A stretch of 41,793 nucleotides of DNA. Origin: Burkholderiaceae bacterium (GTDB lineage: Bacteria > Pseudomonadota > Gammaproteobacteria > Burkholderiales > Burkholderiaceae_B). The notes below the pieces were generated by a model. It made no database searches, had not been told where the DNA came from, and saw only the letters and a program-made list of their open reading frames with translations. The position numbers and the translations under genes were made by a program. Positions 1 through 41,793 of this stretch are shown in pieces; position 1 is the first letter of the stretch, and every line of letters begins with the position of its first letter. Where the stretch lies: contig JAGOAJ010000008.1 in NCBI GenBank assembly GCA_017983955.1, positions 88,184 to 129,976 of the forward strand, read 5' to 3'.

Positions 1-1
1 T

Positions 2-514
2 TTAAATATCACTGCCGTCTATGTGACTCACGACCGTGTCGAAGCCCTGGCTTTATCGGACTCTATCGCCGTCATGCGCGCAGGCAATATTGTTGAAATC
101 GGTACTCCGCAGAAAATCTATTTCGATGCCGACCACCGCTTTGTGGCTGATTTCATAGGCCGTGCCAACCTGATAGACGCTACGGTCACCCACCAAGACG
201 GCGATTCAACTACCGTTGACTGTGGACTGGGCACCATCCATTGCCAACACGGCGGACTGGAAGTCGGTAGCAAGGTCACTTTGTGCATACGGCCCGAATT
301 CGTGCGTATCACTAGCAACGATCAAACTACCGGACAAAACATCGTCAATGGCCATGTGGATGCACTGGAATTTATCGGTGAAGTCTACGAAGCTGAAATC
401 CTGGTTGGCAAAGAACGACTGCTGGCCAGAATCGAGCCCGATATACAGGTCAAGGAAGGCGATGCTGTCAGCATCAGCCTAAGCCCCGCCCATTGCCTGC
501 TTGTGTCAGCCTAA
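2..514 (+). CDS. ABC transporter ATP-binding protein, C-terminal part (5' end outside window)
   Basis: This is the tail of a PotA/FbpC-type importer ATPase that energises uptake through the permease encoded next door. The frame is open from base 2, so about 170 C-terminal residues are visible. The first ten end in VYVTH, the H-loop that follows Walker B, and continue DRVEALALSDSIAVM, as usual for this family (often VTHDQ-EAL). After about residue 60 comes a TOBE-like beta domain (RANLIDATV, then LCIRPEFVRI), which in this family regulates the ATPase or contacts substrate. Walker A and the LSGGQ signature lie upstream of the window. It ends 12 bases before the permease start, so the two are one operon. 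Candidate substrates for this ATPase/permease pairing are ferric iron, polyamines or 2-aminoethylphosphonate. The periplasmic binding protein that would decide is not in the window. Confidence 0.9.
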   Translation, partial: LNITAVYVTHDRVEALALSDSIAVMRAGNIVEIGTPQKIYFDADHRFVADFIGRANLIDATVTHQDGDSTTVDCGLGTIHCQHGGLEVGSKVTLCIRPEFVRITSNDQTTGQNIVNGHVDALEFIGEVYEAEILVGKERLLARIEPDIQVKEGDAVSISLSPAHCLLVSA

Positions 515-526
515 AGGGCCATAACT

Positions 527-2212
527 ATGAATGCATCCCGGCCAAAGCTGACGTGGTCTCTGATTGCCATTGTCGGCTTCCTGACGCTATGTCCCGTTGT
601 CATGCTGTTTATCGGCAGCTTCTCCGAGGGCTTGACCGCCTTTGGGTCGTTTACCACTCAGAAATATGTAGACGCCTATACCGATCCAGCCCTGTTTGAT
701 GTCACCCTTAACACCATCATTTTTGTGTTGGGTTCGTCGGTGCTGGCGACCGTACTGGCCTTGTTTCTGGCGTATCTGAATACCCGCACTGACATCCCTT
801 TCAAGCCAGTGTTTACGGTGTTATCCATCGTCCCGATGATGATACCCCACCTGCTGTTCTCGGTTAGTTGGGCGCTGTTGCTTAACCCCTCGAACGGCCT
901 GATAAACACAGTGCTGAAAGACGTCTTTCAGCTACAAAGCGCACCCTTCGATATTTATTCCTTATGGGGCATGATACTGGTTGAAGGGCTGCTGAACATG
1001 CCCATCGCCTACCTGATCATTGCGCCAGCCATGGCTTCCTTCGATGTGGCGCTAGAAGAGTCTTCCCGGGTATTTGGCGCCAGTGTTTGGCGCACCCTGA
1101 TTCGGGTGACCTTGCCGATATTGCGACCTGCCATACTGGCGGCCTTCATACTGGGCATAGTGCGCGGCCTGGCATCTTATGCCGTACCACGCGTACTGGG
1201 TATGCCGGGACGGGTAGAAGTACTGGCCACGTATCTTTATGAGATGGTGGGTACCGGCTTTGCGCCAGACTATGGAAAAGCAGCCGCCCTGGGCATGAGC
1301 GTCCTGGTGGCGTCCATTACCCTGATTGTCATCTACCGCGCATTGACCGCCGAAAGCGGCAAGTTCGTGACGATATCTGGCCGTGGCTATCGTCCTACTG
1401 TAATAGAGCTGAAAGGCGCTAGAACGCCGCTGTTCATCATCGTCGCCTTGCTATCCTTCCTAATGGTAATCCTGCCGGTAGCGGTACTGCTATATACCTC
1501 GTTCGTACCCTATTCCATGGTACCTAGCGCACGGGCATTTTCCCTAATGAGCTGGAAGCATTGGATAGACGTCCTGGAAGACCCTATATCCTTGCTAGCG
1601 CTGAAAAACAGCCTGTTCCTGGCTGTGGTCGGGGCCACTCTGGGCGTCATACTGTCGGTCTTTGTGGCTTACGTTATCGTTAAAATACGCACTCGCGCAT
1701 CAGGGCTCCTGGAGTCGTTAAGCTTTTTATCGTTCTCGTTTCCAGGCATAGTCATCGGCATAGGCTTTATGTGGTTCTTCGTACAAACACCGCTGTACGC
1801 AACGCTGACCGCCTTATTGCTGGCCTACATTGCCGCCTACCTGCCCTATGGGGTCAGGCCTATGGCCAGCGCCTTTGTCCAGATGCATGCCCACCTTGAA
1901 GAATCATCCTTGGTGTGCGGCGCTAGTGCCATGACCACCATGCGACGCATTATCGTGCCACTGCTGATACCCGGCATAGTGTCCGGGTGGATACTTATGG
2001 CCACGATGTTCGTACGCGAGCTAACGGTATCGGTAGTCATGTCACGCCCGGGCAGCGAAGTGCTGGCCGTGCAGATACTAAGCTTCGCTGACGACGGTCT
2101 GTGGGGCAAGCTATCCGCCCTGGGCATTATCATGATCGTTATTTCGACTGCCCTGGTCTTGCTGGCGATGTACGCCGGCAAGAAGTTCAGTGCCAGACAA
2201 GGCGGCGTATAA
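527..2212 (+). CDS. ABC transporter permease, fused double-domain type
   Basis: Inner-membrane channel of the ABC importer whose ATPase ends just upstream. At 561 residues it is about twice the size of a single permease and holds two BPD_transp_1 halves with roughly 12 hydrophobic segments. Each half carries an EAA-type loop that docks on the ATPase: EESSRVFGAS near residue 176 and EESSLVCGAS near residue 457. Fused permeases of about 550-570 residues are known from the FbpB ferric-iron family and from importers annotated for 2-aminoethylphosphonate. The sequence alone does not separate these. The ATG at 527 is the first in-frame start after the ATPase stop. A perfect 12-base hairpin follows the stop codon, so the unit probably ends here. 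Confidence 0.92.
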   Translation: MNASRPKLTWSLIAIVGFLTLCPVVMLFIGSFSEGLTAFGSFTTQKYVDAYTDPALFDVTLNTIIFVLGSSVLATVLALFLAYLNTRTDIPFKPVFTVLSIVPMMIPHLLFSVSWALLLNPSNGLINTVLKDVFQLQSAPFDIYSLWGMILVEGLLNMPIAYLIIAPAMASFDVALEESSRVFGASVWRTLIRVTLPILRPAILAAFILGIVRGLASYAVPRVLGMPGRVEVLATYLYEMVGTGFAPDYGKAAALGMSVLVASITLIVIYRALTAESGKFVTISGRGYRPTVIELKGARTPLFIIVALLSFLMVILPVAVLLYTSFVPYSMVPSARAFSLMSWKHWIDVLEDPISLLALKNSLFLAVVGATLGVILSVFVAYVIVKIRTRASGLLESLSFLSFSFPGIVIGIGFMWFFVQTPLYATLTALLLAYIAAYLPYGVRPMASAFVQMHAHLEESSLVCGASAMTTMRRIIVPLLIPGIVSGWILMATMFVRELTVSVVMSRPGSEVLAVQILSFADDGLWGKLSALGIIMIVISTALVLLAMYAGKKFSARQGGV

Positions 2213-2240
2213 GTCGTTTAGTCTTGACCTGCAGTAACTT

Positions 2241-2270
2241 ACAACGCCCGGCCTGATCGCCGGGCGTTGT
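2241..2270 (+). terminator. Strong hairpin after the ABC permease
   Basis: The 12-base arms ACAACGCCCGGC (2241-2252) and GCCGGGCGTTGT (2259-2270) are perfect complements around a 6-base loop. The position, 28 bases after the permease stop, fits transcription termination or mRNA 3'-end protection. No T tract follows on the + strand, so it is not a canonical intrinsic terminator. Confidence 0.6.
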
Positions 2271-2355
2271 GCCTTCCATGACATCTGCCGTCTATTTCTT
2301 TATCCCACACTAAGCACACTTGCCTGGTAGTTACCCGATGCTTCACGCTAATGCA

Positions 2356-2402
2356 TTGACTCAATACAGACATGTATGTACTATTTCAATACAGATGTGT
2401 AT
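2356..2402 (+). promoter_or_regulatory. Sigma70 promoter with two operator copies, upstream of the cupin/oxidase/TRAP operon
   Basis: The -35 box TTGACT (2356-2361) and -10 box TACTAT (2379-2384) are separated by the ideal 17 bases. Two copies of the inverted repeat ATACA-N4-TGTAT are present. One is inside the spacer (2364-2377). The other spans the expected transcription start (2389-2402). Their centres are 25 bases apart. The half-site resembles those bound by TetR-family repressors such as AcrR, and a TetR gene closes the operon (7067-7717). The boxes and repeats are seen directly; the link to that regulator is inference. Confidence 0.7.
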
Positions 2403-2445
2403 GTTGATTTAAAAATAAACACCGAGCCACAGCACGGAGACATCA

Positions 2446-2817
2446 ATGCTTAGCAGCAAAGCGCCCCCACGGTTAGTCAAGTTTTCCGACCTGGCTTTTC
2501 AACCCAGGCAAGAACGCCCTGAAATGGCCCAACTTGCCCAGATTTCAGGCGACAGCGACGGTTCAGAACTTGGCACTGGCTTTGCCAGGCTAAGCGACGC
2601 ACGTATCACCTGGACGGTTAAGTATGACGAAGTCATCACCGTTATTGAAGGCAGCCTGCGCGTGCATACCCCTACGGGCATATTGGAAGCAGGTCCCCAA
2701 GACAGCATTTGGCTCCCGCAGGGAACACCGCTGGTCTATGAAGCGCAAAGCGCTCTGATCTTCTACGCCATACACCCTAGCCACTGGGCATCCGAACCAG
2801 AACAGGAAAACGCATGA
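2446..2817 (+). CDS. Small cupin protein, EutQ-like
   Basis: A 123-residue single-domain protein of the cupin fold related to the C-terminal half of EutQ. The barrel signature runs from about residue 45: ITWTVKYDEVITVIEGSLRVH, split around a TVKYDE strand, then GPQDSIWLPQGTPLVYEA. The metal-binding HxH of classical cupins is missing (YDE stands in its place), as in EutQ-type cupins, so a metal-dependent dioxygenase is unlikely. It is the first gene of the operon, preceded by GGAG before the ATG at 2446. Its last four bases ATGA are shared with the next gene, which implies translational coupling to the FAD oxidase. A role as accessory or acyl/aldehyde-handling partner of that oxidase is inference only. 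Confidence 0.8.
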   Translation: MLSSKAPPRLVKFSDLAFQPRQERPEMAQLAQISGDSDGSELGTGFARLSDARITWTVKYDEVITVIEGSLRVHTPTGILEAGPQDSIWLPQGTPLVYEAQSALIFYAIHPSHWASEPEQENA

Positions 2818-4133
2818 CTGCCATCCGCATACTGCCGAAAAACGACAAGACCAACGGATGGAGCCGCATGCTGCCAGCACGCACGCCCAAGGCGCCGCTA
2901 CAGCAAGACATCGTGGCCGACTGGGTCGTCGTCGGCGCGGGGCTAGCTGGCTTGGCGGCTGCCAGACGTTTGGCGGAAAATCGGCCTAAAGACACAATTA
3001 TTCTGCTGGATGCAGATGTGGTGGGGGAAGGTGCCCAGGGACGTAACTCTGGCTTTGCCATAGACATCCCGCACAACGTAGGCAGTTCTATGGACGAACT
3101 TGGCCATGCCCGTGGCCACCTGCGCCTGGCGCGAACTGCGGTCGATTATCTGGCCACTCAGGTCAAGCAATACGACATCGCCTGTGACTGGGACAGCAGC
3201 GGCAAATTTCACGCGGCTGTTTCCCCAGAAGGCGCGGAAAAGGTCTTGAAGCCTACGCTTAAAACACTAGAGTCCCTGGGCGAACCCCATGAATGGCTGG
3301 AAGGCAAAGCGTTGCACGACAAACTGGGTTTCAAACACTTCCAGACCGGTATTTATACGCCAGGAACTGTATTGTTGAATCCGGCTGCCTTGTGTCGCGG
3401 ACTGGTGGACAATATGCCCGCCAACGTCCAGGTCTACGAACACACCCCCGTCACAGAAATTGCCTATACGCCGCAAATACGGCTGACCACACCGGGCGGC
3501 GTCATCACCGCAGGCAAGATGATCTTGGCAGTCAATGTGTTTGCGGAACAGTTCGGGTTCTATCGCGACAAGCTGATTCCCCTGGCAGCCCATGCCAGCC
3601 TGACTCGCCAAATGACTGAAAAAGAACAGCAGGCGTTAGGCGGCTTGACCTCGTGGGGCCTGACACCAGCCAATGCGTTCGTGGGAATCACCATGCGCCG
3701 CACCACGGATCAACGCATACTGATACGCCAGCACATGGATTATGCCCCCAGTCTGCACAAGAGCGATGAATCCCGCCAGGCGGTTCGCCAAATCCACCAA
3801 CGTCTGTTCGATGAGCGCTTTCCCATGCTGAAAGGCGTCACCATGGAGCACACCTGGACTGGATTTATCTGCGTCTCCCGTAATGGCACCCCGGGGTTTG
3901 GCAAGGTCGCGCCCAATGTGTATTCGGCCGTTTGCCAGAATGGGGTTGGCCTGACCAAAGGCACTATCTCCGGCCTGCTGGCTGCCGATCAAGCCTGTGG
4001 CATAGACAACCCGCTGATCAACGATATGGAAGCCTTGGGCACGCCCAATCGCTTGCCTCCCAGGCCGTTCCTGGACATAGGGATACGTTCGCGCTTTGCC
4101 TGGGAGCTCTGGAGCGCCCGCAAAGAAGCATAA
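2814..4133 (+). CDS. FAD-dependent amine/amino-acid oxidoreductase (DadA/OrdL family)
   Basis: A 439-residue flavoprotein of the DAO superfamily, which contains glycine oxidase, DadA and gamma-glutamylputrescine oxidase; these oxidise C-N bonds of amines or amino acids. The Rossmann motif VVVGAGLAGLAAARRL lies at residues 38-53, and the ribose-binding acid follows in ILLDADVV. The GRNSGF segment near residue 80 (from EGAQGRNSGF) is typical of the OrdL-like subgroup. The C-terminal region has the expected GVTMEHTWTGF and QNGVGLTKGT blocks that close the FAD site. It has no signal peptide, so it is cytoplasmic. It overlaps the cupin gene by 4 bases and lies 49 bases before the TRAP genes, so the TRAP importer may bring in its substrate. 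Polyamine derivatives, N-methylated amino acids or aminophosphonates are possible; none is proven. Confidence 0.88.
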   Translation: MTAIRILPKNDKTNGWSRMLPARTPKAPLQQDIVADWVVVGAGLAGLAAARRLAENRPKDTIILLDADVVGEGAQGRNSGFAIDIPHNVGSSMDELGHARGHLRLARTAVDYLATQVKQYDIACDWDSSGKFHAAVSPEGAEKVLKPTLKTLESLGEPHEWLEGKALHDKLGFKHFQTGIYTPGTVLLNPAALCRGLVDNMPANVQVYEHTPVTEIAYTPQIRLTTPGGVITAGKMILAVNVFAEQFGFYRDKLIPLAAHASLTRQMTEKEQQALGGLTSWGLTPANAFVGITMRRTTDQRILIRQHMDYAPSLHKSDESRQAVRQIHQRLFDERFPMLKGVTMEHTWTGFICVSRNGTPGFGKVAPNVYSAVCQNGVGLTKGTISGLLAADQACGIDNPLINDMEALGTPNRLPPRPFLDIGIRSRFAWELWSARKEA

Positions 4134-4182
4134 GTCGCTATAGCTCACTATTTGTTTTAAGAGACATCCAAGGAGGATACTC

Positions 4183-5175
4183 GTGCATCTGCTTAAGAAA
4201 CTGCTCATTTCCAGCCTGCTCACGGTTGCCGCATCCAGCGTTATTGCTCAAACCAGTTTAAAGATCGCCACCGACTCTGGCGCGAAAGGTTCACCCAGCG
4301 GCGACGCCATCGAAAAATGGGCCAAACTCATTGAAGAGGAAAGCCAAGGCCAGTTGAAATCCAGGCTGTTCTACCAGAACCAGCTAGGTGGCCAGGAAGA
4401 GGTTTTTGATCAACACATTGCAGGCGATGTGCAATTGATGTTGAATTGGCCCATGACCTCGTATGACAAGCGGATTGGCGTTATCTATACCCCCTATATG
4501 TTTACAACATGGGAAGACGCCATCAGCGCTTATCAGCCTGGTGGATGGTTGAACAAAACCATGGACACCATTTATAACGAAAATGGTTTGAAATTTTTTG
4601 GCGCCTGGCCTGAAGGCTTCAACGGCGTGGCCACCCGTGGCAAGTATGCCGTAACCATCGCCGACGCCACTAGCATCAAAGTGCGTGTCCCGCCGGTATT
4701 CCCTTTTGTGGAAATCCTGCAGTCGTTAGGCTATCAAACAGCCCAAATTGATTGGGGCGAAGTGTTTACATCCATCCAGACCGGGGTGGTAGATGGCGAC
4801 GCTGCCAACGTCATTTATTACGATTACGAATACTTCCGCGATACCTTGGACTACTACGTACGTTCTAAGCAGCAGTTCATTACCGGCGTTCTGTCCATGA
4901 ATCTGGAGGCCTGGGAAAAACTGACGCCAGAACAACAAACTGTCGTACAAGAAGCCGCTATCGTCGTCATGCAAGACCAGTTCAAGCAAGCACGTACCGC
5001 AGATAACGACATCGTTAAAAAATGGACCGACCTGGGCAAACACTACATAGAACCCGACGCCACGCAATTAGCGGAAATGATGAACAAGGTTCGTAAAGAC
5101 GTATGGCCGCTAATGGAAAAAGATGTAGGGCCGGAAATCATGCAAAGCATCATGCAAAACGCATCCAACCTGTAA
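4183..5175 (+). CDS. dctP: TRAP transporter substrate-binding protein, DctP type
   Basis: Periplasmic receptor of a TRAP importer, 330 residues, the normal length. The gene starts with GTG at 4183, supported by a strong Shine-Dalgarno AAGGAGGA ending 5 bases upstream. The N-terminus is a clear Sec signal peptide (two Lys, then LLISSLLTVAASSVIA) with predicted cleavage near residue 22 before QTSLKIAT. The mature part shows family landmarks such as IKVRVPPVFPFVEILQSLG and EVFTSIQTGVVDG, where the carboxylate-binding Arg and the ligand-facing helix are found. An RxPxxx-type segment fits an acidic organic ligand, but the substrate is not identifiable. It is followed by the small and large membrane subunits in the usual order P-Q-M. 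Confidence 0.92.
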   Translation: MHLLKKLLISSLLTVAASSVIAQTSLKIATDSGAKGSPSGDAIEKWAKLIEEESQGQLKSRLFYQNQLGGQEEVFDQHIAGDVQLMLNWPMTSYDKRIGVIYTPYMFTTWEDAISAYQPGGWLNKTMDTIYNENGLKFFGAWPEGFNGVATRGKYAVTIADATSIKVRVPPVFPFVEILQSLGYQTAQIDWGEVFTSIQTGVVDGDAANVIYYDYEYFRDTLDYYVRSKQQFITGVLSMNLEAWEKLTPEQQTVVQEAAIVVMQDQFKQARTADNDIVKKWTDLGKHYIEPDATQLAEMMNKVRKDVWPLMEKDVGPEIMQSIMQNASNL

Positions 5176-5198
5176 CCGCCTAGCCACGAGCCTCAGAC

Positions 5199-5696
5199 AT
5201 GACGACCAAAGAAAAAAATCGTGGATTTACCCTGCCCATCCTGGAGTGGATCACGCTAGTGTCCTGTGCCGTCGTGGCCTTATCCTTGTTGTACCTGGTT
5301 GCGGCCCGCTACTGGCTGAACCTGCCTGACGGCGGGATGCACACCCTGGCCTTGATTGCAGCCATGTGGCTGTATATGACAGGCGCCCTGCTGGCCAGCC
5401 GTTCACGCGAACACCTGAGTATTGAGATCCTGGCGCACCAATTGTCCTCGCCCCGGGCTTTAGCCATACACCGCCTGGTTGTCTCAATACTGGTTCTGAT
5501 CATTGTTGCCATTTTCCTTTATTGGACCTATCGCATGTTCGCATGGGGGTCCAGGTTTTCGGCCACCATGCCATCGTTCAATATTCCAATCTGGGTGCCT
5601 CAACTGGCGATTGGCCTGAACGCAGTAGGCAGCCTTTGCTACGCTATCCGGGATGTGCGTGAATCATTCCTTGCTTTGATCCACGGAGATCGCTAA
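5199..5696 (+). CDS. dctQ: TRAP transporter small permease, DctQ type
   Basis: A 165-residue membrane protein with four hydrophobic helices (about residues 15-38, 47-68, 88-112 and 128-150), the topology and size of DctQ. It pairs with DctM to couple sodium flux to solute uptake from the DctP receptor. The segment SREHLSIEIL after the second helix is a DctQ landmark. It begins 23 bases after dctP and stops 2 bases before dctM, so the three are cotranscribed and probably made in balanced amounts. Confidence 0.9.
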   Translation: MTTKEKNRGFTLPILEWITLVSCAVVALSLLYLVAARYWLNLPDGGMHTLALIAAMWLYMTGALLASRSREHLSIEILAHQLSSPRALAIHRLVVSILVLIIVAIFLYWTYRMFAWGSRFSATMPSFNIPIWVPQLAIGLNAVGSLCYAIRDVRESFLALIHGDR

Positions 5697-5698
5697 TC

Positions 5699-6994
5699 AT
5701 GCACGCCGGATTTTCTATACTGATATTGCTGGTTTTATTGGGTGTGGGCGTGCCCGTCGCCTGGTCATTTGCAGGTACGCTGGCCTTCTTGGTCTACCTG
5801 TACGACGTCAACCTGAACACCTTGATGCTACAAGGCTTCCGTTCCCTGAACTCGGTGGTATTGCTGGCCTTGCCATTATTCATTATGGCTGGCTACCTGA
5901 TGCAATCAGGCGGCGTAGCCCGGCGCTTGATTGAGCTTGTAGAGCATATGGTCAAAGGCAAGCGCGGCGGCATGGGGGCCAGCATGGTCCTTGCTTGTGG
6001 CGTATTCGGTGCGATTTCTGGCACGGCAACGGCTGCCGTCGCGTCCATAGGCACCATCATGACCGACCCCATGGAACAACGCGGTTACCCACGCCCTTAT
6101 ACGGCCGCGTTATTAGGGATATCGTCCTTGCTAGGGATACTGATACCCCCGTCGATTACCATGATATTGTTTGCTGTCGTCACGCAGCAATCAGTCGCGG
6201 CATGTTTTGCCGCCACCATAGGCCCAGGCATACTGCTGATTATTGGGTTGGTAATTTTTAATTATGTATCGGCCAAATCATGGTTCCAGGAGAAAAAGCC
6301 TGTCGAAGATGACAGTGTGCCGCAGCGCTCATTTGCAAAAATATTCTTGTTCACTTTACCCGCATTAACCATGCCCATCGTGATCCTAGGTGGCATATAC
6401 GGCGGTATATTTACCCCTACCGAGGCCGCTGCCGTCACCGTCATGCTAGCAGTGGTCATAGGCCTGTTCGTCTACAAAGACCTGACGTTGTCCAAATTGC
6501 GAAGCAGCCTGGTCAGCGCCGCCGAAACTACAGGCATCGTCGTGCTGATACTGTTGTTTTCGTTTTTGATTGGCCGTATTCTGGTTGCCCAGGGCGTTCC
6601 ACAAGACTTGACCGCCGCCGTCACCAACCTGGTTGATAGCCCCCTTGCCATACTGTTAATGGTCAATGCCTTTCTGATCCTGGTCGGCATGGTCATTGAT
6701 GACATATCCCTAACCGTCGTCATTGCCCCACTACTGCTGCCCCTGGTCGGGGTCGCCGATGTCAACCCTATCCATTTTGCCGCCATTGTGGCCTGCGCGG
6801 TCGTGGTCGGCAGCAATAGCCCACCCATGGCGCCAGTGCTATATATGTCATGCCGTATCGCGCGGGTTGAAGTGCATCGTTCATTTGTACCGGCGATCGC
6901 CATGATCGTGCTGGTTGCCATACCCGTGCAGTTGATCACCACCTTTGTACCAGCAGTGTCTTTGTACATACCCAGGTTATTCGGTCTTATCTGA
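5699..6994 (+). CDS. dctM: TRAP transporter large permease, DctM type
   Basis: A 431-residue inner-membrane protein with about 12 hydrophobic helices, the transport subunit of the TRAP system. Typical DctM segments are SVVLLALPLFIMAGYLMQSGG near residue 55 (split across a helix), CGVFGAISGTATAAVASIGTI near residue 100, and LGILIPPSI, all part of the sodium/substrate path. A GGAGAT ribosome site ends 7 bases before the ATG at 5699. A weak hairpin with a T-rich tail follows the gene, before the TetR gene. Confidence 0.93.
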   Translation: MHAGFSILILLVLLGVGVPVAWSFAGTLAFLVYLYDVNLNTLMLQGFRSLNSVVLLALPLFIMAGYLMQSGGVARRLIELVEHMVKGKRGGMGASMVLACGVFGAISGTATAAVASIGTIMTDPMEQRGYPRPYTAALLGISSLLGILIPPSITMILFAVVTQQSVAACFAATIGPGILLIIGLVIFNYVSAKSWFQEKKPVEDDSVPQRSFAKIFLFTLPALTMPIVILGGIYGGIFTPTEAAAVTVMLAVVIGLFVYKDLTLSKLRSSLVSAAETTGIVVLILLFSFLIGRILVAQGVPQDLTAAVTNLVDSPLAILLMVNAFLILVGMVIDDISLTVVIAPLLLPLVGVADVNPIHFAAIVACAVVVGSNSPPMAPVLYMSCRIARVEVHRSFVPAIAMIVLVAIPVQLITTFVPAVSLYIPRLFGLI

Positions 6995-7002
6995 ACGTTA
7001 CA

Positions 7003-7040
7003 CTAAGGCCTGGAGTCCATCTGCTTTAGGCTGTTTTATT
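7003..7040 (+). terminator. Possible weak terminator after dctM
   Basis: CTAAGGC (7003-7009) can pair with GCTTTAG (7023-7029), with one G-T pair, and is followed by GCTGTTTTATTT. If used, it would reduce but not abolish reading into the TetR gene. Confidence 0.35.
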
Positions 7041-7066
7041 TAACGTTGCACGAGTAGGCTTAAGTC

Positions 7067-7717
7067 ATGTCCGATAAATTGCTCATAGAAAACGCCGCGC
7101 AGGCTGGTGTCGAAGAAGGCAGCGTAAGCAGCCCTCTGACACGAGCCGACTGGCTAGAGGCAGCGATCAATATTTTCGTCAAAGAAGGCGTCAGCGCAGT
7201 GCGCATCACACGCCTTGCGGAAATCCTATCGGTAACACGCGGAAGTTTTTACTGGCACTTTAAAGATCGCGACGACCTGCTATCGGGCATCACGGCGTTT
7301 TGGGCGCAAAAAAACGCACGATCCGTGATTACAGCGACCCTGAATGTGGCTACGCTGGACGAAGGAATGCTGGCTTTGTTTTCCTGCTGGCTGAATCCGG
7401 CACGCTTCGATCCCGGGCTGGATATGGCTATGCGCGACTGGGCCAGGCGCTCTGGCGTAGTGCAGGCCGAAGTCAGGCAGGCTGACCGCCAGTGCATTGC
7501 AGCCATTGCTGATTTTTTTCAGCGCATGGGTGTAGAGCCCATAGAGGCCAACACACGCTCGCGAACTACGTATTTCTGTCAACTGGGTTATTACGCCCTA
7601 GGCCTGGACGAGTCCCTAGAGCAACGGCTGACCTATCTGGAACCCACTATTTATATGCTAAGTGGCCGCCACCTGGACCCCGAGTTAGCCGCGCAGTTTC
7701 GTGCCAATTACAAATAA
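7067..7717 (+). CDS. TetR/AcrR family transcriptional regulator
   Basis: A 216-residue one-component repressor. A 20-residue polar leader precedes the N-terminal HTH: WLEAAINIFVKEGVSAVRIT, then AEILSVTRGSFYWHFKDRDDLL at about residues 45-65, the recognition-helix signature of TetR proteins. The C-terminal ligand domain is helical with no recognisable specificity. It is on the same strand as the cupin/oxidase/TRAP genes, 72 bases after dctM, so it probably controls them. The twin palindrome at 2364-2402 is the obvious candidate site. No copy of that palindrome occurs directly upstream of this gene, so autoregulation would act through the operon promoter. Confidence 0.9.
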   Translation: MSDKLLIENAAQAGVEEGSVSSPLTRADWLEAAINIFVKEGVSAVRITRLAEILSVTRGSFYWHFKDRDDLLSGITAFWAQKNARSVITATLNVATLDEGMLALFSCWLNPARFDPGLDMAMRDWARRSGVVQAEVRQADRQCIAAIADFFQRMGVEPIEANTRSRTTYFCQLGYYALGLDESLEQRLTYLEPTIYMLSGRHLDPELAAQFRANYK

Positions 7718-7794
7718 GCCACAGGCTATCCTGGACTAAACAGGCACCCACGCTAGAATACCTGGATATTCACTTCATCACCCATGATCGACTC

Positions 7795-8454
7795 ATGCAC
7801 ATAGAAATTACCGCCGCCGACCAACACACCTTAAACGCCTACGTGGTTGGTCCCGAGGACGCTCAGCATGGCTTGGTGGTAGTTCAGGAGATTTTTGGCG
7901 TAAACAGTCATATGCGCCATGTGGCCGACACCTTTGCCCAACAAGGCTACCGTGTCATTTGCCCAGCCATTTTTGATCGCGCCGAAAGGGATGTAGAACT
8001 AGGTTATCAGTCAGACGACGTACAACGCGGCTTGGCATTGCGCGACAAGATTGCCGTCGCTGATACCTTATTGGACCTGGAGGCTGCTGCCGCTGCATTG
8101 GGTAAGCGCACAGGTACAGGAATAGTCGGCTATTGCTGGGGCGGCACCCTGTCTTGGTTAGCAGCCACGCGCAGCAACCGCTTTACGGCAGCGTCATGCT
8201 GGTATGGCGGTGGCATTGCCAAGGTCAAAGACGAAACGCCCCAAATACCGGTGCAAATGCATTTTGGTCTGCATGACCAATCCATACCGGTGGGCGACAT
8301 TGATGCCATACGCAGCGCCCAACCCCAGGTGGATATCCATACTTACCAGGCCGACCACGGTTTTGGCTGCGAACAACGGGCGTCATTTCAGCCCGAAGCG
8401 TCCAAGTTAGCCTTGGAACGCACTCTAGAATTTTTTAAGATAAATTTAGGCTAA
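7795..8454 (+). CDS. Dienelactone hydrolase family protein
   Basis: A 219-residue alpha/beta hydrolase close in length to ClcD/TfdE dienelactone hydrolases, which open a lactone ring in (chloro)aromatic degradation. The catalytic triad is visible: nucleophile Cys in GYCWGG near residue 120, Asp in GLHDQSIP, and His in ADHGFGC. Cys rather than Ser as nucleophile is typical of this family. No ring-cleavage genes are nearby, so the physiological substrate may be another lactone or ester. The gene is single and ends against the convergent glycerate kinase. Confidence 0.9.
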   Translation: MHIEITAADQHTLNAYVVGPEDAQHGLVVVQEIFGVNSHMRHVADTFAQQGYRVICPAIFDRAERDVELGYQSDDVQRGLALRDKIAVADTLLDLEAAAAALGKRTGTGIVGYCWGGTLSWLAATRSNRFTAASCWYGGGIAKVKDETPQIPVQMHFGLHDQSIPVGDIDAIRSAQPQVDIHTYQADHGFGCEQRASFQPEASKLALERTLEFFKINLG

Positions 8455-8477
8455 CAACCAAACAAGCGGGTTAGCCT
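8448..8477. terminator. Inverted repeat shared by two convergent stop codons
   Basis: AGGCTAAC (8448-8455) and GTTAGCCT (8470-8477) are perfect complements, and each arm overlaps the stop codon of one convergent gene. No T tract is present on either strand, so efficient termination is uncertain. Confidence 0.45.
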
Positions 8478-9625
8478 TACTTCGTCTGCCCTGCCTGGCG
8501 CCCCGACAGCCACAAGCGTAAGCAATCAGCTGCACGCTGACGTAGCAATAACGGCGCCGAAGCCATGGCCTGTTCTAACGACATGGGGCCAGACACCAGG
8601 CTGAAGGCCGCACTAATGCCTGCGCCATATACCGCCTGATAACCATCCCCCAAGGACCCGACAATGGCCACCACAGGAATGCCGTGGCGGCCCGCATACC
8701 GAGCCACCCCTACAGGTGTCTTGCCCAGCATGGTCTGGGCATCCATACGCCCTTCGCCCGTCAAGACTAATTGGGCATCGCGCAAGGCGTCGTCCAGGCC
8801 ACACAAGCCAGCCACCAGATCCACGCCGGTCAGTACCTTGGCGTTGAAGAAACTACTGATGGCAAAACCCAAACCGCCTGCCGCGCCCATGCCAGGGGTA
8901 TTTCGTTCGTCCTTATGCACATAACGCGCGCACACATCGGCGAACTGACTTAGGCCTGCATCCAAAACAGCCACGTCATCAGGCGTTGCGCCCTTTTGCG
9001 GTCCGAAAATAGCCGCTGCACCCCGTGATCCACATAAGGTGTTGTCCACGTCAATTGCAATCTGAAAATCCACGCCTGCCAAACGCGGGTCCAGGCCTGC
9101 TATGGACAAGCTATCCAATTGCTGCAATGCTGCGCCACCGTAAGGCAAGGCATTGCCCTGCTTATCCAGCAACTGCGCGCCCAGTGCCTGCAGTAAACCC
9201 GCGCCACCATCTGTGGTCGCGCTACCACCCAAGGCCAGCATGATGCGACGCGCCCCAGCGTCCAGCGCCTGGATAATTAACTGCCCCACACCGTAGGTCG
9301 TGGCGGTTAAAGGCAGACGCTTATCCGATGGGATTTGCTCCAAACCGGCGGCGGCTGCCATCTCGATGAACGCACTACCCTGACCCAACCAGCCCCAGTC
9401 TGCTGACACATATTCCCCGTTGGCATTCACCACCCTGGCTGTACGGCGCTGGCCAGAGGTTGCTGTCAACACCACATCCAGGGAGCCTTCGCCACCATCG
9501 GCCATGGGCACGCAAACAATTTCGGCATCCGGGATCACGTCTTTTACGCCAGCGGCCAGCGCCTGTGCAACAGCAACAGCGCTAAGACTTTCCTTGAAGG
9601 AATCTGGGGCAATGACTATGCGCAT
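8477..9625 (-). CDS. glxK: Glycerate kinase, GlxK/GarK type
   Basis: A 382-residue kinase of the glycerate kinase type 1 family, which phosphorylates D-glycerate (to 2-phosphoglycerate in characterised members). The N-terminus IAPDSFKESLSA and the block LALGGSATTDGGAG near residue 135 are the family's diagnostic motifs, and VLTGEGRMDAQT closes the active site. The length matches E. coli GlxK/GarK (about 381). It lies 25 bases downstream of a hydroxyacid dehydrogenase on the same strand. The two would form a hydroxypyruvate-to-glycerate-to-phosphoglycerate route, as in glyoxylate or serine-cycle carbon recovery. Confidence 0.93.
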   Translation of the reverse strand: MRIVIAPDSFKESLSAVAVAQALAAGVKDVIPDAEIVCVPMADGGEGSLDVVLTATSGQRRTARVVNANGEYVSADWGWLGQGSAFIEMAAAAGLEQIPSDKRLPLTATTYGVGQLIIQALDAGARRIMLALGGSATTDGGAGLLQALGAQLLDKQGNALPYGGAALQQLDSLSIAGLDPRLAGVDFQIAIDVDNTLCGSRGAAAIFGPQKGATPDDVAVLDAGLSQFADVCARYVHKDERNTPGMGAAGGLGFAISSFFNAKVLTGVDLVAGLCGLDDALRDAQLVLTGEGRMDAQTMLGKTPVGVARYAGRHGIPVVAIVGSLGDGYQAVYGAGISAAFSLVSGPMSLEQAMASAPLLLRQRAADCLRLWLSGRQAGQTK

Positions 9626-9650
9626 GTTCGTCTACTAAGCAGGATAATTA

Positions 9651-10625
9651 TTAAGGCTGTGCAACGACATTTTTGGCCGTGCCGCACTGAAAGGCATTGA
9701 TATTGTCGATTAACTGGTCTGCCAGCGCCTGTATGGCCTGACGGCTAGCCCAGGCGATATGCGGCGTAAGTATGAAATTGGGCATATCCAGCAAGGACAT
9801 CAATGGGTGCGAAGCCGGAGGCGGTTCAGCATCCACAACATCAATACCAGCACCGGCAATTTGTCCGGTGCGCATGGCCTGGACTAGTGCTTCATCGTTA
9901 ACTAAACCACCCCTGGCCGTGTTGATCAGCAAAGGCTGACGCGCCATTAAGCTGAATTCATGGTCGCTGATCAGATGGTGGGTATCTGCGTTCAGCGGGC
10001 AATGCAGGGTAATGACATCGCATTCAGCCAGAAACTGCTGAAATGGCGTATATAGGCTACCCCTAGCTGCGCCATCCTTGCGGCCGGCAAACAATACCCG
10101 CATACCCAGAGCGCGGCCTATAGTAGCCACGGCCTGACCCAGCGCACCCTGACCAACAATGCCTAACGTCGATCCAGCCAGATCACTGATGGGATAATCA
10201 AAATAACAAAACTGTTGTGCCTGTTGCCAGCGCCCAGCCTGCACAGAAGCGTGATAGGCCACGATATTGCGCCGCAAGGCGAACATCAGGGCAAAGACAT
10301 GCTCCGGGACGCTATTAACCGCATATCCACGTATGTTTGATACAACCACGCCATGATCCGCGCAAGCGGCAAGGTCAACCATATCAGTGCCCGTAGCAGC
10401 TACAGCCACCAGTTTCAAACGGGCGGCTTGCTGTATGGACTGACGCGACAAACGCACTTTATTGGTGATGACGACATCGGCCTGAGCGATACGCTCGGCC
10501 ACCTGATCATCGGTGGTGTGATCGTATACCTGCAGTTCATGCGGAAACGACAAAGGTCGCAGGGTAGTGTCTGGGGAAAGCGTATTGCGATCCAGAAACA
10601 CTACCCGCCAGGGGTGTAAGCTCAT
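9651..10625 (-). CDS. D-2-hydroxyacid dehydrogenase, glycerate-dehydrogenase-like
   Basis: A 324-residue NAD(P)-dependent D-2-hydroxyacid dehydrogenase. The nucleotide-binding motif is GIVGQGALGQAVA near residue 155. The catalytic set is seen as Arg in INTARGG, Glu in DVVDAEPP and His in LTPHIAWAS. The closest functional match by pattern is glycerate dehydrogenase / hydroxypyruvate reductase (HprA). The glycerate kinase directly downstream supports that use, so glyoxylate or hydroxypyruvate is the likely substrate. The order dehydrogenase-kinase with a 25-base gap implies one transcript. Confidence 0.87.
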   Translation of the reverse strand: MSLHPWRVVFLDRNTLSPDTTLRPLSFPHELQVYDHTTDDQVAERIAQADVVITNKVRLSRQSIQQAARLKLVAVAATGTDMVDLAACADHGVVVSNIRGYAVNSVPEHVFALMFALRRNIVAYHASVQAGRWQQAQQFCYFDYPISDLAGSTLGIVGQGALGQAVATIGRALGMRVLFAGRKDGAARGSLYTPFQQFLAECDVITLHCPLNADTHHLISDHEFSLMARQPLLINTARGGLVNDEALVQAMRTGQIAGAGIDVVDAEPPPASHPLMSLLDMPNFILTPHIAWASRQAIQALADQLIDNINAFQCGTAKNVVAQP

Positions 10626-10647
10626 GATAGTTAAAACCTATAGCCTG

Positions 10648-11118
10648 TCAGCTATCCATCTGCGACTGCAGGTAGTTTTGCAAACCGACCTTATGAACCA
10701 ACTCGATCTGGGTTTCCAGCCAGTCTATGTGTTCTTCGGTGTCTTCCAAGATAACCTGGAGCAAATCACGCGACACATAGTCACGCACCGACTCGCAATA
10801 GGCAATGCCTTCAACCACGGTTTCCCTGGCACTGCTTTCCAGGCGCAGGTCACAAGACAGAATGTCTGGAACGTCTTCACCGATGAACAGCTTATGAAGA
10901 TCTTGTAGATTAGGGAGTCCATCCAGCATGAAAATACGCTCAATCAGCAGATCGGCATGCTTCATTTCGCCGATGGATTCATCGTATTCGTGCTTGCCCA
11001 GTTTCTTTAAGCCCCAATGATTAAGCATACGGGCATGAAGAAAGTACTGGTTGATGGCGGTCAGTTCATTTTTGAGCTGGCTGTTCAAGTGCTGGATAAC
11101 GATTTTGTCGCCTTTCAT
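10648..11118 (-). CDS. bfr: Bacterioferritin
   Basis: A 156-residue haem-containing iron-storage protein (E. coli Bfr has 158) that assembles into 24-mers and oxidises and stores iron. It starts [12 protein letters not shown]. The haem ligand Met52 sits in GEMKHAD. Ferroxidase ligands Glu18, Glu51 and His54 are in place, and the C-terminal Glu-x-x-His of EEHIDWLET is also present. No truncation is seen. Bfd, its electron donor for iron release, is encoded upstream on the same strand after a 150-base gap, with a hairpin at the end of bfd, so separate transcripts are likely. Confidence 0.97.
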
Positions 11119-11240
11119 GGCTGTACCCCCGTGAGCTATCTAGTGGAGTCGAGACCAGTCCGGACAGACCATAGGAAGCGCTGCGCAGACCGTGCTCGTT
11201 AAGCGTTTAGCTTACCACGACGGAAAGCACACATGAAAAA

Positions 11241-11264
11241 TAAACACCTGACCCTGTTGGTCAG
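11241..11264 (-). terminator. Intrinsic terminator of bfd
   Basis: Read on the minus strand, CTGACC-N5-GGTCAG (11264 to 11248) is followed by TGTTTATTTTTC. It lies just past the bfd stop and separates bfd from bfr. Confidence 0.6.
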
Positions 11265-11267
11265 ATG

Positions 11268-11543
11268 TCAGGCACTCAAAGCTACCTTTTGAACCAAACC
11301 CTGAAAAGCGGGAATGCCAGAATCGTTGGCCGCACTACCCGTCAAGGCACCAGCCGCCTGAGCGGTGCTGGCCTGACCGGCATAACGCCCCCCGGGTAAA
11401 TACTCTGTGGCGGTCTCGGCACAACAACCACAACACGTAGCCACACCTAGCTGACCTTGCAGGTCAGTAAGACTTCGGGCCCCTTGGGCGACTGCCGACT
11501 GAACTTGACGCTCAGTGATGGCATTACAGATGCAAATGAACAT
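11268..11543 (-). CDS. bfd: Bacterioferritin-associated ferredoxin
   Basis: A small [2Fe-2S] protein that binds bacterioferritin and reduces its iron core for release. The likely start is the ATG at 11543 (91 residues, MFICICNAI); a longer frame from 11564 adds seven residues not found in the family. Cluster ligands are Cys4, Cys6, Cys38 and Cys41 in the C-x-C ... C-x-x-C pattern. Cys37 and Cys40 are additional, giving CCGCC. After about residue 55 an Ala-rich tail of some 35 residues extends past the fold of E. coli Bfd (64 residues). A Fur-box-like element covers the start codon, so iron repression is likely. Confidence 0.92.
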   Translation of the reverse strand: MFICICNAITERQVQSAVAQGARSLTDLQGQLGVATCCGCCAETATEYLPGGRYAGQASTAQAAGALTGSAANDSGIPAFQGLVQKVALSA

Positions 11544-11557
11544 GCGAATAATTATCA
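11543..11557 (-). promoter_or_regulatory. Fur-box-like element overlapping the bfd start
   Basis: On the minus strand TGATAATTATTCGCA matches the 7-1-7 Fur consensus TGATAAT-N-ATTATCA at 12 of 14 positions, with a perfect left half. It reaches the first base of the bfd ATG. Fur control of bfd is well established in proteobacteria; use of this site is inferred. Confidence 0.6.
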
Positions 11558-11597
11558 TCCACATTCATAAGCAATGCAAGCACTCTTGTTGTAACTG

Positions 11598-11639
11598 TGA
11601 AAAAAAGCCCACAACGCCATATGTTCTATCGTTGTGGGC
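11598..11639 (-). terminator. Intrinsic terminator of the AI-2E family permease gene
   Basis: On the minus strand a 10-base perfect stem (GCCCACAACG at 11639-11630 with CGTTGTGGGC at 11616-11607) is followed by a run of seven T. It lies 22 bases after the stop codon and is canonical. Confidence 0.88.
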
Positions 11640-11660
11640 CTTAGCCGTAAAAGTGCTTGC

Positions 11661-12731
11661 TTAACGCCTGGGCAAACGTGGCGCCTGATCCTCAAGGATC
11701 CACTCGCGCCATATCGCCACCAACAGCGCCATCAAGACTGGCCCTATGAAGAGTCCAACTATCCCCATGGTTTTGACGCCACCGACCAGGCCAAAAAATG
11801 TCGGCAGAAACGGTAACTTAACGGGGCCGCCCACCAGGCGTGGACGCAAGGTTTTATCCACAATAAACAGTTCCACAGCGCCCCAAATGAACAGCCCCAG
11901 CCCAGCCATAGCATGGCCAGAGCCAACTAGGTATAGCGACACCAAAGAAAAAGCCAACGGTGCGCCGCCTGGCACCAAGGCCATAAAGCCAGTCACCACA
12001 CCCAATAATACCGGCGAAGGAACACCAGCTATCCAGTAAGCAATACCCAGCACCAAGCCTTCACCTAAGGCAATTAACCCCATGCCGGTCACGGTAGAGT
12101 TGATGGTGGCTGGGACCACGCGTGAGAAGCGCTGCCACCGTTCGGGAAGTATGCGCTCGCCCACGATGTCTAACTGCCCCAAGATACGTGCGCCGTCTTT
12201 GTAGATGAAAAAGAGCGTGATCAGCATGAACAGCACCGTGAGCAACAAGCGGAATACGTCGCCAGTCGCCGATAACAACATACGATAGATATTGCCCAGG
12301 TGTTCGCCACTGACCATTTCCACCACCGTGCCCAAGGCATGCGGCTCACCCAGGTAGGTGACCCAGTACTCTGCCAGTCGCTCGCCCACTAAGGGCAGGG
12401 CCAGTATCCAGGGCGGTGTAGGCATGCCATTGCGGTTGGCCGCCAAGGCCCAGCCGATAAAACCACTGGCTTCCTGGATGGCATAGGTCAATGCCAGTGA
12501 CAACGGAACGATCAGCACCAAAATCACTATTATCAGAGCGATGGACGCAGCCAAGGCGGTGCGACCCTTACAGCGTCTAAGCAAACGTTTATATAAAGGC
12601 CAGCTGGCCAGGCAGATAATCAGTGCCGCCAGCACAGGCACCAGGAAGCCACTCAGGAAGTAAAGACCAGCCAGAACCACCAGCACGAGCAGCCAGCGGG
12701 CAATCAGAAAAGCGGGTAGAACAGGTTGCAT
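11661..12731 (-). CDS. AI-2E family transporter (YdiK/PerM type) membrane protein
   Basis: A polytopic inner-membrane protein of the AI-2E exporter-like superfamily (YhhT, YdiK, PerM). Hydrophobic segments start at once (LIARWLLVLVVLAGLYFLSG) and recur about eight times. The PSPVLLGVVTGFMALVPGGAPLAF block near residue 235-260 (numbered from this start) is the most conserved part of the family. The start at 12731 gives 356 residues. A longer frame runs to 12788 but adds basic, non-hydrophobic residues, and neither start has a strong ribosome site. Members have been linked to autoinducer-2 export, Na+/H+ exchange or general efflux, so substrate is not assigned. The gene is monocistronic with its own terminator. 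Confidence 0.88.
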   Translation of the reverse strand: MQPVLPAFLIARWLLVLVVLAGLYFLSGFLVPVLAALIICLASWPLYKRLLRRCKGRTALAASIALIIVILVLIVPLSLALTYAIQEASGFIGWALAANRNGMPTPPWILALPLVGERLAEYWVTYLGEPHALGTVVEMVSGEHLGNIYRMLLSATGDVFRLLLTVLFMLITLFFIYKDGARILGQLDIVGERILPERWQRFSRVVPATINSTVTGMGLIALGEGLVLGIAYWIAGVPSPVLLGVVTGFMALVPGGAPLAFSLVSLYLVGSGHAMAGLGLFIWGAVELFIVDKTLRPRLVGGPVKLPFLPTFFGLVGGVKTMGIVGLFIGPVLMALLVAIWREWILEDQAPRLPRR

Positions 12732-12856
12732 AATAAGTTGTTTATTTCGGGTTGATGCTGAACGCATCCGAAAATCACGGGTACGCAAGGTTTCGACAAT
12801 ATCATGGAATGCGACTAGCCTTATGTCTATTGCAAGCGCCTACTCCCAAGCACTAT

Positions 12857-14515
12857 CTATTGGCGCCGCTTGAACCGGCGCATATCGTAAATGCCAGGCA
12901 ATGTCCTAGGGTCTGTTCCCTGGGGAAATATTCTATGCTTTTGTATCTTCTGGGTTTCCGTAGTCGGTATGCTGTCCGCCAGCCACACCCAACCCGGCGC
13001 CTTGTAGTAAGCCAAGTGTTGCTGGCAATAATCAAACAAGTCCTTAACGATGGCGTCACGACTGGCCTGGGTGACGGTGGCGCCATCAACTGAGTCCTGG
13101 GGCATATGTACCACTACGCACGCCAAGACCTCCTCTTCACGCACCTCGTCCTTGACGCCCAGCACTGCGACTTGGTCAACCAAGGGATGGGTTAGCAAGT
13201 GGGCTTCCACTTCGGCCGCAGCGATGTTTTCACCGGAGCGTCGAATGATGTTCTTGCGCCGGTCGACAAAATGCAACATGCCGTCGTCAGGCGCGCGCAC
13301 GATCACGTCGCCGGTATGGAACCAACCACCATGCCAGGCGGCTTCGGTCGCTGGTTCATCGTCCAGATAACCCAGGAAAAAATGCTTACGAGGCGTGGCG
13401 GCGGAATAACGTATCAGCATCTCGCCCGGCTGCCCGTCGGGTACATCCTGATCCAGTTCATTGACCACACGCACCTCTAGGCCAGGCCCTGCTCGACCAA
13501 AGGCGCGGGTACCGACTTTACGGGGCGGCATATTATCTACGAAGGTACGTACCATTTCTGTCATGCCCCACAGTTCCAGCAAAGGAAAGCCGTAGCGTTC
13601 TTCGAACACGGCATGCAGTTGCGGCTCTACGCCTGCGCCATAACCCATGCGAACGCAGTGATCCCTATCTTGTTTACCCTTGGGCTGGCTTAATAGCATA
13701 GGTACGATAACGCCCAGGTAGTGCACTATAGTGGCCCGGCTTTCACGCACTTCGGTCCACCAGCGTGATGGGCTGAATCGGTCGGTTTGCACCTGGCAGT
13801 TACCCGTCAGCATCATGCAATAGAACGACAATATGGATGCATTGACATGAAATAGCGGCAGCGGCGTATATAGGCGCTCTTGTTGGGTACGTATGGATAT
13901 CAGGCCGCCTTGCCTGGCGTACCAGGCGCCTGACGCTATTTCGTATTCGTGCGACAACACGCAGCCTTTGGGCCTACCGGTAGTCCCAGAGGTGTACAGA
14001 ATGCTGGCTGGCATTTGCGCATGCAAGGAAATATCCTGACAGGGCTGTCTGGCCGCAGGTAGATCAGTAGCAACGTCATCCAAAGTCACCACGGGTGGCT
14101 GGTTGGCCGTAGTGGCCAGCGCTTCACGCACTACGGCCAGGTAGTCCGGCAACACCACTAACAGGTCTACCTGGGAATGGTCTATCAGGTATGCTAATTC
14201 ACCCGCCCGGTAGTCAGGGTTGACCGGCACGCAGCATACTCCCAGCGAATTCATGGCCAGTTTATGCAGCATATGTTCGGGACGACTTTCCAGCAGCAAG
14301 CCTATGCGATGCGGGTAGCCATAACCTGCCTGACGATAGCGTGCCACCAATGCAGCGACAGCAACACCGGCCTGTTCGTAACTAAGCTCCAGGCCATCAG
14401 GATAATAACTACGATCTGCATTAACAGGCACTGCCATCAGGGACGCATCGCCATAGGCGGCGACAGCGGCATCAAACGCCTGCGCAATAGTGGTTTCATC
14501 AGTGACAGCGATCAT
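12857..14515 (-). CDS. AMP-forming acyl-CoA synthetase (CaiC-like)
   Basis: A 552-residue ANL-superfamily ligase that activates a carboxylic acid to its CoA thioester through an acyl-adenylate. The phosphate loop ILYTSGTTGRPKGC is near residue 180, the adenylate motif LWGMTEM near residue 320, and the hinge/C-terminal blocks GGWFHTGD, DRRKNIIRRSGENI and EVE are all intact. The start at 14515 is supported by GGAGG 6 bases upstream; a longer frame to 14611 is not. The pattern resembles crotonobetaine/carnitine-CoA ligases, but the acid is unknown. It is the third gene of an operon after an enoyl-CoA hydratase and a GST. Confidence 0.92.
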   Translation of the reverse strand: MIAVTDETTIAQAFDAAVAAYGDASLMAVPVNADRSYYPDGLELSYEQAGVAVAALVARYRQAGYGYPHRIGLLLESRPEHMLHKLAMNSLGVCCVPVNPDYRAGELAYLIDHSQVDLLVVLPDYLAVVREALATTANQPPVVTLDDVATDLPAARQPCQDISLHAQMPASILYTSGTTGRPKGCVLSHEYEIASGAWYARQGGLISIRTQQERLYTPLPLFHVNASILSFYCMMLTGNCQVQTDRFSPSRWWTEVRESRATIVHYLGVIVPMLLSQPKGKQDRDHCVRMGYGAGVEPQLHAVFEERYGFPLLELWGMTEMVRTFVDNMPPRKVGTRAFGRAGPGLEVRVVNELDQDVPDGQPGEMLIRYSAATPRKHFFLGYLDDEPATEAAWHGGWFHTGDVIVRAPDDGMLHFVDRRKNIIRRSGENIAAAEVEAHLLTHPLVDQVAVLGVKDEVREEEVLACVVVHMPQDSVDGATVTQASRDAIVKDLFDYCQQHLAYYKAPGWVWLADSIPTTETQKIQKHRIFPQGTDPRTLPGIYDMRRFKRRQ

Positions 14516-14546
14516 ATGGTCCTCCGAAATACATACACGCCTGATA

Positions 14547-15227
14547 TTACTCCCAGGGACGCAAGGCCGGTGCAGGGTCTGGTGAAATCCCCTGTGCCAG
14601 CGCAGCGGCACGCTCGGCCTGTAAGGCCCGTAAATAAGCGGGGCGCTGCGACAGCCGCTGCCAATAGGCTTGCACCACGGGCCCTGCTTGTTCCAGCAAA
14701 CCTACATATTGGGCCAGCAATAGTGCATAACCCACCGACACATCAGCGGTGGTAAAGCGGTCGGCGCATAAATAGTCACGCCCCGCCAACCTAGCCTCCA
14801 AGACACGCAAACGCGCCAGAAACCATTTGGCGTAATCCTGTGCCACCTGTGGCACTTGCCGTTGTGGCGGCTCAAAGTGCTGGTAACGCAATACCAGTGT
14901 TTGAGGAAAGGTCAGCGTTGCTTCGCCAAAATACAGATAATTCAGATAAGAGGCGAAATCCGCCTCGCTAGGGTCTACCGCTAGCGGTGTGGGTCCGTGC
15001 TGAGCCACCAAGTACTGGCACATCGCCACAGATTCTGTCATCAATTGGCCGTCCGACAGCATGGCTGGCACGGTGCCCAAAGGATTGATGGCCAAATACT
15101 CGCGCTGATGGGCCCGTGGGGGGAAGGCCAGCATCTGCAATTGATAGGGCAGGCCTAGCTCTTCCAGCACCCACAGTGGCCGTAAAGAACGTGCTCCGAC
15201 ACAGTGGTATAGCGTAGTTTCTATCAT
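14547..15227 (-). CDS. Glutathione S-transferase family protein
   Basis: A 226-residue cytosolic GST. The N-terminal thioredoxin-like domain begins IETTLYHCVGARSLRPLW and contains the cis-Pro segment NPLGTVPAML and the glutathione gamma-Glu binding TESVAM. A helical C-terminal domain follows (DYLCADRFTTADVSVGYAL, the N-capping box region). The start at 15227 shares one base with the stop of the enoyl-CoA hydratase upstream (TAATG), so translation is coupled. Its place between two CoA-pathway genes suggests a role in that pathway, for example isomerisation or removal of an electrophilic enoyl intermediate. This is inference. Confidence 0.9.
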   Translation of the reverse strand: MIETTLYHCVGARSLRPLWVLEELGLPYQLQMLAFPPRAHQREYLAINPLGTVPAMLSDGQLMTESVAMCQYLVAQHGPTPLAVDPSEADFASYLNYLYFGEATLTFPQTLVLRYQHFEPPQRQVPQVAQDYAKWFLARLRVLEARLAGRDYLCADRFTTADVSVGYALLLAQYVGLLEQAGPVVQAYWQRLSQRPAYLRALQAERAAALAQGISPDPAPALRPWE

Positions 15228-16030
15228 TAGCGGCTGCCTGAGGTAGTTGGTGGCTGCCAGTGGGCAGGCCGTTTTTCCAAAAAAGCGTCCAGGCCTTCGC
15301 GGGCCTCCGGTGTGGCACGCAAACGGGCTATCCGTTCGGCAGTTTCCTGTACCAGGGCATCGGACACCGGTAAACCGGCCACATCGCGTATCAATGCCAT
15401 GCTGGCTAACTGCGCCAACGGACCACCATTCAACAACGCATCCACTATGTTTTGGACGCAAGCATCCAGGTCGTCTGGGCCCGCTACTTCATGAACCAGT
15501 CCTATCTCACGGGCTCGGTGCGCCGAAATGCGTTCCGCAGTCAGGAAATAACGTTGCGCCTGACGCGCCCCTATGGCGCGTAGAACATAAGGGCTGATCA
15601 CGCATGGCGCCAAACCCAGCTTGACCTCCGATGTAGCAAACAGGGCTGACGTTGACGCCACACACACCGTGCAAGCCGCTGCCAACCCCATGCCCCCGCC
15701 CATGGCCGCGCCATGCACACGCGCCACCACAGGCTTGGATAACTGCCCTAGAAGCATAAACAAATCGCCTAACTTACGGGCATCGCGGGTATTTTCTTCT
15801 ACCGAGGCAGCGCCCTGGCTACGCATCCAGTTCAGGTCAGCGCCCGCCGAAAAGCTTTTCCCGCGCCCTGCCAGCACCATCACACGGACGGTGTCGTCAT
15901 CATCTATGCTCTGTAGCGTCTGGGTCAGTTCCTCGATCAGATCAGCATCAAACGCATTGTGCGTTTGCGGCCTATCCATCCACACCCAGGTCACGGCACC
16001 GCGTCGTTCTATATCCAATGTTTTAGTCAT
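15227..16030 (-). CDS. Enoyl-CoA hydratase/isomerase, methylglutaconyl-CoA-hydratase-like
   Basis: A 267-residue crotonase-fold enzyme. The first oxyanion segment SFSAGADLNWMR (residues about 60-71) and the second, HGAAMGGGMGLAAAC, are intact, followed by ATSEVKLGLAPCVISPYV with the catalytic Glu region. The strings GADLNWMR and LGLxPxxISPYV are typical of LiuC-type 3-methylglutaconyl-CoA hydratases of leucine/isovalerate breakdown. No other liu genes are here, so the substrate is only suggested. GGAG lies 9 bases before the ATG. It is the first gene of a three-gene operon that starts just after the aconitase terminator. Confidence 0.9.
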   Translation of the reverse strand: MTKTLDIERRGAVTWVWMDRPQTHNAFDADLIEELTQTLQSIDDDDTVRVMVLAGRGKSFSAGADLNWMRSQGAASVEENTRDARKLGDLFMLLGQLSKPVVARVHGAAMGGGMGLAAACTVCVASTSALFATSEVKLGLAPCVISPYVLRAIGARQAQRYFLTAERISAHRAREIGLVHEVAGPDDLDACVQNIVDALLNGGPLAQLASMALIRDVAGLPVSDALVQETAERIARLRATPEAREGLDAFLEKRPAHWQPPTTSGSR

Positions 16031-16052
16031 GCTTGTCTACTCCATCGTGTAA

Positions 16053-16090
16053 TAAAAAAACCAGCCCGGCGTCAATAACGCGAGGCTGGT
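16053..16090 (-). terminator. Intrinsic terminator of the aconitase gene
   Basis: On the minus strand the stem ACCAGCC (16090-16084) and GGCTGGT (16066-16060) is followed by TTTTTTTATT. The next gene starts at 16030, so the promoter of the hydratase operon must overlap this element or lie within acn. Confidence 0.8.
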
Positions 16091-16116
16091 TTCCTGTGGC
16101 CGTTAAGCGAGCATGC

Positions 16117-18774
16117 TTATGCTTGTCCGCTGACGTAACCCCGCCAGACGCGAGGCAATATACCGCCGTGACGCCAGTACTCCACGTCTTCAGTGGTGTC
16201 CAGACGGATAATCAGGGGCACAGTTTGGGTGCTGCCATCCTGACGGTGTATTACCCAGTCGATTTGGGCGCCAACGCCCAGACGATCTTCCAGACCGATG
16301 ATATCAAAGGTTTCCGTACCATCCAGCCCTAAGGTTTCTGCCGTCGTGCCAGGCAGGAACTGCAAGGGCAAGACACCCATACCCACCAGGTTAGTGCGGT
16401 GTATGCGCTCGAAGCCACCGGCAATCACTGCTTTCACACCTAGCAAGGCCACGCCCTTGGCTGCCGAGTCACGCGACGAGCCACAACCGTAGTTCTGACC
16501 TGCCACCACTACCAAAGGCACATTGCGGCGCTGGTATTCCTGGGCGGCTTCAAAAATACGCATGACATCGCCGTCGGGCATGACTTTGGTAACGCCGCCC
16601 TCTATGCCAGGCACTATGCGGTTACGCAAGCGAATATTGGCAAACGTAGCACGCATGACAATTTCGTGGTTGGCACGACGGGTGGTGTAGTTATTGAAGT
16701 CAGGCTGCTGTACGCCTTTGGACAGCAGGAAGTCGGCTGCGGGTGTGCCTAGGCTGATGGCGCCTGAAGGTGAAATATGGTCGGTGGTAATGGAGTCGCC
16801 CAAAATCGCCAATGGACGCAAGCCGACGATATCCTTGACTTCCGATGTCTGCAGATCCAGGTCATCGAAATAAGGCGGTTTGCGGATATAGGTACTATCT
16901 TCTTCCCAAGGATAATGACCTGTGCTTTCACGATCCAGGGCATCCCAAGGTTCGCCACCCTCGTAAAGTTCTGAGTAGCGCTCGATAAACAGTTCACGGT
17001 TATATGCACCGTCAATTGCAGCGGTAACTTCAGCGGCTGTTGGCCAGATATCTGTCAGGAAAACCGGCTGGCCTTCAGGGCTATATCCCAAAGGTTCACG
17101 GGTAATATCTGTGGTCATGGACCCGGCCAGTGCATAAGCAACCACCAGGGCAGGTGATGCCAAGTACGCAGCACGCACGTTAGGATGTATGCGGCCTTCA
17201 AAGTTGCGGTTGCCCGACAACACCGCTGCCGTAACCATTTTCTCGGACTCTATGGCCTGAGCAATAGGCAAAGGCAAGGGGCCGGAACCACCGTTACAGG
17301 TCGTGCAACCAAAGCCGGCAATATGAAAGCCCAGTTTATCCAGGTCCACCTGCAAGCCGGCTTTTTCCAGTACATCGGCAGTTACCTGGCTGCCAGGCAC
17401 CAGCGATGTTTTCACCCAGGGTTTTACGGTTAAGCCATGAGCCACGGCCTTTTGAGCAACCAGGCCAGCGGCCATCATGTTGGCGGGGTTGGAGGTGTTG
17501 GTGCAAGACGTAATTGCTGCGATAACCACCGCGCCATCATGCAAACCGAACTCAGCGCCTTCAACTGGCACCAGCCTGTCTGGATCGCTGGGACGGCCGG
17601 CAATTTTCTGATGGTGTTCCAGGAAAGCCGTGGCGGCAGTATCCAGGTCCAGCCTGTCTTCGGGGTTGCTGGGGCCGGCAATGCTAGGACGTATGGTATC
17701 CAGGTCCAGCGTCAATACGGTTTCAAACGTAGGCGCAGGCGTGGTTTCATCGCGCCACAGCTTTTGCGCCTTGGCATAGGCTTCGACCAAGGCGATTTGT
17801 TCTTCGGAACGGCCGGTGGTGTGCAAATAATTGATAGCATGACGGTCGACCGGGAAAAACACCGAGGTCGCACCATATTCAGGCGCCATATTGGCGATCA
17901 TGCCGCGATCACCCAAGGACAGTACATCCAAGCCAGGGCCGAAGAATTCAACAAACTTACCGACCACGCCCATTTGACGCAGCTTTTCGGTAATGACCAG
18001 AACCAGGTCTGTGGGCAACACGCCATCGCGCAACTTGCCTTTAATTTCTATGCCCAGCACTTCGGGTAAGGCTATGGTCACGGGCAAGCCCACCATGACG
18101 GCTTCGGCTTCGATACCACCCACGCCCCATCCCAGTATGCCCAGGCCATTGATCATGGGCGTATGGCTGTCCGTGCCTACACAGCTGTCGGGGTAAACCA
18201 GTTCACTATCGCCGTCCTTATCAGCCCACACCACGCGGCCTATGCTTTCAATGTGCAACTGGTGCATGATGCCTTTGCCGGGCGGCACTACCTGCACGCC
18301 ATCAAAGTTGCTGGCACACCAGCGCAGGAAGGCAAAACGTTCGCCATTGCGCTGGTATTCACGCGCCAAGTTGATTTTGGCAGCATCTGGGTTGGCCCAG
18401 CTATCGACCTGCAGCGAGTGGTCAATAATCACGTCTATAGGCACTTTGGGGCTGACCAGCGACGGATCGCCGCCACCGGCTTCCACGCCTTCGCGCATGG
18501 CTGCCATATCCAGCAGCATCACCAGACCCAGAATATCCTGTCCAAAAACCCTGGCCGGATAAAAAGTAATGCCATCGCCCACGCGACGATTCAGCAAAGA
18601 ATCGACTTCGGTAGCGATATCTGCGCCACGTACTGCTGCCTGACGTTTCAGGTTTTCCAGCAAAACGCGCAACGAAAACGGCAGAGTATCTATGCCGGGG
18701 ACATCGCTAATGGGGACGTAATTCACCGCCCTACCGTTAACGTCCAGCTTTTGGAGCACAGGATTCGAATTCAT
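16117..18774 (-). CDS. acnA: Aconitate hydratase, AcnA type
   Basis: An 885-residue [4Fe-4S] hydro-lyase that interconverts citrate, cis-aconitate and isocitrate. The cluster cysteines are seen in ITSCTNTSNP and in GFGCTTCNGGSG. Substrate-loop motifs VGTDSHTPMINGLG, IANMAPEYGATSVFFPVD and GQNYGCGSSRDSAAKG are present. The N-terminal half follows the AcnA/IRP pattern rather than that of AcnD. The C-terminal swivel domain (FERIHRTNLVGMGVLPLQF, LGLDGTETFDI) has an AcnD-like flavour. In the SSRDSAAKG loop Ser replaces the usual Trp. A PrpF gene and a GntR regulator are divergent neighbours, a context otherwise typical of AcnD, so a methyl- or trans-aconitate substrate cannot be excluded. Confidence 0.9.
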   Translation of the reverse strand: MNSNPVLQKLDVNGRAVNYVPISDVPGIDTLPFSLRVLLENLKRQAAVRGADIATEVDSLLNRRVGDGITFYPARVFGQDILGLVMLLDMAAMREGVEAGGGDPSLVSPKVPIDVIIDHSLQVDSWANPDAAKINLAREYQRNGERFAFLRWCASNFDGVQVVPPGKGIMHQLHIESIGRVVWADKDGDSELVYPDSCVGTDSHTPMINGLGILGWGVGGIEAEAVMVGLPVTIALPEVLGIEIKGKLRDGVLPTDLVLVITEKLRQMGVVGKFVEFFGPGLDVLSLGDRGMIANMAPEYGATSVFFPVDRHAINYLHTTGRSEEQIALVEAYAKAQKLWRDETTPAPTFETVLTLDLDTIRPSIAGPSNPEDRLDLDTAATAFLEHHQKIAGRPSDPDRLVPVEGAEFGLHDGAVVIAAITSCTNTSNPANMMAAGLVAQKAVAHGLTVKPWVKTSLVPGSQVTADVLEKAGLQVDLDKLGFHIAGFGCTTCNGGSGPLPLPIAQAIESEKMVTAAVLSGNRNFEGRIHPNVRAAYLASPALVVAYALAGSMTTDITREPLGYSPEGQPVFLTDIWPTAAEVTAAIDGAYNRELFIERYSELYEGGEPWDALDRESTGHYPWEEDSTYIRKPPYFDDLDLQTSEVKDIVGLRPLAILGDSITTDHISPSGAISLGTPAADFLLSKGVQQPDFNNYTTRRANHEIVMRATFANIRLRNRIVPGIEGGVTKVMPDGDVMRIFEAAQEYQRRNVPLVVVAGQNYGCGSSRDSAAKGVALLGVKAVIAGGFERIHRTNLVGMGVLPLQFLPGTTAETLGLDGTETFDIIGLEDRLGVGAQIDWVIHRQDGSTQTVPLIIRLDTTEDVEYWRHGGILPRVWRGYVSGQA

Positions 18775-18812
18775 AACACCCTTTTATGAGGTCGGTTGAT
18801 GCAAAAAACAAT

Positions 18813-18850
18813 TTGATTGTATCCAGGGCGACCATCATACAATACAATCA
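18813..18850. promoter_or_regulatory. Candidate GntR operator between acnA and the regulator gene
   Basis: TTGATTGTAT (18813-18822) faces ATACAATCA (18842-18850), and a further ATACAAT starts at 18837, so that ATACAAT-ACAAT repeats on the right side. The ATTGTAT/ATACAAT half-sites resemble those of FadR-subfamily regulators. The site lies in the only gap between the divergent genes, where it could control both. Confidence 0.6.
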
Positions 18851-18902
18851 TCAATTGGAACACCGTTGCTACGTGGTTTTCATCCCACAGCGACAACAGA
18901 CA

Positions 18903-19886
18903 ATGACATGGAATTCGTTTATGGGGACAGGTATCAATTCGCTGCACGTAACGCTAGCCCACAGGCTGATAGAGCATATACGCACAGAGCGTTTGCCAGC
19001 GGGCCACCACCTGACCGAGCAGTCGCTGGAAGCCGCCCTGGGCACCTCGCGCTCTCCGATACGCGGGGCGTTGGCTTATTTGGCGCAAAAAGGCATAGTC
19101 GCGCCACAGCCACCACGCCGGGGGCTGTATCTGACCCGTGATGCCGCCGATCTGGGCGTAGTCGACAGCGAACTGACCACCACCACCGAAGAACAAGCCT
19201 ACCTGGCCTTGGCCAGCGACAAGCTGGCGGGACTACTGCCCGCAGTACTTAGCGAAAACGAAGCCATGCGCCGCTATTCACTAACCCGTGAACGGATGCG
19301 CCGCGTACTGGCACGCGCCGCCAACGAAGGCTGGATAGAACAACGCGCCAGCAAGGGCTGGTCGTTTTTACCCATGATAGATGGGCCTCAAGCCTGCCAG
19401 GAAAGCTATGACTTACGCCTGGCTCTGGAACCTACCGCCATGCTGATGCCCAGCTTCGCCATCGATTCCGACGTGCTGCGCCGCATACGCACCCAACAGC
19501 AATCCCTGGCCAGCGGCGGCTATCGCACGGCCGGCCACGTGGAAATGTTTCAGGCCAATGCTACGTTTCACGAAGCCCTGGCTGGTTTATCCGGCAACCG
19601 CTTTATCGTGCAAACCATCATCCGCCAGAATCAGTTGCGACGTTTGCTGGAATACCGCGAAACCGATGACCGCGAACGCGTACGACGCCAGTGCGAAGAA
19701 CACCTGGCCATCCTGGACTTGCTGGAACGCGGCGAACGCGGTGAAGCGGCCCGCCTGCTGACCGAGCATCTGGGCAATGCCAGCCACGAAAAAGTCCTGC
19801 AATTAAGTAAAGCAGCCACACCTAAGGCTGCCACCACAAACTCAACCCTAAGCGCGCGCCCTAGTAGCGCCACCACAAGGAAATAG
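18903..19886 (+). CDS. GntR/FCD family regulator with two tandem winged-helix domains
   Basis: A 327-residue regulator from the ATG at 18903 (a longer frame from 18786 runs through the putative operator and is less likely). The first winged helix spans about residues 15-80 (LAHRLIEHIRTERLPAGHHL ... GTSRSPIRGALAYLAQKGI). A second HTH-like unit follows at about residues 110-165 (LAGLLPAVLSENEAMRRYSL, RERMRRVLARAANEGWI), ahead of the FCD ligand domain (YDLRLALEPTAML onward), whose Asp/His metal-binding pattern is partly visible. The tail is Ala/Thr-rich. Standard FCD regulators of about 230 residues have one HTH. It is divergent from acnA and one base before prpF, so it likely senses a tricarboxylate-like acid for both. 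Confidence 0.85.
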   Translation: MTWNSFMGTGINSLHVTLAHRLIEHIRTERLPAGHHLTEQSLEAALGTSRSPIRGALAYLAQKGIVAPQPPRRGLYLTRDAADLGVVDSELTTTTEEQAYLALASDKLAGLLPAVLSENEAMRRYSLTRERMRRVLARAANEGWIEQRASKGWSFLPMIDGPQACQESYDLRLALEPTAMLMPSFAIDSDVLRRIRTQQQSLASGGYRTAGHVEMFQANATFHEALAGLSGNRFIVQTIIRQNQLRRLLEYRETDDRERVRRQCEEHLAILDLLERGERGEAARLLTEHLGNASHEKVLQLSKAATPKAATTNSTLSARPSSATTRK

Positions 19887-19887
19887 T

Positions 19888-21045
19888 ATGAAGCAACTTG
19901 CCCTACCTGCCGTTTTTATGCGTGGCGGCACCAGCAAAGCCCTGATGGTGCAGGCCAGCGACCTGCCCGCCAATCAAGACGACTGGGCACCCTTGTTTAC
20001 CGCCGCCATGGGTACGCCTGACCCCTATGGACGGCAACTGGACGGCATGGGCGGTGGTGTATCGTCCTTGTCCAAAGTGTGCATCATCGCGCCATCGCAG
20101 CATCCCGATGCCGATGTGGATTACACCTTCGCGCAAGTCATGATCAAAGAAGCCAGGGTAGATTACCGTGGCAATTGCGGCAACATGAGCGCTGCCGTCG
20201 GCCCCTACGCGGTCGATCAGGGCCTAGTCAAAGCACAGGGCGACAGCGCCACCGTGCGTATTTTGAATACCAATACCCAAAAAATCATACACAGCACCTT
20301 CGTCATAGAAGACGGCCAGGCACGCTATGACGGCGACCTGTCGATACCCGGTGTGGGTGGCACAGGCTCGCCCATCAAACTGGACTTTGTCCAGCCCGGC
20401 GGCGCATCGACCGGCAAACTGCTGCCCACAGGACAAGTACAGGAAAGTCTGGACGTACCCGGCCTGGGCACCATAGACGTATCCATGGTGGATGCTGCCA
20501 ACGCGGCTGTATTCGTTCGTGCGCGTGATGTCGGCCTAACCGGCCTGGAACTGCCCGATGAACTGGAAAGCCGCGCCGACATGCTGGAGCTGCTGAACGA
20601 AATACGCATACGGGCTTCGGTCAAAATGGGTATAGCGCCCGATCTGGAAAGCGCCCGCAAGATCACCATAGTGCCGTTTGTGTGCATCGTTTCCCCACCC
20701 ACAGACAACCCCACCCTGTCCGGTGAAACCGTGGCCGCCAGCGACATCGATTTGGTTGCACGAGTAATTTCCAATGGCCAGCCCCACCGCGCGTTGCCGC
20801 TGACGATCTCACTGTGCACCGCCGTGGCAGCTCGCATCACCGGCACTGTAGTGGCCGAAGCCTTGTCGCCCACGGCTGGCGATAGCGCTCTACGGCTGGG
20901 CATGCCATCAGGGATCTTGACCGTAGGTGCCGAAGTCGCCCAGGAAGACGGCGCATGGGTTGCACGCGCTGGTTCCTTTTACAGAACCGCCCGCCGCCTG
21001 TTCGACGGACGTGTCTGGGTACCGGCTCCGAAAGCCAACGTTTAA
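19888..21045 (+). CDS. prpF: PrpF-family aconitate isomerase / oxalomesaconate-tautomerase-like protein
   Basis: A 385-residue member of the PrpF family (diaminopimelate-epimerase fold), which isomerises double bonds of small tri- or dicarboxylates: PrpF with AcnD in the methylcitrate cycle, or GalD-type 4-oxalomesaconate tautomerase. N-terminal VFMRGGTSKALM and the catalytic Cys segment DYRGNCGNMSAAVGPYA are clear, and GMGGGVSSLSKVCI is conserved. AAGGA ends 8 bases before the ATG, inside the end of the regulator gene, which stops one base before it. The partner aconitase is divergent. No prpB or prpC is in the window, so the pathway remains open. Confidence 0.88.
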   Translation: MKQLALPAVFMRGGTSKALMVQASDLPANQDDWAPLFTAAMGTPDPYGRQLDGMGGGVSSLSKVCIIAPSQHPDADVDYTFAQVMIKEARVDYRGNCGNMSAAVGPYAVDQGLVKAQGDSATVRILNTNTQKIIHSTFVIEDGQARYDGDLSIPGVGGTGSPIKLDFVQPGGASTGKLLPTGQVQESLDVPGLGTIDVSMVDAANAAVFVRARDVGLTGLELPDELESRADMLELLNEIRIRASVKMGIAPDLESARKITIVPFVCIVSPPTDNPTLSGETVAASDIDLVARVISNGQPHRALPLTISLCTAVAARITGTVVAEALSPTAGDSALRLGMPSGILTVGAEVAQEDGAWVARAGSFYRTARRLFDGRVWVPAPKANV

Positions 21046-21060
21046 AGCAGTTGTTTATTA

Positions 21061-21103
21061 AGCCAAGCCGACGCAGTAGCGTTTAGGCTTGGCTGTTTTA
21101 AAT
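21061..21103 (+). terminator. Intrinsic terminator of prpF
   Basis: AGCCAAGCC (21061-21069) pairs perfectly with GGCTTGGCT (21086-21094), followed by GTTTTAAAT. It lies 15 bases after the prpF stop. Confidence 0.7.
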
Positions 21104-21124
21104 CTTTGGGCGCGCTGTACACCA

Positions 21125-22384
21125 CTACAACGTCATGCTAAGCACGGCATTGCTCCATTCATACGCCTTTTGCTGCATCTGCCTTAAATCGTCCACTGCC
21201 AAACCCAGCTCTTGCAAAATCGGCAGTACTTTAGAGCAATCATCCTGCTCGCAGTGTTCTATCAAGGTCAGCATATCGCCATAGCGACCCTGATGTTGCA
21301 GCAGCGCCGCCTCGACCTCGTCACTGACTACGATCTGCTTAAGGATGTCCTCCATGGGCGAATCCAACAAGGCATCCAGCGATGACATGATGCCTACGGT
21401 AAAGGCAATATCAGCTGACTTGGTAGTTTCAGGCCACAGTTTTTCCGCCATGAGTTCCAGCAACCTGCCACGTGTCGTAGCCAGCGCCAGCAAAGGCGAG
21501 GTTCTGCTGGACACGCGGCCAGCACCGGCATAAAGCAGTATCTGCAACCAACGCTGCAGCTCACGGCGCCCCAGTAACGACAAGGCCTGGCGCAACGAAT
21601 CCACTCGCGTTGCCAGCCCAAAGACAGGCGTATTGGCCATACGCAGCAAGGTCAGACTTAAGGACACGTCCTGCTTGATGCTGTCGACGATATCGACATC
21701 GTCCGCGTCCTCGATCAACTGCCTAAGCAAGTTCACTATGGTGACTTGAAAAGGTTGTAGTCGGGTACCGGATAACAGTCGCGGACGGGCGAAATAATAG
21801 CCCTGGAAATAATCAAAACCCAGGTCATAACAGGCTTGAAACTGTTCGTGAGTTTCAACTTTCTCGGCCACTAGCTTCTTGCCCTGCTGTTTAAGCTCGC
21901 CCACCAGCAGTGCCAACTCGCCTTTAGCCACATTAGCAAACTCGACCTTGATAATACTAGCCATGGGCAGCAAACGGCGCACGTCTGGCGTCAAGGCCAC
22001 CACATCGTCCAGAGCAAAGGTAAATCCAGCCCCTAGAAGGTGCGACATGCGCTGTACCAGTTCAGGTGTAATTCGGACAGTTTCCAGGATCTCTAGCACG
22101 ACCTGATTGGCAGGCAACAGGCTGATAAAATCAGCCATGATGCTGCGCTGATCGATATTTAGGTAAGCCTGCGACGAGCCCACAACCTTGGATAGACCTA
22201 TTTCTATGGCATGCGCAATTACGCTGGCCGTTGCCTCTCGGTTATTGCTGTGGCAGACAGTATCCTGAGCCGCCCGCCTAAATAACAGTTCGTAAGCCAC
22301 CAAAGCCTGTTCACGATTCACAATGGGCTGACGCGCCAGAAAAAAAGTCTGGTTATGGTCATCCGTATCCAACACTGCCGACAT
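21125..22384 (-). CDS. EAL-HDOD signalling protein with degenerate EAL domain
   Basis: A 419-residue protein of the CdgJ/YuxH type: N-terminal EAL-fold domain (about residues 15-215) and C-terminal HDOD domain (about 215-400). The EAL signature is YELLFR instead of ExL, the DDFG loop is DDVV, and the metal ligands of LNID, LEILET and VAEKVET are only partly kept. It is therefore unlikely to hydrolyse cyclic-di-GMP and may act by binding ligand or partner. The start at 22384 has AAGGAG upstream; a longer frame to 22486 would run through the panD promoter region. The family includes regulators of motility and type IV pili. The gene is divergent from panD and single. Confidence 0.87.
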   Translation of the reverse strand: MSAVLDTDDHNQTFFLARQPIVNREQALVAYELLFRRAAQDTVCHSNNREATASVIAHAIEIGLSKVVGSSQAYLNIDQRSIMADFISLLPANQVVLEILETVRITPELVQRMSHLLGAGFTFALDDVVALTPDVRRLLPMASIIKVEFANVAKGELALLVGELKQQGKKLVAEKVETHEQFQACYDLGFDYFQGYYFARPRLLSGTRLQPFQVTIVNLLRQLIEDADDVDIVDSIKQDVSLSLTLLRMANTPVFGLATRVDSLRQALSLLGRRELQRWLQILLYAGAGRVSSRTSPLLALATTRGRLLELMAEKLWPETTKSADIAFTVGIMSSLDALLDSPMEDILKQIVVSDEVEAALLQHQGRYGDMLTLIEHCEQDDCSKVLPILQELGLAVDDLRQMQQKAYEWSNAVLSMTL

Positions 22385-22519
22385 GATGTGGCCATCTCCT
22401 TTGCCACTAGCATGGCTACAATATAAGGCGCATAGTGCGACGCTATGCTTGGAGTGTATCCAAATACAGGCGTCACAACAGTACAATTACCAGTGAATTC
22501 TTTTTATATAGAGAGCAAC

Positions 22520-22933
22520 GTGAGAAAAGTAGTACGCGGCAAACTTCATGGCATACGGGTAACCGGCGCCGATCTTGATTACCACGGCTCCATTACGCTG
22601 GATCCGGACCACTGCGAAGCCGCTGGCATTCTGCCCATGGAGTTCGTTGACATCTGGAATAAAAACTCAGGTGCGCGTATTAGCACCTATGTGATTTATG
22701 GCGAACGTGGTTCACGGTGCTGTATTTTGAATGGTGCTGCGGCCCGGACCTGTCAGCGTGGTGACGAAGTCATTATTTGTAATTCAGTGTACGTGACCGA
22801 GCAAGAACTGCCTGGCATCAAGCCATTTATACTGACCTTCCACCCAGACAACTCGATTAACGAACGCCTGGGTTACGAAGTCGGCCACGACGATCAGGGT
22901 CGCCTGACCTTTGATATCGTCCACTTTGACTAG
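22520..22933 (+). CDS. panD: Aspartate 1-decarboxylase
   Basis: Makes beta-alanine from aspartate for pantothenate and CoA synthesis. The likely start is GTG at 22520, giving 137 residues beginning [20 protein letters not shown]; an upstream ATG at 22445 would add 25 residues absent from the family. The self-cleavage site that forms the pyruvoyl cofactor is the Gly-Ser of HGSITLD at residues 23-24. Downstream, [22 protein letters not shown] and [16 protein letters not shown] match the active-site and tetramer segments. The C-terminus is about ten residues longer than in E. coli (126). panC lies 15 kb away on the other strand, so there is no pan operon. Confidence 0.95.
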
Positions 22934-22953
22934 ACCCTGACACCAGCCAACAC

Positions 22954-22985
22954 GCCTGACAAGGCCATATACACCCTTGTCAGGC
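22954..22985. terminator. Hairpin between convergent panD and dsbC
   Basis: GCCTGACAAGG (22954-22964) and CCTTGTCAGGC (22975-22985) form an 11-base perfect stem in the gap between two convergent genes. T tracts are poor on both sides, so it may be a weak bidirectional terminator. Confidence 0.6.
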
Positions 22986-22992
22986 CTGGGCT

Positions 22993-23772
22993 TTAGTTCA
23001 GCGTATCCAGCTTTTGCTTTAGTTGGTCCAGCGGCAACGCACCATTAACCCGGCTGTCATCGGCAAAGAAAATGGCAGGCGTTCCCTGTACCATCAGCTT
23101 GGCTGCCAGTGCTTTTACCTCTTCTACTGGGGTATCACACTGCGCTTCGGCAGGCGTTTTACCATTCAGCATCCAGTCTTTCCAGACTTGGGCCTGATCC
23201 TTGGCACACCATATATTGCGCGCTTTTACCTCGGAATCAGGGGACAGTATGGGCAGCAAAAAGCTATATACCGTCACGTCGTCGATTTCCTTCAAAGCAG
23301 CGTGCAGACGTTTGCAATAGCCGCAATTGGGATCTTCGAATACGGCGATCTGCCGTTTACCATTACCCGTTACCTGTTTGACGGCATGTTCTAGCGGCAA
23401 CGACGCAAAAGACGTGGCGGTCAGCTTTTCCAGCTTGGCAGCCGTCAAATCTATGCGTTCGCGGGCATCTATCAAGGAACCCTGAAGCACATAATTAACC
23501 TGGGCATCGGCATACAACACGTCCATACCTATCTGGACCTCGTACAGACCCGCCACTGGCGTGGCACTGACATTATTTACTTCTATGCCGGGAAAGCGCT
23601 GCTCGAAAGCCTTTTTCACGCCATCCAGGCTAGTCTGTGCAGCCTGATCCACGACAACCGCACTTGGCGCTGGTACAGCAGCAGATTCTGATACGGCCGC
23701 CGATTGCGACCACGCACTGGAAGACGTCATTACGCCCAGCACCATGGCTAGAAAAAAACCCGAAAAACGCAT
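22993..23772 (-). CDS. dsbC: Thiol:disulfide isomerase DsbC
   Basis: A periplasmic disulfide isomerase of 259 residues from the ATG at 23772, which has AGGAG 5 bases upstream. The first ~22 residues (MRFSGFFLAMVLGVMTSSSA) are a Sec signal, followed by an Ala/Val/Ser-rich linker of about 25 residues longer than in E. coli DsbC. Next comes the dimerisation domain (KKAFEQRFPGIEV ... YEVQIGMDVLYAD) and the thioredoxin-like domain with the CGYC active site near residue 150 (FEDPNCGYCKRL). The cis-Pro loop is VQGTPAIFF. A second cysteine pair (WCAKD, AQCDT) matches the structural disulfide. It follows the ubiH-like gene after about 100 bases. Confidence 0.94.
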   Translation of the reverse strand: MRFSGFFLAMVLGVMTSSSAWSQSAAVSESAAVPAPSAVVVDQAAQTSLDGVKKAFEQRFPGIEVNNVSATPVAGLYEVQIGMDVLYADAQVNYVLQGSLIDARERIDLTAAKLEKLTATSFASLPLEHAVKQVTGNGKRQIAVFEDPNCGYCKRLHAALKEIDDVTVYSFLLPILSPDSEVKARNIWCAKDQAQVWKDWMLNGKTPAEAQCDTPVEEVKALAAKLMVQGTPAIFFADDSRVNGALPLDQLKQKLDTLN

Positions 23773-23868
23773 ATAAACTCCTGATAGTGTCGGCATATTG
23801 CAGCACGTCACGGCTGCTATACACACAGCACTATAGTATTAAAAAGAAACAACTTAGCAGCCCCTGGA

Positions 23869-25041
23869 TCAACGACCCGCCGCGCCCCCAATCAAGAAAC
23901 GCTTGACCAGCGGCAAATGATTTACCCCACGCATACCCAGATTCCTAGCCCAGGCCAGCGTTGCCGATTTTGCACCAAACAAGCGGTGCAAACCATCGGT
24001 AGCCACGCGCATAGCAAGTATGGGCTCGGCACGCGCACGGCGATAGCGACTAAGCACCCGCAAATCACCCGCTGCGCGGTACTGTTCTTTGTCCGTCAAA
24101 ACCCGCAGTAGTTCCGCAACATCGGCCAGACCTAGGTTCAACCCCTGGCCGGCCAGCGGATGCACCCTATGCGCTGCATCGCCCACCAACGCCACGCCGG
24201 GCGCAATCATGTCGCTACCTTCCAGCGTAAGAGCAAAGCTAAACGTTGGACTACGCAATTGCAACTGGCCCAGCCGCCCGCCAGTAGCAGCAGCCAGCTG
24301 ACGTTGCAATGCAGCATTGCGCTGGTCTTGCGGTAGCTTCTGCAACTCATCGGCCCTGGATTCAGGCATAGACCACACCATGGATACCTGGTGGCCATGG
24401 GCTGTATCTGGCATAGGCAACAAAGCCAATATGCTGTCGCCAGTAAACCACTGCAAGGCAATGTTCTGGTGCGGCAATTGCGTATCCAGATGAGCCACTA
24501 CGCCATGGTCTGGGTAGGCCTTGAAATCATGGCGTATACCAGCAGCCGACCTGACTGGTGAATGCGCGCCGTCAGCACCCACCAATAAATCGGGCGTCAA
24601 GGCGCGCCCGGCATCGGTAAAGACCACACCCGACTCGCGACGCTGAAATTTTTCGGTAATCCAGGTGACTCCAAGTATGCGTACAGCCTGCTGCAATACC
24701 CGTTCCAGCTCTCCGGACTCGACGATCCAGGCCAAATTCGCAGACGCTGTCTGCCAGGCATGCAAGTTCAGCTCACCGTCGCCATCGCCATACACTTCCA
24801 TGGCATCCACAGGGGTTATACGCCCTGCGTCCATCAGGTCCCAGACGCCTAAGTCCATCAAAAACTGCTGACTGGCTACCGAGAGTGCATAAACCCGGGG
24901 ATGATAAACGTCCACCACTGTCGCTGGCGCATCTACCTTGGGGCCCAAAAGACTAACCTGAAAGCCCCTTTTGGCCAAGCCCAATGCAGCTGCTAGACCA
25001 GCGATGCCAGTGCCGCATACCAGTATGTTTTCTTTGCTCAT
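23869..25041 (-). CDS. UbiH/UbiF/Coq6 family FAD-dependent ring hydroxylase
   Basis: A 390-residue flavin monooxygenase of the group that hydroxylates the ubiquinone ring. The N-terminal Rossmann motif is ILVCGTGIAGLAAALGL. The middle motif DLLVGADGAHSPVRSAAG binds NAD(P)H/FAD. The C-terminal block GVALVGDAAHRVHPLAGQGLNLGL is the family signature. Which ring position (C4, C5 or C6) it attacks cannot be read from sequence; betaproteobacteria use varied sets (UbiL, UbiM, UbiH, UbiF). The ATG at 25041 overlaps the stop of mltA by four bases (ATGA), so it is coupled to that gene. Confidence 0.9.
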   Translation of the reverse strand: MSKENILVCGTGIAGLAAALGLAKRGFQVSLLGPKVDAPATVVDVYHPRVYALSVASQQFLMDLGVWDLMDAGRITPVDAMEVYGDGDGELNLHAWQTASANLAWIVESGELERVLQQAVRILGVTWITEKFQRRESGVVFTDAGRALTPDLLVGADGAHSPVRSAAGIRHDFKAYPDHGVVAHLDTQLPHQNIALQWFTGDSILALLPMPDTAHGHQVSMVWSMPESRADELQKLPQDQRNAALQRQLAAATGGRLGQLQLRSPTFSFALTLEGSDMIAPGVALVGDAAHRVHPLAGQGLNLGLADVAELLRVLTDKEQYRAAGDLRVLSRYRRARAEPILAMRVATDGLHRLFGAKSATLAWARNLGMRGVNHLPLVKRFLIGGAAGR

Positions 25042-26324
25042 CGTGCTGACGGCACCCCCGCCTGTTTGGGCCATAGCAGCCACATTTCGCCGGTTTGTTT
25101 CATACGGCCTGCCTGAGCACCGGCCTCGTCGCCGAACCCCCAGTAGTAGTCAGTGCGCGCGGCACCCTTGATAGCTGCTCCGGTATCCTGCGCAAACACC
25201 AGGCGATTCAAAGCTTGATTCGTGGCTGGATAGGATGTGGCCAAATACAGAGGCGTCCCCAGGGGTACAAAGCTGGTGTCTACCGCCACAGCCCTTTGCC
25301 CTATCAGGGGTATGCTGTAAGCACCTTTAGGCCCTAACTCAGGATCAATCACGGCCTCTTCATTAAAAAACACCATCGCCGTATTGGCATTCAGCATTTC
25401 CTGCACGCGAGCCGGATTACGTTGTGCCCAGGCTTTGATATTTTGCATAGAGGCCTGAGCCAGGGTTAATTCACCCTGCTTGGCCAACCATTGGCCTATC
25501 GAGGCATAGGGACGACCATTGTGGTCAGCATAGGCCAACCGTATGGTGTCGCCAGTGTCCAATAAGGCCCTGCCTGAGCCTTGTATTTGCAGGAAGAACG
25601 CTTCGACAGGGTCATCCACCCAGACGATCACTGCCGGCTGCCTGTCAGTGCTTGCTGCAATCTGCGCACGGGTGTCATAAGGCACTACCCGCTTGCCCAC
25701 CAACTTGCCACGTACTCGCTTACCCGCCAAATCGGGGTAAACCTCGCCCAGGTCTATGGTCAATAAATCTTCAGGCGGTGCATACAAGGGCCACTGATAA
25801 CGGCCATGCCGCGATCTGGAGGCCCGTACCAGCGGCTCGTAATATCCTGTCACTGTGTTTTTGGCGATTTTGCCGCCGCCATCCAGCAAGCGCCAAGCCT
25901 GTAAATGCTGCTCGATAAATCCACGCACTGCCGCCGTAGACGCGGCGGCATCGCTGACGCCTGCCTGAGCCGCAGCCGCGCATACTGGCTGCCAAGCCCG
26001 CGGTGTAGCGCGCGCAGGCATAGTCAGAGAGCCACCCACTGGCCGCATCAAGCCCTTGCAGTTATTGATGAACCCTTTCCAGACCAGTTGCAGGTCGTCC
26101 TTTTGCCAGCCGGGCAAGGCACCCCACTGCACGGCTTGAAACTTCCCAGCCAAAGCACGTGCAGGGGTATCGCGCATGTTGGACAGGGCTGGTACACGCA
26201 GAGGCTGTTCAGCCACCGACACAGTTTCAGGCGTAGCGCCAGCAACAGTGGAGGATTCAGGCGGCACAGTGCTGCACGCAGTCAACAGGCCCAGCAGCGA
26301 TACTGAGATCAGGATTTTTTTCAT
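25038..26324 (-). CDS. mltA: Membrane-bound lytic murein transglycosylase A
   Basis: A 428-residue lipoprotein that cuts peptidoglycan glycan strands with 1,6-anhydro end formation. The lipobox LLTAC puts the lipidated Cys at residue 17 (MKKILISVSLLGLLTAC), and the residues after it are Ser/Thr/Pro-rich, fitting outer-membrane sorting. The MltA domain is visible at TVTGYYEPLVRASRSRHG and GSGRALLDTGDTIRLAYADHNGRPY. The C-terminal 3D domain contains AQDTGAAIKGAARTDYYWGFGDEAG with the catalytic and conserved aspartates. It lies 18 bases downstream of apaG and is coupled to the ubiH-like gene. Confidence 0.95.
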   Translation of the reverse strand: MKKILISVSLLGLLTACSTVPPESSTVAGATPETVSVAEQPLRVPALSNMRDTPARALAGKFQAVQWGALPGWQKDDLQLVWKGFINNCKGLMRPVGGSLTMPARATPRAWQPVCAAAAQAGVSDAAASTAAVRGFIEQHLQAWRLLDGGGKIAKNTVTGYYEPLVRASRSRHGRYQWPLYAPPEDLLTIDLGEVYPDLAGKRVRGKLVGKRVVPYDTRAQIAASTDRQPAVIVWVDDPVEAFFLQIQGSGRALLDTGDTIRLAYADHNGRPYASIGQWLAKQGELTLAQASMQNIKAWAQRNPARVQEMLNANTAMVFFNEEAVIDPELGPKGAYSIPLIGQRAVAVDTSFVPLGTPLYLATSYPATNQALNRLVFAQDTGAAIKGAARTDYYWGFGDEAGAQAGRMKQTGEMWLLWPKQAGVPSAR

Positions 26325-26342
26325 GACTTACTGCCCCAGTAT

Positions 26343-26717
26343 TTAATGCAGCGTACGCGGCATGGCCAAGACGAATTCGGCAATTTCCACGTCGAAGGGA
26401 ATGCCATTTTCACCCACACAGTGGTAGCTGCCGCGCATAGTGCCTACCGGCGTAGACAATGGACAACCACTGGTGTATTCAAAGGTTTCACCTGGGGTCA
26501 ACAAAGGCTGCTGGCCGACCACGCCCAAACCACGGACTTCTTCGGTTTTCTGGTCGCCATCTGTAATCACCCAATGGCGACTGATGACTTGCGCTGCATA
26601 CTTGCCCTGATTGGTGATGCGCACGGTATAGGCAAACACAAACTGGTGGTCCGCCGGTTCAGACTGATCCGGCAGATACTGTGGAGTCACTGACACCACG
26701 ATGTTGTATGGTTTCAA
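26343..26717 (-). CDS. apaG: ApaG protein, TTG start
   Basis: A 124-residue single-domain immunoglobulin-like protein (DUF525). In Salmonella it is linked to Co2+/Mg2+ handling; its biochemical role is unsettled. Diagnostic segments are QYLPDQSEPADHQFVFAYTV, SRHWVITDGD, GLGVVGQQPLL and TPVGTMRGSYHCV. No ATG or GTG exists at the N-terminus. The best start is TTG at 26717 (LKPYNIVVSV), which has AGGAAG at a suitable distance and gives the usual length. An upstream TTG at 26759 would add 14 atypical residues, and another at 26723 would add two. It is divergent from rpe. Confidence 0.9.
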   Translation of the reverse strand: MKPYNIVVSVTPQYLPDQSEPADHQFVFAYTVRITNQGKYAAQVISRHWVITDGDQKTEEVRGLGVVGQQPLLTPGETFEYTSGCPLSTPVGTMRGSYHCVGENGIPFDVEIAEFVLAMPRTLH

Positions 26718-26854
26718 AATCAAGCTTCCTGATTCAATGATACGTCGCTGCTTAAACAACTATTTTAAGGACACGCTGCGGATAATTTCGCACTTAACTG
26801 CAATAATGGCACACTTGCCTTTTTACTGTTGTACAACCTTAATACTTTGACGCC

Positions 26855-27556
26855 ATGCAACCAGATCCTATTACTCGTATCGCCCCCAGCCTGTTGGCTG
26901 CCGACTTTTCCCGCCTGGGCGAAGAAGTCAGAAATGTGATTGCCGCTGGTGCGGACTGGATACACTTGGACGTCATGGACAACCATTACGTACCCAACCT
27001 GACCATGGGCCCCATGATATGCGAAGCCTTGCGTCCGCACACTACAGCCCCTATCGATGTCCATCTGATGGTTCAGCCGGTAGATGCCATTATCCCGCAA
27101 TTTGCCAAGGCAGGCGCTGACATTATCACGTTTCACCCCGAAGCGTCGCAGCACCCTGACCGCACATTGGCCCTGATCAAGGAACAAGGTTGCAAGGCAG
27201 GCCTGGTCATCAATCCAGCGACCTCATTAAGCTGGATGGACCATGTCATGGACAAACTGGATGTGGTGCTGCTGATGTCAGTAAACCCTGGTTTTGGCGG
27301 TCAACGCTTCATACCTGGCACCCTTGCCAAGCTGGCAGAAGCCCGACGCAAAATTGACGCTTGGGTCAACGCAGGCGGCCAATCCATCGCCCTGGAAATT
27401 GACGGTGGTGTGAAAGTCGACAATATTGCCGCCATACACGCGGCGGGTGCCGACACCTTTGTTGCCGGTTCTGCTATTTTCGGCCAACCTGACTACAAAA
27501 CCGTCATCGACGCCATGCGCCGCGAACTTGCCAAAGGCAAGTCGCTATCCGCCTAA
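26855..27556 (+). CDS. rpe: Ribulose-phosphate 3-epimerase
   Basis: A 233-residue TIM-barrel enzyme that interconverts ribulose 5-phosphate and xylulose 5-phosphate. Metal and catalytic residues are in [28 protein letters not shown] and [10 protein letters not shown]. The mobile loop is [10 protein letters not shown] and the phosphate site EIDGGV. It is 10 bases upstream of gph, with which it would be cotranscribed and perhaps extended into trpE. The stretch before it is AT-rich and divides it from the divergent apaG. Confidence 0.96.
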
Positions 27557-27566
27557 GGCCAGCCCC

Positions 27567-28238
27567 ATGCGCTTCAAAGCCGTTTTGTTTGATCTGGATG
27601 GAACCTTGGTTGACACCATCCCGGACATTATCCAGGCGACCAATGCCATGCGTGTCCAACTGGGCCTGATCACCCTGGACGACGCCACCATTACCGCCTA
27701 CGTAGGACGCGGCACCGAAGAACTGGTGCTACGCGCCTTGGCTCACGATGCATCCAGCCCGCCATCAAAAGACCTGTTCTATCAGGGGCTGACCCTGTTC
27801 AAACAGTGCTATCACGAAGTGAATGGCCAGCAATCCGTGCTGTTCGACGGCGTGCTGGATGGTTTACAGGCCTTTGCCCGTGCTGGCGTAGGCATGGCGG
27901 TGGTCACCAACAAACAAACTGCTTTCACAGTGCCCCTGCTGCAACAAACCGGCCTGGCCGACTATTTTGATGCAGTCGTCTGCGGCGATACCTGCGCCGA
28001 AAAAAAGCCCCACCCCATGCCCTTGCTACATGCCTGCCAGTTGCTGGGGGTGGTTCCAGAGCAAGCGCTAATGGTGGGTGATTCAGTCAACGACGCGCTG
28101 GCTGCACGGGCCGCAGGGATGGCTGTAGTGATTCTGCCTTATGGCTATAACGAAGGCCAAGACGTGCGCAATCTGGAAGTCGATGATATAGTGCCATCTA
28201 TTGCTGCAGCGGCACTATGGGCCGCCAGCCATTCATAA
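27567..28238 (+). CDS. gph: Phosphoglycolate phosphatase
   Basis: A 223-residue HAD-superfamily phosphatase that removes 2-phosphoglycolate. HAD motif I is LFDLDGTLVDT at residues 6-16, motif II VVTNKQ, motif III KKPHPMPLL and motif IV MVGDSVNDALAARAAG. The cap domain is of the small helical type. The ATG at 27567 follows the rpe stop by 10 bases; a frame open from 27426 overlaps rpe and lacks support. The trp leader peptide begins 14 bases after its stop, so the trpE leader is either served by a promoter inside gph or by rpe-gph read-through. Confidence 0.93.
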   Translation: MRFKAVLFDLDGTLVDTIPDIIQATNAMRVQLGLITLDDATITAYVGRGTEELVLRALAHDASSPPSKDLFYQGLTLFKQCYHEVNGQQSVLFDGVLDGLQAFARAGVGMAVVTNKQTAFTVPLLQQTGLADYFDAVVCGDTCAEKKPHPMPLLHACQLLGVVPEQALMVGDSVNDALAARAAGMAVVILPYGYNEGQDVRNLEVDDIVPSIAAAALWAASHS

Positions 28239-28252
28239 AGAACACCCTATTC

Positions 28253-28324
28253 ATGAAAACCGCTATCTATTATTACGTTACGCCCTGCGCCTACTGGCGC
28301 TGGTGGCGTTCGTATTCTGGGTAG
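28253..28324 (+). CDS. trpL: Tryptophan leader peptide upstream of trpE
   Basis: A 23-codon frame begins MKTAIYYYVTP and ends CAYWRWWRSYSG-stop, so three of its codons are TGG within four positions, preceded by four Tyr codons. It lies 14 bases after gph and about 140 before trpE, and a hairpin with a T tract follows at 28389-28422. This is the layout of E. coli trpL (ending KGWWRTS), where ribosome stalling at Trp codons controls termination. The ribosome site is weak (AAAGA). A different frame of the same DNA is leucine-rich and lacks a start. Recognised by context and codon content rather than homology. Confidence 0.8.
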   Translation: MKTAIYYYVTPCAYWRWWRSYSG

Positions 28325-28340
28325 CGACTATCTATATGCC

Positions 28341-28369
28341 CGGCACCTGATTTAATCGTTAACGTGCCG
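28341..28369 (+). promoter_or_regulatory. Leader hairpin in the trpE attenuator
   Basis: CGGCAC (28341-28346) pairs with GTGCCG (28364-28369) across a 17-base AT-rich loop. It sits between the leader stop and the terminator, the place of the pause or anti-antiterminator stem. The overlapping GCCCGGC at 28338-28344 is also perfectly complementary to GCCGGGC (28409-28415), the second terminator arm, so a competing long-range fold is possible. Confidence 0.5.
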
Positions 28370-28388
28370 TCAGCATTACAGCAAAACT

Positions 28389-28422
28389 AGCCCGGAATCC
28401 AGTTAATGGCCGGGCTTTTTTT
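28389..28422 (+). terminator. Attenuator terminator before trpE
   Basis: AGCCCGG (28389-28395) pairs with CCGGGCT (28410-28416), with CCA/TGG extending the stem inside, followed by seven T (28416-28422). It lies 45 bases before the trpE ATG, within the mRNA leader, where a plain terminator would make no sense unless conditional. Confidence 0.85.
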
Positions 28423-28466
28423 GATTCCTGTCCCGGCCTGTATGTAATCACAACCCAGAGACCCTC

Positions 28467-29987
28467 ATGACAGAAATAGAATTTAATGCACTGGCCGCGC
28501 AAGGCTACAACCGCATACCGTTAATCACGGAAACCTACGCTGACCTTGATACCCCCCTGGCCATCTACCTGAAACTAGCCCATAGCGGCCCCGAAGGCGG
28601 GCGTAACAGCTGCCTGCTGGAGTCCGTGGTCGGCGGTGAGCGTTTCGGACGGTACTCCTTTATAGGCCTACCGGCTAAAACCGTCATCCGGGCCAGCGGC
28701 AATATCACTGAAGTGGTGCATCTGGGCAATGTGATAGAAACCCACAAAGGCGACCCGCTACACTTCATAGAGCAATATCAGAAACGCATCAAAGTGGCCA
28801 TGCGCCCTGGCATGCCTAGATTTGCGGGTGGTTTGGCGGGCTATTTCGGCTACGACGCCGTACGTCATATAGAACCACGTCTGGGGCCTGCCACCAAGCC
28901 CTTCCCCGCCGGCCAGGACGAGGGCACGCCAGACATCATGCTGTTGCAAATAGATGAGCTGGTGATCGTGGATAACCTGGCTGGTCGCACCTACTTGCTG
29001 GTATACGCCGACCCTGCACAACCCGAAAGCTACGCACGCGCCAAACGTCGCCTGAAGGAGCTTCGCGAAAAGCTACGTCAGCCCGTAGTCATTCCTTACG
29101 CCTACGCCAGCCTGCAAACCGAGGCCCAGCGCGACTTCCACAAGGACGACTACCTGAAGGCCGTCAAAAAGGCCAAAGAATACATAGAAGCGGGCGACCT
29201 GATGCAAGTACAGATCGGTCAGGTCATTTCCAAACCCTTCCGTGATTCGCCGCTGTCGCTATACAGGGCGTTGCGTTCGCTGAACCCCTCGCCTTACATG
29301 TACTACTGGAATTTCGACAACTTCCAGGTCGTGGGTTCTTCGCCAGAAATTTTGGTACGCCAGGAAATCATCAGCCAAGAAGATCGCCAGAAAACCATGG
29401 TTACCATACGCCCTCTGGCTGGCACGCGACCACGTGGCGCGACGCCAGAACTAGACGCCAAACTGGCCGAAGAACTGCTGGCTGACCCCAAAGAGCGTGC
29501 CGAACACGTCATGCTTATCGACTTGGCGCGTAACGACATAGGTCGGGTCGCCAAAACCGGTACCGTAGAAGTCAGCGACACCATGACCATAGAGCGCTAT
29601 TCCCACGTCATGCACCTGGTGTCCAACGTCACCGGCGAACTGAACGACGGCCTAAGCAATATGGACGTGCTTCGCGCCTCGTTCCCAGCCGGCACGCTGA
29701 CTGGCGCCCCTAAGGTGCGCGCAATGGAAGTTATTGACGAGCTGGAACCCGTGCGCCGCGGCATCTACGGCGGTGCAGCAGGCTACTTAAGCTATGGTGG
29801 GGAAATGGACGTGGCCATCGCCATACGCACAGGGATCATCAAAGACGGCATGCTGTATGTGCAGGCTGCAGCAGGCATAGTGGCTGACTCTGATCCAGAA
29901 AAGGAATGGCAGGAAACCGAAGCCAAGGCACGTGCGGTATTACGGGCCGCCGAACAAGTCCAATTTGGCCTGGATGAACCGATTTAA
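28467..29987 (+). CDS. trpE: Anthranilate synthase component I
   Basis: A 506-residue chorismate-utilising enzyme that makes anthranilate with ammonia passed from TrpG. The N-terminal feedback site LLESVVGGERFGRYSFIG carries the LLES motif linked to tryptophan inhibition. The catalytic C-terminal half shows MQVQIGQVIS, SSPEILVRQE, RPLAGTRPRG, LIDLARNDIGRV and APKVRAMEVIDELEP. Nothing is missing. The gene is preceded by a leader peptide and terminator. The next trp gene, trpG, is 5.4 kb away instead of adjacent. Confidence 0.97.
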   Translation: MTEIEFNALAAQGYNRIPLITETYADLDTPLAIYLKLAHSGPEGGRNSCLLESVVGGERFGRYSFIGLPAKTVIRASGNITEVVHLGNVIETHKGDPLHFIEQYQKRIKVAMRPGMPRFAGGLAGYFGYDAVRHIEPRLGPATKPFPAGQDEGTPDIMLLQIDELVIVDNLAGRTYLLVYADPAQPESYARAKRRLKELREKLRQPVVIPYAYASLQTEAQRDFHKDDYLKAVKKAKEYIEAGDLMQVQIGQVISKPFRDSPLSLYRALRSLNPSPYMYYWNFDNFQVVGSSPEILVRQEIISQEDRQKTMVTIRPLAGTRPRGATPELDAKLAEELLADPKERAEHVMLIDLARNDIGRVAKTGTVEVSDTMTIERYSHVMHLVSNVTGELNDGLSNMDVLRASFPAGTLTGAPKVRAMEVIDELEPVRRGIYGGAAGYLSYGGEMDVAIAIRTGIIKDGMLYVQAAAGIVADSDPEKEWQETEAKARAVLRAAEQVQFGLDEPI

Positions 29988-29992
29988 GTTAA

Positions 29993-30868
29993 CTATCCTG
30001 GTTTACTTAGGCTTAAGGGAATTTTCAGATAGCTGACGCCGTTTGCTTCGGCAGGCGGCAAATTCCCAGCACGGATGTTCACCTGTATGGATGGCAAAAG
30101 TAACGCAGGCGCTGCCAAGGTAGCGTCGCGTTGCTCGCGCATGGCAACGAACTGTGCTTCAGTAATACCTTCATGCACATGAACATTATGGGCACGGGCT
30201 TGGGCCACTGTGGTTTCCCAAGCATAGTCGTCCCGGCCCGGTGCTTTGTAATCATGGCACATGAATAGACGGGTTGCTGGCGGCAGTGCCAGCAAACGCT
30301 GTATCGACTGATACAAAACGTGTGCACTACCCCCAGGAAAATCAGCCCGTGCTGTGCCGTAATCCGGCATGAACATAGTGTCGCCAACAAAAACCGCATC
30401 GCCAATACGGTAAGACACGCACGCTGGCGTGTGTCCTGGCGTATGCAGCACCTGTATCGTCAGCTTGCCCAGCGCTACGGTTTCACCGTCACGCAGCAAA
30501 CGGTCAAACTCGCTGCCATCACCAGAAATATCATCCAGATTAAACACCGGACAAAACAGCTGCTGCACGTCGCGGATATGTTCGCCTATAGCGACCTGGG
30601 CGCCCGTGCGCTGTTTGAAATAGAACGCTGCGCTTAAATGATCGGCATGAACGTGGGTTTCCAGCACCCAACTTATGGTCAAACCCTGACTACTGGCAGC
30701 AGCCAACACCTGATCTGCTAAATGTGTTGTCGCCTTGCCTGTACTGTGATCGTAATCCAGCACAGGATCTATGACCGCTGCCTGCTGCGTTGCGGGATCG
30801 GACACCAGGTAAGTGACCGTATGGGTCTGATGATCAAAAAAAGCCTGGATCGTCACTGGCGGATACAT
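29993..30868 (-). CDS. blh: MBL-fold persulfide dioxygenase (Blh/ETHE1-like)
   Basis: A 291-residue metallo-beta-lactamase-fold protein from the ATG at 30868, which has AAGGAG 6 bases upstream. Metal ligands are in THVHADHL, TPGHTPACVSY, FVGDTMF and MCHDYKAPGRDD. The segment MPDYGTARADFPGG is typical of Blh and related persulfide dioxygenases, which oxidise glutathione persulfide to sulfite. The residues of the ETHE1-type single-iron site are consistent. It is divergent from an ArsR regulator of BigR type and a rhodanese, the classic partners in sulfide detoxification. It ends only 5 bases from the convergent trpE stop. Confidence 0.9.
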   Translation of the reverse strand: MYPPVTIQAFFDHQTHTVTYLVSDPATQQAAVIDPVLDYDHSTGKATTHLADQVLAAASSQGLTISWVLETHVHADHLSAAFYFKQRTGAQVAIGEHIRDVQQLFCPVFNLDDISGDGSEFDRLLRDGETVALGKLTIQVLHTPGHTPACVSYRIGDAVFVGDTMFMPDYGTARADFPGGSAHVLYQSIQRLLALPPATRLFMCHDYKAPGRDDYAWETTVAQARAHNVHVHEGITEAQFVAMREQRDATLAAPALLLPSIQVNIRAGNLPPAEANGVSYLKIPLSLSKPG

Positions 30869-30907
30869 GTATCTCTCCTTACACACTCAATTCTTGTCCA
30901 AGACAGT

Positions 30908-30927
30908 ATATTAGATTAAACTAATTT
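30908..30927. promoter_or_regulatory. BigR-type operator in the divergent gap
   Basis: TTAG (30911-30914), ATTAAA, CTAA (30921-30924) forms a palindrome within AT-rich DNA midway between blh and the ArsR gene. BigR operators of Xylella and Agrobacterium are AT-rich imperfect palindromes in this position. Binding would shut both promoters. Confidence 0.55.
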
Positions 30928-30952
30928 AGGCTTTACAAAACTAAGGATGCTG

Positions 30953-31264
30953 ATGGCGCTCAGTGAAAAAGACCGCCTGTTTCTTCAGGATGGCGCTGCC
31001 AAGGCGGCAGCCATGTTACGTGCTGTCGGCAACGAACACCGTCTATTGCTGCTGTGCCTACTGATAGAACACGGAGAGCTTAGCGTAGGTGCTTTGCACC
31101 AGCATGTAGCGCTTAGCCAATCGGCGTTGTCCCAACATTTGGCCAAAATGCGCGACGAAGGCCTGGTCACCTACCGACGCGAGTCCCAGACCTTGCACTA
31201 TCGCATAGACAACCCCGATGTGCAGCAGCTTATTACCACTCTTAAAAACATTTTTTGTCCATGA
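30953..31264 (+). CDS. bigR: ArsR-family sulfide/persulfide sensor (BigR/SqrR-like)
   Basis: A 103-residue winged-helix repressor. The recognition segment is VALSQSALSQHLAKMRDEGLV. It has two cysteines, one in LLLLCLL near residue 35 and one at the C-terminus (IFCP), equivalent to the pair that forms a di- or tetrasulfide bridge in BigR and SqrR and releases DNA. The start at 30953 is preferred over the ATG at 30947 because AAGG lies 6 bases before it and directly abuts the other. It is followed by a rhodanese and is divergent from blh. Confidence 0.87.
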   Translation: MALSEKDRLFLQDGAAKAAAMLRAVGNEHRLLLLCLLIEHGELSVGALHQHVALSQSALSQHLAKMRDEGLVTYRRESQTLHYRIDNPDVQQLITTLKNIFCP

Positions 31265-31286
31265 TAACTGCCAGGAGGCCACATCC

Positions 31287-31814
31287 ATGCCATTAAAATC
31301 TCTTACACCCCAGGCGGCCCGTGACTTGATGGATAAAGGCGCCGTGCTGATCGACATACGCGCCGCCAACGAACACGCGCGTGAACACATTAAGCAAGCA
31401 CGCCATATTCCCCTGGAACAATTGACAGGCCAAACCTTGGCTATGACAGATGGTAGTGCCGTGATTTTTCACTGCCGCTCGGGCAACCGCACGCTGATCC
31501 AGGCACAGGCGCTAGCTGCCAGTGCCCCAGGTGATGCCTATGTGCTGGCTGGCGGCCTGGATGCCTGGAAAAAAGCGGGCCTGCCTGTGGTTGCCGACCG
31601 TTCCCAACCGCTAGAGTTACAACGACAAGTACAAATTACCGCAGGCGCAATCATCGTCCTGGGCGCGGTGCTGGGCGCCACGGTGTCCCCCTGGTTCCAC
31701 GCGCTATCGGGCTTTGTCGGTGTTGGGCTGATGTTTGCCGGCTTGTCAGGGTACTGCGGCATGGCCCGCCTACTGATAAAAATGCCTTGGAACCGGCGGG
31801 CTGTGCAGGGTTAG
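31287..31814 (+). CDS. Rhodanese-DUF2892 membrane protein (YgaP-like)
   Basis: A 175-residue fusion: a rhodanese domain (about residues 1-105) with the active-site Cys in FHCRSGNRT near residue 65, and a C-terminal DUF2892 pair of hydrophobic helices (AGAIIVLGAVLGATVSPWF and FVGVGLMFAGLSGYCG). YgaP has the same architecture and carries sulfane sulfur at the membrane. It starts at 31287 with AGGAGG 9 bases upstream; a longer frame to 31218 overlaps the ArsR gene. Expected partner of the persulfide dioxygenase: sulfur transfer from or to glutathione persulfide. Confidence 0.92.
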   Translation: MPLKSLTPQAARDLMDKGAVLIDIRAANEHAREHIKQARHIPLEQLTGQTLAMTDGSAVIFHCRSGNRTLIQAQALAASAPGDAYVLAGGLDAWKKAGLPVVADRSQPLELQRQVQITAGAIIVLGAVLGATVSPWFHALSGFVGVGLMFAGLSGYCGMARLLIKMPWNRRAVQG

Positions 31815-31862
31815 CCCGGCGCCCCTGGAGTTTTCACTAGCGCATGGTCTGATTTTCGCATT

Positions 31863-31903
31863 AGCAATAAGTGCCCAGTCTTGGTGACCAGGCACTTATT
31901 GCT
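31863..31903. terminator. 13-base perfect inverted repeat between convergent genes
   Basis: AGCAATAAGTGCC (31863-31875) and GGCACTTATTGCT (31891-31903) are perfect complements around a 15-base loop, touching the stop codon of the UlaG-like gene. Probably a bidirectional terminator, although no T tract is seen on either side. Confidence 0.6.
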
Positions 31904-32790
31904 TAAAACTTCATGCTCTCACCATCCGCAGGAATCATCACACTTTTCTCAATTTCTTGGTCTTTTACAAACTCACTCAGTTCTTTCCGGCTAAGTGACA
32001 TGTGGTTCACAACATCCATATGTACAGCCACGATTGCCGCATTGGGCGCTGCCTTTGTGGCTTGTAGTGTGTCCTGCTTGCCCATGATGATGGGATGCTG
32101 CTCAAAACCACTCATGAGCGCGCTCCCAGTGTTGAGAATCACTACGTCTGGGTTGTATTGCTTCAGCGCCTGATCCACTTCCGGACGCCACACAGTGTCG
32201 CCAGCCACGTAGACCGTTTTGGCCTTAGGAGCAGAAAACACGACGCCCATGACTGGACCCATCGCCTCAGAACGTGCAGGGTCTGCAAACCACAAATCGG
32301 TGCCATGCTGACCTCCGGTCTTGCTCAGCTTCACACCTTTAAATGTGGTCGAGCCTTCGAGTACGCGTACATCTTTGAAGCCTTGACTACGAATCATCTT
32401 TGCATCAGCTTCGTTCTGCGTGAATACAGGCAGGCTCTTGGGAATCGCGTTTTGAGCGGCCTCATCCCAATGGTCCGTATGGGTGTGGGTCACGACCACC
32501 GCTTCCACGCTCTCGAGCACATCCTTCGCTGAAAAAGGCAGGTCTACCAAAGGATTTCTCAGTTCACTGCGGTAAGTACCTGGGAAGCCTGGAAACTCGC
32601 CTTTAGCCGACAACATAGGGTCTACCAAAAAGGTCGTACCAGAAAAATCGATCTTGACCGTTGCGTTACGGATCAGCTGCACCTCGACTGAGATGTCAGG
32701 GGCAGTTTCAGGGGCTGACCAAGCGGTAGCCGCGAAGGTTCCAAGCGACAGCGAGACCATCAAGGGAGCAAAGGCTTTCATCGAGTACAT
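31903..32790 (-). CDS. Exported MBL-fold hydrolase, UlaG-like
   Basis: A 295-residue metallo-beta-lactamase-fold protein with an N-terminal signal peptide (MKAFAPLMVSLSLGTFAATAWSA), so it is exported. The metal motif is VVTHTHTDHWDEA near residue 100 and the second ligand set is VYVAGDTVW. It ends VNHMSLSRKELSEFV and VMIPADGESMKF. The fold group includes UlaG (L-ascorbate-6-phosphate lactonase) and N-acyl-phosphatidylethanolamine phospholipase D-like enzymes, but the export signal argues against a sugar-phosphate substrate. It is divergent from a GlxA-type regulator that probably controls it. Two start codons, 32790 and 32781, are possible. Confidence 0.82.
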   Translation of the reverse strand: MYSMKAFAPLMVSLSLGTFAATAWSAPETAPDISVEVQLIRNATVKIDFSGTTFLVDPMLSAKGEFPGFPGTYRSELRNPLVDLPFSAKDVLESVEAVVVTHTHTDHWDEAAQNAIPKSLPVFTQNEADAKMIRSQGFKDVRVLEGSTTFKGVKLSKTGGQHGTDLWFADPARSEAMGPVMGVVFSAPKAKTVYVAGDTVWRPEVDQALKQYNPDVVILNTGSALMSGFEQHPIIMGKQDTLQATKAAPNAAIVAVHMDVVNHMSLSRKELSEFVKDQEIEKSVMIPADGESMKF

Positions 32791-32853
32791 ACATAACCAC
32801 CAGAGTTGAATTTGAAGAAGCCTCTATTGTGGTACTTCAAGCTTTTTTGTAGA

Positions 32854-32871
32854 ATTGACCTTTAAGTCAAT
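32854..32871. promoter_or_regulatory. Palindrome between the UlaG-like gene and the GlxA regulator
   Basis: ATTGAC (32854-32859) and GTCAAT (32866-32871) flank CTTTAA in an otherwise AT-rich divergent gap of 117 bases. It fits an operator for the adjacent regulator. Confidence 0.4.
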
Positions 32872-32907
32872 CCTCGAAAGGTTTGGGCCACTTCGCTCTT
32901 TAACGCC

Positions 32908-33864
32908 ATGTCAAAGCCACTTCCCCTCGTAGCCCTCGTTACCTACCCGCATTTCAGCCCGTTTCACTTTGGCGTGCCGTATTTGATTTTCAGCTCCCTC
33001 TTGCCCGAGCACGCTCTGTTCGACCTGAAGATCGTCACGCCGGGAGGCACAGCACTGCCTGCCGAGCGGGCATTGCTTGTTCAGCCCGATGGGGGGCTGG
33101 AGTTGCTTGCCGAGGCGGACATCGTAGTGATTCCGGGTTGGCATGATTTGGACGAAAGTCCTGAGCCAAAGCTGATGACCGCCTTGCTCCACGCACGCCA
33201 GCGAGGAGCCCATATAGTGGGTCTGTGTTACGGCGCGTATGCGCTCGCCTATGCAGGCTTGCTTGATGGTAAGCGTGCTTCCACACACTGGATGGCGGAG
33301 CAAGATTTCAAGCTTCGCTTTCCGCAAGTGCAGTTAGACATGAATGCGCTGTATGTAGATGATGACGGCCTGATCACATCTGCCGGTACAGGGGCTAGTT
33401 TGGACTGCTGTCTCTACATCGTGCGTAAGTTCTACGGCCAAAAAACGGCGAATAAGGTAGCCCGGATGATGGTTGTACCGCCTCACCGAGAAGGTGGACA
33501 AGCTCAGTTTATTGAGCAGCCTGTTGCCCCATCAACGCAAGACGCCAGGATCAATCAGTTGTTGGACTATTTGCGGGAGCATCTGAACCAGATCCACTCC
33601 ATCGATGCGCTGGCACAACGCGCCGCTATGAGCCGGCGCACGTTCACGCGCCACTTTAGCAAGGCTACCGGCATGTCATTTAAAGACTGGTTAATCAACG
33701 AGCGCCTGCAACGCACACGAGAGTTGCTGGAAAGCACCTCTTTGCCTGTGGAAACTATCTCTGGCTTGGTCGGATTTCAAACCCCTACCTCACTGCGTCA
33801 GCACTTCAAACGCAGAAACCAAGTAAGTCCCAGCGAATGGAGAAGAACCTTCGGATGCGGCTGA
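32908..33864 (+). CDS. GlxA-type AraC family regulator
   Basis: A 318-residue regulator with an N-terminal DJ-1/PfpI (class I glutamine-amidotransferase-like) domain and a C-terminal AraC/XylS DNA-binding domain. The nucleophile-elbow region is VGLCYGAYALAYAG near residue 108, and the AraC part starts about residue 215 with two HTH units (IDALAQRAAMSRRTFTRHFS and VETISGLVGFQTPTSLRQHF). Such proteins usually activate a neighbouring catabolic or stress gene; the divergent UlaG-like gene is the obvious target. No ligand can be inferred. Confidence 0.9.
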   Translation: MSKPLPLVALVTYPHFSPFHFGVPYLIFSSLLPEHALFDLKIVTPGGTALPAERALLVQPDGGLELLAEADIVVIPGWHDLDESPEPKLMTALLHARQRGAHIVGLCYGAYALAYAGLLDGKRASTHWMAEQDFKLRFPQVQLDMNALYVDDDGLITSAGTGASLDCCLYIVRKFYGQKTANKVARMMVVPPHREGGQAQFIEQPVAPSTQDARINQLLDYLREHLNQIHSIDALAQRAAMSRRTFTRHFSKATGMSFKDWLINERLQRTRELLESTSLPVETISGLVGFQTPTSLRQHFKRRNQVSPSEWRRTFGCG

Positions 33865-33929
33865 GCATCGACCGGTTGAATCCAAGGCCAGAAGCAGACA
33901 TTCGCCAACATAACCTTTGTATTGCCTGT

Positions 33930-34361
33930 TCAGCTTGCTTCGCGACACGTCTGTTGGAAAGCACGCAACAGTTGTTTTTGTACGTTCATCGGCAAATTTT
34001 TTAGCAATTCGCTCCCTACCTGATGCTGCAAATCACGTAATTGGGCGAAAAGCTCTCCACCTTGTGCGCTTAAGCGAAGACAGCGCACACGTTTATCACT
34101 ATCGCTGGGGATTCGTTCTAATAAGTCTCGACTCTCAAGGCCGGCAAGAATCCGAGCCATCTGGGCTTTATCGGTATGGCTACGCGCAATCAATTCCTTT
34201 TGGGTGATGCCTGCATTGCGACCCGTGTGCATCAGTACACGCATTTCATTGAGTGTCAGTTCGGGGTGTAAGAGTTCAATGTGATTACGAGTTCGCGTAC
34301 GAAAAAGATGCAGCATATCGTGCAAGCTATCAAATATTTCAACGGCAGAGGGTGCGGTCAT
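33930..34361 (-). CDS. MarR family transcriptional regulator
   Basis: A 143-residue winged-helix dimer-type regulator. The MarR core is LTLNEMRVLMHTGRNAGITQ, KAQMARILAGLESRDLLERI and the wing DSDKRVRCLRLSAQG. It begins at 34361, 11 bases from the left arm of a 14-base inverted repeat in the gap to the divergent DUF2798 gene. The repeat makes autorepression and control of the neighbour very likely. Ligands of this family are often phenolics or oxidants. Confidence 0.92.
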   Translation of the reverse strand: MTAPSAVEIFDSLHDMLHLFRTRTRNHIELLHPELTLNEMRVLMHTGRNAGITQKELIARSHTDKAQMARILAGLESRDLLERIPSDSDKRVRCLRLSAQGGELFAQLRDLQHQVGSELLKNLPMNVQKQLLRAFQQTCREAS

Positions 34362-34372
34362 AAGAATAAATT

Positions 34373-34421
34373 AAGTTGACAAAGTCCACTACCTAAGTAG
34401 AATAGTCGACTTTATCAACTT
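34373..34421. promoter_or_regulatory. Long MarR-type operator overlapping divergent promoters
   Basis: AAGTTGACAAAGTC (34373-34386) and GACTTTATCAACTT (34408-34421) match as reverse complements at 13 of 14 positions with a 21-base spacer. The + strand promoter TTGACA (34376-34381), N16, TAGAAT (34398-34403) sits inside. The right arm supplies TTGATA as -35 of the minus strand, with TAGGTA after 17 bases. One protein bound here would shut both directions. Confidence 0.75.
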
Positions 34422-34521
34422 TTATGCGTGTGTGTCTACACCTTTTGCAATCTGCGCATCTGAGGTTTATTTGCGCGACAATGCTCGAACACTGGTGAGG
34501 CCCGTACTGCCTAGCAATTCA

Positions 34522-34797
34522 ATGAAAACTTCAGACTCAACAGCCACATCTTTTGTCAAAAAGCTACATCGCCGCTACACCCCCATCGTCTTCGCTTTCT
34601 ACATGGCCGGAATCATGGCGTTCCTAATGTGCTGCACCATCGTTGCGTTTCAAAGCGGTTTCGTTACTGGGTATTGGTCTAATGTTCTGAAATCGTACCT
34701 ATTGGCGATGCCTGTAGCTTTTTGTTGTGTGATTGTTGTGCGTCCATTTGTGATGCGGTTGGTTTCACTTACCGTAGACATCCAGAGCCAGCCCTGA
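34522..34797 (+). CDS. DUF2798 family small membrane protein
   Basis: A 91-residue protein with two hydrophobic helices: PIVFAFYMAGIMAFLMCCTI and AMPVAFCCVIVVRPFVMRLV, separated by the loop QSGFVTGYWSNVL. Pattern and size match DUF2798, whose function is unknown; members often sit next to a MarR or TetR regulator. The ATG at 34522 begins the family-like part (MKTSDSTATSFVKKLHRRY). The frame is open from a GTG at 34432, but that segment is not DUF2798-like. Its promoter lies inside the MarR operator, which implies induction together with marR. Confidence 0.75.
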   Translation: MKTSDSTATSFVKKLHRRYTPIVFAFYMAGIMAFLMCCTIVAFQSGFVTGYWSNVLKSYLLAMPVAFCCVIVVRPFVMRLVSLTVDIQSQP

Positions 34798-34902
34798 ATG
34801 GCTGCTTCTGCATTCGTATCCCAGAACCCGTAAGGCGAACTCGTGTCATCGTTTGCCTCTGTTGAGACGCCCAACAAGTAAAGTAAGCTTAACCCTAACG
34901 CG

Positions 34903-34921
34903 TCTGACAGTACATGTCAGA
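34903..34921. promoter_or_regulatory. 19-base palindrome upstream of a candidate trpG promoter
   Basis: TCTGACA-GTACA-TGTCAGA is a perfect 7-5-7 inverted repeat directly before the -35 box candidate. It looks like a dimer-binding site and is unlike the known TrpR operator. Confidence 0.55.
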
Positions 34922-34951
34922 TCGACATACCAACCCATCTCGGTTTAAAAT
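34922..34951 (+). promoter_or_regulatory. Candidate promoter for trpG leader
   Basis: TCGACA (34922-34927), 18 bases, TAAAAT (34946-34951). A start near 34958 would give a transcript leader of about 390 bases before trpG, containing the leader peptide. Moderate match only. Confidence 0.45.
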
Positions 34952-35037
34952 GGTACATTAAGCCTATCGGGCCATGTCCAGCATACTTATATGCCACACG
35001 GCCACATAAGCAACTCTTGTGGTTTACCGGTAATCTC

Positions 35038-35088
35038 ATGAATACTTACGCAACGTTCAGCTCAGCTCAGTGGTGGCGCTCCTTCTAG
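35038..35088 (+). CDS. Second tryptophan leader peptide, upstream of trpG
   Basis: A 16-codon frame, MNTYATFSSAQWWRSF-stop, with two adjacent TGG codons near the end, about 260 bases before trpG. Its end WWRSF resembles the trpE leader's WWRSY and E. coli trpL's WWRTS. The start has no strong ribosome site. Just after the Trp codons CGCTCC can pair with GGAAGCG (a hairpin over the leader stop), as expected for a segment-1 stem. No later hairpin has a proper T tract, so the mechanism (attenuation or another) is not shown. Confidence 0.65.
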   Translation: MNTYATFSSAQWWRSF

Positions 35089-35260
35089 GAAGCGGCACGT
35101 CGTTGCGATTCAAATCGCGCCCTGCCGTCGTATCGGACAGGCAACGCGAATCAAACAGCATCCGGCACGGCGGCTCCCACACCAAGGAGCACACCCTGAT
35201 GCTATCTAGCCCCACACTATTATTTTCGGTTCTGTCCCGGCATAACAGCCAGGTCAACGA

Positions 35261-35288
35261 TTGCGCACGCGCAGTAACGTGTGCGCGA
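35261..35288 (+). promoter_or_regulatory. Stable hairpin in trpG leader
   Basis: GCGCAC (35263-35268) pairs with GTGCGC (35281-35286) and wobble pairs extend it to about 11 base pairs (35261-35288). It lies 60 bases before trpG. No T run follows, so it may be an RNA structure rather than an intrinsic terminator. Confidence 0.5.
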
Positions 35289-35350
35289 TGGCGTAGCTCC
35301 TTGTCTGCTGTCTTGTCCATAAACATCACACTGAATATTACGGAGCCGCC

Positions 35351-35917
35351 ATGTCTATCTTGATGCTTGATAATTACGATTCATTTACCTATAACCTAGT
35401 GCAGTATTTTGGCGAATTAGGCGCCGAAGTACATGTGCATCGCAACGACCAAATCAGTATCGCTGACGTCGTCGCCATGAACCCCTCGCGCATATGTGTA
35501 TCGCCGGGACCATGCTCGCCCGCCGAGGCCGGTATTTCGGTTCCTCTGATCCAACACTTTGCCGGCAAAGTCCCCATACTGGGCGTATGCCTAGGCCACC
35601 AGGCCATAGGCGCGGCCTTTGGGGGACATATCATCAAAGCCAAGCAGCTGATGCACGGTAAGACCTCGCTGATTGCCCATAGCGGCACCGATCTGTTTCA
35701 GGGCCTGCCATCGCCCTATACCGTGACTCGCTACCATTCGCTGGCCATAGACCCGGACCGCCTGCCAAATTGTCTGGAAGCCACCGCCCACACTGAAGAC
35801 GGTGAAATCATGGCCATACGCCACAAGACACTGCCCGTCTACGGGGTGCAGTTCCACCCTGAGTCCATACTCAGCGAGCACGGACACGCCCTGCTTAAAA
35901 ACTTTCTGACTATTTAA
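35351..35917 (+). CDS. trpG: Anthranilate synthase component II (glutamine amidotransferase)
   Basis: A 188-residue class-I amidotransferase that supplies ammonia to TrpE (and possibly PabB). The catalytic Cys is in [10 protein letters not shown], and His and Glu are in VQFHPESI. It begins [22 protein letters not shown], the normal family start. GGAG lies 5 bases before the ATG. It is followed by trpD after 12 bases. It is not next to trpE, which is 5.4 kb upstream, so it must have its own promoter and leader region. Confidence 0.97.
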
Positions 35918-35929
35918 TGTGAAGCCATC

Positions 35930-36967
35930 ATGTCAACGTTAATTACCCCTACCCAAGCCCTGACGCGCTGTATAGAGCACCGTGAAATTTTTCATGATGA
36001 AATGCTGCACTTGATGCGTATGCTGATGCGTGGCGAAGTGTCGCCCCAGATTGCCAGCGCCTTATTGATGGGTTTACGCGTCAAAAAAGAAACCGTGGGC
36101 GAAATCACCGCCGCCGCCCAGGTCATGCGTGAATTCGCACTGCCCGTGCATACCCCAGACCCTGAAAACCTGTTGGATATGTGCGGTACCGGCGGTGACG
36201 GCTCGAACACCTTCAATATATCTACGGCTGCCATGTTCGTTGCAGCCGCGGCTGGCGTAAAGATTGCCAAGCATGGCGGTCGCAGCGCCTCGTCGTCGTC
36301 AGGCAGCGCCGATGTTCTGGAAGCCCTGGGCGCCTGCGTCACCCTAAGTCCGGAACAGGTCGCCGACAGCATAGCTGCCACCGGCATAGGATTTATGTTT
36401 GCGCCTGCTCATCATGCGGCCATGAAAAACGTGGCTGCAGTACGCAAAGAACTGGGCGTACGTACCATATTCAATATCCTGGGGCCATTGACCAATCCGG
36501 CCAATGCCGCTAACCAGCTGATGGGTGTATTTCACCCTGATCTGGTGGGCATACAAGTACGCGTGCTGCAGCGTCTGGGTTCTAAGCATGTGCTGGTTGT
36601 GCATGGCAAAGACGGCATGGACGAAGCGTCCTTGGGGGCAGCCACCCTGGTGGGCGAATTAAAAGACGGTATTATCAGCGAATACGAAATCCATCCCGAA
36701 GATTTTGGCATGACCATGGTGTCGAATCGTTCGGTCAAAGTAAGCAGCCGCGAAGCATCTGCCGCCATGCTGACCGAGGCCCTGGAAAACACACCGGGAA
36801 CTGCCCGTGATATCGTAGGCTTTAACGCTGGGCTGGCCATTTACGCCGGTAATAAAGCCACGTCCATACAAGACGGCCTGAACCAGGCATTTGATCTTAT
36901 CGCCAATGGTGCTGCACGCAGCAAATTGGACGAATTCATTACTTACACACGGAAGTGTTCCGCATGA
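35930..36967 (+). CDS. trpD: Anthranilate phosphoribosyltransferase
   Basis: A 345-residue enzyme that joins anthranilate to PRPP. The PRPP loop is [15 protein letters not shown] near residue 84. [19 protein letters not shown] and [18 protein letters not shown] are conserved anthranilate-site segments, and the hinge [12 protein letters not shown] follows. It overlaps trpC by four bases (ATGA at 36964). Confidence 0.97.
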
Positions 36968-37758
36968 ACGATATACTCGCCACGATCTTACAAACCAAGA
37001 AAATAGAGGTCGCTACAGCCCGTCAAATGCGCAGCGAAGCTGATTTGCTGCGCGAAGCAAAAATCCGCAAAGATTTGCGCGGTTTTGCCCGTGCCATCGA
37101 AGAAAAAATCGCACAGGGAAAACCAGGTGTTATTGCGGAAATTAAGAAAGCTTCGCCATCCAAAGGCGTGATACGGGAAAACTTCAACCCTGTGGAAATC
37201 GCCAGTTCGTATGCCGCGCACGGTGCGGCCTGCCTTTCAGTACTGACCGATGTGCAATATTTTCAGGGGTCCTACGACTATCTGCGCCAGGCCCGTGCTG
37301 CCTGCACATTGCCCGTACTGCGCAAAGACTTCATGATAGATCCCTACCAGATCATCCATGCGCGCGCCTTGGGGGCAGACTGTATCTTGTTGATCGTGGC
37401 CGCCCTAAGCATCCATCAGCTACGGGAATTTGAAGACCTGTCCATAGAACTAGGCATGGACGTGCTGGTTGAAGTGCATGATCAGGATGAATTGGATATT
37501 GCCCTGCAGCTGAAAACACCGCTACTGGGGATTAACAACCGCAACCTGCGCACCTTTGAAACCTCGCTACAGAACACCATACAGTTGCTGGATGGAATCC
37601 CCAAAGACAAGCGGGTTATTACCGAAAGCGGAATACTTACCCCCCAGGATGTACAGTTGATGCGCGAACACCATGTTGATGCCTTCCTGGTGGGCGAGGC
37701 CTTTATGCGTGCACCTGAACCTGGCGTCGCACTACAAGAGTTGTTCTTTACCCCATGA
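36964..37758 (+). CDS. trpC: Indole-3-glycerol phosphate synthase
   Basis: A 264-residue TIM-barrel enzyme without a fused TrpF domain. Catalytic Lys/Glu segments are [40 protein letters not shown] and VITESGI. It starts at 36964 inside the trpD stop codon; a GTG at 36955 is a less likely alternative. Its own stop overlaps the ATG of the HIT gene (ATGA). Confidence 0.96.
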
Positions 37759-38210
37759 CCACACCCGCCTCTTGCCCCTTGTGCCATATTCCCGAAACCG
37801 GGCTACTGTGGTCCAACAGCCAGGTGCGGGTCATCGCGGTCAACGAGGCTGATCTACCCGGCTACACCAGGGTGATTTGGGCTGAACATCTGCCCGAAAT
37901 GACTGACCTATCTAGCGCCCAACGTGCTGAATTGATGGAGATTGTTTGGCGGGTAGAAACGGCCCAGCGCCAGGTGTTACAGCCAGACAAAATCAACCTG
38001 GCGCAGCTCGGCAATATGGTGCCACATGTGCATTGGCATGTGATACCGCGCTGGCTGTGTGATCCGTATTTTCCGCAAGCCATCTGGGCGCAACCGGCGG
38101 CCCGTAGTGCGTCGCAACTAGCGGCCTGGGAAGGCCAACATGCCACGCTACAAGACAGCCTAGCCACCTACCATCAGGTATTGACGGACTCACTAAACAG
38201 CCTGGGCTAA
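37755..38210 (+). CDS. HIT family hydrolase
   Basis: A 151-residue histidine-triad protein. The signature His-phi-His-phi-His is [10 protein letters not shown] near residue 93. CPLCHIPE at the N-terminus carries two Cys that may bind zinc, as in some HIT hydrolases. The family cleaves adenosine-nucleotide anhydrides or AMP conjugates; the physiological substrate is unknown. It is translationally coupled to trpC by the four-base ATGA overlap, so it belongs to the trpGDC transcript. Confidence 0.9.
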
Positions 38211-38254
38211 GTACACTCAGCTAACCGCGTACAACCCCAGCCCCGGCCGTGCGC

Positions 38255-39145
<891 letters not shown>

Positions 39146-40024
39146 TTAGGCGGCGACGCGTAAATAAGTAAGACGCACATAAATGGGCGCGTAAGGTTCA
39201 GCCTGGGTGATTTCCAGCAGCGACTCGCGCGCCAGTTCCAGCATAGCCAGGAAATGTACTACAACAATGGCCACAGGGTCACCATTGTCGACCCTATCCA
39301 TGAACAGCTCACTAAACTCCATAAAGCGTACATCGCCTAGGCGTCGTAAAATCTGGGTCATGTGATCACGCACCGACAATTGTTCGCGGCTGATGTGATG
39401 ATGGGCATTAAGCTTGGCACGCTTCATGATACTTAACCAGGCATCGCGTAAGTCGTCGGCACTGACATCGGGCAGCAGCTGTTCCAATTGGATATCCATC
39501 ACCGCCTGGGCACGCATGAAATCCCGGCCCAACTGCGGCAACACATCCAGTTGCTGTGCTGCAAGCTTCATTTGCTCGTATTCCAGCAGGCGTCGCACCA
39601 GTTCGGCACGTGGGTCGTCCACTTCTTCACCCGTGTCGGACTTTTTGACGGGGAGCAACATGCGTGATTTGATCTGTATCAGCAGCGCCGCCATCAGCAG
39701 GTATTCACCGGCCAATTCCAGATTATGCTCGCGTATCTGATCCACATACGACAAATACTGCTGGGTGACCTCGGCCATGGGGATGTCCAGCACATTGAAG
39801 TTTTGCTTGCGTATCAAATACAGCAGCAAATCCAGCGGCCCCTGAAAGGTTTCCAAAAAAACTTCCAGGGCATCCGGTGGAATGTACAAGTCCTGCGGCA
39901 TGGCAAACAAGGGTTCGCCATATAAACGAGCCAACGCCACGCTATCGACCACGTCGGGAGTTGTGTCAATCAAAGGATCAGTCAGCGCCGCAAAGTCACT
40001 GGCAGCATGCGGGCTGGATGCCAT
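39146..40024 (-). CDS. scpA: Segregation and condensation protein A
   Basis: A 292-residue kleisin that bridges SMC heads with ScpB in chromosome condensation. The N-terminal SMC-binding helices lie in FQGPLDLLLYLIRKQNFNVLDIPMAEVTQQY (about residues 55-85, in two parts), and the C-terminal winged helix is at VRDHMTQILRRLGDVRFMEFSEL onward. A 50-residue disordered-looking N-terminal extension precedes the family core. scpB is not in the window. A DUF3460 gene lies 7 bases upstream on the same strand. Confidence 0.94.
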   Translation of the reverse strand: MASSPHAASDFAALTDPLIDTTPDVVDSVALARLYGEPLFAMPQDLYIPPDALEVFLETFQGPLDLLLYLIRKQNFNVLDIPMAEVTQQYLSYVDQIREHNLELAGEYLLMAALLIQIKSRMLLPVKKSDTGEEVDDPRAELVRRLLEYEQMKLAAQQLDVLPQLGRDFMRAQAVMDIQLEQLLPDVSADDLRDAWLSIMKRAKLNAHHHISREQLSVRDHMTQILRRLGDVRFMEFSELFMDRVDNGDPVAIVVVHFLAMLELARESLLEITQAEPYAPIYVRLTYLRVAA

Positions 40025-40031
40025 AGCCTAC

Positions 40032-40223
40032 TTATGCGTTCTGGTAATAAACGTAAGGGTCCTGTGGCACCTTTGCCGCACGATAGCCTTCCTGCTGTTC
40101 TGGATCTATGTATTTGTCCCACAAAAGAAAGCGGCCCTCGCGTTGGCGCACTTCAGTGCCGGGATGCTCTTTTTTGTAGCTGTTCAGAAATTGTGTAATT
40201 TCCGATTCGAAATTCTTAGCCAT
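40032..40223 (-). CDS. DUF3460 family protein
   Basis: A 63-residue protein, MAKNFESEITQFLNSYKKEH and so on, with a helical charged N-terminal half and RFLLWDKYIDPE and PQDPYVYYQ towards the end. I recognise the pattern of DUF3460, a family common in Burkholderiales with no known function. It precedes scpA by 7 bases on the same strand, probably in one transcript. Confidence 0.85.
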   Translation of the reverse strand: MAKNFESEITQFLNSYKKEHPGTEVRQREGRFLLWDKYIDPEQQEGYRAAKVPQDPYVYYQNA

Positions 40224-40258
40224 AATTCGGGTACCGATATTGATTAATCGTTAATAAG

Positions 40259-41116
40259 TCAGTTTACTGTACTTGGCGATGGTAAAGGAGCTGAGCTGTC
40301 CAGCAACATCACCAGCTTACAATCTGGGCGCGTGGCCAGACGAAATGTCAGCTGCTGATAACACAGCAAACCCCGCTTTGGGTGCTGAAACTCACGCAAG
40401 CCACCCTCGCGATCCACCACCGCATGCCGGGTCCACCAATGCGCAAATACCGGGCTAGAGGTTAATAGCTCTTGCAGCAGCGCTGCCACATCGGCTTCGT
40501 CGGCATGCACACCAGCATCAGCACGAAATTCAGCAACAACCCGGCTGGCGCGCTGCTCCCAATCCACAATTAAGGCCCTGGCCGCTGGTTCCATAAAAAT
40601 ATAACGCAACAGATTCGGATTGGTGGCGCTGGCGGGCCAGCCATTAAACAATTGCAATAGTGACTGATTGCAAGCCAGCACATTCCAGCATCGATCCAAT
40701 ATATAAGCAGGTGCGGTAATGCTATGCACACAATCCGCCAACTGGGTGGGCAAGGGATTAAAGTCCACGCGCCCATGCTGGGGGTCGGCAGATTCGGCTA
40801 ATTCAAATAAATAGTGCCTTTCTGCCCGCGATAAACTTAGCACCGTGGCCAAGCGTGCCCACACACTGGCTGATACCACCACGTCACGCCCCTGCTCTAT
40901 CCAGGTGTACCAGGTGACGCTGATATCGCAGAGCAAAGCGACTTCCTCGCGTCGCAACCCAGGCGTGCGACGTCTGCCCCCTGCCGCCAAACCTACGTCC
41001 TCGGGGGTAACTCGCGCACGGGCGCTACGCAGGAAATCGCCCAGCGTTTTACGACGGACCTGGCTGCCCTGATCGGGCAGCGCAACGGCAACTGGTGTGT
41101 GGTCACGCATGCCCAT
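40259..41116 (-). CDS. XRE-type regulator with MmyB-like ligand domain
   Basis: A 285-residue regulator. The N-terminal HTH is RTPGLRREEVALLCDISVTWYTWIEQGRD (in two parts, residues about 50-80), and the C-terminal half follows MmyB-like ligand-binding proteins: DRCWNVLACNQSLLQLF, PNLLRYIFMEPAARALIVDWE, HPKRGLLCYQQLTF. This group is common as solitary regulators of neighbouring oxidoreductases. No divergent target is visible here; the next gene, metH, is separated by 14 bases on the same strand. Confidence 0.9.
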   Translation of the reverse strand: MGMRDHTPVAVALPDQGSQVRRKTLGDFLRSARARVTPEDVGLAAGGRRRTPGLRREEVALLCDISVTWYTWIEQGRDVVVSASVWARLATVLSLSRAERHYLFELAESADPQHGRVDFNPLPTQLADCVHSITAPAYILDRCWNVLACNQSLLQLFNGWPASATNPNLLRYIFMEPAARALIVDWEQRASRVVAEFRADAGVHADEADVAALLQELLTSSPVFAHWWTRHAVVDREGGLREFQHPKRGLLCYQQLTFRLATRPDCKLVMLLDSSAPLPSPSTVN

Positions 41117-41130
41117 ACCCCATCAAAGGA

Positions 41131-41793
41131 CTACCTTAAGGTGCTGGCCAAAGCGCGACGTACATCGTCTTCGTCGCGGCCGCTACGCTGTACGTAGTCC
41201 TGCACCTGATCGTTATCAATATTACCCACGTTGAAATACTGTGACATGGGATGACTAAGATAGAACCCGGACACACTGGATGCAGGGAACATGGCAAAAC
41301 CATCGGTTAACTGCATGTCGATATCTTCGCATTCCATCACCCTGAACATATCCTTTTTGACCTCATGCTCAGGGCAAGCGGGATAGCCAGGAGCCGGGCG
41401 TATGCCTTGGTACTTTTCTGCAATCACGGCTTCGTTGCTTAGGCTTTCGTCAGGGACATAGCCCCACAAATCGCGGCGCACGCGGGCATGCAGGGTTTCG
41501 GCAAACCCTTCCGCCAGGCGATCAGCGATGGCTTTTAGCATGATGCTGGAGTAGTCGTCGTTATCATCCAAAAAGCGCTGGTCATGTTTTTCTATGCCCA
41601 GGCCGCCAGTGACTGCAAACATACCGATGTAGTCCGTAATGCCGGTGGACTTGGGCGCAATGTAGTCAGCCAGGCATTTGTAATCCACGCCCTCGCGCTT
41701 TTCCTGCTGCTGACGCAAGTTGCGCCAGGTAAACAGAACTTCAGAACGGCTTTCGTCGCGATAAATTTCTATGTCTTCATCATTGACCGTATT
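41131..41793 (-). CDS. metH: Methionine synthase MetH, C-terminal activation domain (partial)
   Basis: The C-terminal 220 residues of cobalamin-dependent methionine synthase; the frame is open to the window end. The S-adenosylmethionine-binding activation domain is recognisable: the conserved RPAPGYPACPEH motif, EDIDMQLTDGFAMFPASSVSGFYLSHP and the final YFNVGNIDNDQVQDYVQRSG. AdoMet at this domain reductively rescues oxidised cob(II)alamin. The homocysteine, folate and B12 domains are beyond the right edge. Confidence 0.95.
   Translation of the reverse strand, partial: NTVNDEDIEIYRDESRSEVLFTWRNLRQQQEKREGVDYKCLADYIAPKSTGITDYIGMFAVTGGLGIEKHDQRFLDDNDDYSSIMLKAIADRLAEGFAETLHARVRRDLWGYVPDESLSNEAVIAEKYQGIRPAPGYPACPEHEVKKDMFRVMECEDIDMQLTDGFAMFPASSVSGFYLSHPMSQYFNVGNIDNDQVQDYVQRSGRDEDDVRRALASTLR

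Follow-up and report, generated by a model that had tools for sequence, protein, structure and literature searches.

The stretch of DNA analysed here (41,793 bases, hereafter the window) contains a conserved Trp leader RNA of a non-terminator type, which is tied to the splitting of the trp operon and which in two genomes is located on mobile elements. The sequence-only reading of the window had reported a second Trp leader peptide in front of the separated trpGDC genes. The finding is real, and it is larger than first reported: the leader peptide is the 5' part of a conserved RNA of approximately 130 nt. No description of a trpGDC leader in this lineage, or of a leader-carrying element that targets trpG, was found in the titles and abstracts of the open-access literature, a scope outside which most subscription papers lie.

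The trpGDC leader peptide and the conserved RNA

The window carries trpE (28467..29987, plus strand; TIGR00564 above cut-off) and, 5.4 kb away and separated from it by genes of other families, trpG (35351..35917, plus strand; TIGR00566 above cut-off), which adjoins trpD (35930..36967, plus strand; TIGR01245 above cut-off) and trpC (36955..37758, plus strand; NF001373 above cut-off). The trpGDC leader peptide, MNTYATFSSAQWWRSF-stop (35038..35088, plus strand), is encoded by a frame of 16 codons, running from the ATG at 35038 through tandem TGG TGG codons at 35071-35076 to the TAG at 35086-35088, at a distance of 262 nt from trpG. By eye, its start lacks a strong Shine-Dalgarno sequence. It is the sole ATG...WW...stop open reading frame of this geometry on both strands of the window, and only 4 of 5,000 dinucleotide shuffles of positions 34901-35350 yield such a frame; chance is therefore a poor explanation. 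A search for a promoter upstream of the leader returned one weak match, with 0.8 expected in shuffles, which was not used.

Frame and Trp codons are both kept in relatives. The one congener compared has the peptide MSTFATFSSAQWWRSF, and an alignment of 51 non-identical sequences from 55 loci, including the relic copy L159, shows an in-frame ATG and a peptide of 14-17 residues throughout (16 residues in 39 copies), only ATG starts having been admitted. All 51 copies retain the tandem Trp codons, the length of the peptide and the position of its stop, and a CGC codon directly follows the Trp codons in every one of them. The reported leader with its tandem Trp codons thus stands. The WWRS(Y/F) ending that was said to be common to the trpGDC and trpE leaders is indeed present in both leaders of this genome, but it is not a shared element: trpG leaders end in WWRF plus one residue in 43 of the 51 copies, trpE leaders usually end in ...WRWWR... 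followed by several residues, and the RNA on the 3' side differs. A kinship of the two leaders is not supported beyond the Trp codons.

The trpE leader peptide of the window, MKTAIYYYVTPCAYWRWWRSYSG (28253..28324, plus strand), has similar counterparts in 36 of 37 relatives and is followed by an intrinsic terminator (AGCCCGG...CCGGGCT plus T-run; 28389..28422, plus strand) seen in the sequence and called by a terminator scan. The region 28253-28422, with a leader ending in ...WRWWRSYSG and a CCCGG terminator, is a classical trpE attenuator. For comparison a set of 38 trpE leaders was used, comprising that of the window, 20 from other split genomes and 17 from genomes in which trpE and trpG are adjacent. 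A Trp leader frame was found by scan in 37 of these and a hairpin with T-run was called in 34, of which 26 are the CCCGG...CCGGG terminator before trpE and eight are another, lowest-energy hairpin; three of the four leaders lacking a call come from split genomes. The same scan called a hairpin with T-run in 0/51 trpG leaders, and it made no call on the plus strand between leader and trpG in the window. The remark of the sequence-only reading that no T-tract terminator follows the trpGDC leader can thus be extended to all aligned copies, and since no intrinsic terminator was found, the translational and/or Rho-dependent control that it had considered has become likelier. Classical transcription attenuation, in which an intrinsic terminator would act at trpGDC as at trpE, could build on the Trp leader and the alternative hairpins that are present, but given these scan results and a last hairpin that runs into the start codon it is already disfavoured, and we regard it as very improbable.

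The wider RNA became apparent from a TrpG search of 61 genomes, in which the best 30 loci were examined. In 20 of these trpE ends just upstream of trpG. The other ten have no trpE within 1.5 kb, and nine of them contain a short open reading frame whose product closes with WWR and two more residues. Only locus L099 (genome G033) has no such WWR leader frame. Among the relatives a stretch of about 130 nt 3' of the Trp codons is strikingly conserved. A sequence-only model (R1), built from ten sequences including that of the window, matches the window at 35064..35189 (plus strand; G000:C33:123247-123372) with an E-value of 5.2e-26. At E ≤ 1e-12 it gives 52 matches in 51 of 268 genomes of the family, counted as 17 genera; 14 more matches at E 0.001-0.01 were taken as chance. 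Outside the family, 300 genomes drawn from the order gave one match at E ≤ 1e-12 (G397), and 274 class-level genomes gave a match only in the window's own genome, in a sample that may or may not include Pseudomonas. In G397, the only strong copy outside the family (L143, L228), there is no trpE in the ~9.9 kb upstream of trpG, and its congener G358 has no R1 match. Nearly all distinct copies of the element (51 of 53) sit directly upstream of trpG-trpD; the other two are L159 and L172.

The presence of the element tracks the split between trpE and trpGDC across the family, as supported by comparison of the genome sequences. Scoring covered 106 of the 268 genomes, those in which both places were typed by hand from the best matches listed: the element occurs in 28 of 30 genomes with trpE and trpG apart, versus one of 76 with the two genes adjacent. 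The lone copy in an adjacent genome is an orphan in G080, on another contig and away from trpG. The two split genomes without a match are G253, whose trpG is too close to a contig end for a judgement, and G172, which has the 3' part of the element only; its truncated copy before trpG (L280; GGCATGGCGGCTCC...AGGAG) has no leader peptide. Genome G033, which is split and lacks the element, falls outside the 106, its trpE not being among the matches listed. At least five genera (g4, g14, g30, g62 and g67) include genomes of both the split and the adjacent state, and a TrpG+TrpD tree with 57 tips requires 13 Fitch changes, a number to be read with caution, as the tree is a quick FastTree of the genes concerned in which four outgroup tips did not group together. 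These two results indicate that the association of the element with the split is a repeated one. The split versus adjacent contrast inside genera provides ready-made test pairs.

Folding of the leader RNA and a model for control of translation initiation

Folds downstream of the leader, which the sequence-only reading had proposed to compare in related genomes, turned out to belong to a conserved RNA with hairpins that had been overlooked. The first hairpin, H1 (pairing 1:2a; 35077..35094, plus strand; one mismatch in the window), starts just 3' of the Trp codons and contains the stop codon of the leader. Its pairing is maintained in 99% of cells in 35 representatives (the aligned copies below 88% identity), with 12 compensatory cells versus at most 7 in shuffles. 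Hairpin H3 (3:3'; 35117..35147, plus strand), with a folding z-score of -2.5 in the window and a mean of -3.7 over the 51 copies, includes the hub strand 3, GCCGTCGTATCGG, at 35124-35136. Strand 3, given as GCCGCCGU and in its window form as GCCGUCGU, has strand 4, ACGGCGGC, as a further possible partner. Strand 4 (CCGGCACGGCGGCTCC; 35162..35177, plus strand; also given as GGCGGCTCC) has, by alignment and complementarity, two alternative partners: strand 3, or the region of the Shine-Dalgarno sequence and start codon, which forms strand 5. The predicted hairpin 4:5 (35164..35203, plus strand) covers the Shine-Dalgarno sequence GGAG (35186-35189) and the ATG at 35199-35201, and in the window it is predicted to pair four of four Shine-Dalgarno bases and two of three start-codon bases.

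Comparison of the copies supports both the mutually exclusive strands and the sequestering hairpin. In the predicted default fold at least three of the four Shine-Dalgarno bases are paired in 49 of 51 copies, and in 30 of 35 representatives the hidden start is followed by a codon whose first base is C or T, which is what a pairing with strand 4 calls for. The two exceptions, L176 and L178, have no such fold; by eye, they nevertheless show a compensatory change (AGUA/UACU and AGCG/UGCU). The mean z-score of hairpin 4:5 is modest (-1.7). Complementarity relative to shuffles in the 35 representatives gave z-scores of -4.1 for 1:2a, -3.9 for 3:3', -3.4 for 3:4, -2.3 for 1:3 and -2.1 for 4:5. Compensatory changes exceeded those in shuffles for H1 alone and not for H2, 3:4, 4:5 or 2a:2b (H3 was not counted). 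It can be argued that the 3:4 pairing is selected, since strands 3 and 4 are nearly invariant while their local partners vary, with the reservation that invariance is not covariation.

The start codon hidden in hairpin 4:5 is that of trpG itself in five of the 51 copies. In 45 copies, including that of the window, it starts a second open reading frame, ORF2, and in the remaining one, L159, trpG is absent. The ORF2 of the window encodes 54 residues (35199..35363, plus strand) and shares its last 13 nt with the beginning of trpG. ORF2 is not conserved in sequence across genera and has a length of 18-85 residues among the 45 copies, one of which runs in frame into trpG. In that copy, L133 (G258), the predicted TrpG has a 34-residue N-terminal extension from the hidden start. 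The junction of ORF2 with trpG is supported by comparison of reading frames: in 36 of the 45 copies ORF2 terminates no more than 25 nt from the trpG start, whereas stops in the alternative frames do so in 6 and 9 copies, and the same holds for 24 of 31 representatives, versus 6 and 8.

On the basis of these features we consider it fairly probable that the element is a ribosome-mediated attenuator of trpGDC that acts on translation initiation and not via an intrinsic terminator. With ample tryptophan the ribosome would complete the 16-residue peptide, and strands 4 and 5 would pair, hiding the Shine-Dalgarno sequence and start codon. With little charged tRNA-Trp available, the ribosome would stall on UGG UGG, strand 3 would pair with strand 4 and the Shine-Dalgarno sequence would open. 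In the commoner layout, which is that of the window, the opened site would start ORF2, which ends at the trpG start, and by translational coupling the ribosomes reading ORF2 would pass on to trpG; where the layout is direct, the opened site would be trpG's own start. The element would thereby keep a Trp response for a trpGDC unit that has been parted from trpE. If this is correct, a proteobacterial trp operon is under leader-peptide control at the start of translation instead of at a terminator, and the terminator attenuator at trpE offers a natural side-by-side comparison in the same cell.

How stalling would favour the 3:4 pairing was addressed with an equilibrium folding model with ribosome footprints. 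The ensemble-average cost of forming 3:4 in 34 representatives (L178 was dropped because its 4:5 core is unpaired) is 2.7-3.9 kcal/mol, which corresponds to two rival folds of similar energy: the means are 3.9 kcal/mol with no ribosome, 2.7 and 2.9 kcal/mol with a ribosome at the first and second Trp codon, and 3.1 kcal/mol with a ribosome at the stop codon. The mean energies for opening the Shine-Dalgarno sequence in the 51 copies are 6.2, 5.5, 5.6 and 5.9 kcal/mol for the same four states. A stalled ribosome did not produce a clear switch in this model: relative to a ribosome at the stop codon the opening energy differs by -0.4 kcal/mol, with changes above 0.5 kcal/mol downwards in 15 and upwards in 9 of the 51 copies, and the cost of 3:4 shows no clear response either (mean -0.36 kcal/mol; 13 lower and 9 higher of 34). 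A simple relay through pairings 1:2, 2:3, 3:4 and 4:5 gave the wrong sign and was rejected; 2a:3 and 1:3 are both enriched in complementarity, and no choice was made between relays via the one or the other.

Since the folding model gave no clear response to a stalled ribosome, the switch step of the proposed attenuator is one that we infer, and as the response at equilibrium is not clear, the suggested direction of control, like the Trp response itself, rests on analogy with biosynthetic attenuators. The site remains closed in all ribosome states tried under equilibrium folding, which would also be expected if the element were a fixed, Trp-independent damper of translation with the leader peptide as a relic; we think this improbable, given that every copy retains the tandem Trp codons, the length of the peptide and the place of its stop.

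The favoured initiation control may not act alone. The ORF2 region is rich in C and poor in G, with a C/G ratio above that of trpG in 31/31 representatives (medians 1.89 versus 1.09), and only 1.3% of sense coding windows reach 1.89 or more. Among the controls the median is 1.16 upstream of the leader and 1.40 before trpE, a region which is itself somewhat skewed. Translation of ORF2 would thus shield a C-rich, G-poor RNA that Rho could otherwise use, and exposure of unread ORF2 to Rho probably operates alongside control of initiation. Alternatively, attenuation might be mainly Rho-dependent: the hairpin would only set the translation of ORF2, bare C-rich ORF2 RNA would load Rho, which would stop transcription ahead of trpG, and direct control of trpG would be minor. 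The uniform skew, not seen upstream of the leader, would fit such a mechanism, as would the variable length and amino acids of ORF2 between a start signal and an end point that are kept. However, the five copies lacking ORF2 hide trpG's own site, the window's own ORF2 region falls short of the median with a ratio of only 1.38, and sequence does not allow Rho sites to be called with certainty. A mainly Rho-dependent mechanism is therefore a serious possibility to which we give somewhat less than an even chance.

Relation to known leader systems

Among known systems the element is best filed, on its sequence features, under ribosome-mediated attenuation as a new variant, its Trp response being a proposal. 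The ribosome-mediated trp attenuator is typified by trpL of E. coli. The trpGDC element shares with such attenuators a short peptide with tandem Trp codons, a stop codon within hairpin 1 and a strand with several partners. It differs from them in that no terminator or U-tract was found, in that its last strand hides the Shine-Dalgarno sequence and start codon, and in that it has no Rfam counterpart: the window and eight relatives gave no Rfam 15 match at gathering score, and a permissive scan over positions 34950-35400 returned a single match at chance level. Ribosome-mediated trp attenuators of Actinobacteria are described in PMC1262725.

The sequence-only reading had drawn a parallel with Pseudomonas putida; in Pseudomonas trpE and trpGDC are likewise split and trpGDC has a leader of its own. 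Attenuation of Pseudomonas trpGDC was reportedly described by Olekhnovich and Gussin in 2001. In contrast to the element studied here, the leader MIHLSSIITSLIKAFARWRWRA, derived from P. aeruginosa, lacks the conserved element as judged by eye. It is encoded by a GTG-started frame upstream of trpG in a P. aeruginosa-derived phage record (L216, 759-827), ends in ARWRWRA and has no terminator call. Premature 3' ends of Pseudomonas trpGDC near a GTG-started upstream frame are described in PMC8297930.

Three further systems resemble parts of the model. In translational attenuators of the erm type a stalled leader ribosome frees a hidden Shine-Dalgarno sequence, as in the model for trpGDC, but the stall is drug-induced, the genes controlled are resistance genes and there is no ORF2 link. 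In the case of rtpA (anti-TRAP) of B. subtilis, ribosome stalling in the leader governs how the following gene is translated, and tryptophan is the amino acid concerned, as proposed for trpGDC; the mechanism differs from the RNA relay seen at trpGDC. Unlike the trpGDC element, rtpA control concerns a regulator, in a Firmicute. T-boxes, finally, bind tRNA directly. Like the trpGDC element, the actinobacterial LEU element has a leader frame and the ileS T-box hides a Shine-Dalgarno sequence, but genes and folds are different. The translational control of rtpA by tRNA-dependent ribosome stalling is described in PMC11255114, and amino-acid control by the LEU element and Shine-Dalgarno-hiding ileS T-boxes in PMC1262725.

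Mobile elements at trpG

In two genomes, G102 and G135, integrative elements are inserted within the first nine trpG codons and carry the leader at their trpG end. In G102 only the first nine codons of trpG remain behind trpE, and an integrase gene comes next; G004, of the same genus, has an uninterrupted trpE-trpGDC. The trpGDC genes of G102 lie on another contig, behind genes common to two other genomes (80-87% nucleotide identity), and the order at the trpG end is leader peptide MTRTASTNIALWWRFQ, element, ORF2 and trpG start. One contig of G135 has the old leader and seven codons of trpG adjoining an integrase gene (Pfam PF13356, PF22022 and PF00589), and on a second contig trpGDC has a different leader (WWWRFS), located behind ParA- and AcaB-like genes. 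In each genome the two contigs presumably represent the two ends of one element. The integrases of G102 and G135 are 86% identical, the next best in the 268 family genomes being 59%.

The first trpG codons are the insertion site of integrase-bearing elements in four genomes (G102, G135, G033 and G193; loci L218, L225, L284 and L257). The integrases beside the trpG remnants of G033 and G193 share 47% and 49% identity with the G135 enzyme, and neither genome has the leader element at its trpG. An R2-pyocin cluster is located between trpE and trpG in four P. aeruginosa strains, according to PMC7344871.

Over 229 nt the leader of G102 shares 93% identity with that of G163, which belongs to another genus, while identity across the whole match of 1,709 nt, covering the leader, trpG and a portion of trpD, is 81%; this difference suggests a recent transfer of the leader. 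In the 20 interval loci of 19 split genomes and in the window, no nucleotide match over 150 nt to pieces of these integrative elements was found, so most copies of the element do not look like recent insertions. In a translated comparison for mobile remnants in the split intervals, coverage was high for many GC-rich loci, and the result was set aside as uninformative. Plasmid records yielded diverged trp genes only, none covering 80% of the query.

It appears to us about an even chance that trpG-targeting elements carry a Trp leader, Shine-Dalgarno-hiding RNA, ORF2 and a new trpG start (with a presumed promoter), that insertion cuts off the old leader and supplies a non-terminator Trp switch, and that this has helped to spread the element among genera. 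If so, mobile elements would bring an amino-acid-sensing leader to the host operon which they interrupt, an unusual way to limit harm to the host, and the trpE-trpG junction would be an insertion site worth surveying. The RNA might instead belong to the mobile elements and merely mark old insertions between trpE and trpG. Its presence on the integrative elements of G102 and G135 and the close match of the G102 leader to another genus are compatible with such a marker, but the split intervals compared and the window hold no match over 150 nt to pieces of these elements and the other two islands at trpG, in G033 and G193, have no leader, which makes this alternative unlikely.

The orphan copy in G080 is of the G135 type and lies between inverted copies of a DDE_Tnp_1/DUF772 transposase gene (L227, 9300-9830; G080:C7), in an assembly with 6% contamination in which trpE and trpG are adjacent.
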